Assembly (NCBI RefSeq): GCF_019550795.1
Contig: NZ_CP080545.1
Location: 2,561,501 to 2,625,500, forward strand
Length of the DNA stretch: 64,000 bases
Direction: 5' to 3'
DNA from: Paenibacillus sp. sptzw28
GTDB taxonomy: Bacteria > Bacillota > Bacilli > Paenibacillales > Paenibacillaceae
The number at the start of each line of letters is the position of its first letter. The stretch's first letter is position 1. The translations under genes were made by a program, and so were the position numbers. The notes under the pieces are model-generated. The model saw only the letters and a program-made list of their open reading frames with translations, did no database searches and was not told where the DNA came from. This document shows, piece after piece, positions 1 to 64,000 of the stretch.

Positions 1-4
1 TAGT

Positions 5-1288
5 ATGAAGGAAGAGCGAAAGTCTGCAGGCAACAGCCGGGTCATTATCCATCTGGATATGAATGCATTCTACTGCTCCGTTCACGAAGCAGAGGAGCCG
101 AGTGCTTATAAAGGAAAGCCGACCGCGGTTGCCGGGAGCGTGGAGCTCCGTAAGGGCGTCATCGTGACATCGTCTTATACGGCACGCAAAGCGGGCGTCA
201 GGACGGGAATGACCGTACGTCAGGGCTTAAAGGTTTGTCCGGAGTTAATACTTATTCGTCCGGACTTTGATTTATACCGGAAATATTCGCGCGGCTTCAT
301 GTCGATCGCGAGTCAATATACACCGCTGGTAGAAGCCACTTCAATTGATGAATGCTATCTTGATATTACCGGTTCTTCCACATTCGGCGAGCCGCTTGAT
401 ATCGCCAGCGCGATTCAGGAACGGATTCAAGGGGAATGGAACCTGCCCTGTTCAATCGGGGTTGCGCCAAACAAGCTTCTGGCCAAGATGGCCTCTGATA
501 TGCAGAAGCCAAACGGGTTTACGGTTCTGCGCATTCGCGATGTACCCCGGCTGCTTTGGGATAAGCCGTGCGATTCGCTCTTCGGAGTCGGACATAAAAC
601 GGCGGAGAAGCTGCGGCGTCTCAATATTCGCACGATCGGTCAGCTCGCGGCAGCGGAAGAAGCGATGCTGGTCAAGCATTTCGGCGTTGTGGGCTCCTGG
701 ATGAAATCGGCAGCGCACGGAATTGATCACTCGCCCGTCAGCAGCGCTAGAGAGCGCAACAAATCTATCGGGCATACGACTACGCTTCCGAGGGACGTCA
801 CCAAGCGGGAGGAGGCGCACCGCATTTTGCTGAATTTGGCGGATCAGACCGGCAGGAGAATGCGGCGGCAGAAGCTTGTGGCGGCCACGGTTCAGATCGT
901 AATCCGTAAACCGGACATGTCAACGGTAAGCCGCTCGTCTACTCTTGGCGTGCCTACGGATACCACAAACGAGATTCACCGGGAAGCATGCAAATTGTTC
1001 GACAAGCATTGGCGCGAGGGCGAGCCGGTCAGGCTGCTGGGCGTGACGCTGCAAAATTTAACGAAGCAAAGCGAAACCGCCATGCAGCTTGATTTGTTTG
1101 ATTACGAGCAGCAGCCCCGCAAGGCTGCGCTGACCAAAACGATGGATATGCTGCGCGACAAATTCGGGGAGGATGCGGTTCTCACGGCCGGCATGCTTGG
1201 AGACGATCCTTCAACGCTGATCAGAAACAAGCGAATTCGCGGGACATCCTTGCAAATCGATGAGCATTTGTTATATAGTGATGAGTGA
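5..1288 (+). CDS. dinB: DNA polymerase IV (Y-family translesion polymerase)
   Basis: Error-prone DNA polymerase that copies past damaged template bases. The 427-aa protein has the Y-family palm motif HLDMNAFY (metal ligand D18), the catalytic SIDECYLD motif (D115, E116), a helix-hairpin-helix thumb region around FGVGHKTAEKLRRLNIRTIGQL, and a C-terminal little-finger domain ending with QLDLFDYE. It resembles the YqjH/PolY1 branch of Bacillus. The ATG lies five bases from the window edge and no ribosome-binding site is visible, so the true start could lie further upstream. No operon partner is visible; the ferredoxin gene follows after 68 bases with its own strong ribosome-binding site. Confidence 0.93.
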   Translation: MKEERKSAGNSRVIIHLDMNAFYCSVHEAEEPSAYKGKPTAVAGSVELRKGVIVTSSYTARKAGVRTGMTVRQGLKVCPELILIRPDFDLYRKYSRGFMSIASQYTPLVEATSIDECYLDITGSSTFGEPLDIASAIQERIQGEWNLPCSIGVAPNKLLAKMASDMQKPNGFTVLRIRDVPRLLWDKPCDSLFGVGHKTAEKLRRLNIRTIGQLAAAEEAMLVKHFGVVGSWMKSAAHGIDHSPVSSARERNKSIGHTTTLPRDVTKREEAHRILLNLADQTGRRMRRQKLVAATVQIVIRKPDMSTVSRSSTLGVPTDTTNEIHREACKLFDKHWREGEPVRLLGVTLQNLTKQSETAMQLDLFDYEQQPRKAALTKTMDMLRDKFGEDAVLTAGMLGDDPSTLIRNKRIRGTSLQIDEHLLYSDE

Positions 1289-1320
1289 GGATTGTTCATA
1301 TTTATTCTGCCAGAAGGTAA

Positions 1321-1593
<273 letters not shown>

Positions 1594-1626
1594 TTAAGCG
1601 ATGAAATGCCGAAAGGCGTTCACATG

Positions 1627-1670
1627 AAAGTCCCATTTCTTGTTTCGACAAGAGGTGGGATTTTTCTTTG
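1627..1670 (+). terminator. Rho-independent terminator after ferredoxin
   Basis: A 13-bp stem with G-U pairs (1631-1643 with 1648-1660, loop TTTCG region) is followed by TTTTTCTTTG. It ends the ferredoxin transcript. Confidence 0.85.
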
Positions 1671-1689
1671 TTTTTAGGGCAGGTTTATA

Positions 1690-1719
1690 TTGCCACTAAC
1701 TGTAACAGTGAACTAGAAT
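1690..1719 (+). promoter_or_regulatory. Putative sigma-A promoter of the cyclase/FecR genes
   Basis: TTGCCA (1690-1695) and TAGAAT (1714-1719) are separated by 18 bases and lie 48 bases before the cyclase start. A short palindrome ACTGTAACAGT overlaps the spacer and could be an operator. Predicted by eye only. Confidence 0.45.
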
Positions 1720-1767
1720 AGAGAAATGGATTGATAGTGCAGATTATTAAGAGAATCGGGGGACTTT

Positions 1768-3666
1768 ATGCTTAAGCGCAGATGGCCGCTTACGGTAGCC
1801 GCCGGGATGCTGATTTGTATCTTCTGGTCGTATATCGCCAGTCTCGGTACAGGCGGCTCGCTAAATCGTCTGGAATCGGCGCTCCAGGATTTAATGATGC
1901 AGCAGAGCGATGCCGAGAGGGCGCCTTATGATGACATCAAAATCATTAAAATCGATCAGGGCTCGCTTGATCAGCTAGGACAATTTCCATGGGACCGGGC
2001 GCTTTACGCACAGCTGATCACAATGCTTGCGGATGCGGGAGCGAAGGCGATCGCTCTCGACGTCGTTCTGGCCGAGCCCGGACAAGACCCGGAGAGTGAT
2101 GCGGCGATGGCGGCGGTCATGAAGAAATATCCGAACGTCGTGCTGCCGGTGGTCTTTAATTTCAAAGCCAGGCAGGACAAGCCGGGCGAGCTGGAGACCG
2201 AATCGATTTCTTATCCGGCGAGTACAATCGGCGCAAGCGCCGGCCAGGAGGGGCATATCAACGTCCTGCAGGACACGGACGGGACGGTGCGTAAGCTTAC
2301 TGTAGGGTTGCGGGATAATGACAAGCTAGTCCCGGCCTTCAGCGTAAGACTTGCGAACTATTTGCTGGACCGTGACCACCAGATTCACTGGGATGTGGAG
2401 AAGGGAAGATGGTATCGCGGCTCCGAGCGGATTCCGGCAGATTCCCGCAACCAGATCGCCACGGAATTCTATACGCATCCCCGCGAGGAAATGAGTGCCG
2501 CGACCGGCTACGACTCGCAATCGTTCTTCGATGTTCTCTCAGGGAACATACCGCCGGAATATTATGAGAACAGTGTAGTTCTGATCGGACCCTATGCGCC
2601 TGGTCTGCAGGACGAATACTTAACGCCGCTCAGCACCTCGCTCAAAATGTACGGGGTCGAGATTCATGCCAATATGGCGCAGTCGCTCGCTGCGGGCAAA
2701 TTTTACATAAAAACCGGCCAAACGGTTACATATACGCTTATTATCGCTCTGGCCTTGTTATCGCTTATATTGTTTGAGCGAATAACCGGGGGGCGTGCAT
2801 TCATCCTCTACGGCGGTCTTTCTGTCTTCTTCTTCGGAATGTGGATATGCATTTATTATTTTGCCCAGACTTTCATCACGTTTACTTATCCTTTCCTGGT
2901 GATGACGTCGACTTTTATATGGTCCGTAGGCAGACATTATGTGACGGAGCGCCGTGAACGCAGCCGTGTAACGAGCATTTTCGGTCGATTTGTGCCGAGG
3001 ACGGTAGTCGATGAAATTCTCGCCTCGGGAGAAGACGCAAAGGTTGGCGGCGAGCGGAGAGACATCAGCGTAATTTTCGTCGACATCCGCGGTTTTACCT
3101 CTATGTCCGAGAAGCTGCAGCCAGAGCAGGTTATTCAGATACTGAACGAATATTTGGATATTTGCACCAAGGCGGTATTCAAATGGAACGGTACGCTGGA
3201 TAAATTTATCGGAGACGGAGTCATGGCAATATTCGGTGCTCCGGTCACGCAGTCCAATCATCCGGAGCTTGCCGTACGTGCAGCTCTTGAGATGAAGCGG
3301 CAATCGGCGGAACTGGAGGAGCGCTGCCTTCGGGAAATCGGCGTTCCCGTCCGGTTTGGCGTCGGCGTTAACAGTGGGCCGGCAGTAGTCGGGAATATCG
3401 GTTCGCAGATGCTTCGGCTTGACTATACCGCTATTGGCGATACGGTCAACCTGGCAGCCAGACTTGAGTCTAACGCCAAGCCCGGGCAAATTCTGGTCAG
3501 TGAAGAAACGCTGAAGCGGGTGGATGGCATATTTGAAACATCGGCAATTGGCGAAATTATGGTCAAAGGCAAGGAAAAGCCTGTTCTTGTAACGGAGGTT
3601 CTGGAAGAAGCGGGCACTAAGCGGGTATCCGCACAAGCAGAGATTGAGGGGAGAGAAGGAGAATAA
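1768..3666 (+). CDS. CHASE2-domain class III adenylate/guanylate cyclase
   Basis: Membrane-bound nucleotide cyclase of 632 aa. After an N-terminal membrane anchor (about residues 5-25) comes an extracellular CHASE2 sensor domain (about 35-325), then three membrane helices (about 332-395), then a class III cyclase domain (about 430-610). The cyclase has both metal-binding aspartates (D439 in VDIRGFTSMSE, D483 in FIGDGVMAIFG) and the DYTAIGDTVNLAARLE segment, so it should be active. The product (cAMP or cGMP) cannot be settled by eye. The stop overlaps the start of the FecR gene by one base, so the two are co-transcribed and probably work together. Confidence 0.9.
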   Translation: MLKRRWPLTVAAGMLICIFWSYIASLGTGGSLNRLESALQDLMMQQSDAERAPYDDIKIIKIDQGSLDQLGQFPWDRALYAQLITMLADAGAKAIALDVVLAEPGQDPESDAAMAAVMKKYPNVVLPVVFNFKARQDKPGELETESISYPASTIGASAGQEGHINVLQDTDGTVRKLTVGLRDNDKLVPAFSVRLANYLLDRDHQIHWDVEKGRWYRGSERIPADSRNQIATEFYTHPREEMSAATGYDSQSFFDVLSGNIPPEYYENSVVLIGPYAPGLQDEYLTPLSTSLKMYGVEIHANMAQSLAAGKFYIKTGQTVTYTLIIALALLSLILFERITGGRAFILYGGLSVFFFGMWICIYYFAQTFITFTYPFLVMTSTFIWSVGRHYVTERRERSRVTSIFGRFVPRTVVDEILASGEDAKVGGERRDISVIFVDIRGFTSMSEKLQPEQVIQILNEYLDICTKAVFKWNGTLDKFIGDGVMAIFGAPVTQSNHPELAVRAALEMKRQSAELEERCLREIGVPVRFGVGVNSGPAVVGNIGSQMLRLDYTAIGDTVNLAARLESNAKPGQILVSEETLKRVDGIFETSAIGEIMVKGKEKPVLVTEVLEEAGTKRVSAQAEIEGREGE

Positions 3667-5564
3667 TGAATACAAGAAATCGGATTCTGCTTATGGCGCT
3701 GTGTCTGATGCTGCTCGCCGGGCCGGCCGCTTTGTTTGCGGGAGCCGGACAAGCGTCCGCTCAGGTGATGCGAGTCGCAATCGTGAAGTCGAAGAAGGGT
3801 ACTGTACAGGTTCTTAAATCCGGCGGTTCAAAGCCGTTCGCGGCTTTTAATAAAATGAGCTTGAATGAAGGGGATCAAATTGTTACGGGTAAGGACGGCG
3901 GCGTAGAGCTGGAGCTGGCAAGCGAGGACGCGGCTAAAGACAGCGTCACGATCGGAGCAAGCTCGCAGGTTACGTTCACGAAGTTGAAGGAGAGCGGCGG
4001 CCAGAAGACGAAAATGAGCGTCTGGGCTGGATCGCTATGGCTGAAGGTGAAATCCGTTTCCAATGCAAATGACCGGTTCGAGGTTGAGACGCCGACATCG
4101 ATTATGGGAGTGCGCGGAACGCATTTCTTTGTCGGGGTCGACCCTGAGACCGGTCTGAGCTACGCTGTGCTGGCAGCAGGGCTTATCCAGATTGAGGCGG
4201 AACGAACCCGGCGGGATTCGGAGCTCAATCGGGAGTTGACTCAACAGCTTCTCTTGTATCCGTCGCAGCAGCTCGTAGAGACGAATGTAGATGAAGGCAT
4301 AAAGACCGCAGTGTCGGTTTTCGACCCGAATTCGATTATCCAAAATGCTTCATCCAACGTCATCGAGGCTATCATCAAGGATTCTCGTTCTATTAAAGAA
4401 GAGCAGCAGGAAACGATCGATAAATTGAAACAAGAGTTGATAGATAAAGGCAAGTTGGATAACAATATGGATCAACTCACCGGCGGGATGGTCAGAAACC
4501 GGGAAGATTTGGACCGTTTGACGAATAATTTGTTTAATTTTGTAAGCCTGGTAGCCGAAAAAGCTGTCGATGAAGGTAAAGTATCGGAAAAAGACATGCA
4601 AAACCTGATTGATCAGGTGAACAAAGAAGCGGGAGAGAAGCTGGTGGATATTACCTCGCCGCATGAACTGAGGCTGACGGTTGAGGAGCAGCGGAAGCTG
4701 CAGGAAGCCGCACAGCTTATCGCGGCAGAGAAGCGGCGCGCAGAGATCGAGAAGGAAAGAAAAGCCGCATCGGATCAGCTTGATAAAGACCTCATCGATA
4801 AGCTCAAACAAATGAAAAGCAAATTGGATGCATTCAATAAAGAGGCAGCCGAAGCAGCGAGAAAAGCAGCCGAAGAACGATTCTACAACCAGCTGAGCGA
4901 TGCCCAGAAGAAGACTTTTGACGAAAACAAAAAGAGCAATGAAGGTAACGAGACGGCTCAGCCGGATTCTGCAACAGGAAGCGTGAACACGTCTCCTGTA
5001 ACTACGCCAATGGCAAGCTTGCAGTTTAGCGACCCGGCATATATCTCAGGGAGCGCTGTACTAACCGGCACTTCTATGCCGGTAGAACTGAATTTGGTGT
5101 TGAGCGGATTTACAGGCTCCAGCCAAATCTATGGCTATCAGATTGAAGTGGAATACGACAGCAGCCGGACTAACTTCGATTCGGAGAAATTCTCGGCTGC
5201 ACAGCAGCTGCTCAATTACCGCAGCGGCGGTGGTGTGTTCAAGGTTGAGCCAGTGGGTGCTGCGGTCAGCGGGGCTGACAGTGTAGATCATGTTCGGCAA
5301 ATTACCGGGGAGACAAAATCGTCTGTCATTTATTCGGTAACGAAATTCAGCGGCGGCGAAGTGGAAGTGAAAGGCGAAACAACTGTGCTTAAGCTTCCGT
5401 TTGTAATCTACCGACTGGCATCCATTCCGGACTCCGGGCCAGCGACGGTTCCCGTAACGTATCACATTAAATCGATTACGGCCGTCGACGCCAACGGTAA
5501 TAAAATCGGGACGGCAGCGGGCCGGGATTTGACCCTCAATGTAACATACAAACCAACGACATAA
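3666..5564 (+). CDS. Secreted FecR-domain protein with cohesin-like C-terminus
   Basis: Exported 632-aa protein. A signal peptide (residues 1-33, ending near AGQASAQ) is followed by a FecR domain (about 38-170) containing the typical VETPTSIMGVRGTHFFV segment. Next comes a long charged helical region (about 215-445) rich in Lys, Glu and Gln, and finally a beta-rich domain (about 475-630) like the cohesin domains of surface proteins. FecR domains in Gram-positives occur in surface or sensing proteins; binding partner unknown. It overlaps the cyclase gene by one base and is followed by the NHL protein after 15 bases, so the group is an operon. Family and export are clear; role is inferred. Confidence 0.85.
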   Translation: MNTRNRILLMALCLMLLAGPAALFAGAGQASAQVMRVAIVKSKKGTVQVLKSGGSKPFAAFNKMSLNEGDQIVTGKDGGVELELASEDAAKDSVTIGASSQVTFTKLKESGGQKTKMSVWAGSLWLKVKSVSNANDRFEVETPTSIMGVRGTHFFVGVDPETGLSYAVLAAGLIQIEAERTRRDSELNRELTQQLLLYPSQQLVETNVDEGIKTAVSVFDPNSIIQNASSNVIEAIIKDSRSIKEEQQETIDKLKQELIDKGKLDNNMDQLTGGMVRNREDLDRLTNNLFNFVSLVAEKAVDEGKVSEKDMQNLIDQVNKEAGEKLVDITSPHELRLTVEEQRKLQEAAQLIAAEKRRAEIEKERKAASDQLDKDLIDKLKQMKSKLDAFNKEAAEAARKAAEERFYNQLSDAQKKTFDENKKSNEGNETAQPDSATGSVNTSPVTTPMASLQFSDPAYISGSAVLTGTSMPVELNLVLSGFTGSSQIYGYQIEVEYDSSRTNFDSEKFSAAQQLLNYRSGGGVFKVEPVGAAVSGADSVDHVRQITGETKSSVIYSVTKFSGGEVEVKGETTVLKLPFVIYRLASIPDSGPATVPVTYHIKSITAVDANGNKIGTAAGRDLTLNVTYKPTT

Positions 5565-5579
5565 AGGAGCTGCGCTGAA

Positions 5580-7172
5580 ATGAAGCATTGGACAAGAAAC
5601 GCATCGTTGTCTTTAGCGGCGGCTATAACGCTGACCGCTTTCGGCAGTACCGCTGTGGCATTTGCCGGAAGCGACACCGTTCTGAATAATAAACCGCTCT
5701 ATGAAGTGCGTACGGCCGCGGGAACCGGTGAGTTCAACCTTCGGGACGGCAAGTCGTTAAATGCGGCTTTCCGCCAGCCGTCGTCCCTGCTGTATGTTCC
5801 CGAAGAGGGGAGTTTCCTCGTTGCGGATACGCTTAATCAACGGCTGCGGTCCGTTTCTCTAGGCGAGACCAAGGCTGTGGCCGGTATGGATATTGGTTAT
5901 GATGAATTCAATGCTCCGCAGGGAGCGTTAGCCGACGGTCCCGTGGATAAAGCGGCGTTCAACAGTCCGGCAGGCCTGGCTATCGATAACGCTGGAAACG
6001 TATATATCGCTGATTCGGAAAACAATGCTGTTCGCATGATCGACCGGGACGGAAAGGTAACGACAATTGCCGGAACCGGTGAGATCGGTTTGAAGGACGG
6101 CGCGGCCAAATTCGCGCAGCTCTATCATCCTCTTGATGTAGCCGTAACGAAGAATGGCATTGTCTATGTGGCTGATACGCTGAATCATGTCATTAGAATC
6201 ATCGAAGGCGGCAATGTGAAGACAATTGGGACTGCCTCTACGCGTTCGGTTCAATATACTCCGGGAGCAGTGGAAGCTGCCGGCGATTTTGCAGACGGTT
6301 CGTTCAGCGAAGCAAAATTCAATGAGCCTAGTGGCTTGGCACTGGATGTGCAAGGCAATTTATACGTTAGCGATACGGGAAACCAGCGGATACGATATGT
6401 GGATTTCGCGAAAGGTACCGTAACGACTGCGGCCGGAGGAAAGAGCGGTCAAGCGGTCGTTTATGCCGCGGACTCTCCATACGCACAAGGCGGATACGCC
6501 GACGGCAACGCTCCAGACGCCCGATTTTATTCACCAAGGGGCTTGACCGTCACACCGGACGGCGGCCTGTTAATCGCCGACTCGCTCAACCACGTAATCC
6601 GTTACTTGAAGGATGGCCGAGTAAGCACTGTTGCCGGCTTTCCCGGTGAAACCGGAAAAGCCGATGGTTTGGCTATGGCTGCACAATTCAATAAGCCGAT
6701 TGATGTCGCGTGGATGGGGAACGGGCGGATCGGTGTAGCCGACTCCGGAAGCAACAGGATTCTCATCATCTCTCCGTATACTGTGCCTCCGGGCGTGAAA
6801 GACAGTAAATCACCACAGCTGTTGTACAATTCGAGCTTATTGCAGCCGGATGTCGCACCCGTTACGATTAATAATTCGATATTCGTTCCTTTGCGGGTCC
6901 TTACCGAAAAGCTGGGATTCAAGGTGGAATACTCGGGCGGTAAAACGAAGTTAACACGCGGATCCGATACATATACAGTTCAAACGGGTTCGGTGAATGT
7001 TGTAAAATCGTCGGAGGGCGAAGCGAAGCAAAGCATCAAGCTGACTTCCGCTCCGTTCAACAAGAAGAATCGAATTTTTCTGCCGGTTAGATTTTTCGCT
7101 GAAGAGATGGGACTAGACGTCCAGTGGCTGCCTGAAATTCACGCGGTCCTGCTGCGTGATAAACGATTTTAA
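5580..7172 (+). CDS. Secreted NHL-repeat protein with copper-amine-oxidase stalk domain
   Basis: Exported 530-aa protein with a signal peptide (residues 1-29). Residues about 45-395 form a beta-propeller of NHL repeats, seen as recurring units of the type FNEPSGLALD...LYVSDTGNQRIR and FYSPRGLTVT...LLIADSLNHVIR. The C-terminal ~110 residues are a copper-amine-oxidase N-terminal (stalk) domain, recognisable from SIFVPLRVLTEKLGFKVEY and RIFLPVRFFAEEMGLDVQW, which is common in secreted Paenibacillus proteins. No enzyme site is visible, so it is probably a binding or scaffold protein. It is third in the operon, and a terminator follows at once. Confidence 0.88.
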   Translation: MKHWTRNASLSLAAAITLTAFGSTAVAFAGSDTVLNNKPLYEVRTAAGTGEFNLRDGKSLNAAFRQPSSLLYVPEEGSFLVADTLNQRLRSVSLGETKAVAGMDIGYDEFNAPQGALADGPVDKAAFNSPAGLAIDNAGNVYIADSENNAVRMIDRDGKVTTIAGTGEIGLKDGAAKFAQLYHPLDVAVTKNGIVYVADTLNHVIRIIEGGNVKTIGTASTRSVQYTPGAVEAAGDFADGSFSEAKFNEPSGLALDVQGNLYVSDTGNQRIRYVDFAKGTVTTAAGGKSGQAVVYAADSPYAQGGYADGNAPDARFYSPRGLTVTPDGGLLIADSLNHVIRYLKDGRVSTVAGFPGETGKADGLAMAAQFNKPIDVAWMGNGRIGVADSGSNRILIISPYTVPPGVKDSKSPQLLYNSSLLQPDVAPVTINNSIFVPLRVLTEKLGFKVEYSGGKTKLTRGSDTYTVQTGSVNVVKSSEGEAKQSIKLTSAPFNKKNRIFLPVRFFAEEMGLDVQWLPEIHAVLLRDKRF

Positions 7173-7181
7173 TAAAAAATT

Positions 7182-7214
7182 TAGCCGTCCGATGCGAAAT
7201 CGGGCGGCTTTTTT
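7182..7214 (+). terminator. Rho-independent terminator after the NHL gene
   Basis: The stem AGCCGTCCGAT/ATCGGGCGGCT with a GCGAA loop is followed by six Ts. It separates the cyclase-FecR-NHL operon from the transpeptidase gene. Confidence 0.9.
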
Positions 7215-7255
7215 GCCGATATAGTAACTAATAAGTTGTCTTGGGAGGGATCAGG

Positions 7256-8659
7256 ATGGAACAGCGGGACGATATGTCATACCTCAAGCGTTACGTTCAA
7301 AACCACCCCAATAACCGGATGGCATGGTATTTACTCGGCAAACAATATATGTTGGAAGGGAAAGAAGCTAAAGCCAATTACTGCTTTCTGCAGGCTGGCA
7401 GTATATACGAAGCGTACGAGCGTAAGAGGCATCCTCTCGCAAGCGAGCCGCAGCAAATGATTGCACAGTGGAATCGCAAACGCCGTCTTAAGATGCTGGC
7501 CGTTCGCTCGGCCGCTGCGATGATGCTCTTGCTGGCGGCTGTACTGGCGGATCCGTTCGCCGGGCATCAGGACGGCGGATATATTAATGAGAACGAAGCG
7601 AGCATTATTTCGTCCGGGAAAGAGGCATCCGGTAATGCAGAAGCTGCGCAGCTTGTCCGGGTGGTTTTCGTGGAGCCTTCTGAAAGCAGTGCAGTTGGCA
7701 CGGCGATAGGTGATTTGATGGACGCCGGCGGCGGAAAGGCGCCCCGCCTTGGTCTTGCAGCAATGCTGCAGCAGGAGGATTCGTGGCGCAAATGGACGGG
7801 CGACACCCGTATGATTCTTTCCATGCGCCGTCAAGGGATGGGCGAAGCCTTCGATGTGACGCTGCTGGATGCGACGACGTGCGATTGCCAGCCTGCGGAT
7901 GCTGCGGACGCTTATAAAACCTATAACAGCTGGAGCCGGGAGCAGGAGGAGCGTTGGACTTTATCGAGCGCCATCATCCAGTACCGCAGTCTGTTCGACC
8001 GATGGCCCAAGGCGCTGGAAGATATGGTGAGGCCGTATCCGAATAATGTCCTTGCTGGGGAAACGAAACAAATGCGCTCGATATTCCCTGATGTCCTGGA
8101 ATCGCTGAAAGCTTCCGATTCGGCTGGAGCATCCGTTGTGCCGGCAGGCGGGGGAGGCGGTTCGGCCGTAAACAAGGGGAAGGACGAAGGTAGTGGCAGT
8201 GCTGTGCCGCTAACGGATAAACCTGTCGCGATCATCGTCGATAAAGACCGGCACCAGCTTGCAGTTGTCAGCGGAGATGTAATTATCCGCAGCTATACGG
8301 TTGGATTGGGCGGGTCAAAGACACCTTCAGGCAGCTTCTATATAAGCGAAAAGGTGAAAAACCCGAACGGCCGGGAAGACGGCGAATTTGGAAGCAGAGG
8401 GATGACATTGTCCGGGACGCGCTATGCCATTCATGGAACGAATGAACCAGGCAGCATTGGAGGGGATGAATCGCACGGGTGCATACGGATGCGTAAGGAA
8501 GATGTGGAAGAGCTGTACGATCTCGTGCCGCTCGGCACTCAAGTGGATATTAAAAGCGGGGTTCTTCCCTTTACCGTCCAGCCGCCCGCTGCAAGATTCA
8601 AGCTGACGCCGATGGAGAACGAGACGAACCCCGCTGTGGTTTACCGGTGGCTTCATTAA
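7256..8659 (+). CDS. Membrane-anchored L,D-transpeptidase (YkuD family)
   Basis: Peptidoglycan cross-linking enzyme of 467 aa acting outside the membrane. A short TPR-like cytoplasmic segment (about 5-55) precedes one membrane helix (about 78-95), a low-complexity linker, and a C-terminal YkuD domain (about 320-450). The catalytic motif is intact: HGTNEPGSIGG followed by SHGCIRM with H407 and nucleophile C409. An in-frame TTG at 7241 is possible, but GGGAGG at 7243-7248 is well placed for the ATG at 7256, so that start was chosen. The stop lies one base from the stop of a convergent microprotein gene. Confidence 0.9.
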   Translation: MEQRDDMSYLKRYVQNHPNNRMAWYLLGKQYMLEGKEAKANYCFLQAGSIYEAYERKRHPLASEPQQMIAQWNRKRRLKMLAVRSAAAMMLLLAAVLADPFAGHQDGGYINENEASIISSGKEASGNAEAAQLVRVVFVEPSESSAVGTAIGDLMDAGGGKAPRLGLAAMLQQEDSWRKWTGDTRMILSMRRQGMGEAFDVTLLDATTCDCQPADAADAYKTYNSWSREQEERWTLSSAIIQYRSLFDRWPKALEDMVRPYPNNVLAGETKQMRSIFPDVLESLKASDSAGASVVPAGGGGGSAVNKGKDEGSGSAVPLTDKPVAIIVDKDRHQLAVVSGDVIIRSYTVGLGGSKTPSGSFYISEKVKNPNGREDGEFGSRGMTLSGTRYAIHGTNEPGSIGGDESHGCIRMRKEDVEELYDLVPLGTQVDIKSGVLPFTVQPPAARFKLTPMENETNPAVVYRWLH

Positions 8660-8660
8660 A

Positions 8661-8801
8661 TTACTTGTCAAAGATGAGCAATAACGCCATTGCGACGACG
8701 ATAACGCCGATTGCCGATCCGATCCACACCATCGCCTTTTTGTTCACTTGCTCTTTCTGTTTGGTTTTCATTATTGGCGGTTTTTTCTTTGCTTGGCTCA
8801 T
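8661..8801 (-). CDS. Single-pass membrane microprotein, 46 aa
   Basis: A 46-codon gene that begins with the residues MSQAKKKPPIMKTKQKEQ and continues with a hydrophobic helix (about residues 24-44, WIGSAIGVIVVAMALLLIF), ending FDK. The lysine-rich N-terminus should stay in the cytoplasm. AAAGG lies 9 bases before the ATG, a reasonable ribosome-binding site. It is convergent with the transpeptidase gene and shares no terminator with it. It resembles the small tail-less membrane proteins often annotated as hypothetical in Paenibacillus. Function unknown. Confidence 0.65.
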   Translation of the reverse strand: MSQAKKKPPIMKTKQKEQVNKKAMVWIGSAIGVIVVAMALLLIFDK

Positions 8802-8899
8802 GCGGACCAACCTTTCTCTTACGGGTATGGTAATATACCCTCATTGTAACCGTTTCCGCAATAGCCCGCAATAATCAACCGCAGCTGGTGATCGACGGT

Positions 8900-8934
8900 C
8901 CCGCCGCTATATGCATGGCGGGCTCTTTCTTTTT
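8900..8934 (+). terminator. Terminator-like hairpin ahead of pyrD
   Basis: CCCGCC (8900-8905) pairs with GGCGGG (8917-8922) and is followed by CTCTTTCTTTTT. It may end read-through from the transpeptidase gene, or it may lie inside the pyrD leader and act as an attenuator; the sequence cannot decide. Confidence 0.6.
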
Positions 8935-8992
8935 CCAGTCGAACAAGTTAAAATGTTCCGTATAGCTAACATCAAGAACGGAGTGAAGCAAG

Positions 8993-10090
8993 TTGTTGTA
9001 TACCACATTGGCCAAGCCCATCTTATTTCGGATGGATCCGGAGAAAGCCCATCATGTTGTGATAGACGGACTTCATTCAGCGACGCGGATACCGGGTATC
9101 CCGGCAATGATGCGCGCCATGTACGGCGTACCCGAGAGCCGGGAGCTTGCTGTCGATTTGTTCGGACTTCATTTTCCGCACCCTATCGGTTTGGCGGCCG
9201 GCTTGGATAAAAACGCAAAAGCGGTCGGTATGTTCGCCAATATCGGCTTCGGGTTCGCCGAGGTCGGCACAGTAACGCCGAAGGGACAAGCGGGCAACGA
9301 GCTGCCGCGGTTGTTCCGGCTGCCGACGGACGATGCGCTCGTCAATCGGATGGGCTTCAATAATGAAGGAACGGAAGCGATGGCAAGGCGGCTCGCTCAG
9401 AATCATCAACGCCGTATTCCGATAGCAGTAAATATAGGAAAGAATAAATCCACGCCAAATGAGCTCGCGCATGAGGATTACCGTGCATGTATGAAGGCGT
9501 TATATCCCTACGGAGATTTCTTTGTCATCAATATCAGTTCCCCGAATACTCCAGACCTGCGTGCTCTGCAGCATGGCGACGAGCTTCGGCTGCTGCTTTC
9601 CACTGTAATGGAGGAAATGGGCGTCCAGGCACAGGCAAGCGGTAGCGGGCGTAAACCGGTGCTTGTGAAGGTCGCGCCGGATATGACGAGCGAGCAGCTC
9701 GGCTATATGGTCGAGACGATCACGGCCAGCGGGGTAAACGGGATTATTGCCACGAATACAACTGTCAGCCGCGAAGGGTTAAAGCATCCGCATGCGAGGG
9801 AAACGGGCGGTTTAAGCGGCAAGCCCCTGAAGGAGCGTTCGACAGAGGTGGTGCGCCAAATATACAGCCAGACAGGCGGCAGACTGCCCATTATTGGCTC
9901 CGGCGGCATTTTTACGGCTGACGACGCATACGATAAAATTCGCGCCGGCGCAAGCTTAATCGAAATCTATACGGCGCTGATATATCGCGGACCCGGGCTT
10001 CTGAGGGAGCTTGCGGCCGGTATTAAGGAGCGTCTTCGCCGTGACGGATTCGGCAGTATTACGGAAGCTGTAGGCGCAGATCACAGGTAA
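8993..10090 (+). CDS. pyrD: Dihydroorotate dehydrogenase, quinone type (class 2)
   Basis: Oxidises dihydroorotate to orotate in pyrimidine synthesis and passes electrons to membrane quinone. The 365-aa protein has the class 2 N-terminal amphipathic extension (about 1-45), the FMN-binding GLAAGLDKNAKA segment, VNRMGFNN, and the class 2 catalytic serine in NISSPNTP (S182/S183) where class 1 enzymes have cysteine. The phosphate-binding end IIGSGGIFT and IYTALIYRGPG is intact. The start is TTG at 8993 with GGAG nine bases before it; a second TTG follows directly. It leads an operon with relQ 18 bases downstream. Confidence 0.95.
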   Translation: MLYTTLAKPILFRMDPEKAHHVVIDGLHSATRIPGIPAMMRAMYGVPESRELAVDLFGLHFPHPIGLAAGLDKNAKAVGMFANIGFGFAEVGTVTPKGQAGNELPRLFRLPTDDALVNRMGFNNEGTEAMARRLAQNHQRRIPIAVNIGKNKSTPNELAHEDYRACMKALYPYGDFFVINISSPNTPDLRALQHGDELRLLLSTVMEEMGVQAQASGSGRKPVLVKVAPDMTSEQLGYMVETITASGVNGIIATNTTVSREGLKHPHARETGGLSGKPLKERSTEVVRQIYSQTGGRLPIIGSGGIFTADDAYDKIRAGASLIEIYTALIYRGPGLLRELAAGIKERLRRDGFGSITEAVGADHR

Positions 10091-10108
10091 CAGTCAGGAG
10101 GCGGCTGG

Positions 10109-10912
10109 ATGGACGGTAGGGATTGGGGGCTGTTTCTACAGCCTTACGAGCAAGCGGTGGAAGAGCTTAAAGTCAAATTCAAGACGCTGCGGACGGAGTT
10201 GAAGACAAGAGAGGCCTATGCGCCGATCGAGTTTGTCACCGGGCGTGTGAAACGGATATCGAGCATATTGGAGAAAGCCAAACGGCTGCAGGTACCGATG
10301 GAGCGAATCGAAACCGGCATCGAAGACATTGCGGGCATTCGCATCATGTGCCAGTTTGTCGATGATATCCACCGCGTTGCGGAGCTGATCCGAACGCGTA
10401 AGGATCTCACGCTTGTATTCGAGAAAGATTATATCACGAATTTCAAGGACAGCGGCTATCGCAGCTTTCATATGATTGTAGAATACCCGGTTCAAACCGC
10501 GATTGGTCTGAAAATTGTGCTTGCGGAGGTGCAAATCCGCACGCTTGCGATGAATTTCTGGGCGACGATCGAGCATTCGCTTAACTATAAGTATAAGGAA
10601 AGCCTGCCCGACGAAGTGCGCCTGAGGCTCAAGAAGGCGGCCGAGGCCGCGTCCGTCCTCGATGCGGAAATGTCCAGCATCAGGAAGGAAATTCTTGATG
10701 CACAGCGGGAATTCGAGGAGAAGTCGAACATGGTTTCGAGTGTGCTGAGCGACATACAGGATCTGTATTTCTTCCACCGCGTGAGGGAAGCCGTTCAGTT
10801 TCAGCTGCGCTTTAACGAGCTGTGGGAGCAGGAGGATGCTTACGGGATCCGGATGCTCGCAGATGAAATCCGCACTGCGCTGGTTCGGGTAAAGAAAAGC
10901 GGTGGCTCCTAA
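10109..10912 (+). CDS. relQ: Small alarmone synthetase ((p)ppGpp synthetase)
   Basis: Makes (p)ppGpp from GTP/GDP and ATP without a hydrolase domain. The 267-aa protein carries the RelA/SpoT synthetase core, including GIRIMCQFVDDIHRVAELI, the KDSGYRSFHMIVEYP segment and the diagnostic EVQIRTLAMNFWATIEHSLN of the RelQ/YjbM group. A coiled-coil C-terminus (about 180-260) is longer than in the ~211-aa B. subtilis protein. It lies between pyrD and a DUF309 gene; the stop touches the next start. Co-transcription with pyrimidine synthesis would link nucleotide supply and alarmone signalling, which is inference. Confidence 0.92.
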   Translation: MDGRDWGLFLQPYEQAVEELKVKFKTLRTELKTREAYAPIEFVTGRVKRISSILEKAKRLQVPMERIETGIEDIAGIRIMCQFVDDIHRVAELIRTRKDLTLVFEKDYITNFKDSGYRSFHMIVEYPVQTAIGLKIVLAEVQIRTLAMNFWATIEHSLNYKYKESLPDEVRLRLKKAAEAASVLDAEMSSIRKEILDAQREFEEKSNMVSSVLSDIQDLYFFHRVREAVQFQLRFNELWEQEDAYGIRMLADEIRTALVRVKKSGGS

Positions 10913-11419
10913 GTGCCGGCGGGTGCGCGTTATGACGAGAAGTTCGTCCACTTTGTCGTGCTGTTCAATGTGGACGAGGACTACTTCGAATGCCACGAGG
11001 TCATGGAGGAGCTGTGGCTGGAGGAAGGCCGCAACACCTTGTATCAAGGCCTGCTGCAGGCGGCGGTCGGTCTCCACCATTGGCGCAACGACAACTTCTC
11101 CGGCGCGGTGAAGCTGTTCACGCAAGCGGAAAATAAACTCGCCCATTACCCGGACGAGATGATGGGGCTTGACCTCAGGCAGCTGCGCAGCGATATCGCG
11201 CGCTGTCTTGAGCCTTTATCAGGTTGGTTGAAGCTCGCGGAAACAGGTAAAAGCGGAGAGAGCGGGGAAGCAGGGAAAACCGATGGTGGTGGCAAGCCGA
11301 CGGAAGGACCGCCGGCTTTTGCCGCGTTCCGGCTTATTGTAACCGATGACGAGCTGCGTGCACTTGCGAAGGCGCTTGCGGACATTCCGCTGGAGCAGCG
11401 GCTCCATAAAGAGGATTGA
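10913..11419 (+). CDS. DUF309 family protein
   Basis: A 168-aa protein with the DUF309 signature: YFECHEVMEELWLEE followed by YQGLLQAAVGLHHWRNDNFSGA (residues about 20-62). The family is all-helical and its biochemical role is not known. The GTG start directly follows the relQ stop, so translation is coupled. Residues about 100-125 are a Gly/Ser/Lys-rich linker before a short C-terminal tail not found in shorter members. Confidence 0.85.
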   Translation: MPAGARYDEKFVHFVVLFNVDEDYFECHEVMEELWLEEGRNTLYQGLLQAAVGLHHWRNDNFSGAVKLFTQAENKLAHYPDEMMGLDLRQLRSDIARCLEPLSGWLKLAETGKSGESGEAGKTDGGGKPTEGPPAFAAFRLIVTDDELRALAKALADIPLEQRLHKED

Positions 11420-11450
11420 CGAAGACGCTGGTATTGGAGGCGGAAATAAT

Positions 11451-12302
11451 ATGACTAAACGAATGCGGCTGGACAAGCTGCTTGCGAATATGGGCTTCGG
11501 TACGAGAAGCGAAGTGAAGAGAGCCGTCAAACAGGGACGAGTTTCTGTGGACGGTCTGCGGGCGAAGGACAGCGGGATTACTCTGGATCCTGAATCGGCC
11601 GTTGTACTGTTCGACGGCGAACGCGTTATTTACCGTGATGTGATTTATTTCATGCTCAACAAGCCGAATGGTGTCGTATCCGCCACGGAAGATACGCGCG
11701 ACCGGACGGTGATCGACCTGCTTGAGCCGCAGGACCGTGTGCTGCAGCCTTTTCCGGTTGGACGCCTCGACAAGGATACGGAAGGCTTGCTGCTGCTTAC
11801 AAACGACGGTCATCTTGCACACGAGCTTCTTTCGCCGCGCAAGCATGTACCCAAGACGTATGAGGCAGTTGTGGACGGCGATGTCGGTGAGGCGGATGCA
11901 AGGGCGTTCGGCGCAGGTGTTAAACTTGACGATGGCTATGTGACGATGCCCGCGCGGCTCGTTGTCGACGGTAAGGAAGCGGGCGCTGGGGACGGAGCAG
12001 TGATTAGCCGGATTACGCTCACCATTCACGAAGGTAAGTTTCATCAGGTAAAAAGGATGTTTGAGGCCGTTGGCAAGAAGGTCGTTTATTTGCGCCGGGT
12101 TTCAATGGGACCGTTACTGCTCGATCCTTCGCTGCAGCTGGGGGAATACCGTCCATTGACGGAAGCGGAGATCGAAATGCTTATTTCCGTCCGCAGCACT
12201 GGAGCTGCTGACGATGACGGTTCAGGGAGCGGCGAATCGATTAATTTTGGCTTGGCGGGGAAGGCACAGCTGTTGGAAAGCGGGGAACAGGATGGCGCTT
12301 AA
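11451..12302 (+). CDS. Pseudouridine synthase, RsuA family
   Basis: Converts a specific uridine of rRNA to pseudouridine. The 283-aa protein has an S4 RNA-binding domain (about 4-60: RLDKLLANMGFGTRSEVKRAVKQGRV) and the catalytic domain with the GRLDKDTEGLLLLTNDG motif containing the catalytic aspartate (about residue 105). The ATG at 11451 has GGAGGCGG upstream; an open frame continues further 5' but lacks a better start. The C-terminus extends about 40 residues beyond the usual length with a low-complexity tail. It overlaps the next gene by 11 bases. Confidence 0.9.
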   Translation: MTKRMRLDKLLANMGFGTRSEVKRAVKQGRVSVDGLRAKDSGITLDPESAVVLFDGERVIYRDVIYFMLNKPNGVVSATEDTRDRTVIDLLEPQDRVLQPFPVGRLDKDTEGLLLLTNDGHLAHELLSPRKHVPKTYEAVVDGDVGEADARAFGAGVKLDDGYVTMPARLVVDGKEAGAGDGAVISRITLTIHEGKFHQVKRMFEAVGKKVVYLRRVSMGPLLLDPSLQLGEYRPLTEAEIEMLISVRSTGAADDDGSGSGESINFGLAGKAQLLESGEQDGA

Positions 12303-13086
12303 CTATGATATTATCGCATTGGATGTCGACGGAACGCTTATAACGGATGCGCATGTGCTTACGCCGGCTGTTCGTGATGCCGTCAGGGAAGCAGCCTCCC
12401 GCGGAGCGGAGATTGTGCTGTGTACCGGCCGCGGGCCGATCAATGCGCTGCCTGTGCTGGATGCGCTTGGCCTGTCGGGTACGCTGATAACACATAACGG
12501 CGCTGCAACGGTCGATGCGGCACGGCGTGAGGTGCTGCACCAGTACGGGATCGAGGGTGCGGATGTCGCCAGATTTCGGGAATATTGCCTGAGTCATGGG
12601 TATCATTTTGATGTGAATACAGCCTTTGAATTGATGATTGAAGGTATAACACCGGACGCGGAAGCGATGTACGGCCGTTATGAAGTGAAGCCGATTTGGC
12701 GGGACGCAGCCTCGCCGCTTCCGGAAGGGCTTGTAAAATTCACAGTGTTCGGCGGCAAGGCGGAAATGGATGCGATTGAAGCGGATTGGAGCGGTTGGAA
12801 GGGCGGGCTGCAGCCGATCAGGAGCGGGGATTATTTTATCGATGTACAGCATCCGGAAGCGAGCAAAGGGACCGCACTTCGGCGGCTTGCGTTAGTACGC
12901 GGAGTCGAGATGAACAGAGTGATGGCGATCGGAAATTATTATAACGATATCGGGATGCTGACCTATGCAGGGCTAGGAGTGGCCGTAGCCAATTCGCCGG
13001 AAGCAGTAAAGTCGGCTTCAGATGCGATCACGTTATCGAATGAAGAGGATGGCGTTGCCCATGCGCTGCGGACATATGCCTGGTAA
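12292..13086 (+). CDS. Cof-type HAD-family phosphatase
   Basis: Probable phosphatase of sugar phosphates or cofactors. The 264-aa protein has HAD motif I DVDGT (nucleophile D11, acid D13), motif II LCTGRG, a C2-type cap, and motif IV GNYYNDIGML in the Cof layout. The usual motif is GD.xND; here GNYYNDI replaces the first aspartate with Asn, a change to note when judging activity. The ATG at 12292 overlaps the end of the pseudouridine synthase gene. It is last in the pyrD operon, and a strong terminator follows. Confidence 0.88.
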   Translation: MALNYDIIALDVDGTLITDAHVLTPAVRDAVREAASRGAEIVLCTGRGPINALPVLDALGLSGTLITHNGAATVDAARREVLHQYGIEGADVARFREYCLSHGYHFDVNTAFELMIEGITPDAEAMYGRYEVKPIWRDAASPLPEGLVKFTVFGGKAEMDAIEADWSGWKGGLQPIRSGDYFIDVQHPEASKGTALRRLALVRGVEMNRVMAIGNYYNDIGMLTYAGLGVAVANSPEAVKSASDAITLSNEEDGVAHALRTYAW

Positions 13087-13116
13087 CAAACAGAACCTCA
13101 TAATCTCAAAAACGAA

Positions 13117-13153
13117 AAACCGCCGAAGGGGACTCCCGTCGGCGGTTGTTTTT
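13117..13153 (+). terminator. Strong bidirectional terminator
   Basis: AACCGCCGA-GGG pairs with CCC-TCGGCGGTT and is followed by GTTTTTG on the plus strand. The minus strand also carries a T-rich tract after the stem, so it may stop the convergent YjcZ transcript too. Confidence 0.85.
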
Positions 13154-13154
13154 G

Positions 13155-13184
13155 AACTATAGGAAGATTCTCTATAGTTTTTTT
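13155..13184 (+). terminator. Second hairpin with a T-run
   Basis: AACTATAG (13155-13162) pairs with CTATAGTT (13172-13179), and the run of seven Ts starts inside the right arm. The stem is AT-rich, so it is a weaker backup terminator directly behind the GC-rich one. Confidence 0.5.
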
Positions 13185-13246
13185 GGGGAAGAACTTCGAC
13201 GGGCTATGCCGGCGAAGTTTCTTCTTGTTATCGGCTAAGCGAGAGA

Positions 13247-13345
13247 TTAGTACAAGATTCCGCGGGATACGATGACCAGCAGAATGAACAAAACAAGAAT
13301 CACACCAGCCGTCGTAAATCCGCCGTAACCTGCCACACCGGACAT
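13247..13345 (-). CDS. YjcZ-family sporulation microprotein
   Basis: A 32-aa hydrophobic protein. A glycine-rich head (MSGVAGYGGFTTAG) is followed by a membrane helix (about 15-27) and the tail SRGILY, the pattern of YjcZ/YhfH-like sporulation proteins of Bacillales. The ribosome-binding site GGGAGG lies 8 bases before the ATG. Expression late in sporulation is expected from the family and is supported by a CATACAAT sequence upstream. Confidence 0.8.
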   Translation of the reverse strand: MSGVAGYGGFTTAGVILVLFILLVIVSRGILY

Positions 13346-13429
13346 GCAAATTCCTCCCTGAGTAGGTATTTCCGTCGCCGTAAACGATCTGGTTGCCATC
13401 ATGTTGTGTTTCGGCGTTCGGTATACAGT

Positions 13430-13437
13430 ATTGTATG
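13430..13437 (-). promoter_or_regulatory. Possible sporulation sigma -10 box upstream of the YjcZ gene
   Basis: On the minus strand this reads CATACAAT, which fits sigma-E and sigma-K -10 consensus sequences. It lies about 85 bases before the start codon. No convincing -35 partner was found, so this is tentative. Confidence 0.25.
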
Positions 13438-13567
13438 AATCCGGCCTGAAGAGGATTGGACGAATGTCCCTATACTTATTCAATTGGGCGTTTGTCCAGC
13501 CCGGCGAAGCAGCAATTCGGGTCGGATGTGCCGCGTACGGCCGCCATGGAGTGACAGCGGCCGTCGG

Positions 13568-14986
13568 TTATTTAAACCGCCTGAGCCCTTTGGGCAGGTG
13601 GTTCTTGATTTGGCCGCCGCTCGCTTTGCCCCATCCGAGCGGTAGGCCGTCTACGGCGACGAGGCCCCAACCGGCGGAGCCTTCCTCTGCGGGGAGGGTC
13701 TCCCCGCGCAGGAAGGCGGCGATTTCCGGGGCCTCGGGCCGGTAGGTCTGCACCCATGCGGCGGCGTCCGCGTGTACGGAGAGGGCCAGCGCGTGAGCGG
13801 GCTCGATGCGGTTCTTGCGGACGTCGCCGAGGTGCAGACCGGGGCGGGCGACCTTGAGACCGGTTAGGTCGCCCGCTTGGATTGGTCCGCCGCCGATTGT
13901 ATGCGGCAGCCAGTAGAGCGCGTCGCCGAAGCGCAGCGGCTCGCCCGGCCCGAGAGCGATGCCGCCGGGCAGCGTCGCGTCAGTGAAGCCTCGCAGCAGC
14001 GCCATGTCGGCTGCAAGGCTGGCGCTTGGGCGGCCGGGTGCGCCTGCTTGCGTACGGCGCCGTCCGCCAAGACGAGCGCCGTCTGATTCATGGACCCGAG
14101 CATTGTTCCCGGCAGAGACGGTATCCGGGACTTCACCAGCCTTGGACAGCACAGCGACGAAATGCCCTTCGCCGCGGGATATATGCGGCCAAACCCGCTC
14201 GGTCTGTACAACCGAGAACTGCGGATGACGCTGACAAAATGCCTCTATTGTGTTTTCATTTTCGGCACGGTTGAAGGTGCAGGTCGAATAAACGAGCCGG
14301 CCGCCGGGCTTCAGCATGATGGCGGCATGGTCCAGAATATCCGCTTGCCTGGCTGCGCACATCACTACATGTGATTCCGACCATTCCGCGATAGCTCCTT
14401 CATCCTTACGGAACATGCCCTCGCCCGAACAAGGAGCATCGAGCATAATGCGGTCGAACATCGACGGGAATCTGCGCGATAGCTCATCCGGCGGGGCATT
14501 TGTTACAATTGCGTTGGCAATGCCGGCGCGTTCCACGTTTTCACTTAAGATTTGTGCGCGAGCGGGATGGATTTCATTGGCGACGAGGACGCCTTGACCT
14601 GCCATTTTCCCGGCAATTTGCGTTGTTTTGCCGCCCGGGGCTGCAGCCAGATCGAGAATAACCTCCCCCGGCTGAGGGTCCAACAGCTCGGCAGAGGTCA
14701 TCGCTGAAGGTTCCTGGATATAGTACAGCCCCGCGGCATAGTACGGGTGCTTGCCAGGGCTGGTCGATTCATCATAATAGAAGCCTGTCGAACACCAGGG
14801 AATCGGTTCGAGTCTGAACTGCTTCTCCAATATGCTCAGCAGCTCCTTATTGGAGGTATACTTGAGCGGATTCAATCGTAAGCCATATGCCCGGGGGGCA
14901 TCATAGCTTTCCAGAAATCGTTCTGCATCGGGACCGAGCATCGATTGCATATTGTGAATGTAAGCTTCAGGCAGTAGCTGGCGCAC
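13568..14986 (-). CDS. rsmF: rRNA cytosine-C5 methyltransferase (RsmF/NOL1-NOP2-Sun family)
   Basis: Methylates a cytosine in 16S rRNA using S-adenosylmethionine. The 472-aa protein has an N-terminal substrate region (about 1-100), the SAM-binding LDLAAAPGGKTTQIAGKM motif (about 112-130), the motif IV cysteine in DAPCSGEGMF and the catalytic cysteine in YSTCTFNRAENE. A C-terminal PUA-like region (about 385-472) ends PLGWGKASGGQIKNHLPKG. Its 3' half is very GC-rich compared with the island next to it. It is single and marks the intact left flank of the AT-rich island. Confidence 0.9.
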   Translation of the reverse strand: MRQLLPEAYIHNMQSMLGPDAERFLESYDAPRAYGLRLNPLKYTSNKELLSILEKQFRLEPIPWCSTGFYYDESTSPGKHPYYAAGLYYIQEPSAMTSAELLDPQPGEVILDLAAAPGGKTTQIAGKMAGQGVLVANEIHPARAQILSENVERAGIANAIVTNAPPDELSRRFPSMFDRIMLDAPCSGEGMFRKDEGAIAEWSESHVVMCAARQADILDHAAIMLKPGGRLVYSTCTFNRAENENTIEAFCQRHPQFSVVQTERVWPHISRGEGHFVAVLSKAGEVPDTVSAGNNARVHESDGARLGGRRRTQAGAPGRPSASLAADMALLRGFTDATLPGGIALGPGEPLRFGDALYWLPHTIGGGPIQAGDLTGLKVARPGLHLGDVRKNRIEPAHALALSVHADAAAWVQTYRPEAPEIAAFLRGETLPAEEGSAGWGLVAVDGLPLGWGKASGGQIKNHLPKGLRRFK

Positions 14987-15136
14987 GTCTTAATAGCTCC
15001 TTTTTAGCGAGAAGATATCTCAAGAAATATGTATTTTATTGCTGACCATTATATCACATCTCGGCGATCGGCCAATCCAGCCTCTTCCCAATATACTAAC
15101 TTTAATGCTGATAATGGATCATGCTCTGAAAGCATC

Positions 15137-15187
15137 AGAGACAGCCTGGGCTGCGTAATTTATGCGCAGGCTTGCTGTCTCTTTTTT
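15137..15187 (+). terminator. Large terminator-like hairpin with no upstream plus-strand gene
   Basis: AGAGACAGC (from 15137) pairs with GCTGTCTCT (to 15182), with an inner CTGCG/CGCAG stem, followed by six Ts. The neighbouring rsmF gene runs the other way, so the hairpin can only stop a transcript entering the recombinase gene from upstream. A smaller palindrome ATGCT/AGCAT lies just before it. It may be an attenuator or an end of the mobile island. Confidence 0.6.
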
Positions 15188-15192
15188 GATTT

Positions 15193-16355
15193 TTGAAGAA
15201 AAGGAAATTAAAGGGGGATGTCGAATCAGTGAAAAGAAATGGGAAAATGGTTTACATTCAGGTTCGAGGAGATGAAGATGGTTATTGGCGCATTCAGCAT
15301 TCGCACGATAAAACGATTTGGAAAACAATGATTTCGATATTCCCTAATAAGTGGTTAACAGCCTCCCGCGAATGGAAGATACCGTGTGATGTCAGATCAA
15401 TTGAATTATTTTTGTCTCAGTTTAAAGGGGAAGCTGTGCAGTATCATCCGTCTGCACTCCATATTCCTTGGGTAAAAGAACTGGTCGAACGATGGCTTAA
15501 AGGAGATAACGCGGAGAAAGAAAGGCCGAATAAGGCCGAAATGACGGATGTTCTCGATGATGCACACTTGCGGAGATTGAGAGAGCGGTTGAAGCTGAGA
15601 GGGTATAGTCCGAAGACTCTAAAAGCATATGTTCTTCATGTCGAACATTTTCGCCGATATATCCCTAAGACGCTGAAAGATGTAGATAAAGAAAACATAA
15701 CGAGTTATTTAATTCATTTGATCGATCGCGGTTGTTCCCGCTCCTTTATCAACCAGATGCTCAGCGCATTAAAATTTTTCTATATGGAGGTATGTCCAAT
15801 TACATTTAACTGGGACTTCCCCCGTCCCAAGCGCGATCAAAAGCTGCCTGATGTTCTGAGCGCCGACGAGGTAGGAGCGATTCTAGCGTGCTGCTATACT
15901 TGACCTATTCCGCCGGTTTGCGTGTCGGCGAAGCGGTTCGGATTCGAGTAAAGGATATCGATGCTGCGCGTCAGGTTGTTTATTTCCGACAGGGAAAAGG
16001 GCGCAAGGACAGGCTTACACTTTTATCACAGAGAATGGTTGACATTCTGGGCAGTTACGTTCATGACGTACATCCGGATGCATGGCTTTTCCCGGGAGGT
16101 CAGCCAGGGAAGCATCTGACGGAGCGTAGCGCCCAGATGATTTTTGAACGAGCGAGAAGCAAGGCTGGGATTGTGAAAAAGGTCAGCATTCACAGCTTGC
16201 GGCATTCATTCGCCACCCATCTGCTTGAAAATGGCACCGATTTGCGCTATATCCAGGAACTCCTTGGCCATCAAAGCAGCAAAACGACACAAATATACAC
16301 GCACGTCTCCGTGCGCGACGTCAGGCGAATCCAAAGTCCTCTTAATCGACTATAA
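15193..16355 (+). pseudogene. Tyrosine recombinase (XerC/IntI-like), broken by an internal deletion
   Basis: The first part (15193-15903) has the N-terminal extension and core-binding SAM-like domain (LRERLKLRGYSPKTLKAYVLHVEHF) and stops after DEVGAILACCYT. The rest of the catalytic domain continues in another frame (from about 15888): LLYLTYSAGLRVGEAVR (Arg), GKGRKDR (Lys), HSLRH (His-Arg), LLGHQ (His) and TQIYTH (nucleophile Tyr), ending IQSPLNRL. In intact relatives about nine residues separate ILA and LLYLTYSAG; here only two bases remain, so about 25 bases are missing and the frame is shifted. The catalytic residues all survive. The start may be GTG at 15229 behind AAGGGGG, or TTG at 15193. 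The SPLNRL ending resembles integron integrases, but their extra helix is absent. Confidence 0.85.
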
Positions 16356-16438
16356 AGCTTCGCCTATCAGCAAAACACACGGCGTTTACTGAAGTTCATC
16401 TATTGGGACGATGAGACTGATTATTGGAAATTCGTTGA

Positions 16439-16720
16439 ATGGTAGTTATATGCAATTGGGGCAATTTTTTTGAGAGGTTGAAGCAAAATTGGTTTTCTAC
16501 ATATAAAACAATGGATTTTATTATTAGTATTATTATATATGGAGTAGGCGGAGTAGTAGTATTTTTACTATTTTTAATTTTCATAACAGAAGGAAGAATA
16601 TTTAATGATTCCGGTATGAGTTGGAAAATTTATGTATATGGGATAATAGGATCAGTATGTTACTACATTGTAGATGAGATAGGCAAATATGTTTTATCAA
16701 GAAAGGAAGTTAGTAAGTAA
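16439..16720 (+). CDS. Small membrane protein, unknown (cassette 1)
   Basis: A 93-aa protein I do not recognise. It has two hydrophobic stretches (about 25-50, FIISIIIYGVGGVVVFLLFL, and about 64-82) and a basic tail. Base composition is strongly AT-rich compared with the genes left of the island. The ribosome-binding site is poor, and a later in-frame ATG (16511) is an alternative start. It is the first gene after the recombinase and is followed 20 bases after its stop by structured repeat A, the layout of an integron gene cassette. Confidence 0.55.
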   Translation: MVVICNWGNFFERLKQNWFSTYKTMDFIISIIIYGVGGVVVFLLFLIFITEGRIFNDSGMSWKIYVYGIIGSVCYYIVDEIGKYVLSRKEVSK

Positions 16721-16740
16721 ATCAAGGATGGCCCCAACAG

Positions 16741-16901
16741 CATATAACACAGTTTCACGCTGTGGAGCTGTGCCCCTTGGTCTGCAGAGGCAATAGCAGA
16801 GATGTGAATTCAGCAGACAACCCTGCACCACCTAACCGCGTCACGGCCGGGACTAGCGTCCCTTAAGGTGGTGAGGGTTCGTGAATACAACAACGTTAAA
16901 T
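16741..16901 (+). repeat. attC-like cloverleaf repeat A
   Basis: The ends are CATATAAC (16741-16748) and GTTAAAT (16895-16901). Inside these, GTTTCACG (16752-16759) pairs with CGTGAATAC (16880-16888) leaving one extra base on the right arm. The interior folds into GTCTGC/GCAGAC (16780-16785, 16813-16818) and CACCACCT/AGGTGGTG (16826-16833, 16866-16873), the latter holding a GGGAC/GTCCC hairpin. The right end GTTRRRY fits the integron core-site consensus. It sits between two small genes and shares its plan with repeats B and C. Confidence 0.75.
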
Positions 16902-16915
16902 TAAATCGGGAGAGC

Positions 16916-17458
16916 ATGAAATACATTAAACCTAAACCAATAGGTGCGGTTCTTATCATATTGGAAATATTCATTATCTTAATGGTTAATAAATCAAATA
17001 ACGTACTTAATACAGAAGAGATTCACAACGATATTGAAAGAAGACTCGAGAAGATCTCAGACAGTAATAATTTATCGAACTTTCAGATTAGAAGTGAAAA
17101 AGAAATAGGTGACTATATGTTTTATGTTTTTACTTATAGATACAAGGATTACAATAGACTATCCAGCGCAGTTTATCAACGAGTCGGTAACCAAAAATAC
17201 AAATTCGATATGAGTATGGGACTAACATTTAAACTCAAAGATTCGGTAAATAAAGATAATATTGGGATAGAGAACTTTAGTTTTGATAAGTACCTTGTAT
17301 TTTATGGAATAGTTCAAAAAGGAAAGCCAAATAAATTCACTATTCAATCAGGGACAATTAAAACTCAAGTTATTTTTCCTTCTAATCAATTCTTTATAGA
17401 TCCGTATGTTCTAGAGAATCCAAATGAGTATAAAGTAACAGTTGAAAACTTCGAATAG
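16916..17458 (+). CDS. Membrane-anchored protein, unknown (cassette 2)
   Basis: A 180-aa protein not recognised. Residues 9-24 (IGAVLIILEIFIILMV) form a membrane anchor or uncleaved signal; the rest is polar, with an alternating pattern suggesting a beta-rich outer domain. There is no lipobox cysteine. The ATG at 16916 lies 15 bases after repeat A and has GGGAGA before it; the frame is open further upstream into the repeat but that part is not protein-like. The gene is AT-rich and on the same strand as the other cassettes. Confidence 0.6.
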   Translation: MKYIKPKPIGAVLIILEIFIILMVNKSNNVLNTEEIHNDIERRLEKISDSNNLSNFQIRSEKEIGDYMFYVFTYRYKDYNRLSSAVYQRVGNQKYKFDMSMGLTFKLKDSVNKDNIGIENFSFDKYLVFYGIVQKGKPNKFTIQSGTIKTQVIFPSNQFFIDPYVLENPNEYKVTVENFE

Positions 17459-17492
17459 AACTATGAGGGTAACTCTGGAGGTCCCCCTACAT

Positions 17493-17643
17493 CATATAAC
17501 ACCGTATTCACGCATCGGGGACGGCATGTTGTCCCCTTGGTCTGTCGCTAGCCGCTCCAGACACATCTGGCTAAGTCCGTCGGACCCGGCTCCCGCTAAT
17601 CACCTTAAGCCAGTGAGGGTTCGTGAATGCAAGAACGTTAGGT
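17493..17643 (+). repeat. attC-like cloverleaf repeat B
   Basis: The ends are CATATAAC (17493-17500) and GTTAGGT (17637-17643). GTATTCACG (17504-17512) pairs with CGTGAATGC (17622-17630). Interior stems are GGGGAC/GTCCCC (17517-17522, 17531-17536), GTCTG/CAGAC (17540-17544, 17558-17562) and CTGGCTAAG/CTTAAGCCAG (17567-17575, 17604-17613), the last enclosing GTCCG/CGGAC. CCCCTTGGTCTG and GTGAGGGTTCGTGAAT are shared with repeat A, while stem arms differ in compensating ways. It lies 34 bases after one stop codon and 47 before the next start. Confidence 0.78.
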
Positions 17644-17690
17644 GAAATTATTGAAAGACTTGATTTTTACTCATTACCTGGGGTGATGGT

Positions 17691-18425
17691 ATGGCATTGT
17701 CGGAAGAACATTCTTTTTTACTTAAATCTGTAGTTAATTGGTTTAACCAGAATGAACAAGTTTCGCATTACACCGAGGAAGTATACTCTGGTCCAAACCA
17801 AGCCGAATCATTTCTATTAAGTTCACTACCAAAAGAAGGTACTGTACTAGATGTTGGGTGCGGAGCTGGAAGAATAAGTTTGGAACTTGCACGACTTGGA
17901 TATACAGTAACGGGCATTGATGTGAGTGGAAAGTTAATTAATGTGGCTCGTGAGGTTGCAATAGAGAATAATTTAGATATTCGCTTTTGCCATACCGAAA
18001 GCCAAGGTTTAGCTTTTGATGATAGCCAGTTTGATATAGTTGTTGCATTTAAGGTCTTGTGTTATTTGCCAACCAAAGATCTAAGAATGTTTTTATTAAG
18101 TGATTTATATCGGGTCCTTAAGCCCGGTGGTAGCTGCGTATTAACGCAGAATATCGTTCCAGATGAATTCATTGATGAAGCTAAGGATGAACACTTTATA
18201 AATAGTCCAGCATCCAGATTTAGTATTCTTGAACCGGGAGATAATTTTCCATTAGGGATTGGTTATGTACATTGGTTTACTAGTTATGAATTGCTGGAAG
18301 AGATCAGAAATACAAAATTTGAGGTAACCCGATTTGAAAGTGATGAAAACTATGGGGGATCGGGTTATTTAAGACTAGTAGAACTGAAGAAACCTTGCTA
18401 TATAGATGGCACAAAAGATTTTTAA
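17691..18425 (+). CDS. Class I SAM-dependent methyltransferase (cassette 3)
   Basis: A 244-aa methyltransferase with a complete SAM-binding fold: motif I VLDVGCGAGRISLELARLGY (about 51-70), acidic loop GIDVSG, motif II around FDIVVAFKVLCYL and motif III YRVLKPGGSCVL. The substrate is not evident. The sequence is AT-rich. GGGGTGAT precedes the ATG by about 5 bases. Its stop coincides with the edge of a decayed IS630 element, so its last residues may be junction-derived. Confidence 0.85.
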   Translation: MALSEEHSFLLKSVVNWFNQNEQVSHYTEEVYSGPNQAESFLLSSLPKEGTVLDVGCGAGRISLELARLGYTVTGIDVSGKLINVAREVAIENNLDIRFCHTESQGLAFDDSQFDIVVAFKVLCYLPTKDLRMFLLSDLYRVLKPGGSCVLTQNIVPDEFIDEAKDEHFINSPASRFSILEPGDNFPLGIGYVHWFTSYELLEEIRNTKFEVTRFESDENYGGSGYLRLVELKKPCYIDGTKDF

Positions 18426-18923
18426 ATTCGGTTGCAAAGTCGAGAAACGATTCGAGAATGATCTTTGCTGATCTCTGAGATGAACGTTTGAACTGCACTT
18501 CGATTTTCAGCCAAACTGGCATAGAAGACATTGTATATGACAGATTTTTTCAGCCATCCCCATAATCCTTCAATGGGATTGAGATCGGGAACTGTACGGT
18601 GGCAGAAACATCAACTGGAGAGATTCGGCGTGAGCTTGTAAAAAGGGTTGAATCAGTTTTGCGTGATGGATGCGGGCATTACCCAGAATGATGACGAGTC
18701 TTTCACCTGGAAATCGGGCAACAATTCGCTTTAAAAACGATAGAAAAACGTGAGCATCATAGTGCTCTTCTTCGACACAAAATACTTCACCGCTGGCATA
18801 ATCGAGTTCGTCAAGCAGCTTGACGCCATGGTGCTTACCATAAGTTTTAATCTTTCGTTGATGCCCTTTGGGAAACCAGGTATTGGCTATGGCTTGGTAA
18901 TCACGGATCATGGATTCATCTTC
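18422..18923 (-). mobile_element. Decayed IS630-family transposase fragment
   Basis: On the minus strand the fragment starts at EDESMIRDYQAIANTWFPKG and continues through VKLLDELDYASGEVFCVEEEHYD to LMFLPPYS, then changes frame near 18590 (one extra base) and continues as DLNPIEGLWGWLKKSVIYNVFY to SRLCNRI. The N-terminal ~half of the transposase is missing. The second catalytic aspartate of the DDE triad is changed: IILGNARIHH where active relatives have DNARIHH. It is dead on three counts: truncation, frameshift and loss of a catalytic residue. It lies between two methyltransferase genes of opposite direction to itself. Confidence 0.85.
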
Positions 18924-19394
18924 ACGTTAATTATTATTCCATTTAGAGCATTCCAGTTACTAACTGAAGAGAGTCAACAGAGGAGATTTTTAGAGTTGGT
19001 TCTTAACCAATTGTCTGATGAAGGTGTTTTTATTATTAATACATATCGACCATACGGCATACTGGATGAATCTTGGGTACAGGATGAAACAGAAGATTGG
19101 GTAATTGAAGATCCTAAAACAAATAGTAGAGTTAGAAGAACTCATATTCGAAGAAGTATTGATATAAAAAAGCAGGTTACATATCCAGAACTCATTTATT
19201 ATGTTGAGGAGTCGGATGGAACAGTCAATAAGCATATTGAGAAGTTAGCCATGAAGTATTACTACGAAGATCAATTACGGGAATTGGTAGAGACAAGTGG
19301 TTTTACAATCAAAGAAGAGTATGGTTATTACGATTATCGTCCGATTCAAGACGGTCCAGAATTAATTTTTGTGTGCAATTCGAAGAAGAGTTGA
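18924..19394 (+). pseudogene. Methyltransferase C-terminal remnant
   Basis: About 155 codons beginning at FTLIIIPFRAFQLLTEESQQ and running to FVCNSKKS, the C-terminal half of a second class I SAM methyltransferase. The SAM-binding N-terminal half is absent and replaced by the IS630 fragment. An open frame reads through from 18750, but its first ~55 codons are the antisense of the transposase and not methyltransferase. Structured repeat C follows six bases after the stop, so this gene was probably an independent cassette body. Confidence 0.8.
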
Positions 19395-19399
19395 ACTTC

Positions 19400-19545
19400 A
19401 GTTAACAAAGTGTTCCAGCTTCGCGGCTGTCGCCGCTCGGTCTGCCCGAGGCATTTCAAGGAAGCGGATTCAGGCAGACACATCGATTCCCTAAGATAAG
19501 AGCTATCTAATGGGGATCGACGTCAGGAACACAAGAACGTTAGAA
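19400..19545 (+). repeat. attC-like cloverleaf repeat C
   Basis: TAAC (19403-19406) pairs with GTTA (19539-19542), and GTGTTCC (19410-19416) with GGAACAC (19526-19532); the conserved right spacer AAGAAC matches repeat B. Interior stems are GCGGC/GCCGC (19423-19427, 19432-19436), GTCTGCC/GGCAGAC (19440-19446, 19473-19479) and TCGATTCCC/GGGGATCGA (19483-19491, 19512-19520), the last enclosing AGATA/TATCT. Sequence identity to A and B is low outside GGTCTG and AACGTTAG, yet the same three-hairpin plan is kept. Confidence 0.72.
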
Positions 19546-19622
19546 GAAATCAATGCTAAAAACACTTGACAAAATCAAATTAAGATACTTATTAATCAAT
19601 TTTAATTTATGGAGTGAGACAA

Positions 19623-20180
19623 ATGATAGATTTGAAATATAAGCCAACAATTGTGGGGGAAAAAATTATTCTGAGACCTTTTAAAGTAATTGAAGATTTT
19701 CCACACTTAGAACAATGTTTAATGGATCCTGAGGTTTTAAAATTAACAGGAAGCTCATCTGATTATAATAGAGAAGAGGTTGTTAATTGGTATAATACAA
19801 GAAATGAACAAACTGACCGATTGGATCTCGCTATTGTTGATAAATTTCAAGATATCTTAGTTGGAGAAGTTGTGATCAATTTATATGATGAAAAAAGTCA
19901 AAGCATGAATTTTAGAATACTCATTGGACCCAATGGTAGAAATCGTGGAATAGGAACGGAAGCAACTCAACTAATTGTCGAGTATGTTTTTAAGAATACT
20001 GACCTTAACAAACTAACTTTGAGTGTTTTTGCTTTCAATCCTAGAGCAAAAAAAGTATATGAAAAAGTGGGATTTGTTATAGATAATGTTGATAAAAATG
20101 AATTAGAGTTTGAAGGAGAATGGATAGATTCTATTAATATGAAATTGACAAGAGAAAATTGGAAGAAGAAAAATGTATGA
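19623..20180 (+). CDS. GNAT N-acetyltransferase, RimJ/RimL type (cassette 4)
   Basis: A 185-aa acetyltransferase. It opens with a RimJ-like segment (GEKIILRPFKVIEDF) and has the acetyl-CoA loop in GPNGRNRGIGTEATQLIVEYVF (about 105-125) and the NPRAKKVYEKVGF helix. The ATG at 19623 has GGAG nine bases before; an upstream GTG (19614) is less likely. The acceptor may be a protein N-terminus or a small amine. It starts 77 bases after repeat C, and no further repeat follows it. Confidence 0.85.
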   Translation: MIDLKYKPTIVGEKIILRPFKVIEDFPHLEQCLMDPEVLKLTGSSSDYNREEVVNWYNTRNEQTDRLDLAIVDKFQDILVGEVVINLYDEKSQSMNFRILIGPNGRNRGIGTEATQLIVEYVFKNTDLNKLTLSVFAFNPRAKKVYEKVGFVIDNVDKNELEFEGEWIDSINMKLTRENWKKKNV

Positions 20181-20277
20181 GGTAGTCGAAATACAGAGGA
20201 CAACTATCTATCGACTGAGGACCCGTTAAGGAAAGCGGATAAGGTTCTATCGTATAAGCGGAAAGGAAATCCAATTT

Positions 20278-20832
20278 ATGGAGAATGTTAACACCAAAGA
20301 ATTTCCCGTTTTATCCAACATTATTGATTGGGGAATTGTGAAGGCCAGCTTTACTTTAAACAAAACAATAAATGAGGACTTGGTAAGCAACGTCAGTATA
20401 ATACCTTATGTAGGCAACAAATATGTTATCTTTCAAATCGATAATGGAATGTGGGAACTTCCAGGAGGAACCTTAGAGGCTGGAGAAAGATATCTCGAAG
20501 CTTTAAGACGTGAGGTTATGGAGGAGCTTGGAGGAGAATTAATTACATATGAAGTATTTGGTCAATTTAACTGTGAATCAGGTGCGGTAAAACCGTATAA
20601 ACCTCATATCCCACATCCGAAATTTGTAAGAATTGTTGGTTATGGCGAAGTGAAACTAGTTGGTAAACCGCTGAATCCTGAGGGTGGAGAGCAAGTAATT
20701 GCGGTAGAATTAGTTGACATTGAAGAGGCTGTTACTAGATTACAACAGATTGGAAGGCAAGACATAGCAGAATTATATCATCTGGCACACATTACCAGAA
20801 AATACAAAAATGAATTAACATCCGTCGATTAA
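20278..20832 (+). CDS. NUDIX hydrolase
   Basis: A 184-aa pyrophosphohydrolase of nucleoside diphosphate-linked compounds. The NUDIX box is complete: GGTLEAGERYLEALRREVMEELGG (starting near residue 64), providing the metal-binding glutamates. A 40-residue N-terminal extension precedes the NUDIX fold. The substrate is unknown. It lies about 97 bases after the acetyltransferase in an AT-rich context; the intergenic stretch holds no visible repeat. Confidence 0.85.
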   Translation: MENVNTKEFPVLSNIIDWGIVKASFTLNKTINEDLVSNVSIIPYVGNKYVIFQIDNGMWELPGGTLEAGERYLEALRREVMEELGGELITYEVFGQFNCESGAVKPYKPHIPHPKFVRIVGYGEVKLVGKPLNPEGGEQVIAVELVDIEEAVTRLQQIGRQDIAELYHLAHITRKYKNELTSVD

Positions 20833-20997
20833 AGGCAGGAAGCAATTAATGGAACAAAACGAAGATGAACAGATCGGGATTGTAATCAGTTATGCACCTG
20901 CTGCAGACATGGAAAGGAGGCTGAGCGTAAGGTTCTAGGGAAATTTTATATAGCCATTATAGCTAGCGGCATCTTTACGATTACAATAGTTATATTC

Positions 20998-21261
20998 TTG
21001 TTCGATTTATTAGAAATCGTGATAATGGCAATACCGGTACTCTTTTTTATCGTTTTCCCATTATCTCTAGTTATAAGCCGAGTTCCCTTCAAAAACAGGT
21101 TGGTAACAATTTTAATTCGATTAGTATTTCAGGTTCTAGTTCCATCAATCGCATTGGCGTATTTTGACCACTACTATGGGCTGCTGGTTATTTCAACACT
21201 ATATATATCCTTAATCTACTTTGTTTGTGAAATACTGCTTGAAATAACTGGGAAAAGATAA
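20998..21261 (+). CDS. Small membrane protein, unknown
   Basis: An 87-aa protein with about three hydrophobic segments (near 1-28, 34-55 and 60-80) and a short basic tail. The start is uncertain: the only accepted start codon in frame is TTG at 20998, yet the frame is open with hydrophobic codons back to about 20940, and a strong ribosome-binding site AAAGGAGG (20913-20920) has no suitable start codon behind it. The 5' end may therefore be damaged. It is followed ten bases later by another small exported protein. Confidence 0.45.
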   Translation: MFDLLEIVIMAIPVLFFIVFPLSLVISRVPFKNRLVTILIRLVFQVLVPSIALAYFDHYYGLLVISTLYISLIYFVCEILLEITGKR

Positions 21262-21270
21262 GGAGAAGGT

Positions 21271-21585
21271 ATGCACAAAAAGTATATCTTGACAGCTTTA
21301 TGTGCAATTTTATTTGCAGCAATAATTTTGAATCGAAGTATCCCTAGTGAACAAAAGTATGTCAATTGGTTATTGGAAAAACATAACATTTCATGTGTCA
21401 ATACAAATATTACTATTAATTGCACGCTGAGAATTAACGGTCAAGACCAATCAATTGATTGGCTTTCAAGAGCTAAGACTAATAACGGTCTTTACTTGAC
21501 GATTAAAGATGAGTATAAGGATGAAGAAGGAAACATAGTGATTATTAAATCATTAGGGATACTGAATGAATTCTACGGAAGATGA
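21271..21585 (+). CDS. Small exported protein, unknown
   Basis: A 104-aa protein with an N-terminal signal or anchor (KKYILTALCAILFAAIIL, residues 3-20) and a polar remainder with two cysteines (C42, C51) that could form a disulfide outside the cell. The ribosome-binding site AAGGAGAAGG lies just before the ATG. I do not recognise a family. It may be co-transcribed with the upstream membrane protein. Confidence 0.55.
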   Translation: MHKKYILTALCAILFAAIILNRSIPSEQKYVNWLLEKHNISCVNTNITINCTLRINGQDQSIDWLSRAKTNNGLYLTIKDEYKDEEGNIVIIKSLGILNEFYGR

Positions 21586-21614
21586 TAAGGAGTAAACAAA
21601 TCTATTGAAAAGGA

Positions 21615-22082
21615 TTGACAGAATTGATTAGTCCCTTACATGTTACACAAGCTACAATAGAAGATGTGGAAGATATAGCACATTTATTTAATGAGTATAG
21701 AATTTTCTATAATCAGGAATCTGATTTGGTGGCAGCCAGAAGTTTTTTATCTGACCGCTTTGAGCACAGTGAATCGATTCTATTCATAGCCAAAGATACC
21801 GTCTTGAACAAAGCAATTGGATTTACTCAACTGTATCCGTCGTTTTCATCAATTTCAATGAAGAGATCATGGATTTTGAATGATTTGTATGTAATTGATG
21901 CGTACAGAAGACGCGGTGCTGCCCAATTGTTATTGGATGCGGTAAAAACATACGCAAAACAAACAAAAGCTAAAGGAATAGGACTGTCAACGGCAATTGA
22001 CAATGAAAGGGCTCAAAGAATATATGAACGAAATGGATACGAGAGAGATAATGAATTTTTCCATTATTATTTGAGTTTATGA
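21615..22082 (+). CDS. GNAT N-acetyltransferase
   Basis: A 155-aa acetyltransferase with the acetyl-CoA loop VIDAYRRRGAAQLLLDAVKTYA (about 94-115) and the C-terminal NERAQRIYERNGYERD helix, as in the PanZ/aminoglycoside-like small GNATs. The start is either TTG at 21615 or TTG at 21624, the latter better spaced from AAAAGG. The acceptor is unknown. AT-rich, plus strand like all island genes. Confidence 0.82.
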   Translation: MTELISPLHVTQATIEDVEDIAHLFNEYRIFYNQESDLVAARSFLSDRFEHSESILFIAKDTVLNKAIGFTQLYPSFSSISMKRSWILNDLYVIDAYRRRGAAQLLLDAVKTYAKQTKAKGIGLSTAIDNERAQRIYERNGYERDNEFFHYYLSL

Positions 22083-22103
22083 CACCTGAGCAAGGATGAT
22101 ACG

Positions 22104-22604
22104 ATGGAACTCCGGCTAATGGCTACCGCTTTTCTGATTAACGGCAATAAAATACTGATGATGAGGAAAACCGGAAATAGATTTTATAACTCCGAATTTT
22201 GGACTGGTCTTGGCGGACATATAGAACCTGCCGAACTAAACAGTCCGATGGAAGCTTGTCTGAGGGAGATCTTTGAAGAGTCAGGGATACGAGACACCGA
22301 AATCAAGGAATTAAAGCTGAAATATATACTGCTGAGGATCAAGGAAGATGAAATCAGACAACAATTTGTTTACTTCGGTTACACAGATAAAGTTGATTTA
22401 TTACAATCCGAAGAAGGGGATTTGTTTTGGATTGATAAGAAAGAATTGTTGAGTTTGCATATGTCCAGCATAATCAAATATATGATAAAGCATGATTTGA
22501 ACCATCCGAAATTAGTCGGCACATTGGTTGGGACAATGACAGTTAATAAAGAACAATTACCCGAAATTCAATGGTCGGAGCTTAAGGACCCAATCGTTTT
22601 TTAA
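22104..22604 (+). CDS. NUDIX hydrolase (8-oxo-dGTP diphosphatase-like)
   Basis: A 166-aa NUDIX protein beginning ELRLMATAFLINGNKILMM, the layout of MutT-like enzymes. The NUDIX box reads GLGGHIEPAELNSPMEACLR then EIFEESG, with a short insertion before the conserved REx2EE block but with all metal-binding glutamates kept. It follows the GNAT gene by 21 bases and is followed by another GNAT after 19 bases, so the three probably form one transcript. Confidence 0.82.
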   Translation: MELRLMATAFLINGNKILMMRKTGNRFYNSEFWTGLGGHIEPAELNSPMEACLREIFEESGIRDTEIKELKLKYILLRIKEDEIRQQFVYFGYTDKVDLLQSEEGDLFWIDKKELLSLHMSSIIKYMIKHDLNHPKLVGTLVGTMTVNKEQLPEIQWSELKDPIVF

Positions 22605-22623
22605 GAGGAGCGGGTGATGGAGT

Positions 22624-23091
22624 TTGAGTCGACACATTAAGTTAGCACAGAAGAATGAAATCGGTCTCGTATATCAATTAATTCAGGAAGCATTTCAAGA
22701 ATATGACGGTAAACTTGATCCCCCATCAGGTGCTTTGAGGGAGTCGGAAGAAAGTATAAGTAAAAAAATATCAGAGCTTGGCGGGGCCATAATCGTTTGG
22801 GAAGACACAATGCCTATTGGGACGGCACTTTACGATTTCACCGGTGAATATATGTATATAGGTCGGGTTTCGGTTGTACCGGATAGTAGGGGACAAGGAA
22901 TTGGAAAAGAACTTATTTTATATCTAGAGGCACTAGCTCGGGAACGTCAACTTAAAACAACGAGAGTCGGAGTGAGATTATCAATTCCTCAAAATGTAAT
23001 TTTTTATCAGAGGCTTGGTTATCAAGTGTTAAACCATATTTTTTATCCTGAAGGAACGGACAGCTGGTATGTAATGCAGAAGAATCTATAG
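22624..23091 (+). CDS. GNAT N-acetyltransferase
   Basis: A 155-aa acetyltransferase with the acetyl-CoA binding motif VVPDSRGQGIGKELILYLEA (about 80-100) and an IPQNVIFYQRLGY helix. The start is puzzling: TTG at 22624 has no well placed ribosome-binding site, whereas ATG at 22617 is well placed behind GAGGAG but in another frame. Removing one T from the TTT at 22623-22625 would give a natural N-terminus MELSRHIK. The gene may thus carry a one-base insertion at its 5' end. Confidence 0.75.
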   Translation: MSRHIKLAQKNEIGLVYQLIQEAFQEYDGKLDPPSGALRESEESISKKISELGGAIIVWEDTMPIGTALYDFTGEYMYIGRVSVVPDSRGQGIGKELILYLEALARERQLKTTRVGVRLSIPQNVIFYQRLGYQVLNHIFYPEGTDSWYVMQKNL

Positions 23092-23095
23092 AAAT

Positions 23096-23600
23096 TTGAT
23101 GAATAGAGGTCCATACAGATGTATCAGCTCCGAGATGCAAGATATTTTGGGTTTAAGGCCGCATATAACTTTAGCCGTATATAATGATATTCCGGACCTG
23201 GATTCGTCTTTGGAACGGTTTACACATTATTTTGACAATGTTCAAGAAATTGGTTTGAAGTTTGAAGTACTAGCGTTGTTCCCGAGCTCGGGCACACTTT
23301 TTCTAAACCCCCACAGTGACTGAAGAGTTAATCGGAATTCACAAAGATTATCATGGTCATTTTGAGGAATTAATCGAACTCGCAAACCCTTATTATATAC
23401 CAAAAAGTTGGGACCCTCACTGTACATTGGCGCTGCGGTTATCCTCGGAGAAAGCACTTGAAGCGATGAAGTATTGTTATGAAGATTTCACACCTAGAAG
23501 AAGTAAAATTATTGAAGCAGGTGTCATCAAACTTGAGTATGATATGAATCGTAAATGCAAAAGCAGTCAAACTATACATTTGAAGAAATTACGAGGTTAA
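23096..23600 (+). pseudogene. 2'-5' RNA ligase family protein, frameshifted
   Basis: Both HxT motifs of the LigT/2H phosphoesterase fold are present, HITLAVY in the first frame and HCTLAL in the second. The first frame ends at 23323 after TLFLNPHSD; the second (from about 23316) starts TEELIGIHKDYHGHF. A run of five Cs (23308-23312) lies at the break; with four Cs the protein reads TLFLNPTVTEELI without interruption. The N-terminus is also shorter than usual for the family. It could be a dead gene, a phase-variable one or a sequencing error in the homopolymer. Confidence 0.8.
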
Positions 23601-24663
23601 TTGCATCCGATAATGGACATGGCTTAATTGAAAAATAGCCCCAAGCGGAGTTAAAGCCGAACGTTGTAGCCTGCAGTTCTTCGGGAGCCATCTTTTTCAC
23701 AAGCACATTGAGCGATGGCAGCATCCCGCCGATAAATAGCCCGAGAAGAAATCTTCCCACAAGCAATACGCCTATTCCTGTGGCTAAAGCCTGAGGAATA
23801 TACATAAACGCCGCTGCACATAGCGCGAGAACGAGAATTTTGCGTTGGCCGATACGATCGCCAAGTCTTCCGAGCGTCGGCGCTCCAATAAGATTGGCCA
23901 TACCGCTCATCGCCACGACAAGTCCCGCAATCAAAGCTAAATGTGCGCCGGTATAGAGTGTCTTCGCATAAATGGTAACAATGGGTTCAATGCTCATCAT
24001 GCCAACCTGGATGAACGTGGAGGCCGCAAAAACGGGGAATAGCGGCTTTAATTGCATGAGTCCCGCTTTCGGACGGCTTCTGGCGTCCACTCTGGGCTGA
24101 TGCTGTTCGTGTACGAAGAAGATGACGATAACGGCAGCGGCAATGAGCAATGCGCCCGTGCAATAGAAAACGCCGCGAAATCCAATTAATTCCGACAGCA
24201 CGCCGCCAATCAGGGGACCGATAAGACTTCCCGCAATTGCGCCGGTTTGAAGGGTGCCAAGGGCACGGCCCGATTGATCATTGGGCGTTATTGATGCCTG
24301 AAGAGAGATCGCCATCGAGATAAAGCCGGAGAAAATTCCGTTCAAGAACCGAAGCAAAAGCAATTGCCACACCGCACCTACAGCGCCCATCAAGACGGTT
24401 ACGATCCCCATCCCCAAGCTGGCACGAATAAGCATTACCTTGCGTCCATGTCTATCGGCAAGTGCTCCCCAAATCGGTTGGCAGATAACAGCCGTGATGA
24501 ATTGAGCGGAGAACACCCAGCCCGACCATCGTTCAATATCCTGCAATTGATATATACCAAGTTTTTCAATGTATAGTGGAAGGAACGGGATCACTAAACT
24601 CATGCCGGCTGTAACGGAGAAGTTAGCCGCCCATAAGATCCACAGGGTACGTTTCCAGCTCAC
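23572..24663 (-). pseudogene. MFS drug-efflux-type transporter, C-terminus truncated
   Basis: A major facilitator of the 12-helix drug/proton antiporter type, with the loop motif GALADRHGRKVML between helices 2 and 3 and the second-half repeat GRLGDRIGQRKILVLALCAA. Recognisable MFS sequence ends at TTFGFNSA; the last ~24 residues (WGYFSIKPCPLS...) are encoded by island DNA. The final two helices (about 40-50 residues) are missing, so the protein is probably inactive. The junction near 23,636 marks the right edge of the AT-rich island. It is divergent in origin from the island (minus strand, higher GC) and follows the isochorismatase gene. Confidence 0.82.
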
Positions 24664-24698
24664 CTAATCCATCTCCCATGGAATTTCTTCTCTTAAAG

Positions 24699-25271
24699 TC
24701 AGCCGTTTACTCCAAGAGAGGAAATCCACTCATTTACCGTCATTACATCTGCTTGACGGGGAAACACTTTCTCTAACAGAACACGATGAACTTCCGGGTC
24801 CGCATCCAGACATGCATCGGACAGGACGGTCAGTTCAAAATCCTTATCTGCAGCTTCCCGCAAGGTTGACAACACCACTCCACTCGTGGCAATCCCTGTA
24901 AGTACAAGCTTGTCGACCCGGTATGCCCTTAAAATGACCTCAAGGTCACTCCCTGCAAATCCGCTCACGCGAAGCTTCGTCACGATCGGTTCATCCATAC
25001 GAGGTCCCACGGAATCGTGAATTTGTGTTGACCAATCCGCAGAAGTCATACCACCGCGTTGTGCGATAGTGGAAAACGACTTGTTACGGGTACTGATTTC
25101 AGGAAAACCGTCACGGAACGCGACACGAACGAAAATGACCGGAGTACCGGCTTCACGGGCCGCTTTTACCGCGTTTTGTAAAGGAACCAGCACTTCCGGA
25201 TCATCTGCAAAGCGTGACACTATGCCATTTTGAACATCCATCACCAAGAGCGCTGTATGATTCGATTGCAT
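24699..25271 (-). CDS. Isochorismatase-like hydrolase lacking the usual cysteine
   Basis: A 190-aa protein of the cysteine-hydrolase fold (isochorismatase/nicotinamidase superfamily). The catalytic aspartate (LLVMDVQNG) and lysine (VTKLRVSGF) are present, but the position of the nucleophilic cysteine is Val (GIATSGVVLST), as in a sub-branch that cannot act as an amidase by the cysteine mechanism. The ATG at 25271 lies behind GGGAGG; an upstream ATG adds 11 residues without a ribosome-binding site. It is divergent from a TetR regulator that may control it and the MFS gene. Confidence 0.85.
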   Translation of the reverse strand: MQSNHTALLVMDVQNGIVSRFADDPEVLVPLQNAVKAAREAGTPVIFVRVAFRDGFPEISTRNKSFSTIAQRGGMTSADWSTQIHDSVGPRMDEPIVTKLRVSGFAGSDLEVILRAYRVDKLVLTGIATSGVVLSTLREAADKDFELTVLSDACLDADPEVHRVLLEKVFPRQADVMTVNEWISSLGVNG

Positions 25272-25534
25272 GTTATCATTCCTCCCAACTAAAGAAGTGT
25301 TCATGCTAATATAGTCAAAGTTTTAGACTGTATAATCCACGATTCGAACTTTTCCTTAAATATGTAGAACGTTTGATCCATAAAACAAGGAATAACCTGA
25401 AATAAGTAACAAATTACGCATTTTAACTATAAAATATAGGAGTATTTAATCCAAATTTAACGCGGCGCCGATTGGGAGTCAAGTATGGATTGGAGTGTAC
25501 AATCTAATAATTGTTCATATAGTCGACTGATTTC

Positions 25535-25563
25535 CTTGACAGGAAACAATGGTGAGATTAAAG
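25535..25563 (+). promoter_or_regulatory. Putative sigma-A promoter of the TetR gene
   Basis: TTGACA (25535-25540) and TAAAGT (25558-25563) are spaced by 17 bases and lie 20 bases before the TetR start. The remaining 25272-25534 stretch is AT-rich intergenic DNA between divergent genes and probably holds the operator and the minus-strand promoter; no clear palindrome was seen. Confidence 0.5.
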
Positions 25564-25582
25564 TTTATTTGAGGTGTATGAT

Positions 25583-26143
25583 ATGAGCAAGCGACAGGAT
25601 ATTATAAACGCAACTCTTGATCTTATTGATGAAATTGGGTTGCAGTCAGTCACGATTGCGCAAATATTGAAAAAAGCAAATGTGGGCTCGGGCACCTTAT
25701 TTAATTACTTCAGCACGAAGGAAGACCTTGTAAACGAGACGTACAGTGAGGCAAGAAGAAGGATGGGTCGGAGCCTTCTAGCTAACTACGATTCCAGTTT
25801 AAGTGTGTATGAGAGGTTGAAACATCTTCAACTGAACAGGCTTCGCTTTGGAATGACATTTCCTAAGGAGTTTCTGTTTATCGACAGCTACTCCTATTCT
25901 CCATATATTTTGCCGGAATTACGAAACCTGGATGAAACCGGCTCTGCTGCCGAAACGTTATCCGTTATTATTCAGGGCCAGAAACAGGGATTGATTAAAG
26001 AGATGGATCCCCACCTGTGCCATCAGCTTATTCATGGCATCGTCGCCTCAGTCGTTAAAGGTTATTTCATTCAGAGGTATCCGCTGGATGAACTGCAGGA
26101 GCAGCAAATTCTTGAGGCATGTTGGAAGGCTATTAAGTTGTAG
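25583..26143 (+). CDS. TetR-family transcriptional regulator
   Basis: A 186-aa repressor. The N-terminal helix-turn-helix is typical: IINATLDLIDEIGLQSVTIA followed by QILKKANVGSGTLFNYFSTKEDLVN (residues about 5-50). The C-terminal ligand domain has no assignable ligand. The ATG at 25583 has GAGG eight bases upstream; an upstream GTG is less likely. Its position, divergent from the hydrolase and truncated MFS genes, fits a local regulator of an efflux/detoxification pair. Confidence 0.88.
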   Translation: MSKRQDIINATLDLIDEIGLQSVTIAQILKKANVGSGTLFNYFSTKEDLVNETYSEARRRMGRSLLANYDSSLSVYERLKHLQLNRLRFGMTFPKEFLFIDSYSYSPYILPELRNLDETGSAAETLSVIIQGQKQGLIKEMDPHLCHQLIHGIVASVVKGYFIQRYPLDELQEQQILEACWKAIKL

Positions 26144-26296
26144 CGGATAATCTGGTTTAATTGAATCGAATATGGGTAGATATCGTTTAGTGCTGATTAA
26201 AGCAGCAGACGGATTTCAGGAATTGGGGAGCTTTTTAGGGGCCGTATGGTTCTTAACATCAATCGCCAAAGCGCATATTAATGGAGGAAATCGTCT

Positions 26297-26770
26297 ATGA
26301 GCGAACAACTTAAAGAAAAGAAGACGGGCACTAATCATTTTGTAGGCGGAATAGGAGCAGTCTATGTTCCGGTTAGTGATTTTTGGACATCCAAGACATG
26401 GTATGAAGAAGTCCTCGATTTAAAATGGGGAGGCCATTGTTTTCATTTTGAAGACAATGAAACAACTTTATTTTTAGTCGAAACAAAGAATCACGAAAAA
26501 CCGCATTTAAATTTCATCTCAAAAGGCAGTTATGAAATGTTTATTCTCACTTTGAATATTAAAAAAAAGGAATTATTTGAAGAGTTTCACCGACGCGTTG
26601 TTGCTTTGGGAGTAAGAGTGGAAAATATCGAGAATCGTGGTATCTGCGGGGATAATTTTAGATTATATGACCCCGATGGTAATAAAATAGATATATGGAA
26701 TACCGATTATCGACATGTAACAGCCTCTCAGTGGGGATCGACGGCAGGAACACTGGAAGAAAGCATTTGA
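26297..26770 (+). CDS. VOC (glyoxalase/bleomycin-resistance) family protein
   Basis: A 157-aa protein of the vicinal oxygen chelate fold. The pattern IGAVYVPVSDFWTSKTWYEE (near residue 20), ETTLFLVE and the terminal FRLYDPDGNKIDIWNTD are characteristic. The first metal ligand position seems replaced (VPVSD), so metal binding is doubtful. Such proteins act as lyases, dioxygenases or drug-binding resistance proteins; the role here is open. The ribosome-binding site GGAGG precedes the ATG. AT-rich compared with the TetR gene. Confidence 0.82.
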   Translation: MSEQLKEKKTGTNHFVGGIGAVYVPVSDFWTSKTWYEEVLDLKWGGHCFHFEDNETTLFLVETKNHEKPHLNFISKGSYEMFILTLNIKKKELFEEFHRRVVALGVRVENIENRGICGDNFRLYDPDGNKIDIWNTDYRHVTASQWGSTAGTLEESI

Positions 26771-26815
26771 AAATCCGCAGATCAGCGAATGAATACATAC
26801 TGAAGAACAAGAATT

Positions 26816-27394
26816 ATGAGATCGCGGACTAATACGATTGAGCACATACAATATCAAGCGAAGATGGTCTCGAGGCTAATTCACCACGATCTGGCTGCTA
26901 TTCATGTTCAGGATGCCCCCCTTACTGAAAATCCTTGGTCAAAGGGGCATCGGATAGCATGGCAAACTGATGGATTTCCGGCGGAAATACCTGTGGAGGC
27001 TCAAGAGATTATTAATAATTTACTTCAAAGGGTAAACCTGAAAGAGGATTATAAAGTTCAAATTGTTCATGGCGATTTGTCGGGAAATATTCTTTTTGAC
27101 GAAGTATTGAGCCCTTTGATAATTGACTTTTCCCCAACAATTGCCCCTGTAGAATATGCGGAAGCAATTTTAGTATGTGATTGTATCGCGTGGCAGGGAA
27201 GCGAGATTTCTGAGATAGAGCTGCTTCCTAATGATGAACTGTACAGTGAGATGATTATAAGGGCTATTATTTTCCGTTTAGCAGTTTCGGCAATTTTGTC
27301 TAATGGTGATTATCATAAATTTGTATGCGAATATAATGCGTACAAACCTATTATTGATTATATGAAGCAAGATTCTTGGGAGGACATACGATGA
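26816..27394 (+). pseudogene. Aminoglycoside-phosphotransferase-like kinase, N-terminus missing
   Basis: A 192-codon fragment with the kinase catalytic loop HGDLSGNILF (catalytic Asp and Asn) and the metal-binding IIDFSPTIAPVEYAEAI segment. The nucleotide-binding N-lobe expected before residue 1 (about 80-100 residues) is absent, and the short stretch upstream does not encode it. There is no good ribosome-binding site. The protein is probably not active. Its stop overlaps the NUDIX start in ATGA. Confidence 0.7.
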
Positions 27395-27846
27395 AGATGA
27401 GAAGTTCTGTCTGCGCCTTGATTATTAGAGATAACCATGTCTTGACCATTAAGAAACACGATAAGGACATATCTGAATATATACTCCCAGGTGGAGGGCA
27501 AGAGTTCGGGGAAACTCTGGCAGATGCTCTCCGCAGAGAAGTCAGAGAAGAGGTGGGTGCAAGCATTAATAACATAAGATTGTTATTTGTGCGGGAGTAT
27601 ATTGGCAAGAATCATGAACATTCAATACGTGATAAAGAAATACATGTTATAAGCCATATTTTCACATGCGACCTTGATGAAGAAGGTAAATACCCACTGG
27701 AACCAGACGATGACCAAGTTGGAATGGAGTGGATAAACATAGAAGAATTAAAGGACTACAACTTCTATCCGAAGGAGCTTATTAAACTTCTTAAGAAAGA
27801 CAACCTTGAGAATCCTAAAGAAATCTATATTGGAGATATAAATTGA
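27391..27846 (+). CDS. NUDIX hydrolase
   Basis: A 151-aa NUDIX hydrolase with a complete box: GGGQEFGETLADALRREVRE followed by EVGA (near residues 33-56). The ATG at 27391 is seven bases behind GGGAGG and overlaps the stop of the kinase remnant. The fold and the ILPGGGQEFGE segment are like ADP-ribose or nucleotide-sugar NUDIX proteins, but the substrate cannot be named. Confidence 0.85.
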   Translation: MKMRSSVCALIIRDNHVLTIKKHDKDISEYILPGGGQEFGETLADALRREVREEVGASINNIRLLFVREYIGKNHEHSIRDKEIHVISHIFTCDLDEEGKYPLEPDDDQVGMEWINIEELKDYNFYPKELIKLLKKDNLENPKEIYIGDIN

Positions 27847-27893
27847 AAAGGCTGTCCCGCAGATGCCGGGCATCGGCTGCGGGATCAGCTTTT
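27846..27893 (+). terminator. Bidirectional terminator between convergent genes
   Basis: AAAAGGCTGTCCCGCAG pairs with CTGCGGGATCAGCTTTT with one bulged base on either arm. Both strands carry a short T-tract, so it can end the NUDIX transcript and the solute-binding-protein transcript from the other side. Confidence 0.75.
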
Positions 27894-27905
27894 ACTTAAC
27901 CTGCG

Positions 27906-29339
27906 TTATTCGTTCAAATAAGTGTTGATACGGTTGGCGATCGATTTGGCAACAGCATCCGCCGATTTGCTGCCGGAGAAATAAGCTGCGGATTCCTGGA
28001 TGATCATACTGATCACTTTCGGATCTTGATTACTGTACTTGCCAACGGACGGCACTAAGTCAAGCACTTTGTCGATATCCTCGTCACTCAGGGTGGGGTG
28101 GGTTACTACACCGTCCGGATTCTTAATTGAGATTTGTGGCTTTCTTCCCTCGGTTCCTGTACCATCAAGCATTTGCTGCGTCTCTACAAGCTTGTTTTTG
28201 AGCGCTGCCTTGTTAACAGCAAAGTTCATCATGGACCTCGCACTCTGCATTTCTTCAGAAAGCAAGAATTTGACGAACGACCAAGCCGCATCCTTCACCT
28301 TCGATTTTGCATTCAGTCCAAGCACCAGATTTGATTTGAACGGAATGCCCTCATCCTTACCGGTTCCCGGCGGACGAAGCATGGCCTGTGATTTCCCACC
28401 CAACTTCGGCATCAGAACTAAATCCATCGGATTACTCATGCTTATCTTGTTAAAACTTGTATTGTTCGGTGCCATATTTTCCTCGGTTGCAACACCGCTA
28501 TCATAGAGCTTCTTGACATTTTCCATATACGCTCGAAAGGCGTCTGCATCGAAGACTGTGGAATCGCCGTCTTTCTTCACCAGCTCCCCATAAACCGATT
28601 GGACGAGAAATCCGAGCATCTTGGCGGGCGTCACGCTAGCAATGCCGTATTTGCCGTCAGTTTTCGTTTTTATCAATAGGTCGACGAATTGATCCCATGT
28701 CCAGGTTTTGTGGTCCAGACTATTTTGCTTGAGCAAGGAGTCGTCCCCGAGCATAACATCCAGCGAAAATGAAGTAGGGATGCCGTACAAGCCGCTGCCT
28801 TTCGAAACGCCGTCAAAGATGTTCTCATAATAATCCGATTTATTGAAGCTGCTATCTTTGCCGGCCAGTTCGTTCCAATCCATCAGCAGCTCTTTGTCCG
28901 CATACTTACCGACAGGCAGATTCTCCACAGAGATAATGTCTGACGCGTTACCCGACATGAGCGCGGTATTGACGCTGTTTGCGTATTTTTCCAATTCTTC
29001 AGTTTTTGTACCCGAATCCTCTCCCGAATTCTCTCCCGAACCCTGCCTCATGATGACTTTGTCGCCGCTGCTCGTGTCAGCGGGAACAAGTTCATTGACT
29101 TGAACGTCGATATTGGGATTCGCAGCTTCGAATTTCTGCTCCGCTTCTGCGAGAAAACGGTCCTTGGTCAGCACGGACATCGTCACGACTGTTTTGCCAT
29201 TCGACGTTTCAGGCTTACTGTCGGTTGGAGTCGGCGTCCCTTCCGGAGCGTTGTTATTCTTGCCTCCCGAGCATGCAGTCAATGCTGCGCACAGCAGGAT
29301 TAATACTCCCATTTTCCAAACTTTCGCTTGCTTTTTCAT
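27906..29339 (-). CDS. ABC transporter solute-binding lipoprotein
   Basis: A 477-aa extracellular binding protein of the sugar/oligosaccharide type. The lipobox LTAC (C23) follows a hydrophobic signal; the mature protein has the SBP family 1 pattern with TVVTMSVLTKDRFLAEAEQKFEAANPNIDVQVNEL at its start. Residues about 105-115 hold two repeats of SGE-type codons. The ribosome-binding site GGGAGG lies before the ATG. It is last in a four-gene operon after the adaptor and the two permeases. The ligand is unknown. Confidence 0.9.
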   Translation of the reverse strand: MKKQAKVWKMGVLILLCAALTACSGGKNNNAPEGTPTPTDSKPETSNGKTVVTMSVLTKDRFLAEAEQKFEAANPNIDVQVNELVPADTSSGDKVIMRQGSGENSGEDSGTKTEELEKYANSVNTALMSGNASDIISVENLPVGKYADKELLMDWNELAGKDSSFNKSDYYENIFDGVSKGSGLYGIPTSFSLDVMLGDDSLLKQNSLDHKTWTWDQFVDLLIKTKTDGKYGIASVTPAKMLGFLVQSVYGELVKKDGDSTVFDADAFRAYMENVKKLYDSGVATEENMAPNNTSFNKISMSNPMDLVLMPKLGGKSQAMLRPPGTGKDEGIPFKSNLVLGLNAKSKVKDAAWSFVKFLLSEEMQSARSMMNFAVNKAALKNKLVETQQMLDGTGTEGRKPQISIKNPDGVVTHPTLSDEDIDKVLDLVPSVGKYSNQDPKVISMIIQESAAYFSGSKSADAVAKSIANRINTYLNE

Positions 29340-29370
29340 TTTCGTTTCCTCCCGAATTCATTCGATTATT

Positions 29371-30459
29371 TTAATAACGGACGCGGTCTCCATCGCTGAG
29401 CGGTTCGCTGGATTCCGTAACGAATTTCTCATCAGGCATCAGCCCTTCCGTAACTACGGTATCTCCGTTCTCGTCTTTGACCGTTACGTATGTTTTACTG
29501 GCGTAATAGGCGGCACCGAGCGGACCGTCTTTCTCGGTCACAGTGAATACGTAGTCACCATCATTGTCGCTTTTGAGAACAGACTTCGGGATCTGCATCC
29601 CGAAAGATTTGCTCTGGTTAGAAATGCTGACGGAAGCTTTCAAACCAGGCTGCAGCTTGGGGTCCTGGACTTCGAATGTAATTTTTTTATTGTCGCTGTT
29701 GTCGTTAGCCGATGCGCCTGAAGCATCCTCGATTTCGGAGATAATACCGTCTACTCTCCTAAGTGGAACTTCATCGAGAATCACTGTGACCTTGTCGCCA
29801 ATGCGAAGCGGAGAAGCATTATCGCTGTTCGCGTTAAGGGAGAACTGATAGCCGGAAGCATCGTCTGCGATTTCGATGATTGGCTGTCCCCGGCTGGAAA
29901 AGGCGCCTTCGGAGGCGTTCAGTGAAGTAATGATACCGTCGACGGGAGCTTTCAGCGTCCGGCCTTCGGAGATTTGTTTCCGCAGGTCGTTGATTTTACG
30001 CTGCTGCATCTCCATATCGAGCTGTTGTTTTTCGATGTCGCGCTTCAGGTTCGCGATATCGGATGAATTGTCACTCCTCAGCATTGTTTTCATCTGATCC
30101 GCCATCTTGTCTAGCTGCAGCTTAAGCTGCTCGTAGCGGGTCTCCTCATCCAGAAGCGTTCTTTCCGTCGAAGCCGTATCGAAAGTGACAAGCGGATCGC
30201 CTCGATTAACGCGGTCGTTCTTGCGTTTGAGGACTTTGTCGACCTTCCATTCCCCTTCCGCATAAAGCTGCGCAGTGTGTGCCGGCTGCAGGAATCCTTC
30301 GCCCGATACGGTAAGGTCAAGACCGCCCATTTCGGGCTTCGAGACCGTCACTTTGGGCAGGGACATTCCCTGAATCGTGTTGGATAAAAACGTAAGAACG
30401 AGAAGAATGGCGAAAAAAAGGCCGATCATCCAGCCAAGCGTCTTTTTTCTTCGCTGCAT
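29371..30459 (-). CDS. HlyD/MacA-type membrane-fusion adaptor
   Basis: A 362-aa efflux-type adaptor with one N-terminal membrane helix (about 9-28), a split lipoyl domain (GEWKVDKVLKRKNDRVNRGD and GRTLKAPVDGIITSLNASEG), a coiled-coil hairpin in between (about 95-165, with QLDKMADQMK and KRDIEKQQLDMEMQQRKIND) and a beta-barrel C-terminal part. In Gram-positive bacteria such proteins usually pair with MacB-like exporters, which are absent here; instead it sits between sugar-type permeases and a binding protein. AGGAGG precedes the ATG. Confidence 0.88.
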   Translation of the reverse strand: MQRRKKTLGWMIGLFFAILLVLTFLSNTIQGMSLPKVTVSKPEMGGLDLTVSGEGFLQPAHTAQLYAEGEWKVDKVLKRKNDRVNRGDPLVTFDTASTERTLLDEETRYEQLKLQLDKMADQMKTMLRSDNSSDIANLKRDIEKQQLDMEMQQRKINDLRKQISEGRTLKAPVDGIITSLNASEGAFSSRGQPIIEIADDASGYQFSLNANSDNASPLRIGDKVTVILDEVPLRRVDGIISEIEDASGASANDNSDNKKITFEVQDPKLQPGLKASVSISNQSKSFGMQIPKSVLKSDNDGDYVFTVTEKDGPLGAAYYASKTYVTVKDENGDTVVTEGLMPDEKFVTESSEPLSDGDRVRY

Positions 30460-30544
30460 GTGCGGTGTAAACCTCCTAACCAGAGACGGTTTTTAATGAG
30501 AAATGAGAGCAAACGATCCAACTTCGGAAGCTTGCGCTTTAGGG

Positions 30545-31417
30545 TTATCCTTTGATTCCCGACATTTGAATGCCTTCGACGAGATGCTCTTCGCCGTAGA
30601 GGAATATAAGCACCATCGGCGTCATGTACAGGACAGATGCGGCGAATGCAACCCCCCGCGCTCCTTCAGCGATATTCGTCAAGTAGACGGACAAGGGCTG
30701 GCGAATTGGCTCGGTCAGAAACAAGATCGGCTGCTCGACCATGTTCCAGTTATCGACAAATGATAAGAGGATAAGCGCGGCGATGCCCGGTTTGGCGAGC
30801 GGCAGCGCAATATGAATAAATGCCCGCAGCCCACCTGCGCCGTCGATTTTCACTGCTTCCATATAAGCGTCCGGAATGCCTGACATAAACTGCCGCATCA
30901 GGAACACTCCGAACGAAGCAAAGATACCGGGCAGTACAATTGCACCATAACTGTTTAAGAGACCAAGCTTATCCGCCACCAGGTAATTGGGTACGAGCGT
31001 AACCTGAAACGGCATGAGCATTGTGAGCAAATATATAAAGAAGAGCTTGTCTCTGCCCGGGAAAGCCAATTTTGCGAACGCAAATCCGGCTAACGTGCCA
31101 ATAATCGCCTGACCGACAATAATGGGGAGCGTCAGCTTAACTGAATTCCAGAAGTGCAGCAGGAATTTCGGCCGCTTAAGCAGCAGTTCGCCGAATTGGG
31201 AGAGCGTGACGCTTTCCGGAATGAGGCGGATGGCTGTATTCTTGCGGGCATCTGTGGAATCCGAGCCGCCCAAAGAATCATAATGGCGGCCGATTTCGTC
31301 CTCGGACATGAACGAGTTGCTGACCGTCAGTACAACGGGAAACAAGATTGCTAGCGCGATCAGAACAAGGAACGCCAGCTTCATGGAGATCAGGGTATTA
31401 CGCAGGGCAGTTGTCAT
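30545..31417 (-). CDS. ABC sugar permease, MalG type
   Basis: A 290-aa inner membrane permease with six helices. The EAA loop EAVKIDGAGGLRAFIHIALPLAKPG, which contacts the ATPase, is intact (about 195-220). The ATG at 31417 lies behind AAGGGAGG and overlaps the stop of the upstream permease as ATGA. An ATPase gene is not in this operon; a shared MsmK-type ATPase elsewhere is likely. The N-terminal extracellular loop is unusually long with NSFMSEDEIGRHYDSLGG. Confidence 0.9.
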   Translation of the reverse strand: MTTALRNTLISMKLAFLVLIALAILFPVVLTVSNSFMSEDEIGRHYDSLGGSDSTDARKNTAIRLIPESVTLSQFGELLLKRPKFLLHFWNSVKLTLPIIVGQAIIGTLAGFAFAKLAFPGRDKLFFIYLLTMLMPFQVTLVPNYLVADKLGLLNSYGAIVLPGIFASFGVFLMRQFMSGIPDAYMEAVKIDGAGGLRAFIHIALPLAKPGIAALILLSFVDNWNMVEQPILFLTEPIRQPLSVYLTNIAEGARGVAFAASVLYMTPMVLIFLYGEEHLVEGIQMSGIKG

Positions 31418-32292
31418 TGATCGAGCGCCTCCCTTGATCGTCTTTCCGCCCGGAAAAGGAAGTACACCGTAACACCGATCACGAGCGACAGCAAGACGGC
31501 AGCAGCAGTCAGCTTTGGATAGTCCAGCGACTGGAACATGTTGTTCATGAAATGCTGCAGCGTATAAATGGAGTCGTGCGGGTAGGCGCCGGCCACCAAA
31601 TAAGCTTCCCGGAATACCTTGAACGATTGGACGATGCTGATGACGATGACGAAAAAGGAAGTCGGTGCGAGTCCCGGCCATGTAATGTGCAGGAACGTAC
31701 GAAAGTTTCCCGCACCGTCTATGGACGCCGATTCGTATTGTTCCGTCGGGATGTTAGACAAGCCGGCAAGGAAAATGATCAGGTTATAACCGGCGTTTTT
31801 CCAAAGGAATGCGGCCAGCATGACGGCAAATGCCCAGCTTGTGTTCATCCAATCGACGGGAATCAGCCCCCATTTCAAGAAAACACCGTTGATCGCTCCG
31901 TTCCATTGAAACAACGTCTGCCATACCAGAATTACGGAAGCGACAGGTACAACCAACGGAAGCAGGAACATCGTCCGCAGCGGCCCGCGAAAAGGTATCT
32001 CCCCTTTGAGAAGCAAAGCAAGTCCCAGAGATACCGCGAAGAGCAGAGGAACACTGACGCCTGCAAACACCAGGGAATTGACGAACGCTTTGCGGAACGA
32101 ACCGCTGGCCCATAATGCTTGGTAATTATTGAGGCCAAGAAAATTACCGTTTACCGGGTTGTCGATGAGCGAGTAATAGACAACGGCCCCAAACGGGATA
32201 ATGAAAAACAAAAGAAAACCGGCGAGGCTCGGTGCCAGGAACAGCAGCGTGAACGGAGCATCCCGCAGGTATTGCCGCCTAATACGTAACAG
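31414..32292 (-). CDS. ABC sugar permease, MalF type, probable CTG start
   Basis: A permease with six helices and the EAA loop ESASIDGAGNFRTFLHITWPG. From the first listed TTG the protein lacks part of helix 1; the frame continues upstream as LLRIRRQYLRDAPFTLLFLA before the helix. The only well placed ribosome-binding site (AAGGAGGGG, near 32300) is 8 bases before a CTG at 32292, giving 292 aa, the normal length of the family. The start is therefore probably CTG (or ATT six bases earlier). It is first in the operon and divergent from the two-component regulator. Confidence 0.82.
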   Translation of the reverse strand: MLRIRRQYLRDAPFTLLFLAPSLAGFLLFFIIPFGAVVYYSLIDNPVNGNFLGLNNYQALWASGSFRKAFVNSLVFAGVSVPLLFAVSLGLALLLKGEIPFRGPLRTMFLLPLVVPVASVILVWQTLFQWNGAINGVFLKWGLIPVDWMNTSWAFAVMLAAFLWKNAGYNLIIFLAGLSNIPTEQYESASIDGAGNFRTFLHITWPGLAPTSFFVIVISIVQSFKVFREAYLVAGAYPHDSIYTLQHFMNNMFQSLDYPKLTAAAVLLSLVIGVTVYFLFRAERRSREALDQ

Positions 32293-32364
32293 ATAAATCC
32301 CCTCCTTTCCAGCGAATTGCTTCGCGTTCAGTCGTCATCATGTCCCCCATCATATCCGTACTGT

Positions 32365-32420
32365 GTGACATGAGTGTGACAGATCACAGCGTGACAAGGA
32401 GGCAGTGATTCGCCTAAAAT
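32365..32420 (+). promoter_or_regulatory. Regulator boxes GTGACA and promoter between the two-component and ABC operons
   Basis: GTGACA occurs at 32365-32370, 32376-32381 and 32391-32396. The first two are separated by five bases, the 11-bp direct-repeat spacing used by OmpR-family regulators. The third lies in the -35 position of a promoter with -10 TAAAAT at 32415-32420 (18-base spacer), pointing to the response-regulator gene. This is consistent with autoregulation; the minus-strand ABC promoter should lie in the same 170-base gap. Confidence 0.55.
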
Positions 32421-32464
32421 AAGGATGATAACATTGGAACGGCAACCTGAAAGGACGGATCCGT

Positions 32465-33160
32465 GTGAAACCGAAGGTGTTGATTGTCGAGGACGAATGG
32501 CGTATCCGCGAATTAATCGCCGATTATTTGGAGGAAGAGGGCCTGGACTGGTGTGAATGCGATCGGGGTGACATCGCCTTGGAAAGTTTCCTGCAGCATA
32601 CGCCACAGCTTGTAATTCTCGATATTTTGATGCCGGGTCTGGACGGCTATGACGTGTGCGAAGCGATCCGGGCCAAATCGGATGTACCGATCATATTTCT
32701 GACGGCTAAATCCGAAGAAGACGATGAACTGCTCGGATATGATCTTGGCGCCGACGATTACATGACGAAGCCGTTTAGCCCCAAAGTACTCGCGGCGAAA
32801 GTGAAGGCTTTGCTGAAACGGTCGGAGACGGTGAGAAAGGCGCTGTCCAGCGGCAATGACGGAGAACGGATGGAATTGGAGGAGCTGATGTTGAATGTGA
32901 CGGCGAGGGAAGCGGAGCTCGGAGGCTCTCCTCTAGTCCTCTCTCCGAAAGAATTCGATTTGCTGCTCCATTTCATCCGCAATCGCAATCGCGTACTCAG
33001 CCGCGATATGCTGCTTGACGCCGTTTGGGGTTATGATTATGAGGGAGATATCCGGACGGTCGATACTCATGTGAAACGTCTTCGGCAAAAACTTGGTGAC
33101 CGTGCCGGGTGGATCGTTACCTTGAGGGGGAACGGGTACCGGATGAAGGTGATGCCGTGA
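32465..33160 (+). CDS. OmpR/PhoB-family response regulator
   Basis: A 231-aa DNA-binding response regulator. The receiver has the phosphoacceptor D53 (LVILDILMPG), the conserved LTAKSEEDD and TKPFSP lysine; the C-terminal winged helix (about 135-230) ends with VDTHVKRLRQKLGDRAGWIV and RGNGYRM. Start is GTG at 32465. Its gene overlaps the histidine kinase start (GTGA). It is divergent from the sugar-type ABC operon, its likely target. Confidence 0.92.
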   Translation: MKPKVLIVEDEWRIRELIADYLEEEGLDWCECDRGDIALESFLQHTPQLVILDILMPGLDGYDVCEAIRAKSDVPIIFLTAKSEEDDELLGYDLGADDYMTKPFSPKVLAAKVKALLKRSETVRKALSSGNDGERMELEELMLNVTAREAELGGSPLVLSPKEFDLLLHFIRNRNRVLSRDMLLDAVWGYDYEGDIRTVDTHVKRLRQKLGDRAGWIVTLRGNGYRMKVMP

Positions 33161-34749
33161 CCCCATGGAGACATTCGGTCGCATTCCGGCTCTTCGCCAT
33201 CACCTTTCTCGTTATTATGCTCTTTCTCGGGGGACTTTTGTCGGTGCTTGCAGGGAGTTTCACCTCGTTCTATGAGCGTCGGCAAATCAAGGATATTACG
33301 TCGCAAATCAATCTTATTCGGGATAAATATGCGAGGGAAGGATGGCACTCCTCAACCGAGGGAGGGTTCCCTCCTTACTTCTATGAATTTGAAAATGACT
33401 TTTATGCGATGATTTCGCTGTTGAAGCTGGACAACGGTAGAATACTTGTCCAGAGAGGCTTAATGAGCAAGCAGAATAATATCTCCGACTATTTAGAATT
33501 GCCGCGGTTGGTGCAACCCGGCTCAGACGAAGAAGGCAAGTTTATGTTGGCACTTGCGGAATGGCACCAGGATGGGCAGGCGGTTGACCTGGTAATGAAG
33601 CAGGGCAAGACACTTGTGTATCGTTCTCATGGGATCGGTTCGGTTAATTTCGGTGGCGATCAACTTATCGTCGTCTCTCCGGTCAAATCCGACGGGAACC
33701 GAAACGGAACCTTATTGTTTGCCATTTCCTCACTGCAGCCGGTTATAGGCGCAGCGAGCGTCATCCGTGATTTTTCCTGGTATGCGTTTGGAATCGCGCT
33801 CGTTCTGGTGCCCGTTCTCGCATTCCTTTATGCCGGTATTCTTACCAGACCTCTCCGATCCTTGAACGAACTTGCCGGCAGATTGGCATCGCTGGACTTT
33901 TCCGTCCGCATCCGTTGGCGCCGCAAGGACGAGATCGGCAAGCTGGCGCAGACCTTCGATTTTCTGGCGGATAACCTGCAGGGGGCGCTGGCGGAGCTCC
34001 ACGAAGCAAACGACAAGCTGAGGGAGGATATCGAGAGGGGAAAAGCGCTTGAGCGGATGCGTCGCGATTTTGTGGCCGGGGTGTCGCATGAGCTCAAAAC
34101 GCCGCTAAGCCTGATCGGAGGGTATGCGGAAGGCTTGCAGGACAACATCGGTGCCGGAGCCAAGCGGGAGAGGTACGCGGAGGTTATCCTGGACGAGACG
34201 CGTCGCATGTCCGCCATTGTCGGTGATATGCTCGACCTGTCCCATCTTGAAGCCGGACAATACCGGCTGAACCTGGAGCCATTCGATGCGGCGGAGCTGC
34301 TGAGGGAATCGGCTGAGCGTGCGGAAGCTCTTGGAGCGGGAAGACACGTCCGAGTGGAATTGTCCATTCCGGAAGAAGAGAATGGAAACGTCGAAGTGGC
34401 GGCCGACCGGTTCCGGATCGGCCAAGTACTGACCAATCTGGTGACCAACGCCGTACGGCATGCCCCGGAAGGGGGAACGATCACGTTATCGACGATCCGG
34501 GAGGCCGGAGGATGGCTCTTCTCCGTCCATAATGAGGGAGAGCCCATTCCGCAGGTGGAGATCCCGCGCATCTGGGGCCAATTTTACCGTGTAGACAAAG
34601 CGCGTACCCGGGAAAGCGGCGGTACCGGTATCGGACTCGCCATTGTGAAGCAAATTCTCGAGCTGCATGGCAGCCGGTACGAAGCCAGGAACGAGAGGGG
34701 AGGCGTGACATTCGCTTTCACGCTTCCCGCAGCGGAAATAGTTAACTGA
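33157..34749 (+). CDS. Sensor histidine kinase
   Basis: A 530-aa membrane kinase. Two membrane helices (about 12-35 and 206-228) flank an extracellular sensor domain (about 36-205) without a recognised fold. A HAMP linker, a HisKA domain with phosphoacceptor H311 (VSHELKTPL) and an ATPase domain with N-box NLVTNAVRHAP and GGTGIGLAIVK follow. The GTG at 33157 overlaps the regulator stop and gives the proper N-terminus. With the regulator it forms a two-component system adjoining the ABC operon. Confidence 0.9.
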   Translation: MTPWRHSVAFRLFAITFLVIMLFLGGLLSVLAGSFTSFYERRQIKDITSQINLIRDKYAREGWHSSTEGGFPPYFYEFENDFYAMISLLKLDNGRILVQRGLMSKQNNISDYLELPRLVQPGSDEEGKFMLALAEWHQDGQAVDLVMKQGKTLVYRSHGIGSVNFGGDQLIVVSPVKSDGNRNGTLLFAISSLQPVIGAASVIRDFSWYAFGIALVLVPVLAFLYAGILTRPLRSLNELAGRLASLDFSVRIRWRRKDEIGKLAQTFDFLADNLQGALAELHEANDKLREDIERGKALERMRRDFVAGVSHELKTPLSLIGGYAEGLQDNIGAGAKRERYAEVILDETRRMSAIVGDMLDLSHLEAGQYRLNLEPFDAAELLRESAERAEALGAGRHVRVELSIPEEENGNVEVAADRFRIGQVLTNLVTNAVRHAPEGGTITLSTIREAGGWLFSVHNEGEPIPQVEIPRIWGQFYRVDKARTRESGGTGIGLAIVKQILELHGSRYEARNERGGVTFAFTLPAAEIVN

Positions 34750-34750
34750 G

Positions 34751-34774
34751 GTGCTGGAGCGGGAGCTCCGGCAT
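34751..34774 (+). terminator. Hairpin after the histidine kinase
   Basis: TGCTGGAGC (34752-34760) pairs with GCTCCGGCA (34764-34772), with one G-U pair, shortly after the kinase stop. The tract after the stem is not T-rich, so it is a weak terminator candidate. Confidence 0.4.
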
Positions 34775-34831
34775 CTTGCTGTTTCGGGCGGTGATCTAAT
34801 GCGGCAGCCGGTTATCCGTCAATAAAATGTT

Positions 34832-34966
34832 TCAACGGGGAGGACGAACCGGGCTTCGTTTGCATTTAATGCCTAATGATTTCAATTCTTCGTAAACCTT
34901 CGCCATTTCATCGTTAATCTTTTCGCATTCCACGCCGGTTTGCTTGAAACCTTCTAAAATAACCAT
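34832..34966 (-). CDS. Possible small protein, 44 aa
   Basis: An open frame of 45 codons beginning MVILEGFKQTGVECEKINDE with heptad-like helical character and two cysteines, ending in a basic tail RSPVRPPR. A stop codon lies two codons upstream of the ATG, and no ribosome-binding site is visible. It could be a small gene, a fragment of a lost gene or chance. The rest of 34750-35142 shows only the weak kinase terminator and the leader of the LuxR-type gene. Confidence 0.25.
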   Translation of the reverse strand: MVILEGFKQTGVECEKINDEMAKVYEELKSLGIKCKRSPVRPPR

Positions 34967-35142
34967 CTGCTAGACCATTCTTTACGTTGAAGGAGGTTTT
35001 TAATCGTATCCTATTTTTTTACTTTTTCTTATCGTATTTCTTCATTAAGGTTAATAGTTACCTGATATACTGTATGGGGAAGGGGTGAGCACTGAACATA
35101 AGCGTAACTAAATTCGAATCCTTTTTTGATAAGGAGGAAATT

Positions 35143-35955
35143 ATGGAAGAATCGCTAAATTTGTTTACAAGTACTGTGATACGAAGCAAATATTGGTCTA
35201 CAATAGACGATATGAAGCTTGCAGCCCGGTTTGATAAACAACTTAGTAAGTCAAAATTGCATGAACCAGTACGTGCGGAATCGTTTGAACAATCGACATT
35301 CTCATTGGAAGAGCAGTTCTCTATATCTCTCGTGAAAAAAGAGATTTCGCTCATTCAGATTGTGAAACCCCATCTGTTTATATATACGAATGTCCGAGGG
35401 GTCGCCTTACTGATGAACGGATTTATGGAAATTGTGCAAGTTTTGGAACAACACCACATCGGAATAGGGACATCCTTTACGCTTGAGCATTTGGGCCAAA
35501 ACGCTGTATCACTCGCCATGCACACCGGAAAATTATCGATTGTTTCCGGATCGGAGCATACCAATGAGGTTTTCAAGACGTGTTCCTGTATTTGTGCACC
35601 AATTCATGTGGACGAACGGGAAATAGGTTACCTCGTTTTATTGTTCAGCCGCGACGAAGAAGTTACATTCTGCATCCCGTTAATCGAGCAAATTGTGCGC
35701 AATATTGAAAAAGCCTTATCACGAAGAACCCCGGATCAAATCCGAGAGAGCATTTTTAAGCAATTTGAACAATATCAGCTTACCTATCGAGAGATGCAAG
35801 TCGCTTATGAATGGTTCTGCAACAAATGTGTGCCCGAGATTGCCATGATGATGGGGATATCGGAACTGACAGTCCGGACGCATATTAAAAAAATCTATAA
35901 AAAAACAAAGGTGTGCCACAAAGGTGAGTTTACCATAAAGCTTATAACCTCTTAA
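35143..35955 (+). CDS. LuxR-type transcriptional regulator with GAF-like sensor
   Basis: A 270-aa regulator. The C-terminal helix-turn-helix (about 210-268) reads YREMQVAYEWFCNKC followed by VPEIAMMMGISELTVRTHIK, a LuxR-type domain. The central part (about 75-195) resembles GAF-type sensors of AcoR-like regulators (GIGTSFTLEHLGQNAVSLAM) and has several cysteines (FKTCSCICAPIHV) that could sense redox or metal. GGAGG precedes the ATG. It is the only regulator next to the trp-led operon and is the likely pathway activator; that link is inferred from position. Confidence 0.82.
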   Translation: MEESLNLFTSTVIRSKYWSTIDDMKLAARFDKQLSKSKLHEPVRAESFEQSTFSLEEQFSISLVKKEISLIQIVKPHLFIYTNVRGVALLMNGFMEIVQVLEQHHIGIGTSFTLEHLGQNAVSLAMHTGKLSIVSGSEHTNEVFKTCSCICAPIHVDEREIGYLVLLFSRDEEVTFCIPLIEQIVRNIEKALSRRTPDQIRESIFKQFEQYQLTYREMQVAYEWFCNKCVPEIAMMMGISELTVRTHIKKIYKKTKVCHKGEFTIKLITS

Positions 35956-35985
35956 ATACCCAATTTTGGGTATTTTTTTATTTTT
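35953..35985 (+). terminator. Terminator after the LuxR-type gene
   Basis: AAATACCC (35954-35961) pairs with GGGTATTT (35968-35975), followed by TTTTATTTTT. The ~135-base leader from here to trpC shows an inverted repeat TAATGAC (36023-36029) and GTCATTA (36080-36086). Confidence 0.85.
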
Positions 35986-36119
35986 AGTATTTGGTTACTA
36001 TAAAAGTAAGTTCTCCGTACCGTAATGACAAACCGGCACGAATCACAGCGTTACCTATCTGACAACAGGCGGGACGTTAGTCATTAAGAATTAATACGAT
36101 CGTAAAGGAGAAGCTGCGA

Positions 36120-36944
36120 ATGTTCATGTTAAATGAAATAGTCGCCAACAAAAGACTGGAAATCGAGAATAAGAAGAGAAACTGTCCCCTTGAAGAATTA
36201 ATGGCGAAACTATCAGGAGCCAGGCAGGTAAGAGATTTTCATCATGCTCTAACGATGCCGGGTATATCCTTGATTGCCGAAATAAAACGTAAATCACCTT
36301 CAAAGGGGGAACTGCGCCCGGGCTTTGATGCGATTGAACTGGCCCGAATTTATTCGGAGCATGGCGCCAGGGCGATATCGGTATTAGCCGACGAGAAATT
36401 TTTTGGCGGTGGCGCGCATGTGGTGGAGAAAGTGGCAAACGACCCGTTTGTCCGATTACCGGTCATGTACAAGGAATTCGTTATCGATCCCTATCAAATT
36501 TACGAAGCCAGGTCTGTAGGAGCGGACGCAGTATTGCTCATTGTTCGCTGTATCGAACAACCAAGTTTGCTCTCAGAAATGATTGAAATCATTCACAGCC
36601 TAGGCATGCAGGCATTGGTTGAATGCTTTGCAGCCAATGAAGCGGTTCGTGCCGTTGAATCCGGTGCCCGGATCATCGGGATTAATAACCGCGATCTGCA
36701 AACGTTTGATGTTGATTTGAAGCGCTCTGAAGAAATTCGTTCCGTCCTTCCGGATTCGGCGGTCACTGTAAGTGAAAGCGGTCTTTCATCACGATCTGAT
36801 GCGCTTCTGGCCCAGGAGAATGGGTTTGACGCCATGCTGGTAGGAGAGGCGCTTCTAAAGTCGGATTCGATTGTCAGCCGAGTCAGGGAGTTCGCCGGGC
36901 TGGGCGAGTTGGAAATGGACGTGTTGGAGCACAAAAACGTTTAG
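36120..36944 (+). CDS. trpC: Indole-3-glycerol-phosphate synthase
   Basis: Forms indole-3-glycerol phosphate from the CdRP intermediate of tryptophan synthesis. The 274-aa TIM barrel has the catalytic lysine motifs [20 protein letters not shown] and [15 protein letters not shown] and the phosphate-binding INNRDL and SESGL. The usual LVEVHNEEEL strand is replaced by [10 protein letters not shown], a notable divergence from housekeeping proteins. The ribosome-binding site AAGGAGAAG is present. It starts the 17-gene operon. trpE, G, D and F are absent here, so its substrate must come from a separate tryptophan operon. Confidence 0.93.
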
Positions 36945-36960
36945 GAGAGGAGAACCGGGA

Positions 36961-38154
36961 ATGGATGGTTTTTTCGGTCAATACGGCGGTGCCTTCGTAG
37001 CCGAAACGTTAATTCGTAATTTGGAAGAGCTGAACAAGGAATATATACGAGTCAAAGCCGATCCGATGTTTCGTGCGGAAATTTCTAAGCTGCTGAAAGT
37101 ATTTGTAGGCAGACCGACACCGGTTACGCCGCTTCATCGTATGACGGAGCAGCTGGGCGGCGCGAAGGTGTATCTGAAACGCGAGGACTTAACCCACACG
37201 GGTGCTCACAAAATCAACAACGCTCTCGCACAAGCAGTCCTGGCGAAAAAGATGGGCAAACGCCGGATTGTTGCGGAAACCGGAGCAGGGCAGCACGGCG
37301 TGGCCGTGGCGACGGCTTGCAGCCTGCTCGGAATGAAATGCGTGGTTTACATGGGGGCGGTGGATGCGCAGCGGCAAGCTCCAAACGTACAGCGTATGAA
37401 GCTCCTTGGAGCCGATTTGCGGCTCGTTCACAGCGGTCAAAAAACGCTTAAAGACGCCATCAACGAAGCGATCCGTGACTGGATTACCAATGTCGGCGAC
37501 ACGCATTACCTGCTCGGTTCGGCGGTCGGTCCGCATCCGTTTCCGAATATGGTCCGCGACTTCCAGTCGGTTATCGGCGAAGAAGCGAGAAGCCAGATCA
37601 TGGAAGCGGAAGGCCGTCTGCCGGACTGTATCATTGCCTGCGTTGGCGGCGGAAGCAACGCGATCGGCATGTTCAGTGCGTTCTTGAATGATGAGGATGT
37701 CAAATTGATTGGTGTTCAGGCAGCCGGAGACGGACTGGATACGGACAAGCATGCCGCCCCGCTTGTGAAAGGAACCGTTGGAATCGTACAAGGCAGCCTT
37801 ACCTATATGCTGCAGGACGAAGACGGACAAATACTGGAAACTCACAGTATTGCACCAGGACTGGATTACCCGGGCGTCGGACCGCAGCATAGTTATTTGA
37901 AAGACAGCGGACGTGTACAATACACCGCGATTAGCAACCGGGATGCGCTGCAGGCTTTTGAGTATTTATGCCGAACAGAAGGCATTCTGCCTGCTCTTGA
38001 ATCTTCGCATGCCGTCGCCCATGCATTAAAGGTTGCCCCGACGCTGCCAAAAGACGCGGTGGTATTGGTGAATCTGTCCGGTCGGGGGGACAAAGATTTG
38101 GACCAAGCGATCGCTGCTCTGGACAAGATGAAACAATCGGAGGTGTCGGTATGA
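36961..38154 (+). CDS. trpB: Tryptophan synthase beta chain
   Basis: Condenses indole and serine to tryptophan using PLP. The 397-aa protein has the PLP lysine K84 in [10 protein letters not shown], the catalytic [11 protein letters not shown], the phosphate loop [10 protein letters not shown] and ESSHAVAHA. Compared with enteric and Bacillus proteins as I recall them, GVExxGHG is replaced by GVQAAGDG, so the copy is divergent. It overlaps trpA by four bases (ATGA). Placed in a biosynthetic operon, it may supply tryptophan or accept an indole or serine analogue. Confidence 0.94.
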
Positions 38155-38969
38155 GCTTTAGCCGGATTGAACAAATGTTTGCCCGATTACAGGAGAAGGG
38201 GGAAGGCGCTCTAATCCCTTACATTCCCGTCGGATATCCGACGGCAGAACGGTCGGAAGCACTGATCCGGGTAATAGCGGAATCCGGAGCAGACCTTATC
38301 GAGCTTGGAGTTCCCTACTCGGACCCGCTGGCCGACGGACCGACTATTCAGGAAGCTAGTCAAATTGCCGTCGCGGGCGGAGCGAAGCTGTCTACCTGTC
38401 TGACTACCGTCAAGTCGCTCCGAGATTCCGGTTTAAATCTTCCGATCGTGCTCATGGGCTACTGCAACTCATTCCTTGCGTACGGACTGGAGAGGCTGGC
38501 GTGCGACGCAAATGCGGCTGGTGTAGACGGGTTAATTATTCCGGACCTGCCTTCGACCATGGCAAAATCATGGGTGGATATATTTGAACCGCACGGATTG
38601 GATGTTATTTTCTTTCTTGCCCCAACGACCAGCGAAGAGCGGGCCGCCGCTGTCGTGCAGCAGGGCAAAGGCTTCCTTTACTGTATTTCGGTAACCGGGG
38701 TCACAGGTGAACGGGATACGCTGCCCGATGAACTTCCGGCATTTCTTAAGCAGGTTCGAACCGTTACAAATCTACCGCTTGCCGTCGGCTTCGGAATTTC
38801 GAATGAAAAGCATGTGAGAGAAGTGATTCAGTACGCCGACGGCGCCATCGTAGGAAGCGCGCTGATCAACGTCATACGGCAATCGTCACCGGACAAGCTG
38901 GAATCGGAGGTTCGCCGATTTATTCGCGAGCTTAAACAAGCCACTTGCTTGTCGGAAACCCGGGTCTAA
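38151..38969 (+). CDS. trpA: Tryptophan synthase alpha chain
   Basis: Cleaves indole-3-glycerol phosphate to indole for the beta chain. The 272-aa TIM barrel carries the catalytic pair E51 (ELGVPYSDP) and D62 (LADGP), the loop [12 protein letters not shown] and the phosphate site VGFGISN and GAIVGSALI. All key residues are present, so the alpha-beta complex should work. A 92-base gap follows before the oxidoreductase gene, with no clear terminator, so the operon probably continues. Confidence 0.94.
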
Positions 38970-39061
38970 GGAACGGATTAATATACTGAACATGACTCGT
39001 ATAAAAATGTGCAGAAAGCGCTGTCACTGATTTAACAGGGACCACGGAGGAGGTTCATTGA

Positions 39062-40117
39062 TTGCTGCAATCACTCATTATCGGATTTGGAAGAGCAGGC
39101 AGGGGACTGCACTACCCCTGCTTACAGAAAGCGCAGAAGTCGGAAAGCTATTCCGATTTGTTTCACCCTTACATCGGCGTTGTAGACCCCAGGATAGCGG
39201 AAACCAATATTGAACAACCGAATCTTCAGGTGTTCTCACAATTGGATCAAGTGGCCGGCTTCGATCCGTCCAGCACGGTAGTACACATCTGTACTCCGCC
39301 GGAGCTGCACAGTGAAACGCTGCACCAGGCAGCTGCGCTTGGCTACCGCATGATCGTGATGGAAAAACCGTTGACGACCTCCCTTCGCGAATTACAGACG
39401 ATTCATGAGCTGCAAAACCTCTACCAGTTCGAGCTTTTGGTCGTAGCCAACTGGTTGTCCAGCGTTCTGACAACTGCGTTATCCGGGCTGCTCCAAACGG
39501 GTGATTACGGGCCGCTTCGCTTCCTGGAGGCAGAACAGAATAAGCCGCGTTTATCACGTACACTGGCTAATCCGAGCCATGGCAATGCCTTTGATGTAGA
39601 GATTCCGCACTTGGTTGCACTGGCATTAGCGCTTGGAGGAACGGATTCCGAGATCATTGATGCGGAAATTGCGGATATGTGCATCGGGAATCGGGTCATA
39701 CCCCGCATGGGATATGCAAGTATGACGTTGATGCACGCTGGCGGACTTACATCCCAACTAAGTTCAAATTTATCGTCTCCGATCCGGAAACGATGTATCC
39801 GGCTGCATTTCGACCGTCATTTTGTGACCGGCTATTATCCATCGGGCAGTGACGACAGCTATTCCTGGCTGCAAATTCATTCGGTGGATGGCCGGCTGCT
39901 GGACGAGCGAATTATTGAAGACGATCCGCTAACAGCCGTATTTACGGACTTTTACAGTTTCTTTGATGGACGCGCCAAGAAGCCGGTCAGCGATCTGGAC
40001 TTCAATGACCGTGTGGTCAGCACGATTTACGAGGCTAAAGAAAAATGCGGCTTGCTGTTACCTAAACAGGAGACGACTGGCGTCCACAATATATTGAACA
40101 TGGCTAAGATGAGGTGA
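39062..40117 (+). CDS. Gfo/Idh/MocA-family oxidoreductase 1
   Basis: NAD(P)-dependent dehydrogenase of 351 aa, likely acting on a sugar or cyclitol hydroxyl. The Rossmann motif reads IIGFGRAGRGLHYPC (about 5-19), and the conserved lysine lies in MIVMEKPLTTS (EKP motif). The second half is the alpha/beta substrate domain. Start is TTG at 39062 behind GGAGGAGG. It overlaps DegT-1 by four bases, the typical pairing of a keto-forming oxidoreductase with its aminotransferase. Confidence 0.85.
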   Translation: MLQSLIIGFGRAGRGLHYPCLQKAQKSESYSDLFHPYIGVVDPRIAETNIEQPNLQVFSQLDQVAGFDPSSTVVHICTPPELHSETLHQAAALGYRMIVMEKPLTTSLRELQTIHELQNLYQFELLVVANWLSSVLTTALSGLLQTGDYGPLRFLEAEQNKPRLSRTLANPSHGNAFDVEIPHLVALALALGGTDSEIIDAEIADMCIGNRVIPRMGYASMTLMHAGGLTSQLSSNLSSPIRKRCIRLHFDRHFVTGYYPSGSDDSYSWLQIHSVDGRLLDERIIEDDPLTAVFTDFYSFFDGRAKKPVSDLDFNDRVVSTIYEAKEKCGLLLPKQETTGVHNILNMAKMR

Positions 40118-41250
40118 TTGAGTTGAATGTTGCCTTCTTTTCCGGGTCAAAGTCATTCGAACGGCAATGGCCCTTTATCGCCGAAAGGTTGGACCAAATC
40201 GTAGATAAGGGCATGTTTACGAACGGACCGGCGGTCAAAGAGTTGGAAGCTGCTCTGGAGATATTCACAGGCGCCAAGCATTGCATCGCAGTGGGAAATG
40301 CGACGGATGCCCTAATAATCATGCTTCGAGCTGCCGGAATCGGACCGGGCGACGAAGTGATCGTGCCTTGCTATTCCTTCTTTGCCACGGCTTCATGCGT
40401 CGACCATGTCGGTGCGCGGCCTGTATTTAGCGACATTGATCCCGTGACTTACAGCCTGAACGCAACTGATATTGAAGCAAAGATTACGAAACGGACGAAG
40501 GCGATTATGCCCGTCCATCTGTTTACCCAGTTGGCGGATATGGCTGCCATTAGAGAGATTGCTGACCGGCACAGTCTTATGGTGTTGGAGGACAGCGCCG
40601 AGGCGATCAGCATGTTTTGCGAAGGCAAACACGCCGGATTACTCGGGGATGCCGGCGTCATTTCCTTTTTCCCGACCAAGACGCTGGGTGCCATCGGTGA
40701 CGGGGGTCTTGTGCTGACGAATGATGGCCATATTGCCGCCCAAGCGCGTCGTCTTCGAATTCACGGTCAGGACGAACATACGCCATATATTCATCATATG
40801 GCCGGTTATAACAGCCGAATGGATGATATACAAGCGGCTGTACTGCTCGTCCGTTTCGGTTTCCTCCAGCAGGAGATCGCGCGCCGCGCTCACTTGGCAG
40901 CTTGTTACGACCGCGGCTTGTCGGATCTGTCCCAGGTGCGCACTCCTACAATCAGGGAGAGGGCGGACGCCGCCAATTCCGTCTACTATGTCTACCTAAT
41001 CGAGGCGGAACGAAGGGACGACTTGGCTGCTTATCTGACGCGTCAGGGTATCGGAACAGAAATCTACTACCCATATCCTTTACATACTCAGCCTTGCTTT
41101 GCCCATCTTGGATATCGGCCGGGAGATATGCCGCATGCCGAACGGGCTGCAGAGCGGGCGATAGGCTTGCCGATGTACCCTGATTTGACGGAGGATCAGG
41201 TCGATGAAGTGTGTCGCTGGATCCATCAGTTTTATGAAAGCGGGGGCTGA
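40114..41250 (+). CDS. DegT/DnrJ/EryC1-family aminotransferase 1
   Basis: PLP-dependent aminotransferase of 378 aa that would transfer an amino group, usually from glutamate or glutamine, to a keto-sugar or keto-cyclitol. The PLP lysine is K189 in SFFPTKTLGAIGDGG, and AVGNATDAL, ED-SAEAI and GYNSRMDDIQAA follow the family. Start is GTG at 40114. Relatives include sugar aminotransferases and the amino-transferases of aminocyclitol antibiotics; which ketone it uses cannot be told. Confidence 0.9.
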   Translation: MIELNVAFFSGSKSFERQWPFIAERLDQIVDKGMFTNGPAVKELEAALEIFTGAKHCIAVGNATDALIIMLRAAGIGPGDEVIVPCYSFFATASCVDHVGARPVFSDIDPVTYSLNATDIEAKITKRTKAIMPVHLFTQLADMAAIREIADRHSLMVLEDSAEAISMFCEGKHAGLLGDAGVISFFPTKTLGAIGDGGLVLTNDGHIAAQARRLRIHGQDEHTPYIHHMAGYNSRMDDIQAAVLLVRFGFLQQEIARRAHLAACYDRGLSDLSQVRTPTIRERADAANSVYYVYLIEAERRDDLAAYLTRQGIGTEIYYPYPLHTQPCFAHLGYRPGDMPHAERAAERAIGLPMYPDLTEDQVDEVCRWIHQFYESGG

Positions 41251-41253
41251 AGG

Positions 41254-42381
41254 ATGAAGGTACCCTTTTTTAATTATGAGGCCCGATTCGAGGAAGACCG
41301 GAAGATGATCAAGGAGATCGTTTATCGGGTAGGAATGTCAAACCATTTTATTTTGAAAGAACGGGTAGCCGAATTCGAGCAATCGATTTGTTCTTATATT
41401 GGAGCAAAGCATACGGTAGCCGTGGCCAACGGCACAACCGCGTTGTCGATTCTGCTGCGGGCGATGGGCGTCGGACCTGGAGTTGATGTCTTGACGCCGG
41501 CCTTTTCATTTATTTCGACAGCCAGCGCTATTGCGCTGCTTGGCGCAAGGCCTGTGTTCGTGGATGTAGACCCGGATAACGCGATGATGGACCCGGTGGA
41601 CCTGGAAAGTCGGGTGACGCCTTCCAGTAAGGTTATTATCCCGACCCATCTGTTTTCCGTCATGGCTGATATGGAGGCAATTAATCAAGTTGCGAAGCGG
41701 CATCAGCTTCTTGTGCTTGAAGATAGCGCGGTTGCCCTTGGCGCCATCCAGAACGGCAGACCTGCCGGCATGCTGGGCCATGCAGGACTTTACTCCTTTT
41801 TTCCGGCCAAGCCTTTGGGCGGCATCGGGGACGGAGGAATTATCGTAACGGATGATGACGAACTGGGCCGAATGTGCAGAATGCTCCGCAATCACGGACA
41901 GGACGGTATTACCCGGTTCCTCCATCACCATGTGGGGTACAACAATCGGATGGACGAGATCGTGGCGGCCTACCTGCAGCACAAGCTGAAGCGCTACGAT
42001 GAACTGCTGCTTCAGCGGCGTCGGATCGCTGCCCTGTACAACGATGCTTTCGCCGGATTGGCCCCGATGATGAAGATCGTGACCGATCATCATGACGAGC
42101 GGGTTTACTACACCTACGTCGTACAAGCGGAGAATCGGGAAGCATTGCGGCAATATCTCACCGATCGGGGGGTAGAGACGCAGATCTATTATCCGTTAGC
42201 GCTTCCGCTGCAGCCTGCATTTGCGTACTTAGGCCATCGACAGGGCGATTTCCGGAACGCGGAACTGATTACCCGGAAGGCGCTGGCGCTGCCGCTGTAC
42301 GCGGAAATACCGGATGATCATGTGGAACAGGTAATCGAAGCGGTGACATCCTTTTACGCGAAGGTGAACGTTCATGTCTGA
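41254..42381 (+). CDS. DegT/DnrJ/EryC1-family aminotransferase 2
   Basis: A second aminotransferase of 375 aa with its own PLP lysine K186 (SFFPAKPLGGIGDGG) and the conserved VANGTTALSILLRAMG and GYNNRMDEIVAA. It shows clear divergence from DegT-1 (K in PAKPLGG instead of PTKTLGA), so a separate substrate or a second position of the same molecule is likely. Start is ATG at 41254, three bases after the first aminotransferase; its end overlaps the next gene by eight bases. Confidence 0.9.
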   Translation: MKVPFFNYEARFEEDRKMIKEIVYRVGMSNHFILKERVAEFEQSICSYIGAKHTVAVANGTTALSILLRAMGVGPGVDVLTPAFSFISTASAIALLGARPVFVDVDPDNAMMDPVDLESRVTPSSKVIIPTHLFSVMADMEAINQVAKRHQLLVLEDSAVALGAIQNGRPAGMLGHAGLYSFFPAKPLGGIGDGGIIVTDDDELGRMCRMLRNHGQDGITRFLHHHVGYNNRMDEIVAAYLQHKLKRYDELLLQRRRIAALYNDAFAGLAPMMKIVTDHHDERVYYTYVVQAENREALRQYLTDRGVETQIYYPLALPLQPAFAYLGHRQGDFRNAELITRKALALPLYAEIPDDHVEQVIEAVTSFYAKVNVHV

Positions 42382-43279
42382 TCCGCTTGGTGTTATGCTG
42401 TCCGGCTTGAGCGATGAGGCCGGGCCATTGTTAGAGACGCAGCTGCAAGCCCATCTGTCACTGGGGTGGCAAGAAATCGAGTTGCGTTCTGTAGAAGGTC
42501 AAGCGATAGCCGATTGGGAGCCGGAATTTTTCCATAAGATTAGACGCGCCGTTGTGAGAGCAGGGTTGCTGGTGACCGTCGTTGCATCGCGAATCGGCAA
42601 TTGGGAGCGGCCCATAACCGGCTCCTTTCAACTTGATCTTGAGGAATTGTTGCGGGTTGCCGAACGAATGCAGCTGCTCGGAGCCAAATATGTACGTATC
42701 ATGTCATATCCAAACGATGGTTTGTCCGATAATGAGTGGCGCGACAGGGTGCTCGAACGATTTCACCGGTTGACCGAAACGGCTGCTGAAGCGGGTATTG
42801 TGCTGCTTCACGAAAATTGCTCCGGTTGGGCCGGAACACGGCCGGAACGCGCGATTGACCTGTTGAAGGAGATCGACAGCCCGAACTTACGCCTGTTGTT
42901 CGATACGGGGAACGGAATTGCTTACCGCTACGATACGTATGAATATTTGCAGCAGGTTTGGCCTTATGTGGCGCACGTCCACGTTAAGGATGGTGTGCTG
43001 CTGAACGGTGAAGCGGTATACACACTTCCCGGTAAAGGGGAATCAAAAGTCCGGGAATGTCTGCGTTGGCTGCTCGATCACGACTATAAGGGTATATTGG
43101 CGATTGAACCTCACCTTCACCTGATTCCGCATCTTAGAAAAGCCGGTGACAGGAAGAACCTGACTGACTCTTATATCGACTATGGGCGTCATCTGGGTAC
43201 CCTGTTGGAAGAAATGACCGTAGATTCCCGCCCGGAAAAGGACTGTAGAGAACCGGCGCAAAGGATGAGCAGCCTATGA
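42374..43279 (+). CDS. TIM-barrel sugar isomerase/epimerase-like protein
   Basis: A 301-aa protein of the AP-endonuclease-2-like barrel (IolE/xylose-isomerase-like). Metal ligands are visible as E in LLHENCSG, D in LFDTGN, H in AHVHVKD and E in AIEPH. Family members are inosose dehydratases, ketose epimerases and dehydroshikimate dehydratases; the exact activity is not recognisable. It overlaps both neighbours, so it is co-translated with the aminotransferases. Confidence 0.82.
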   Translation: MSDPLGVMLSGLSDEAGPLLETQLQAHLSLGWQEIELRSVEGQAIADWEPEFFHKIRRAVVRAGLLVTVVASRIGNWERPITGSFQLDLEELLRVAERMQLLGAKYVRIMSYPNDGLSDNEWRDRVLERFHRLTETAAEAGIVLLHENCSGWAGTRPERAIDLLKEIDSPNLRLLFDTGNGIAYRYDTYEYLQQVWPYVAHVHVKDGVLLNGEAVYTLPGKGESKVRECLRWLLDHDYKGILAIEPHLHLIPHLRKAGDRKNLTDSYIDYGRHLGTLLEEMTVDSRPEKDCREPAQRMSSL

Positions 43280-44610
43280 TGAAACGTACCCTCTTTACGT
43301 CGGATCACATCGATCTGCTGTTGAGCTTGCTTCAATTAAACACGGTCACGCCAATGGAGACGGGTCGACCTGCCGATATTGCTGACGCACAGGATAATTA
43401 CGCCCGCTTCGCGACGGAGCGGCTCGACTGCGAAGTAGTATTTCACGCCCCGCCGATACCGGATAACCTGGAAGGCGCCGTTGTGCCGCTAAGCGTGCAC
43501 GAACGTGCTGACAGAATGGGGTCGGACTTCTGGGCATGCCAGCCGAACCTGGTACTGCGGCTTGGACCGGAGCGGCCGTCTGATGACACTGTAATGTTCA
43601 ATTTCCATATGGACACCGTGGACGGTACGTTTCCGGTATCCTATGACGGGGAGACGTTTGTGGGCCGCGGCGCCGCGGACATGAAAGGACCCGGTGTCGC
43701 ACTGCTGGCCGGCATAGAAGGGGCACTACGTAACGATCCGTCTTGGTTGGACGAGTTCAGTGTGCTGATCCAGTGCGTGTCGGGGGAAGAAGGCGGTGCC
43801 ATGGGCGTTTACGGAACCAAGCTGTTGGCAGAGCAGGGGTGGCTGGGCCGTCTGAATATTTTTGCAGAGCCGTCGGGGAGCATCTATTTTGATAGATCGA
43901 CCACCTCCATGACGGCACGGATCGAGGTTAATGGACAGGACGCGACCGATGATGCTCCGCATCAAGGTCATAATGCAACCCTCCTCCTCGGTTATCTGGC
44001 AGAGCGGCTGCTGGCGGAACTGTCGGGTCCCATTGAAAAAGACGGGGGCAAAATGTGCCTTGCCGGTATCCATACCGGATATATGCATAACAAAGTATAC
44101 GGCAGCGGTACTCTGCTTTTGAACTTTGCATATGGATCAACCGATTCCGGAAGAACAATTCGCAGTTTGATGGATGAAGCCTTCATCCGGTTGATCGGAA
44201 AGTTTAGCGATGAATTCCGGGAAGCGGCAGCTGCCCGGTTTACAGCGGAGGCGGCAGCAGAAATTTGCAGCTTGACCTGGGTCAAGGAGGGACTACCCGT
44301 GCTAGGCAACCGCGATCCGGAATGGGAAGCCTTCCTTGAACATATAGGGTGGGTTCGAAATCCGGATGATCATGTCGAGCAGGCGTTCACCTGTGACGCG
44401 ATGTGGGCGCAGCGGCCAGGAAGCTATACGATTGTATACGGCCCCGGTAGTCTCGGAGGTAATTTGGCGCATGCCGAAGGAGAGTTCATCAGGCTGCAGG
44501 AATTGGAACGGTATGCAGGTGACATCATGACACTTCTGACTGGATACGGTGCCCATCGGCGAAACCAGAAGGGAAAGGAAGCGGGAATAAGAGATGAATC
44601 AGTCGTATGA
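43276..44610 (+). CDS. M20-family metallopeptidase/deacylase
   Basis: A 444-aa zinc amidohydrolase of the ArgE/DapE/carboxypeptidase type. The metal site is FNFHMDTVDG (His, Asp), GRGAADMKG, the catalytic SGEEGG and the terminal histidine in GNLAHAEGEF. A lid/dimerisation domain lies at about 205-320. In this setting it could remove an acyl group or a carrier residue from an intermediate, or trim a peptide product. It overlaps the next gene by 17 bases. Confidence 0.88.
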   Translation: MMKRTLFTSDHIDLLLSLLQLNTVTPMETGRPADIADAQDNYARFATERLDCEVVFHAPPIPDNLEGAVVPLSVHERADRMGSDFWACQPNLVLRLGPERPSDDTVMFNFHMDTVDGTFPVSYDGETFVGRGAADMKGPGVALLAGIEGALRNDPSWLDEFSVLIQCVSGEEGGAMGVYGTKLLAEQGWLGRLNIFAEPSGSIYFDRSTTSMTARIEVNGQDATDDAPHQGHNATLLLGYLAERLLAELSGPIEKDGGKMCLAGIHTGYMHNKVYGSGTLLLNFAYGSTDSGRTIRSLMDEAFIRLIGKFSDEFREAAAARFTAEAAAEICSLTWVKEGLPVLGNRDPEWEAFLEHIGWVRNPDDHVEQAFTCDAMWAQRPGSYTIVYGPGSLGGNLAHAEGEFIRLQELERYAGDIMTLLTGYGAHRRNQKGKEAGIRDESVV

Positions 44611-45703
44611 AGTCAAGCGAGAGGATCTCCGCCGATTTGTCGCCGAGGTGTTTAACGCCTGCGGTGTCAGCGAAGACAACAGCCGTACCGCCGCCGATGT
44701 GCTCTGTTACGCGGATGAGAACGGATTTGACACGCACGGTGTAATAAATTTGGAGCGGCTTTATGTAGCCCGGCTTCAGGACGGCCGTATCAACCCTGCT
44801 GCGGAATTTATCGTTAAAGCTGAGACGGCGTCTACTGCCGTTCTTGATGCCGATCATGGTCTTGGCTTGGCAGCCGGTGCAGAGGCAATGGATATGGCGA
44901 TTACGAAAGCACGCGGAACCGGGATCGGGTGTGTCGTCGTCCGTCAATCATCCCACTTTGGCAGCGCCGGCTATTATACAAGTCAAGCATTGCAGGCCGG
45001 GATGATCGGAATCGCGATGACCAACCTCGGGTCCCAAACCGTTGCCCGGCCCTTGAACGGAACGGTCAACATGCTGGGCACCAATCCCATAGCAATGAGT
45101 TCACCGGCCGGTGTACTTCCACCATTCGTCCTTGATATGAGTACGAGCGTCGTTGCCACAGGCAAAATCCGTGCCGCTCAGCGTAAAGGGGAATCGATTC
45201 CGGAAGGTTGGTTAATTGACGATAACGGAAAGGCCGTAACGGATCCCGAAGCCTATGATGAAGGTACAGGGCATCTGCTTATGCTTGGAGGTTCTTATGA
45301 AACGGGCGGAGCGAAGGGATATGGACTTGCGCTCATGGTTGATATTCTTTGCGGCATGCTATCCGGTGCGAATGTCGGGCCGGACCCGCGTGTACTGCAG
45401 CCGGGTGGCGTACAATACGCGCAGGAAGACCAGAACATCGGGCACTTCTTTCTGGCGATCAACGTGGAAGCGTTCCGCCCTTACGGCGAATTCGTCTCGG
45501 GTATGGACCGGATGCTGCAAACCTTGCTCCATTGTCCCCCAAATTCTTCGGCGAACAAAGTGCAGTACCCCGGTTACCCGGAAGCACTTAAGCAGCGGAC
45601 CGGTGATACGGTAGCGCTCGATCAAGCGGTATTCAATCAGCTTGAACAATTGGCGGAACGATTGAACGTTCCTGCGCCTGTCCTAGTGATGGAATGGGCA
45701 TGA
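44594..45703 (+). CDS. Ldh_2-family NAD(P)H oxidoreductase
   Basis: A 369-aa oxidoreductase of the malate/L-sulfolactate/ureidoglycolate/piperideine-carboxylate reductase type. Family hallmarks are DENGFDTHGVINLER (about 40-55), VRQSSHFGSAGYYT with the catalytic histidine, MLGTNPIAM and GYGLALMVDIL. Members reduce 2-oxo acids or cyclic imines at C2, so it could make a 2-hydroxy acid or a cyclic amino acid here. Substrate not recognised. Confidence 0.88.
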   Translation: MNQSYEVKREDLRRFVAEVFNACGVSEDNSRTAADVLCYADENGFDTHGVINLERLYVARLQDGRINPAAEFIVKAETASTAVLDADHGLGLAAGAEAMDMAITKARGTGIGCVVVRQSSHFGSAGYYTSQALQAGMIGIAMTNLGSQTVARPLNGTVNMLGTNPIAMSSPAGVLPPFVLDMSTSVVATGKIRAAQRKGESIPEGWLIDDNGKAVTDPEAYDEGTGHLLMLGGSYETGGAKGYGLALMVDILCGMLSGANVGPDPRVLQPGGVQYAQEDQNIGHFFLAINVEAFRPYGEFVSGMDRMLQTLLHCPPNSSANKVQYPGYPEALKQRTGDTVALDQAVFNQLEQLAERLNVPAPVLVMEWA

Positions 45704-45740
45704 CTTACGTTCTATGAAATGGGAGGAAGTGAATGATGTT

Positions 45741-46661
45741 ATGAAATTACGAGCGGGCATGATCGGTTTAGGCGTCATTTCGAAGTTCTACGTCCATGCG
45801 CTTCAGCAGCGACTGGACAACCCGGTGCTTGCGGCAGTATGCGATTTAAGCGACGCACGAATGGTTCCTTTTACGGAGGACGGGCTTCCTGGTTTTAAGG
45901 ATTATAAGGAACTTCTGAAGCGTGACGATATTGATGCGGTCATCGTCAATGTGCCGAACGATAAGCATTTCGAGATCTGCCGGGACGCCTTGCTTGCAGG
46001 AAAGCACGTTTGCTGCGAAAAACCGATGACGTTGACTCTCCAGGAAGCGGAAGAGCTGGTCTCCGTATCCCGGACTACCGGACGGACGATGTTTACCGCC
46101 TTCCACCGACGTTACAACGTTCATTTCGTGAATGCTCTGGAGCAGTTGAATTCTATTGAAGATATCCATTCCGTTTCGGCCGGTTACTTGGAAAAAATTG
46201 AAGAACACGCCGGAGAAGACCGCTGGTATTTGCAGCCCGAGCGCTGCGGCGGCGGCTGCGTTGCAGACAACGGACCCAATGTCTTCGATACGCTTGCTTT
46301 CTTTCTGGGTAAAATGCGTGTCATCTCCGCCGACATTACAAGAAACGAGCGCAATGTGGACATTGAAGCCCGCGTAAAGCTGTTGACCGGTTCCGGCATT
46401 CCGGTATCCGTTCATCTGGATTGGGCTTACCTCCATGGCGAGAAAAAAGATATTCGCATTCATTTGAAGAACGGTCATACGATTGAAGCGGATATGCTTG
46501 CGGGATTCACGGCATTCAAATCTTCCCTCTATCACGAGTATGAAGAGATTTTAAAAGACTTTACCACCCGTATTAAGACGGGAGGTTGCCATGGCGAGGA
46601 CGGATTCGATGCCGTTCGACTTGTGTATGAGACCTATCAGGCAGAAGCGATAAAAGCATGA
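45741..46661 (+). CDS. Gfo/Idh/MocA-family oxidoreductase 2
   Basis: A second NAD(P)-dependent dehydrogenase, 306 aa, with Rossmann motif GMIGLGVISKFY and the conserved EKP (VCCEKPMTLT). The glycine-rich loop lacks the third glycine of the common GxGxxG, as in many Gfo proteins. In-frame ATG (45714), GTG (45729) and ATG (45741) compete for the start; 45741 gives the conventional N-terminus, with GGAGG at a slightly long distance. It may oxidise a second position for DegT-2. Confidence 0.82.
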   Translation: MKLRAGMIGLGVISKFYVHALQQRLDNPVLAAVCDLSDARMVPFTEDGLPGFKDYKELLKRDDIDAVIVNVPNDKHFEICRDALLAGKHVCCEKPMTLTLQEAEELVSVSRTTGRTMFTAFHRRYNVHFVNALEQLNSIEDIHSVSAGYLEKIEEHAGEDRWYLQPERCGGGCVADNGPNVFDTLAFFLGKMRVISADITRNERNVDIEARVKLLTGSGIPVSVHLDWAYLHGEKKDIRIHLKNGHTIEADMLAGFTAFKSSLYHEYEEILKDFTTRIKTGGCHGEDGFDAVRLVYETYQAEAIKA

Positions 46662-47047
46662 ACCATAACGAAAAACGTTTTGTGGAAGGGGTATTCGTCA
46701 AGCTTCTATTTCACAAACAGGAACAGCGGGGCATGCGATTGATTGAGTTTGAAACCCGCTGCGTCAGACAGGGGGAAATTCACGAAATCGTTACAACGAC
46801 CCATCATGACGCAAAGAGTGGAGATCGAATTGACCGCGTAGGTTTTCTGGGATTTGCAGAGATGCGCTGCGGAGGCGTTATCGAACGGGGAGATGCGGTT
46901 AAGGTGGGCGGGAAAACAATAGGGACCGTGCTTGGATTCGACGAATGCCATTATCCCAATCATTACAATATTCTGATTGCTACCGCGGAAGTACTTGCTG
47001 CCGGTGACCTGGAATTGGCCGCTGAAATGGGAATCGCATTTGGATGA
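46658..47047 (+). CDS. Unknown 129-aa protein in the biosynthetic operon
   Basis: A small soluble protein rich in beta character with repeated charged stretches (FVEGVFVKLLFHKQEQRGMR, CGGVIERGDAVKVGGKTIGT) and three cysteines. It resembles an uncharacterised DUF6917-like family, but this is from memory and uncertain. It overlaps the upstream oxidoreductase by four bases (ATGA), which argues that it is a real pathway component. No catalytic motif is evident; a binding, carrier or lyase-type role is open. Confidence 0.6.
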   Translation: MNHNEKRFVEGVFVKLLFHKQEQRGMRLIEFETRCVRQGEIHEIVTTTHHDAKSGDRIDRVGFLGFAEMRCGGVIERGDAVKVGGKTIGTVLGFDECHYPNHYNILIATAEVLAAGDLELAAEMGIAFG

Positions 47048-47081
47048 AATCAGTGTGAATGAGGATGGAGGAGGGAATCGT

Positions 47082-48422
47082 TTGAACCTCGAAATGAAAA
47101 TCAACAATCGACAGGCCCGAATTGGCGTTATCGGCATGGGATATGTCGGCTTGCCGCTCGGCATCGAGTTTGCCCGGGCGAACTTTTCTGTGACGGGAAT
47201 CGACCTGAGCGAGGAAAAGGTCCTCGCGTTAAATAATGGGGTTTGTTATATTTCGGGAATCGATGGCATCCAGGATATTGTGGCTAGAGGATTGTTCCGC
47301 GCCACGACTGATTTTTCGGTTATTAGAGAACTGGACGCCGTTTGTATCTGCGTACCGACACCGCTCAGTAAAAATCACGATCCCGATCTGTCCTGTATCC
47401 GGGCCGTTGTTGATGAATTGAAGAAGTATCTACAGCCCAATACGCTGGTTGTTTTAGAAAGTACGACATACCCGGGTACGACTGAGGAATTAATCGGAGG
47501 TGAGCTCGCGCTGCAGGGCATGCACGCAGGAGTCGATTACCACCTATGTTATTCACCGGAACGCGTCGATCCGGGTAACACAACGTACACGATTCGAAAT
47601 ACACCGAAGGTGATCGGCGGCATGACACCGAAGTGTCTTAAGTACGGGGAACTGTTATACGGTGCCGTCGTTGAACGAACCGTAAAAGTGTCTACGACCC
47701 GGGCGGCCGAAATGTCGAAGTTATTGGAAAATACTTTCAGAAGTATTAATATTGCCTTTGTTAATGAAATTGCGCTATTGTGCGACAGGCTCGGCGTAAG
47801 TGTCTGGGAAGTCATTCAGGCCGCGTCAACGAAGCCATTCGGGTTTATGCCCTTCTACCCCGGACCGGGAATCGGCGGTCACTGCATCCCGCTCGACCCG
47901 ATGTATTTGTCCTGGAAGGCGAAGGGCGAAAACTTCTTTAGCCGGTTCATCGAGCTTTCCCAAGATTTAAACCGGAACATGCCGCGGTATATCGTCCAGA
48001 AGATCGGAGATATATTGAACCTCAAGGGCAAGTGTATCAACGGCTCACGGATTCTGCTGCTGGGCATGGCATATAAGCCGAATGTAAATGATTGGCGTGA
48101 ATCGCCAAGCCTGGAAATCTATGATTTACTAGAAGAGAAAGGGGCGATGCTGACCGCCAACGATCCGTTCTGCGACTACATTCGCACAGAAACAGGAGAT
48201 TTGGTTCATATTGAGCGTGCGATTGACAAGAAAGCACTCACATCCTATGACTGCATCGTGCTGCTCACGGCACATTCCTGCTACGATTTGCAGATGGTTG
48301 CCTCCTCGAGCGTGCCGGTTCTCGACACTCGCAATGCGTTTGCCGGAATTGATACTCCAAGCGTGATTCGAATCGGCGACGTAATGCCCTCCTTCGATGA
48401 ACGAACGCTTATCGTCGTTTGA
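47082..48422 (+). CDS. UDP-N-acetylhexosamine/UDP-glucose dehydrogenase family protein
   Basis: Oxidises a nucleotide sugar at C6 to the uronic acid. The 446-aa protein has the Rossmann motif GVIGMGYVGLPLGIEFAR, the NAD-binding ICVPTPLSK segment and the catalytic cysteine C268 in GIGGHCIPLDP. The sequence is closer in style to the UDP-GlcNAc/ManNAc enzymes (WbpO/WecC type) than to UDP-glucose enzymes. The start TTG at 47082 lies behind GGAGGAGGG; the frame is open upstream. With Gfo/Idh and DegT proteins it suggests an amino-uronic acid. No glycosyltransferase is in the operon. Confidence 0.86.
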   Translation: MNLEMKINNRQARIGVIGMGYVGLPLGIEFARANFSVTGIDLSEEKVLALNNGVCYISGIDGIQDIVARGLFRATTDFSVIRELDAVCICVPTPLSKNHDPDLSCIRAVVDELKKYLQPNTLVVLESTTYPGTTEELIGGELALQGMHAGVDYHLCYSPERVDPGNTTYTIRNTPKVIGGMTPKCLKYGELLYGAVVERTVKVSTTRAAEMSKLLENTFRSINIAFVNEIALLCDRLGVSVWEVIQAASTKPFGFMPFYPGPGIGGHCIPLDPMYLSWKAKGENFFSRFIELSQDLNRNMPRYIVQKIGDILNLKGKCINGSRILLLGMAYKPNVNDWRESPSLEIYDLLEEKGAMLTANDPFCDYIRTETGDLVHIERAIDKKALTSYDCIVLLTAHSCYDLQMVASSSVPVLDTRNAFAGIDTPSVIRIGDVMPSFDERTLIVV

Positions 48423-48475
48423 GCAGGAAGCCCGCCAGTTTGATAAGTTATTACAACCTTACAGGAGGAAAAGTC

Positions 48476-49153
48476 ATGTTCAGTCGAATCGATATGATCG
48501 GGCAGGTTCAAGCCCATCTTGACGGAGTTGAAGTATATGGCTGCCGTCTCCAGCTTAATCCGAAGGGAGCGGATTCGAATCCGGACTATGCGGAGGATTG
48601 GCGGCAAATCCACTCCGATTGGCGGGGAAAAAGTAAAGCGGACGTTGCGGAAGCCCCGGTTGTCGCAGCATACCATACGTTTTATACCCGAATCGGGCTG
48701 AATCCGAAGAAAAATCCGCCATCCGTTCAAAATTTGATCCAAAGGTTCTTCATTAAGGAGGAGCTGGATCGAGTCCCTCTCATTCATCCTATTGTTGACG
48801 CTGTTAATGTAGCGGCCCTTCGGCACCTTATTCCGCTGGGTGTATTCGATGCGGAATGCGTCCGTGGGCGAATTCATCTTGCCTTTACCCGGGGAGGGGA
48901 GCCTTTTCAGGGGCTTGGAGAGTCTCAATCGGAACTGCTGCCGGAGGGCCTGCTGGTGCTGGCTGATGAGGAAAAAACACTTTCACGGTTTTGTTACCGG
49001 GATAGCGAAGCCCAGAAAGTAACGGAAGCGACACGCAATATATGGCTGTTAGGCTGCCAGGTCCCAGGCGTGGAAGAAGAGACAGTAAAGCTTTCGCTCC
49101 TGACGGCACTCGAACTATTGGGACGGCGTTACCGTTATGAGCTTGTCTCTTAA
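48476..49153 (+). CDS. B3/B4 tRNA-editing-domain protein
   Basis: A free-standing version, 225 aa, of the B3/B4 domain that edits mischarged tRNA in phenylalanyl-tRNA synthetase. Recognisable is LIHPIVDAVNVAALRHLIPLG with GRIHLAFTRGGEPFQGLG. The ATG at 48476 has AGGAGG. Stand-alone B3/B4 proteins act as trans-editing deacylases or are of unknown function. Inside an operon for an amino-acid-type product, it may protect the host from misincorporation of the product or an intermediate. Confidence 0.8.
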   Translation: MFSRIDMIGQVQAHLDGVEVYGCRLQLNPKGADSNPDYAEDWRQIHSDWRGKSKADVAEAPVVAAYHTFYTRIGLNPKKNPPSVQNLIQRFFIKEELDRVPLIHPIVDAVNVAALRHLIPLGVFDAECVRGRIHLAFTRGGEPFQGLGESQSELLPEGLLVLADEEKTLSRFCYRDSEAQKVTEATRNIWLLGCQVPGVEEETVKLSLLTALELLGRRYRYELVS

Positions 49154-49183
49154 TCGCATGCCTGGAAGGGGGCATCCACCCGT

Positions 49184-50455
49184 ATGGTAACCGCAAACAG
49201 ATTCACGGTGTTCTTACGCCGTTACGATACTGCCATTTGGATCCGTGTATTAGGAAATGCGCTGAATGCGATGACGACCTTTATTATTCGGCCGTTTCTC
49301 GCCCTGTATCTGTTTGACAAGCTGGAAGGTTCCATACTATACACCATGATGGTCATCGGTCTTCAGCCCTTCGCGAGTATGATTACCGGGGTATTCGCGG
49401 GAAGTCTGAGCGACCGCTTCGGACGTAAACCCGTCATGATTGCAGCGCTTCTAATCCAAGTATTCAGTCTTGGCGCTTATTCAATGGCGAACAGTGTATG
49501 GCTCTTTGCCATCATCACCGCAGTGCTCGGCGTCGGTACAGCCTTATTCACCCCGGCGGCCAACGCGATGGTTTCAGACGTGGTTCATTCCGACCGGCAG
49601 GCAGAGGTATTCGCTCTGCTGCATACAGCATCCAACGTCGGCGCTGCGTTCGGTCCTGTTATTGGAATACTCCTGTTCCAATGGAACTCAAACATCGTTT
49701 TCTTGGCAGGTTCGGTTATGCTGTTGGCTTATTTGACGCTCGTTCTCTGGAAGGTGCCGGAATCGCTGGCGCAAGTGCAATCGCATGCTGGGACAATTCC
49801 GGATAATCCAACATATCACCGATGGTTTGCGCATAAAGCATTGTATGGGTTGACGCTATTGGCGATGCCTCTAGGGCTTATCTATGCTCTGGTCATTTCC
49901 ATTTTACCGTTTCATTTAGGGGACCATTTTGCCAGGCCGGAAGATCTTCTGGCTTCTCTAATGACCTTTAACGGCGTCTTTGTCATCGCGTTGCAGTTAT
50001 GGTTGATTAAACGGACAGAGCATTTTGCGGCATACCGGATTATAGGACTTTCCTATGCGATGTACGCCGCGGTATCATTCGGGTATGGATTTTCTCACTA
50101 TGTGGCCCTTTTGTTTTTCTTTGAATTCATATTCTCTATCGGCGAAATGCTGGTAGGGCCGCATTTGCAGAAAGCTGTCTCTCAGCTTGCTCCACCTGAT
50201 AAGCGCGGTTTTTATTTTTCAATCTTTGGGCTCCACCTGCAATTGCCACTTGCCTTCGGTCCTGTGATCGGCGGTCTGCTGTACACGGCTTACGATGGAA
50301 AAGTTTTGTTCTCACTGGTCGGTATACTGTTCCTTCTGTCAGGTGCTGCACAGGTCATGTTAATCCGTTGGTTGAAGCGGCGGAATGAAGCTCTTCAAGA
50401 AAGTAACCGTCGGTTAATCGGAAAAGGAAGCGGTGAAAGTGTTTCAATTCATTAA
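49184..50455 (+). CDS. MFS exporter
   Basis: A 12-helix major facilitator transporter of 423 aa. The loop motif GSLSDRFGRKPVMIAALLIQ after helix 2 and the FGPVIGI motif of helix 5 indicate a drug:proton antiporter. It is placed between the editing protein and a second transporter. Export of the operon's product is the natural reading, as for BacE in bacilysin clusters. Confidence 0.88.
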   Translation: MVTANRFTVFLRRYDTAIWIRVLGNALNAMTTFIIRPFLALYLFDKLEGSILYTMMVIGLQPFASMITGVFAGSLSDRFGRKPVMIAALLIQVFSLGAYSMANSVWLFAIITAVLGVGTALFTPAANAMVSDVVHSDRQAEVFALLHTASNVGAAFGPVIGILLFQWNSNIVFLAGSVMLLAYLTLVLWKVPESLAQVQSHAGTIPDNPTYHRWFAHKALYGLTLLAMPLGLIYALVISILPFHLGDHFARPEDLLASLMTFNGVFVIALQLWLIKRTEHFAAYRIIGLSYAMYAAVSFGYGFSHYVALLFFFEFIFSIGEMLVGPHLQKAVSQLAPPDKRGFYFSIFGLHLQLPLAFGPVIGGLLYTAYDGKVLFSLVGILFLLSGAAQVMLIRWLKRRNEALQESNRRLIGKGSGESVSIH

Positions 50456-50498
50456 GGAATAGCCAGGAGCAGCGTCGGAGAAGAGGGGAGTACAGCAC

Positions 50499-51434
50499 TT
50501 GATACGAAACACGAACGCGTACGCAGCCATGATAATCGCCATGACCCTTGTAGGAAGTTCGCTTATCGTAGGCAAGTGGGTAACGAATGCAATTCCCGTA
50601 TTTCTCGCTTCGTTCTTACGATTCGGGATCGCTTCTGCGCTTCTTCTCCTGCTCCTGTATTTGAAAGAAGGATTTCCCAAGCTCGAACGTAATGCATGTA
50701 TTCTGCTTTTTCTTCAGTCGCTGACAGGTGTCGTTCTCTTTAACGTCTGTGTTCTGTACGGATTACAAATGACAACCGTCGTAGAAGGCGGCATCATAAC
50801 GAGCACAAGTCCATTGGTGATTTCACTGCTTTCGTTTTTACTTTTCAAGGAACGGATTTCGATTCGACAGTGGCTTGGGGTGGTCATGGCCGTATTCGGT
50901 ATTGCAGCGATCCACTTGTTTGACTCTGCTATTGCTGATGGGGGTATATCCGGCGGAGGTTTTCCTTGGCTCGGTAATGCGCTTCTGATGTGCGCTGTGG
51001 TCGGGGAATCGTTGTTTACACTGATCGGCAAAAGACTCTCCAGACAATTATCTCCGCTTGCGATCACGACTTTTGTTTCCGTGTGGGGATTTGTTCTGTT
51101 TATGCCGTTGGCTGCTTATGAAGCTGTCACTTTCGACTTTTCACAACCTTCCTCTTCAGACTGGCTCTGGGTCGTGTACCTGGCCATTATCGTGACCGTA
51201 GTCGGATTTATGCTCTGGTATTACGGTGTTTCCATTGTTTCGACAGGCACATCCGCCGCGTTCACCGGAATCATCGCTGTCTCTTCGCTAATGTTTTCGT
51301 ATTGGCTCCTTGAGGAACCGATCCGTTTGGGTCATGGAGTGGGGATGGCACTAGTTGTAGCCGCCATATTATATAGCGCCCGGGCGGAACAAAGATCGAG
51401 CAGCATGGATCCCGGTTCCAGCGTCTCTAATTGA
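50499..51434 (+). CDS. EamA/DMT-family transporter
   Basis: A 311-aa protein with ten helices made of two EamA repeats (about 5-140 and 160-295), ending in a short hydrophilic tail. Repeat features are GSSLIVGKWVTNAIPVFLAS and LVISLLSFLLFKERISIRQW. The start is TTG at 50499 behind GGGGAG. DMT proteins often export amino acids or metabolites. It is the second exporter in the operon and may handle an amino-acid-like component. Confidence 0.86.
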   Translation: MIRNTNAYAAMIIAMTLVGSSLIVGKWVTNAIPVFLASFLRFGIASALLLLLLYLKEGFPKLERNACILLFLQSLTGVVLFNVCVLYGLQMTTVVEGGIITSTSPLVISLLSFLLFKERISIRQWLGVVMAVFGIAAIHLFDSAIADGGISGGGFPWLGNALLMCAVVGESLFTLIGKRLSRQLSPLAITTFVSVWGFVLFMPLAAYEAVTFDFSQPSSSDWLWVVYLAIIVTVVGFMLWYYGVSIVSTGTSAAFTGIIAVSSLMFSYWLLEEPIRLGHGVGMALVVAAILYSARAEQRSSSMDPGSSVSN

Positions 51435-51473
51435 GAACAAAAATTAATTAAGAGTTCACAGGAGGTATAAAGG

Positions 51474-52733
51474 ATGGCACAAGATAAGGTGATCGTCGTT
51501 ATCCATCGTTTCGGGGATTATATTCTCGGCGGTTTCGTCAACTACAACCGAGTGATCGATCATTCGGAGCATCGAGTGGTTTATTTCGTCAACGCCAGGG
51601 GGCATCAGGATATCAATGCGTATAAGGATCAGGCGGCTGCGATATACGAGTTCCCCGACTTGGAAGACTATGCAGCTTTGGAAGATGCAGCGAAGGAAGT
51701 AATAGAGTCGTACGGCATCATCGATTATATTATCGCCATGTCGGAATATGATTTAATTCAAGCGGCCAAACTGCGAACGAAATTCGGCATACCTGGAACA
51801 TCGGAACAGAAAATCGCCTTATACCGGAACAAAATCGTTATGAAGGAACGTCTCCAATCAGACGGGCTTCGGGTACCGAATTTTCTGGATTATGAAACGG
51901 TGGAGGATGCCATATCCTTTGCCGAGAAGGCCGGTTTTCCACTTATTTTGAAGCCAAAGCTTGGCGCAGCCAGTAAAGGCGTGCTGCGTGTCTCCAACTG
52001 GGAGGAACTGATTCAGTCACTCACAGCCATTGAAAGGGCAAACGAAACTGCAAATTACCAGTGTGAAGAATTCGTTAACGGACCGATTTTTCATATTGAC
52101 GGATTAGTCCGGCATGGTCAATTGAAGTTTATTACGGTGTCGCAGTATGTGAACGGCTGCTTGGCTTTCTCTCAAGGTCTTCCAAACGGTTCTTTCATCA
52201 TAACGGACCGGACGGAATTAAAAAACCGGATGACGCTGTTCACCGAAGACGTTCTCCGGGCACTAGAGCTGCGGGACGGCTGCTTTCACTTGGAAGTAAT
52301 CGATCGGGAAGGTGTCGAAGCCGTCTTCCTGGAAATCGGAGCCCGCATGGGAGGTGCCGAAACCCCTTTCCTTACATTGGAACTTTATGGCGTCAACCTG
52401 TGTGAAGAATGGATTAAGATTGAGCTGGGCACCTTCACTGAATTGGATGTCCCGCAAACCGGTATACATGGCGGGCTGCTGCAGTTCCCCGAGCCTCCGT
52501 GTGTTCCGGCGGAAGTGATCAGTGTGACAAGCATCATAGACCGCGTCCCGGAAATTTTTCATGAACGCATTCCAGAACCTGGTGAGATTATGGACGGCAG
52601 CGGCTCCTACTACCATATCAGCGGCAGGTATATGTTCCGCGGTGAGAGCGAAGCCAAGGTCGAACAGGCCATTCATTGGGCAATTGAGCTATTCCGAATT
52701 GAAGCGAGGCCCTTGGAACCCATGAAGGCCTAA
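51474..52733 (+). CDS. ATP-grasp ligase 1
   Basis: A 419-aa ATP-dependent carboxylate-amine ligase. The ATP-binding lobe has YETVEDAISFAEKAGFPLIL followed by KPKLGAASKGV (about 145-165), and the metal/phosphate site has VFLEIGARMGGAE (about 285-295). Such enzymes form amide bonds, as BacD does for bacilysin. It follows the exporters and has AGGAGG before the ATG. The two joined acids and amines cannot be named. Confidence 0.88.
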   Translation: MAQDKVIVVIHRFGDYILGGFVNYNRVIDHSEHRVVYFVNARGHQDINAYKDQAAAIYEFPDLEDYAALEDAAKEVIESYGIIDYIIAMSEYDLIQAAKLRTKFGIPGTSEQKIALYRNKIVMKERLQSDGLRVPNFLDYETVEDAISFAEKAGFPLILKPKLGAASKGVLRVSNWEELIQSLTAIERANETANYQCEEFVNGPIFHIDGLVRHGQLKFITVSQYVNGCLAFSQGLPNGSFIITDRTELKNRMTLFTEDVLRALELRDGCFHLEVIDREGVEAVFLEIGARMGGAETPFLTLELYGVNLCEEWIKIELGTFTELDVPQTGIHGGLLQFPEPPCVPAEVISVTSIIDRVPEIFHERIPEPGEIMDGSGSYYHISGRYMFRGESEAKVEQAIHWAIELFRIEARPLEPMKA

Positions 52734-52776
52734 GAGCCCGTTGCTTCACTTCATACCGAAGAGGAGAGGAAGCGGT

Positions 52777-54240
52777 TTGAAAAATATTTTGCTTGTTAGC
52801 GATCTGGGAGGATTTCCCCCGTCACTGGAATCATTATCGAAGCTGGCGAATGTTTATGTCTATATTCCTCGTCCCAGTGCCGTAACCAAACCATATTTAG
52901 AAACAATCAACCGATATGCCCACGGGGTTCTGAAAGAAAGCACGGCCTATGCTTCCGGCGGATATAACCATCCTGATCGCGTCACTTTCACCGGGGCTCA
53001 GCCTTATTCGTTATCCGATGACCAAATGGTGGAAGCGATTATCAGAGCCGCAATGATTTTTGATGCGGAAGGCATCATCTTCGGCGGTGCGGAAAATATG
53101 GTACTCTCCGCGGCACGCGCGGCGGATGAGCTCGGTTTTCGCTCTGCAGATGCCAGTGCGGCCCAGAGGGCAAGGAGCAAGTTTTCTATGCGGGAGGCGT
53201 TCCGTCATGCGGGCGTACCGTCACCGGCATTTCGCCCCATATACGATGAAGAGGATTTGGCTGCCGCCGTACTGGAGCTTGGTTATCCTCTGATACTGAA
53301 GCCGACCTACTTGGCCTGCTCCATCGGCGTGACGCTGCTTGACGGTAGTCGCGACCCGGTCGAAGTGTTCCGCGAGGTACAGCAGAGTATTCGGGCAAAC
53401 ACCTGCGACTTGCTGTTGTTCAACGAAGAATGCCTGTTTCTTGTCGAAGAATACATGGAAGGCTGCAATGAGGATTGGTACGACAATCCCAACTTTGCTG
53501 ATTACGTCTCAGTGGAGGGGATGATGATTGACGGTCGTTACTACCCTATTGCGATTACGGACAAGACTCCTTTGCTTTCGTCGTTTACGGAAGCTGCGCA
53601 TATCGTGCCCAGCGTGTTGGATGCTGAAGCCCAAGCGATCATCGTGGATGCTTGCCGCAAAGCGAATGAGAGTCTCGGTCTTCGATTTTGCCCGACCCAT
53701 ACGGAGATCAAACTGATGAAAAACAGGCAAGTAGGCATTATTGAAACCGCTGCCCGCTTCGGTGGCTGGAATATTATTCCTCAAATTAATGACGTTTTTG
53801 GTCTTGACCTGACAAAGGCATGGGCCGAAACGCTTCTTCATGGCAGCACATCGGAGATGCCGGACAAGCTGTTGACCTATGCCGATAAATCCCGCTGCAA
53901 TGTCCGTATCTATCTGGAGGACGATCCATTTACCGATAACCGGAAGAAATATCGATACTTTGGACATGAAAGGTTGGACAGTTTACTTGAGCCTGATGTT
54001 AAGGTCAGCACCGAAGTCGAAATTCCCATGGGTACAGTTGTTAGCTGCATCCCGCAGCAGAATGCAATGAGCTTTGTTTCCACTCTGGATCTGGAGGCAC
54101 CGGACACGTGGTCTCTCAGCAGGACGGTCCGTAATATCCGCCGCGGTATCAAGTTGAAAGTCACCGAACTGGAATCCGAAGAGGCTCTGACAGATTCGTC
54201 GAAGCAGCAAGGAGAGAAGGTAACGCAGCTGGCCAAATAA
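52777..54240 (+). CDS. ATP-grasp ligase 2
   Basis: A second ATP-grasp ligase, 487 aa, longer at the C-terminus than ligase 1. ATP-binding motifs are LELGYPLILKPTYLACSIGV (about 170-190) and the metal site VGIIETAARFGGWN. The start TTG at 52777 is behind GAGGAGAGGAAG; the frame extends to 52741 without support. It closes the operon, before a terminator. Two ligases suggest two amide bonds or two alternative substrates. Confidence 0.86.
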   Translation: MKNILLVSDLGGFPPSLESLSKLANVYVYIPRPSAVTKPYLETINRYAHGVLKESTAYASGGYNHPDRVTFTGAQPYSLSDDQMVEAIIRAAMIFDAEGIIFGGAENMVLSAARAADELGFRSADASAAQRARSKFSMREAFRHAGVPSPAFRPIYDEEDLAAAVLELGYPLILKPTYLACSIGVTLLDGSRDPVEVFREVQQSIRANTCDLLLFNEECLFLVEEYMEGCNEDWYDNPNFADYVSVEGMMIDGRYYPIAITDKTPLLSSFTEAAHIVPSVLDAEAQAIIVDACRKANESLGLRFCPTHTEIKLMKNRQVGIIETAARFGGWNIIPQINDVFGLDLTKAWAETLLHGSTSEMPDKLLTYADKSRCNVRIYLEDDPFTDNRKKYRYFGHERLDSLLEPDVKVSTEVEIPMGTVVSCIPQQNAMSFVSTLDLEAPDTWSLSRTVRNIRRGIKLKVTELESEEALTDSSKQQGEKVTQLAK

Positions 54241-54250
54241 CAACAACATT

Positions 54251-54290
54251 CCAACGTTCCCGCCATGAGTGGGAACGTTGGTTATTTTAT
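54251..54290 (+). terminator. Terminator of the biosynthetic operon
   Basis: The perfect 11-bp stem CCAACGTTCCC/GGGAACGTTGG (54251-54261, 54271-54281) is followed by a T-rich TTATTTTAT tract. It ends the trpC-to-ligase transcript. Confidence 0.8.
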
Positions 54291-54339
54291 GCGTTAATAG
54301 TTCGTCTTGTTGATCATGGGATAATACTTGGAGCAGAAT

Positions 54340-54386
54340 AAGGGGCGAGCCGTCACCATGGGGTGTTTTCGGCTTGAGCGCCCCTT
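54340..54386 (+). other. Long structured hairpin in the intergenic gap
   Basis: AAGGGGCG-AGCCG (54340-54352) pairs with CGGCT (54370-54374) and CGCCCCTT (54379-54386), with a four-base bulge and an apical CACC/GGTG helix. There is no T-run, so it is not a typical terminator. The rest of 54291-54550 holds a possible AT-rich promoter ahead of the next gene and nothing else that I can see. Confidence 0.4.
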
Positions 54387-54550
54387 CTTGGTGATTTTAG
54401 CGTCATAAATCCGACTGGAATTATCACCAACAATTGTATAGTGTGATATAGTTAGAAGTAGGTGTGAGCTGAAGGCGGGGACGGATTTGCCTAAGGCTCA
54501 TTTTTGTATAAATAAACACAAAAGACGATTAAAATCAGGAGGTAGTTTGT

Positions 54551-55036
54551 ATGAACGTCGCAATTATCGAAAAGCCTGAGGTTAAAGCCATTGTGTTAAA
54601 ATCAAATCAGAACGGCCGTGATGTAAGACAAGCCTGGAAGCAAATCCAGGAATTATTAATTGGTTATCCGACCAGATATAATAAAGAGTACGGTTATGTT
54701 TTTATTCCGGAATGGCAGTGGTCTACGGGAGTTCATACACTTTGGGTCGGCGTTGAGGTGGACTCTTTTGAATATGTTCCAATTGAAGTCGAGAGATTTA
54801 TCATTCCTTCAAGAAAATACGCCAAACTTACTGTCAATGGTGGACGTGAAGAGATGAATTCCGCTTACAACTATTTGAATGAATGGTTTAAGGACAATGG
54901 GTGTGAAAGAGATGTGGCGGAGGGATCATTCAGCCTAGAGGTGAATCGGCTTAAACCAACCAATCCGTTTCTCATTCCGGCAGATGAGATTGATCGTTTT
55001 GATTTTGATGTCTATGCGCCAATTAAGATTTCATAA
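54551..55036 (+). CDS. GyrI-like effector-binding domain protein
   Basis: A 161-aa stand-alone effector-binding (AraC C-terminal/GyrI) domain. The fold pattern is visible in GYVFIPEWQWSTGVHTLWVG and VPIEVERFIIPSRKYAKL. Such proteins bind small molecules or drugs and may protect gyrase or sequester toxins. The strong ribosome-binding site AGGAGG precedes the ATG. It is followed three bases later by the Amj gene, so they may be co-transcribed. Confidence 0.75.
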   Translation: MNVAIIEKPEVKAIVLKSNQNGRDVRQAWKQIQELLIGYPTRYNKEYGYVFIPEWQWSTGVHTLWVGVEVDSFEYVPIEVERFIIPSRKYAKLTVNGGREEMNSAYNYLNEWFKDNGCERDVAEGSFSLEVNRLKPTNPFLIPADEIDRFDFDVYAPIKIS

Positions 55037-55038
55037 AT

Positions 55039-55842
55039 TTGCTAGCTAATATGACTTATAGTCTAATTGTCGTATTTATTCTAACGATGGTCATCCACAC
55101 TGCCGAAACATTGTCTTATTCCGTACGTTTTGCCGGGGTAAAGCTAAACAAAATTGCTGTTGCTTTATCACTTACAGGCATCATTGTCCTGGTTTCAAGA
55201 ACGGCAAACCTCATCCAAGCTCCATTAACGGCAAAATTTGTTGACCATGCAAAAGTCGATCCATCGTTTCATTTAATCAGCCATCTGAGATTCATTATAT
55301 TGGCTTCATCTGTGGGAACATTGCTTGCCATCGTTCTGTTTCCAACGTTTATAAGTGTGTTTGGAAGAATAATTTCAAGGTTGGAAGTTGCAGGTTCCAT
55401 TCCTAAATTAATAACGGGTGTCACCATCGGCCAACTGATTAAAACCAAACATTATATAAAGCGGCCATCATTTAAACTTCATTATTTCAGGTATCTGGAC
55501 ATCCCTAAGAGATTCCTTGCATTCAATATATTTGCAACCGCATTTTATACGGTAGGAGTATTATCCTCTCTGTATGCCGCGCATTTATTACCGCAGTTCA
55601 GCACAACGGCTTCGCAAGCGTCAGGGATCATCAATGGGATTGCAACGATTCTGTTAACCATCTTTATTGATCCTCAGTTAGGCCTAATTACAGATAAAGC
55701 AATCAATAACGAACAATACCGGGATCAGCTAGGCAGAATATACATATTGTTAATGGTTTCCAGATTTCTTGGGACGTTGCTGGCACAATTTATATTGATC
55801 CCTGCAGCTTACTTTATTAGCATGGTTGTGAAGCTTATTTGA
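55039..55842 (+). CDS. amj: Lipid II flippase of the Amj family
   Basis: Alternative lipid II flippase (YdaH in B. subtilis) that moves the peptidoglycan precursor across the membrane. The 267-aa protein matches the family length and has about six membrane helices, with the signature AETLSYSVRFAGVKLNKIAV near the N-terminus. Start is TTG (55039) or ATG (55051); neither has a good ribosome-binding site, so it probably relies on coupling with the upstream gene. Confidence 0.82.
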   Translation: MLANMTYSLIVVFILTMVIHTAETLSYSVRFAGVKLNKIAVALSLTGIIVLVSRTANLIQAPLTAKFVDHAKVDPSFHLISHLRFIILASSVGTLLAIVLFPTFISVFGRIISRLEVAGSIPKLITGVTIGQLIKTKHYIKRPSFKLHYFRYLDIPKRFLAFNIFATAFYTVGVLSSLYAAHLLPQFSTTASQASGIINGIATILLTIFIDPQLGLITDKAINNEQYRDQLGRIYILLMVSRFLGTLLAQFILIPAAYFISMVVKLI

Positions 55843-55889
55843 ATAATACAAACAAGAAAAACGCAGAAGTCATTTACCGGAGGTAACGC

Positions 55890-56228
55890 ATGGAAAGAAA
55901 GTTAGTTAAAGCAGGAATATACGGTTTACTTCTCGGCCTTTTATTTTCAATAATATACCACCCGGACATCATAAGTCTTAATAATAATGGTGCTTATTCG
56001 GGTTATGTTGTGCCAATGAGAGAGTATATGTTTAAAGTATTACGTACTGCGATCAAGATCTGTTTTGCTTCTATAATAGTCGCGGCCTTGGTTGAATATT
56101 ATAAAAGTCTGCCAAAAGGTGAATATAGTATTAAACAATTTGTGCTAGGAATCATAAAATCGCTTATCATCGGAACGGTACTATTTCTAATCGTGTTTTA
56201 CATTATTGGTATTCTGACGCACAATTAA
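55890..56228 (+). CDS. Small membrane protein, unknown
   Basis: A 112-aa protein with three hydrophobic helices (about 8-25, 53-70 and 88-108). I do not recognise a family. The ribosome-binding site GGAGG precedes the ATG. The gene is in an accessory run of same-strand genes after amj. Confidence 0.6.
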   Translation: MERKLVKAGIYGLLLGLLFSIIYHPDIISLNNNGAYSGYVVPMREYMFKVLRTAIKICFASIIVAALVEYYKSLPKGEYSIKQFVLGIIKSLIIGTVLFLIVFYIIGILTHN

Positions 56229-56247
56229 AGAAACAAGGAGCATCCAT

Positions 56248-56904
56248 ATGATTGAAGCTTTTATATTTGATATGGACGGCGTCATTATCGACAGTGAACC
56301 TATCCATTTTGACGTTGATGTACAGACTTTAGATTACTTTGGAACGACTATTAAGAAAGAGGCATTGGAGAAATACGTGGGGATGACTAACCCGGAGATG
56401 TGGGGGTTGATCAGGCAGGAATACAATATCATGCAGTCTGTCGATGAAATTATTGAGTATCAATTAGCGAATAAAATCACCATATTGCAAACATTGAATA
56501 TCGAGCCGATCGATGGAATCTGGGAGTTGATTATTGAGCTCAAGCAAAATAATATCCCTATAGGGCTTGCCTCGTCTTCACCTAGAGTATTTATTGAAGC
56601 AGTGCTAAAGAAATTTACCATTTCCGAATTCTTTGATTGCATAATCAGTGGGGAAGAAGTGAACAAGGGTAAGCCTGCGCCGGATATATATCTTGAAGCT
56701 GCCAAACTTTTAGGTGCCGGCCCAAGAAATTGTATGGTCCTCGAGGACTCCAGGAATGGAGTTGCGGCTGCAAAGGCTGCCGGAATGCGCTGTGTAGGTT
56801 ATATTAATCCGAATTCCGGAAATCAAGATCTATCGGGGGCGGATTTAATTATAAGATCGGTCAGAGATTTGAATGTCTCAATTATTTCAAGGGAAATGAT
56901 ATAG
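56248..56904 (+). CDS. HAD-family hydrolase, beta-phosphoglucomutase-like
   Basis: A 218-aa phosphatase/mutase. HAD motif I is FDMDGVIIDSEP (D8, D10), motif II is ASSSPR, motif III includes the lysine in GKPAPDIYLEA, and motif IV is LEDSRNGVAAA. The cap domain at about 18-80 is of the C1 type, as in beta-phosphoglucomutase and 2-deoxyglucose-6-phosphatases. The ribosome-binding site AAGGAG is six bases before the ATG. Substrate unknown. Confidence 0.88.
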   Translation: MIEAFIFDMDGVIIDSEPIHFDVDVQTLDYFGTTIKKEALEKYVGMTNPEMWGLIRQEYNIMQSVDEIIEYQLANKITILQTLNIEPIDGIWELIIELKQNNIPIGLASSSPRVFIEAVLKKFTISEFFDCIISGEEVNKGKPAPDIYLEAAKLLGAGPRNCMVLEDSRNGVAAAKAAGMRCVGYINPNSGNQDLSGADLIIRSVRDLNVSIISREMI

Positions 56905-56929
56905 GATTTGTTGAACGGAGGAATAGCCC

Positions 56930-57388
56930 ATGAGAGAGCTGAAATTAGTCGATGCAGCCCCGGACAACACCGATTTGGCTCGGTTGATCAAGAAGCTTGA
57001 TGAGGATCTCCTGCAGAGATACCCGGCGGATGAGATATTCGGGGTAGACTTTGACGATCCGAATATTAATGAAGTTGCCTTCATAATTGCTTATTCCGGT
57101 GAAATTCCTGTCGGGTGCGGTGCGATTCGGCCGATTGACGATGACAGCACTGAATTAAAGAGGTTTTTCGTTGAACGGGAATATCGAAACAAAGGAATAG
57201 CAAAGCAGATATTATCCGCATTAGAAGCAAAAGCCAAAGGACTGGGGTTTAACTGCATACGGCTGGAAGCGGGGACGAAACAGCCGGAAGCTCTAAGTTT
57301 TTATATCAAGCACGGCTACTATGAAATAGATAAATTCGGTGAATACATAGAATGTGAATCGAGTCTTTGTTACGAGAAACGGATATAG
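56930..57388 (+). CDS. GNAT N-acetyltransferase
   Basis: A 152-aa acetyltransferase with the acetyl-CoA loop VEREYRNKGIAKQILSALEA (about 85-105) and an EALSFYIKHGYYEID helix. The ribosome-binding site GGAGG is seven bases before the ATG. The tail overlaps the start of the next gene's frame. Acceptor unknown. Confidence 0.84.
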   Translation: MRELKLVDAAPDNTDLARLIKKLDEDLLQRYPADEIFGVDFDDPNINEVAFIIAYSGEIPVGCGAIRPIDDDSTELKRFFVEREYRNKGIAKQILSALEAKAKGLGFNCIRLEAGTKQPEALSFYIKHGYYEIDKFGEYIECESSLCYEKRI

Positions 57389-57399
57389 TGGGAGACATC

Positions 57400-57948
57400 A
57401 TGCTGGAAAACAGGTTGAAACAATATTTGTCGGAGAATGAAGCTATCTTGAGGGACTTACGACTGGTAAGGGGTATGAATTTACCTCAATGCTTTATCGG
57501 GGCAGGTTATATAAGAAGTTATATCTGGGATCGACTGCACGGGATTACGCACCGGGAGATACATAATGATATCGATGTTGTCTATTACGATACCGCTGTT
57601 CGATCGGAAGACCGCGAGAAGGAATTGGAGCTCGAGCTTATCAGGCAAACCGGGAATCCTAAATGGTCGGTGAAGAACCAAGCCAGAATGCATGTTAGAA
57701 ATGATGAGAATCCATATGGATCAACGGAAGATGCGATAAGCAGATGGCCGGAAACGGTCACTGCTATAGGAGCAAGAATTAATGAAGAGGGCAATATTGA
57801 GATATGCGCTCCCTATGGGTTGGACGATCTGTTTAATATGATTGTAAGGCGAAGCCCGTTATTCAAGAATAGACATCATTATCTGGAACGAATAGCTAAA
57901 AAAGATTGGAAGAAGAATTGGCCTTTGATAACCATAGTGGAAGAGTGA
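57400..57948 (+). CDS. Nucleotidyltransferase-family protein (NTP_transf_6 type)
   Basis: A 182-aa protein of the minimal nucleotidyltransferase group formerly called DUF925. GAGYIRSYIWDRLHG and the metal-binding HNDIDVVYYD (about 55-66) give the family. It probably transfers nucleotides to a small molecule or protein; the target is not known. The ATG at 57400 has GGGAG behind it; the frame begins earlier inside the GNAT gene. Confidence 0.75.
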   Translation: MLENRLKQYLSENEAILRDLRLVRGMNLPQCFIGAGYIRSYIWDRLHGITHREIHNDIDVVYYDTAVRSEDREKELELELIRQTGNPKWSVKNQARMHVRNDENPYGSTEDAISRWPETVTAIGARINEEGNIEICAPYGLDDLFNMIVRRSPLFKNRHHYLERIAKKDWKKNWPLITIVEE

Positions 57949-57985
57949 GTCCGGGTCTGTCCATTTCTTCTGGGAGTGATAATAG

Positions 57986-58717
57986 ATGGCGTTTTTATCA
58001 GGAGCAGCAAACAACAATGGGATAAACATCAACTATTATGATTCGGTTGGTTCGGGCCAATCTCTGGCTCCCGTACTGATTTGCCCCGGCTTATCGGAAA
58101 CGGCGGAGGAATATTTGGATCTGCTTGAGTATTTGCTTCCGAGAAGAGGTGTAGTTCTCTCGTTCCGTGGTAGGGGGAAGAGCGATACACCATTAGAAGG
58201 TTACGACCTCCAGGATCATATTACAGATATAGGCAGGGTCATTCAACACGCGGGCCTGACTAAATACCACTTGCTCGGGAACTCCAGAGGAGCTTCTTAT
58301 GCTTTGAAGTTCGCACAAGAGCGAGAACAGGCTAATCATGTGCTTTCGCTCACTTTAATTGATTATCCGCCTGAGCATAGACAGATGCCGCCGGGATGGG
58401 CTGAGGATTACATAAACAATTATTTGATTCCTTTTGACAGGCTAGGCAACATTCGTGCGGAAGCCGTATGGGGAATTCAACGAGATTCGGCCCAAATAGC
58501 ATTGGATCATAAAATGAAGCTTCCAGCGCTTGTTATCAGAGGGCTGCTCGAGGGCTCCCTGATATCGGACCACGATCTGAACAAATATAAGGAAATCTTC
58601 CGAAACCTTACCGTACACGAATTTGCAAACTCCGGCCACAATATAAGGACCTCAGAGAAAGAGCAGCTCGAAAAGTCAATAGCTGATTTTCTGAGCAGTT
58701 CGGAGAAAGGTGGTTAG
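57986..58717 (+). CDS. Alpha/beta hydrolase
   Basis: A 243-aa hydrolase of the alpha/beta fold. The nucleophile elbow is LGNSRG (S100), the oxyanion region is around CPGLSETAEEYL (about 35-45), and the final histidine lies in FANSGHNIR. The substrate may be an ester or thioester. The ribosome-binding site GGGAG lies eight bases before the ATG. Next to PurO-like and nucleotidyltransferase genes with no clear theme. Confidence 0.86.
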   Translation: MAFLSGAANNNGININYYDSVGSGQSLAPVLICPGLSETAEEYLDLLEYLLPRRGVVLSFRGRGKSDTPLEGYDLQDHITDIGRVIQHAGLTKYHLLGNSRGASYALKFAQEREQANHVLSLTLIDYPPEHRQMPPGWAEDYINNYLIPFDRLGNIRAEAVWGIQRDSAQIALDHKMKLPALVIRGLLEGSLISDHDLNKYKEIFRNLTVHEFANSGHNIRTSEKEQLEKSIADFLSSSEKGG

Positions 58718-58725
58718 TAAAAGCG

Positions 58726-59448
58726 ATGAATATGAATGAAATATTGCAGGCAAACAAGGAGAAGCTTCAAGCCAACAGCTACCCGGGCAGAGGGATAATT
58801 ATTGGCATGACGCCCTCCGGGGAGCATTATGTCCAAGTTTACTGGATCATGGGGAGAAGCGAGAACAGCAGAAACCGGATCTTCGAGCTCGAAGGGGATT
58901 TTGTGAAAAACAAGGCCTATGACGAAGCCAAAATGACCGATCCTTCCTTAATCATCTACTATCCCTTAAAGAGTACAAGCGGGATGCATATTATTACCAA
59001 CGGGGACCAGACCGATACGATATATAACGGACTGAACGATAATGAAACATTTGAGAGTTCCTTATTCAAACGGGAATACGAGCCGGATCCCCCGCATTTT
59101 ACACCAAGGATATCCGGGATTATAAACACGGAACAACGGGGTTACAAATTATCGATTTTGAAGAGTGCCCAAGGCCGTCCGCAGGTGTGCGTAAGAAATT
59201 TCTACAGCTACAATGCATTCATACCGGGTGAAGGTCACTGCATCCATACTTATGACGGTGAGCTTAATGGGAGGCTGATCTCATTTAATGGAGAGCCGTT
59301 CATTCTTCCATTGTTCGACGGGTTACAGGAAGTCAAGGAGTATTACTGGAATTTGCTTAACCCGGCTAACAGAATATCGCTATTGGTAAAATTCATTCGG
59401 ACAACCGATTGTGAAACGAGCATAACGATCGTTAATAAGAATTATTAG
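58726..59448 (+). CDS. PurO-like IMP cyclohydrolase family protein
   Basis: A 240-aa protein of the COG3363 family, whose archaeal members (PurO) close the purine ring to form IMP. The N-terminus YPGRGIIIGMTPSGEHYVQV and MGRSENSRNRIFE are the family hallmarks, and EGHCIHTYDGELNG lies near the C-terminus. Firmicutes usually make IMP with PurH, so this homologue may be accessory or act on a related substrate. It starts nine bases after the hydrolase stop; a terminator follows. Confidence 0.75.
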   Translation: MNMNEILQANKEKLQANSYPGRGIIIGMTPSGEHYVQVYWIMGRSENSRNRIFELEGDFVKNKAYDEAKMTDPSLIIYYPLKSTSGMHIITNGDQTDTIYNGLNDNETFESSLFKREYEPDPPHFTPRISGIINTEQRGYKLSILKSAQGRPQVCVRNFYSYNAFIPGEGHCIHTYDGELNGRLISFNGEPFILPLFDGLQEVKEYYWNLLNPANRISLLVKFIRTTDCETSITIVNKNY

Positions 59449-59470
59449 GTTTAGCGGCATCGACGCCGGG

Positions 59471-59495
59471 GCCATCTCATGAGAGATGGCTTTTA
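59471..59495 (+). terminator. Terminator after the PurO-like gene
   Basis: GCCATCTC (59471-59478) pairs with GAGATGGC (59483-59490), followed by TTTTAC. The hairpin is short but well formed. Confidence 0.8.
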
Positions 59496-59594
59496 CTGAT
59501 TTTAAAGATTAAGGAATTATTTATTGGCTTAATCAAGGTTTCAGGATTTATAATAAATAAGGGCTTTAAATGACCAAGACTGGAGAATTCATAG

Positions 59595-60080
59595 ATGCGC
59601 AGATTCATTATCCTCTGTTTATTCGCCGGCTGCCTTCAAATCGTAACGGCCTGTTCCTATGTGAAAGGCGGCAGCGGCACAATGGTCGATGATTATAAGG
59701 ACGGATATGGTAAACCTGACGGGTATTACGCGAAGGAAGTTATGATTGCTTACGAGCAGTCCATCATAGAAGCAATTAATCAAAATAAGTTTTCGCTTGT
59801 TGAAGGGCTGCTCGATGAGGACGGCCCCCTGTATCAAGATCAGCAAAAACTTGTCAAACATTTAAATGAGAAGAAAATAAAAGAAAAGCTGATTCGCTAC
59901 CAAATCCGCAGCATTCAGAAAACAAACGGAGTGTACAAATTTTATGTTGTTGAGAACACTGAACTGTACCATCCGGACAGAGAGCCAGAAGTAAATGAAT
60001 ATTATTGGATCTATACCGTAATTGAGAATCCGGAGAAGAAGGAAGCAAAGGTCCATAGTATCGAGAAATGGGATCGATAA
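59595..60080 (+). CDS. Small lipoprotein, unknown
   Basis: A 161-aa exported lipoprotein. The lipobox VTAC follows a hydrophobic signal (residues 1-20). The mature domain (about 45-160) resembles the NTF2-like TcaA/YvbJ-type extracellular domain (VEGLLDEDGPLYQDQQKLV), though this is only a suggestion. GGAG precedes the ATG. It lies ahead of the pseudo-PyrD operon with a 42-base gap. Confidence 0.65.
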   Translation: MRRFIILCLFAGCLQIVTACSYVKGGSGTMVDDYKDGYGKPDGYYAKEVMIAYEQSIIEAINQNKFSLVEGLLDEDGPLYQDQQKLVKHLNEKKIKEKLIRYQIRSIQKTNGVYKFYVVENTELYHPDREPEVNEYYWIYTVIENPEKKEAKVHSIEKWDR

Positions 60081-60122
60081 ACCGGAATCCGGCAGTTAAA
60101 GCTGATGGGAGGAGGTCGCTGC

Positions 60123-62099
60123 ATGCCGGATTGGTCTTACCACACCCTATTCCGACCGCTGCTCTTTCGGCTGCCGGCAAAAGCTGCACGGGGCATAACT
60201 CTTCATGCAATGGGCGGACTCAGCAAAATTCCCGGCGGGTCTCTGCTTATTCGGACACTTGGCCATATGGAAGTATCACCGCTGCTAAGGCAAGAACGGC
60301 ACGGTGTGAATTTTACATACCCGGTCGGCATTAGCGGCGGAGTCGATCCTCATGGAACCGCGCAACAGGCACTTGCCCAATTCGGGTTCGGTTTTGTGGA
60401 AATTGGACCGGTTACGATTCAGCCGGTTGTTTCCGAAGAGCCTGTCCAGAGAGATATCAACCAAGAAGCACTGATTTATCCAGGTCTGTATGCAAATGAT
60501 GGCCTGGATGCCATTTTGAAGAGAACCAGGTGCAGGCAGGGACATCAACTGCCTGTCTTCTTCCGCATACGGCATATGCCGAAGACGAAGCCGCCAGCAG
60601 CGTTGGCTGAAATAAGAAATCTACTGCAAAGTCTTGAGCCTGGTGCAGCTGGTTTTTACCTCGATATCATTGATCAGCATCCGGATCTAACCGAGATCGA
60701 AGCATTGTACCTTGTTGTTCAATCGATTACAGCGGCCCGTGAGGCGGCGCCGCGCAAGCCGCTGTTTCTTTATGTTCCGCTTGATATGGACAATGAACGG
60801 CTTCTTACCCTTACCAAAGAGCTTGACCGGAATAACGCGGAAGTAGACGGCATTGTAATCGGCGATGCTGTTCGAACGGATAGAGGATATGAGATCGGCC
60901 GAAACGGCTTATCGTTTACCATCGGAAAATTACAGCGGCTGAAACAGTTATATTGCAATCGGTTCACACTAATTGTGTCCGGTGGTATTCATGAACCGCA
61001 GAATGCCCTTGATTGCATCGAAGAGGGTGCGGACTTCGTGCAGCTCCACAGCGGACTGGTTTATTCAGGTCCAGGGCTGCCTAAACGGATAAACGAGGCC
61101 ATCCTTTACCGCATCATTAAGGATACTCAGACGCCTGTTCCGCTCTCATTTTGGTCAGGGTGGGGAGGGATGTGTCTTCTTGGCATCGGAATGATCATCG
61201 GCGGTATAATGGCATGGATCATTGCCGCTACCTCGGTGGTGCTTCCATACGATATCGCTTTCCTCTGCGCAAGCCCGGAGCAAATCAACCGGATCAATGA
61301 GCGGCTGCTGCCTTTCATGTCGCACGACCGAATCACTCTTGCCGGTACGATGATTTCAATCGGCATTATATATACCCAGCTTGGCCGGTATGGGCTCCGG
61401 CGGCGGCTGCATTGGGCGCGAACCGCGCTCATGACGTCCGGTGTCTTCGGCTTCAGCAGCTTTCTGCTCTACCTGGGATACGGATTTTTCGATCCTCTCC
61501 ATGCAGCGGCTGCTGCGATCCTTCTCCCGATGTTTGTACTCGCCATGCGTGACCGGACCGATTGGCCGCTTCGGGAGCCGCCGAATACAAGTAACGACCG
61601 GGTGTGGCTAATGGCGCAGCGCGGCCAGTTCATGATGGTTGCTCTCGGTTTTGCACTGGCTGTCGGAGGTATTATAATCTCTTACATCGGGGTGACGGAG
61701 GTCTTTGTCCCTGAAGATTTATCGTTTCTTATGACGAGTCCTGCTGCGCTGGATGCTGCAAACGGCAATCTTCTGGCACTCATTGCTCATGACCGCGCCG
61801 GGTTTGGCGGCGCACTGTTATCTGATGCGATTGCACTTCTGGCAATGGCGCTTTGGGGAATTCAGCAGGGCCAGCGCTGGGTTTGGTGGACCTTTCTCGC
61901 TGGCGGCCTGCCTGCGTTTATCGCCGGTTTCAGCGTTCATTTCCATATCGGCTATACGGATTTGTGGCATTTGTCACCGGCAGTATTTGCGCTGCTGCTT
62001 TATACGCTTGGTTTAATTTGGCTTTATCCGTATCTAATGCGTTCGCCGGCTGCTATGCAGCGGTACCGGACATTCGTGGCAGAGGGAGCAGACAGATGA
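60123..62099 (+). CDS. Degenerate dihydroorotate-dehydrogenase domain fused to a duplicated membrane domain
   Basis: A 658-aa fusion. Residues 1-330 follow PyrD from end to end (PVGISGGVDPHGTAQQALAQ, GFGFVEIGPVT, LIVSGGIHEP, HSGLVYSGPGLPKR) but lack PyrD's catalytic residues: GLDKN becomes GVDPH, NISSPNTP becomes LDIIDQHP, and VKVAPD becomes LYVPLD. FMN-phosphate-site residues remain. From about residue 345 the protein is membrane-spanning (about eight helices) in two copies of a unit: TSVVLPYDIAFLCASPEQ to HDR at 370-403 and TEVFVPEDLSFLMTSPAA to HDR at 525-558. The ATG at 60123 has GGGAGGAGG. It overlaps the next gene by four bases (ATGA). A sensory or scaffold role is likely, not pyrimidine synthesis. 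Confidence 0.75.
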   Translation: MPDWSYHTLFRPLLFRLPAKAARGITLHAMGGLSKIPGGSLLIRTLGHMEVSPLLRQERHGVNFTYPVGISGGVDPHGTAQQALAQFGFGFVEIGPVTIQPVVSEEPVQRDINQEALIYPGLYANDGLDAILKRTRCRQGHQLPVFFRIRHMPKTKPPAALAEIRNLLQSLEPGAAGFYLDIIDQHPDLTEIEALYLVVQSITAAREAAPRKPLFLYVPLDMDNERLLTLTKELDRNNAEVDGIVIGDAVRTDRGYEIGRNGLSFTIGKLQRLKQLYCNRFTLIVSGGIHEPQNALDCIEEGADFVQLHSGLVYSGPGLPKRINEAILYRIIKDTQTPVPLSFWSGWGGMCLLGIGMIIGGIMAWIIAATSVVLPYDIAFLCASPEQINRINERLLPFMSHDRITLAGTMISIGIIYTQLGRYGLRRRLHWARTALMTSGVFGFSSFLLYLGYGFFDPLHAAAAAILLPMFVLAMRDRTDWPLREPPNTSNDRVWLMAQRGQFMMVALGFALAVGGIIISYIGVTEVFVPEDLSFLMTSPAALDAANGNLLALIAHDRAGFGGALLSDAIALLAMALWGIQQGQRWVWWTFLAGGLPAFIAGFSVHFHIGYTDLWHLSPAVFALLLYTLGLIWLYPYLMRSPAAMQRYRTFVAEGADR

Positions 62100-62911
62100 C
62101 ACTTTTACGAAAATTCTTGCGAACATTACTGTTGTTCACATGGAATCAAGCGCTTTGCTGCGTGTTCGCCGTTGTTATTTTCGCCTCTATGGCGATTACC
62201 AAGGTGGTGACGATTCCCTTTATTCCCCGCTATGATCTCATATTGATTATTTGCATCATCACTCAAATTCTCATGGTTAGGTATAAGCTGGAGACGGTGG
62301 ATGAGCTTAAAGTCATCACGCTGTTCCACATTATCGGCCTTGGTCTTGAGGTGTTCAAGGTGAACATGGGATCATGGGCCTATCTGGAGCCGGCGTGGAC
62401 CAAGTTCTGGGGAGCTCCGCTGTACAGCGGCTTCATGTATGCGAGTATCGCCAGTTATATATGCCAGGCATGGCGCCGTTTCCATCTTCAATTTCACGGA
62501 TGGCCGGGAGCGGCAATCACAGTGACCTTGGCCGTTCTCATATACGCCAACTTCTTCACCCATCATTACATATACGATTTTCGATATGTCATTATGGCTG
62601 CTTTGGCGGTGGTGTTTATAAGAACCTCTGTCACGTTCAAAGTCGGCACGGTCCAATTAAAGCAGCCGATATTGATCTCATTCCTGCTTATTGCATTCTT
62701 TATCTGGGTAGCGGAAAATATTTTGACCCTTTTTGGCGCCTGGACATATCCGGATCAGGAGGGAGCATGGCGGCTCGTACACTGGGGGAAAGTCACTTCA
62801 TGGTTTATGCTTGTTATCATCAGCATTATGATTGTTGTACAGCTTAAGCATGTCAAGTACAAGCTGCAGCAGCATGAATATGATTCCAAAGAAGGGGTGC
62901 GGCAATTATGA
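62096..62911 (+). CDS. DUF817-family membrane protein
   Basis: A 271-aa integral membrane protein with about eight helices. The pattern matches DUF817, with VFKVNMGSWAYLEPAWTKFWGAPLYSGFMYAS and FFTHHYIYDFRYVIMAALAV. The conserved aromatics and His/Asp pairs suggest a transporter or enzyme in the membrane, but no function is established. The ATG overlaps the upstream fusion gene's stop (ATGA) and its end overlaps the GNAT gene (ATGA), so the three are one translational unit. Confidence 0.78.
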   Translation: MTLLRKFLRTLLLFTWNQALCCVFAVVIFASMAITKVVTIPFIPRYDLILIICIITQILMVRYKLETVDELKVITLFHIIGLGLEVFKVNMGSWAYLEPAWTKFWGAPLYSGFMYASIASYICQAWRRFHLQFHGWPGAAITVTLAVLIYANFFTHHYIYDFRYVIMAALAVVFIRTSVTFKVGTVQLKQPILISFLLIAFFIWVAENILTLFGAWTYPDQEGAWRLVHWGKVTSWFMLVIISIMIVVQLKHVKYKLQQHEYDSKEGVRQL

Positions 62912-63414
62912 GCGAACTAGCATTTGTGGAGTATACCGAGGATTATTTGGATGCTGTTCTCCGGACTTACAACTATTATATCGAGCATACGACTTTTTCT
63001 TTCGATTTGGAGCCCTTTACACCAGACCAAATGCGGCAGGTTATCATTCCTTTGAATGAGAGCTACCGGTCATTCGTGATACTCGTGGAGGGAATATATA
63101 CAGGCTATGTGCTTATCACCCAGCACAAGAAGAAGCCCGCTTATAACGTTACCGGTGAACTGACATTGTATCTCGAGCTTGACCAGACGGGACGAGGGAT
63201 CGGTCCCCGCGCCGTCTCTTTCATGGAAGACGTTGCCCGGAAGCTTCGCTTCCATTCGCTTGTTGCCACGATCTGCGAGGAGAATGAGGGAAGTATCCGG
63301 TTATTCGAGAGACTAGGATATGAGCGCGTCTCCCACTTCAAAGAGGTAGGGTATAAATTCGGGCGATGGCTTGACATCGTCTCGTACCAGAAGATAATAA
63401 AGACTCTTGAATAA
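62908..63414 (+). CDS. GNAT N-acetyltransferase (phosphinothricin-type)
   Basis: A 168-aa acetyltransferase of the Pat/Bar-like branch, with HTTFSFDLEPFT near the N-terminus and LELDQTGRGIGPRAVSFMED (about 90-110) as the acetyl-CoA site, then ENEGSIRLFERLGYERV. The substrate may be an amino-acid analogue or an amine. It is last of the pseudo-PyrD/DUF817 unit and starts inside the DUF817 stop. Confidence 0.84.
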   Translation: MSELAFVEYTEDYLDAVLRTYNYYIEHTTFSFDLEPFTPDQMRQVIIPLNESYRSFVILVEGIYTGYVLITQHKKKPAYNVTGELTLYLELDQTGRGIGPRAVSFMEDVARKLRFHSLVATICEENEGSIRLFERLGYERVSHFKEVGYKFGRWLDIVSYQKIIKTLE

Positions 63415-63485
63415 TAGAGTGTTGTATAAAAACATATTTGGCCGTATATTTATTCATATCGAACCGATCAGGGAGGATAGAATAA

Positions 63486-64000
63486 ATGTACAAATTAGTT
63501 GAGGAACTTGCTTTGAACGGTTGGCCGGCTTTACAGACAACCGTGATGGACGGATGGCTGCTGCGGACTGCTGACGGGTACACATCCCGTGCGAATTCCG
63601 TTAATCCGATCTATCCAGGTGTTTATTCGTGGACCGTTAACGATCAAATCCGGGAAGCGGAGCGTTATTATTTGGCGGCAGGACAGGATGTTATTTTTAA
63701 AATAACGCCGTTCGTGCACCCGGTGTCGCTGGATGATACCTTGGCGCATAGCGGCTACCGAAGGTGCGATCTATCCAAGGTATTGCTGCGCTCTCTGGAC
63801 GGTTTACCGGAGCCGAAGCTGAAGGATGCCAAAGTGGAGGAGTCGCTTTCCGAGGATTGGCTGAAGATGATGGCAGGCATGAAGCAGCTGACGGATTCAG
63901 CTGTGAATACGACCCGCAAAATGCTCTCGGTCTCGAGGCTAAGGCAAAGCTTTATTACACTGTACCTGAATGGCGTACCGGCCTGCTGCGGTGTTGGAGT
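63486..64000 (+). CDS. GNAT-type acetyltransferase, runs off the window
   Basis: The first 171 codons of a protein starting MYKLVEELALNGWPALQTTV and continuing WLLRTADGYTSRANSVNPIYPG, the N-terminal pattern of a GNAT-like acetyltransferase family with a duplicated fold. The ribosome-binding site GGGAGG lies eleven bases before the ATG. The acetyl-CoA motif lies at or beyond the window edge (last residues NGVPACCGVGV), so the assignment rests on the N-terminus. The frame stays open to base 64000. Confidence 0.72.
   Translation, partial: MYKLVEELALNGWPALQTTVMDGWLLRTADGYTSRANSVNPIYPGVYSWTVNDQIREAERYYLAAGQDVIFKITPFVHPVSLDDTLAHSGYRRCDLSKVLLRSLDGLPEPKLKDAKVEESLSEDWLKMMAGMKQLTDSAVNTTRKMLSVSRLRQSFITLYLNGVPACCGVG

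Follow-up and report, generated by a model that had tools for sequence, protein, structure and literature searches.

The window, i.e. the whole 64,000-nucleotide stretch of Paenibacillus sp. sptzw28 DNA that was analyzed, most probably holds between positions 15193 and 20180 what is left of an integron-like cassette system built on a tyrosine recombinase unlike IntI, and we put the probability of this reading, judged from sequence data, at about 0.87. The decayed locus still shows a tyrosine recombinase, now broken, together with an attI-like junction and three repeats of the attC-like type (Table 1). The recombinase was found where the original prediction had placed it, but not as a single gene: two ORFs, each in its own frame, now encode it, and roughly a dozen residues ahead of the GLR motif are gone, which makes it a pseudogene. 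Its C-terminal part shares 64% identity with an intact recombinase of the same genome. The predicted short same-strand genes and three repeats were also present at their positions, and the distances of 20 and 34 bases between stop codons and the first two repeats were reproduced, while the third, given as 5 bases, proved to be 4. The attI-like junction resembles, by eye and without scoring, the conserved attI (GAAATTCGTNGANT..GTTA) of intact copies, and the start of cassette 1 at 16445 (GTTATATG), seen as inverted repeat I10, is the exact complement of box A (CATATAAC). A minus-strand piece at about 18570-18911, in the methyltransferase cassette, is presumably an IS630-like transposase. Within the genes spanning 20278 to 23600 the covariance model had no match; the cassette part stops near 20180, and the later genes, which had been counted into an array reaching 23640, are not cassettes.

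Table 1 Features of the cassette locus (positions in the window)
Feature	Position	Strand	Remarks
Broken recombinase, N-terminal part	15193..15903	+	extension and SAM-like core-binding domain
Broken recombinase, C-terminal catalytic part	15888..16355	+	other frame, without IntI insert
attI-like junction	16421..16448	+	GTTA end at 16445-16448; compared by eye with attI of intact copies
Cassette 1	16445..16894	+	small membrane-type ORF, stop at 16720
attC-like repeat A	16741..16898	+	box starts 20 bases past stop ending 16720; covariance model E 2.3e-35, training-set member
Cassette 2	16895..17636	+	unknown ORF, stop at 17458
attC-like repeat B	17493..17640	+	box starts 34 bases past stop ending 17458; covariance model E 1.3e-27, training-set member
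Disrupted region	17637..19538	+	one or two former cassettes; start matches box at only 2/4
Methyltransferase ORF in disrupted region	17691-18425		
Remains of second methyltransferase-like ORF in disrupted region	to 19394		
attC-like repeat C	19399..19542	+	box starts 4 bases past stop ending 19394; stem with three inner hairpins; E 1.3e-34, training-set member
Last cassette	19539..20180	+	start GTTAGAAG and GNAT gene, no repeat after

The repeats are not scattered at random. Using the covariance model, we found 38 of them in the same 6.1-Mb genome, 31 of which were used to train that model; 33 lie in two arrays and three in the window, with single copies outside arrays at 1422917 and 3778462. 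An 18-kb array of 23 repeats directly follows an intact 381-residue recombinase, and an array at 5.82 Mb has no recombinase nearby. Since blastn with repeat B alone retrieved two further arrays in this genome and the model 38 copies in 6.1 Mb, the repeats occur far beyond chance. Their architecture consists of an R'' box (NNNNTAAC), an asymmetric spacer, and a mostly bulge-free stem, with three inner hairpins in Paenibacillaceae. The consensus fold contains 21 pairs, 12 of which have changed on both sides in a compensatory manner. When single sequences were folded, repeats A and C surpassed their shuffled versions (z of -4.5 for C), whereas repeat B did not (z of -0.8), and the case for the fold thus rests on covariation. 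As had been pointed out, the ends of repeats A (GTTAAAT) and B (GTTAGGT) fit the integron core site GTTRRRY; that of repeat C (GTTAGAA) does not. GTTRRRY was rejected as the core site of the family, only 50 of 189 repeats conforming to it, and the joint reads GTTAKVNGAAA; the occurrence of GTTA in 189 of 189 repeats is a product of selection, since CGTTA was required by the script. A search against Rfam at E ≤ 1 assigned the repeats to no family, the sole weak match, a glutamine riboswitch, falling outside the region, and an Rfam family was consequently dismissed as their source.

If cassettes are inserted as circles through a folded site, the start of each cassette is expected to complement the 5' box of its own repeat. 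In this genome, 20 of 30 cassettes matched perfectly and 102 of 120 bases were complementary, compared with a mean of 62 and a maximum of 80 in 20,000 shuffles. The two testable later cassettes of the window match their own boxes at only two of four bases, and this, along with the broken recombinase, agrees with the earlier description of the locus as decayed. Across 19 loci of other Paenibacillaceae, 83 of 103 non-redundant cassettes were perfect (5,000 shuffles: mean 6.7, maximum 19), and outside Paenibacillus 11 of 19 pairs agreed at six of six bases (10,000 permutations: mean 0.7, maximum 5). These counts cover repeats with both TAAC and CGTTA and a stem of at least 5 bp, and cassettes of 200-1500 bases for the Paenibacillaceae loci and 200-2500 bases for the set outside Paenibacillus; one Paenibacillaceae cassette was redundant at 95%, and loci L028 and L146 have 2.6 kb of identical DNA in common. 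A boundary is also seen on the recombinase side: among eight Paenibacillus species, conservation of the DNA past the recombinase extends as far as GTTA, after which the cassettes differ. The check on cassette changes at GTTA, on which the original prediction depended, came out in favor of an integron, as the same cassettes were found at different places with GTTA joints: one present in two arrays of this genome is 99.6% alike over 1,060 bases, with the limits of identity at AACGTTA, and another, 89% alike over 771 bases, follows attI in one species and a repeat in a different species. Among 130 cassettes, the longest ORF lay on the strand of the array in 104 and on the other strand in 11, while 15 had none of at least 60 residues; the cargo includes GNAT, NUDIX, and Cass2 proteins. 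At the level of sequence, layout, conserved fold, circle signature, attI boundary, and cassette relocation are thus all discernible.

Repeats were detected in 40 of 59 genomes of Paenibacillaceae, a family of soil bacteria, and in 17 of 19 sampled genera, so that such systems are not rare there, contrary to the initial view of integrons as rare or absent in Firmicutes. At least 13 repeats were present in all 19 Paenibacillaceae genomes with the recombinase vs. seven of the 40 without it (Fisher p 5e-10), and several genomes had repeats but lacked this recombinase. Conversely, all 15 Paenibacillus loci retrieved by a recombinase search have repeats, and 103 of 106 model matches at 44 loci lie downstream of the recombinase and on its strand. 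Some relatives of the enzyme in Clostridia and Bacteroidota also precede similar arrays.

The recombinase differs from IntI both by insert and by the IntI profile cut-off, in line with the epithet "atypical" given to the locus, and the data support its reading as a decayed and atypical integron-like system. The additional domain (I2) of IntI was absent in 57 of 57 relatives, in which 58-61 residues separate the KDR and LRH motifs, as opposed to 100 and 101 in two IntI references. Against the IntI profile TIGR02249 (cut-off 265), the intact enzyme reached only 191.5 bits, the IntI references scored 507.5 and 446.7 bits, and none of the 59 Paenibacillaceae genomes contained an IntI above the cut-off. 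By sequence, the enzyme is nearly equally close to XerA (123.4 bits) and IntI (123.8 bits), and it shares a C-terminal SPLD motif with IntI; a tree built to ask whether IntI is its sister group, which included only two IntI rows, was too weakly supported to be adopted. Integrons commonly, though not universally, have an SOS (LexA) box in the promoter of the integrase. A motif scan of 15 Paenibacillus loci revealed none near the recombinase start, and SOS control was rejected; two SOS boxes occur in this genome 658-688 bases upstream of the recombinase. An N-terminal extension is present in 51 of 57 relatives and gave a profile match to the HARP domain of SMARCAL1 (4o66; E 1.6e-4). At E ≤ 1, Pfam HARP was matched by 15 of the 57 proteins in full length and, with the domains taken by themselves, by 20 of 43, though not by the G000 domain alone; Foldseek with the N-terminal domain alone returned nothing under 0.001, and a literature search pairing HARP with integrase found nothing. 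HARP (SMARCAL1), XPB, and UvsW domains are found on helicases, whereas here a predicted HARP-like domain is carried by a tyrosine recombinase.

Where copies are intact, attI comes after the recombinase gene on the same strand and is succeeded by cassettes, each made of one gene and one attC-like repeat. The repeat folds as a single strand, and the recombinase would join a circular cassette into attI, or excise one between two repeats, within the common GTTA. The family recombinase is probably the enzyme that moves the cassettes and the folded single strand its substrate, and the HARP-like domain may recognize branched DNA in place of the I2 helix of IntI. The latter helix, according to excerpts of PMC7790495, is held necessary for cassette capture, confers single-strand recombination, and occurs in no other protein. 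At roughly even odds, we propose a second class of integron that is common in Paenibacillaceae and also occurs in Clostridia and Bacteroidota. Its I2-free capture would proceed via folded single-stranded attC, recognized by a branched-DNA-binding domain of the HARP type to which an Xer-like recombinase is fused, and the class would have arisen beside IntI or from an ancestor, common to both, that already moved cassettes.

The most serious competitor, distinctly less probable though far from negligible, is that the sites are ordinary double-stranded, Xer-like ones and that the hairpin serves another role, e.g. in transcription termination or RNA stability. Xer-type recombinases without the I2 helix do use double-stranded sites (excerpts of PMC7790495), and classical extrahelical bases are not evident, since the L stem has at least seven contiguous pairs in 144 of 189 repeats. 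On the other hand, compensatory changes keep the stem, the internal sequence of the repeats varies widely with pairing retained, and complementarity of the boxes is to be expected of a folded circular site. XerA, XerC, and XerD share the core-binding and catalytic domains with the family recombinase, which differs from them by its N-terminal extension, SPLD C-terminus, and adjacent cassette arrays.

It is improbable that a canonical integron arrived from Proteobacteria, that IntI resides elsewhere or was lost, and that the arrays are ordinary CALINs next to a bystander recombinase. Layout and cassette logic are those of integrons, and the 5.82-Mb array, like a CALIN, has its repeats away from any recombinase, and several genomes have repeats without the family recombinase; yet no IntI exceeded the cut-off of 265 in 59 of 59 genomes, although the two references reached 447 and 508 bits, the attI end of the arrays is occupied by the family recombinase, and the repeats, detected in 17 of 19 genera, are family-specific. 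Other arrays, unlike CALINs, do have a recombinase, which would go uncounted by tools demanding the IntI domain. Least probable of all is a pile-up of MITE-like or structured-RNA repeats inserted between immobile genes. On transposition, a repeat would bring along its two ends, but agreement between the 3' flank and the 5' box of one and the same repeat was seen in only 18 of 152 cases, whereas the start of the cassette itself agreed with the box in 84 of 104; gene-plus-repeat units relocate whole, the repeats keep a fixed orientation with respect to the recombinase, and no Rfam family is matched. The good folding of the repeats and the single copies outside arrays would suit such insertions, as would two Flavobacterium repeats whose 5' box matches their own 3' flank.

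The proposed I2-free system has much in common with IntI integrons (mobile class 1-3 and chromosomal): a tyrosine recombinase adjoining attI, arrays of single-gene cassettes with GTT at the joint, folded repeats with R''/R' box complementarity, the SPLD C-terminus, and GNAT, NUDIX, and Cass2 cargo. It departs from them in an enzyme that lacks the IntI additional domain, falls below the IntI profile cut-off, has a HARP-like N-terminal extension, and is encoded on the cassette strand, as well as in the joint GTTAKVNGAAA instead of GTTRRRY and, in Paenibacillaceae, the three-hairpin repeat. Current accounts, as represented by excerpts of PMC9024848, regard integrons as extremely rare in Firmicutes, and among Firmicutes the IntegronFinder 2.0 survey reported there has just one complete integron, that of Limnochorda pilosa (Bacillota); this integron of the same phylum was found by IntI-seeking tools. 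Our search for integrons in Paenibacillus, Firmicutes/Bacillota, and Flavobacteri* retrieved no such system from titles and abstract beginnings in open-licence PMC (bioRxiv excluded).

An I2-free recombinase family thus precedes arrays with the full cassette signature, and 40 of 59 sampled Paenibacillaceae genomes carry the repeats. If the system is active, integrons would not be confined to one enzyme family, their distribution would have been underestimated, as the tools in use search for IntI, and a natural I2-free enzyme would make the origin of cassette capture testable. The arrays also expose a large pool of mobile cassettes in Gram-positive bacteria, most of whose genes are uncharacterized.

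The features that the original prediction noted between 15193 and 23640 were all present at their places in the sequence. The tyrosine recombinase reported at the start of the island was indeed found there, but split over two ORFs in different frames, and about a dozen residues were missing before its GLR motif. Since the gene is both split and shortened, the window copy is a pseudogene. The first cassette (one gene with one attC-like repeat) starts at 16445 with GTTATATG, which is complementary to box A, CATATAAC (inverted repeat I10), where a box is the R''-type 5' end of a repeat. The two later cassettes matched their own boxes at only two of four bases, in line with decay. A transposase-like ORF piece, which we take to be IS630-like, probably joined two former cassettes by its presence. 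As to the gene-cassette array proposed to extend to 23640, the cassettes with repeats A–C stood, but a covariance model found no repeat behind the GNAT gene that ends at 20180.

Positions of features in the window and of two single repeats elsewhere in the same genome (G000)
Feature	Position	Strand	Remark
Recombinase, N-terminal part	15193-15903		
Recombinase, catalytic part	15888-16355		other frame
Repeat A	box at 16741, GTTA at 16898		
Repeat B	box at 17493, GTTA at 17640		
Repeat C	box at 19399, GTTA at 19542		
Transposase-like ORF piece	18570-18911	minus	within methyltransferase cassette region, in the second of the two later cassettes
Single repeat outside arrays	G000:C1:1422917-1423076		
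Single repeat outside arrays	G000:C1:3778462-3778605		

Using repeat B as a blastn query, we found two further arrays in the 6.1-Mb genome, and the covariance model, trained on 31 copies, located 38 repeats: 3 in the window, 23 at 3.798-3.817 Mb, 10 at 5.817-5.826 Mb, and 2 single ones, the first with a recombinase fragment some 2 kb away. The 23-repeat array is immediately preceded, on the same strand, by an intact recombinase of 381 amino acids, 64% identical to the window copy in the catalytic part, while no PF00589 protein was found near the array at 5.82 Mb. Two LexA-like boxes, GAACAAATGTTC and GAACATACGTTC, occur 658-688 bases upstream of the intact gene (about 10100-10140 of its locus, L103; 3.819 Mb) and adjoin a divergent gene that by eye resembles a Y-family polymerase.

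The alignment of the 31 repeats contained 21 consensus pairs, 12 of them changed on both sides. Among 189 repeats, for which our script demanded TAAC and CGTTA, at least 7 contiguous pairs beside the spacers were present in 144; spacer length was 3-4 bases on the 5' side in 157 repeats and 6-7 bases on the 3' side in 155. Single-sequence folding was better than that of shuffles for repeats A and C and no better for repeat B. The asymmetric spacer resembles the unpaired central spacer of attC. Unlike the attC bound by IntI, the integron integrase, whose I2 helix docks bulged bases in the first stem (accessible text of PMC7790495), the repeats showed no evident bulged bases there.

An integron cassette is circular prior to insertion, so one expects its first bases to be complementary to the 5' box of the repeat it carries rather than to the box of the preceding repeat. 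In Paenibacillaceae, this was analyzed for the four variable bases adjoining GTTA, the shared joint. In the own genome, 102 of 120 bases matched and 20 of 30 cassettes matched fully, whereas 20,000 permutations averaged 62 matching bases and never exceeded 80. At 19 other loci, full matches were found for 84 of 104 cassettes, or 83 of 103 once one redundant cassette was removed (5,000 permutations for the latter: mean 6.7, maximum 19). Within single repeats, a full match between the 5' box and the 3' flank was seen in just 18 of 152 cases. After the variable box, cassette starts have GAAA in common (G 183, A 175, A 173, and A 187 of 189), and these bases show no pairing to the own box. Behind the recombinase gene, conservation extended to ...ATTAGATGTTA in eight species of Paenibacillus whose recombinases are close relatives, and the DNA differed beyond that point. 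Among the matches listed, one cassette of the own genome was shared by its two large arrays, with 99.6% similarity across 1,060 bases that began and ended at AACGTTA, and another, 89% alike over 771 bases, followed attI (the site behind the recombinase) in L043 and a repeat in L022, with GTTA as the starting point in each case. The sequences show that cassettes are GTTA-bounded units that existed as circles before insertion, are taken in at attI, and pass between arrays. Their joining and moving would be done by the neighboring recombinase, which may act on a folded strand, with its HARP-like domain (an N-terminal extension matched by profile to SMARCAL1 HARP) perhaps helping to recognize the branched site. 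Recombination between duplexes is an unlikely alternative to this single-strand route, kept because the circle signature, taken by itself, is no proof that single strands recombine.

With the catalytic part from the window as query, a search of genome contigs yielded at least 80 recombinase loci, and all 15 Paenibacillus loci among them carried repeats according to the covariance model. When the model was run on 43 of the 80 and one plasmid locus, 105 of 106 matches lay on the recombinase strand and 103 also downstream of the gene, which bears out in relatives the expected tie between repeats and recombinase. A model-free count of AACA-stem-stem-CGTT sites gave 54 on the recombinase strand in 298 kb of downstream DNA and 8 on the other strand, compared with 2 in 588 kb upstream and 2 in shuffled DNA. 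Repeats were present in 40 of 59 Paenibacillaceae genomes (17 of 19 genera). The recombinase (E <= 1e-50) was found in 19, all with 13-48 repeats; the 40 genomes without it had repeats in 21 cases and 13 or more in 7 (Fisher's test: p = 1.7e-4 on the presence of repeats, p = 4.7e-10 on counts of at least 13). Short recombinase fragments persist in some recombinase-less genomes (G005, G037, G038, G049). In 101 Bacillota genomes, the model matched 8 and the recombinase occurred in 10, with both in 3.

Outside Paenibacillus, where six bases were compared, 11 of 19 neighboring pairs were perfect (10,000 permutations: mean 0.7, maximum 5). The perfect pairs came from L045 (Peptococcaceae), L074, L077, L078, and L098 (Flavobacterium), and L094, which adjoins a Bacteroidales row in the tree. 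Control pairs were perfect in 1 of 4 cases on the other strand (L021) and 0 of 2 upstream. At L021, a contig from a Dehalococcoidia MAG, the repeats that bear the cassette signature and the recombinase are on opposite strands, unlike at other loci. Nitrospirae loci had similar repeats by eye and no perfect pair in the six-base test. Since perfect pairs were lacking at the majority of the 35 loci whose downstream DNA exceeded 1 kb, spread outside the Paenibacillaceae is evident from this signature for Clostridia and Bacteroidota only. On the Chryseobacterium plasmid NZ_CP041688 (L126), a recombinase relative, possibly a mobile copy, is followed by four repeated 282-base segments, and the downstream genes include an IS110 transposase and a group II intron protein; IS110 elements and group II introns are both known to target attC. 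Six relatives (L058, L075, L081, L085, L087, L096) have no N-terminal extension and form one group (100/98) against the other labeled tree rows.

The longest ORF lay on the array strand in 104 of 130 cassettes, filling a median 86% of the cassette, and on the other strand in 11; 15 had no ORF of 60 amino acids. Among 103 cassette proteins (Pfam, E <= 1e-5), GNAT was the commonest family (7), with NUDIX found 3 times and Cass2, in Pfam an 'integron-associated effector binding protein', once (25 of 49 families listed). PADLOC matched 18 families, mainly singly. The first cassette of L027 (10750-11229) is built from a tandemly repeated unit of roughly 81 bases, the copies being 87-89% alike.

The system lies outside the IntI-type family by two defining tests, the additional domain (I2 helix) and the profile cut-off, and also by the GTTRRRY core. 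The NCBI name of some relatives, 'site-specific tyrosine recombinase/integron integrase', is a label and no account of the system. In the accessible text of the respective papers, Firmicutes and Bacteroidota are listed among integron-bearing phyla (review, PMC8618304), archaeal integrons have an IntI with the additional domain (PMC9668308), and IntegronFinder 2.0 reports for Firmicutes one complete integron (Limnochorda pilosa) and a few CALINs (PMC9024848). No description of such a system was found among the titles and abstract openings of open-licence PMC papers on integrons in Paenibacillus, Firmicutes/Bacillota, and Flavobacteri*. The system works like an integron, and some of the Firmicutes CALINs of IntegronFinder 2.0 may be arrays of the present kind.
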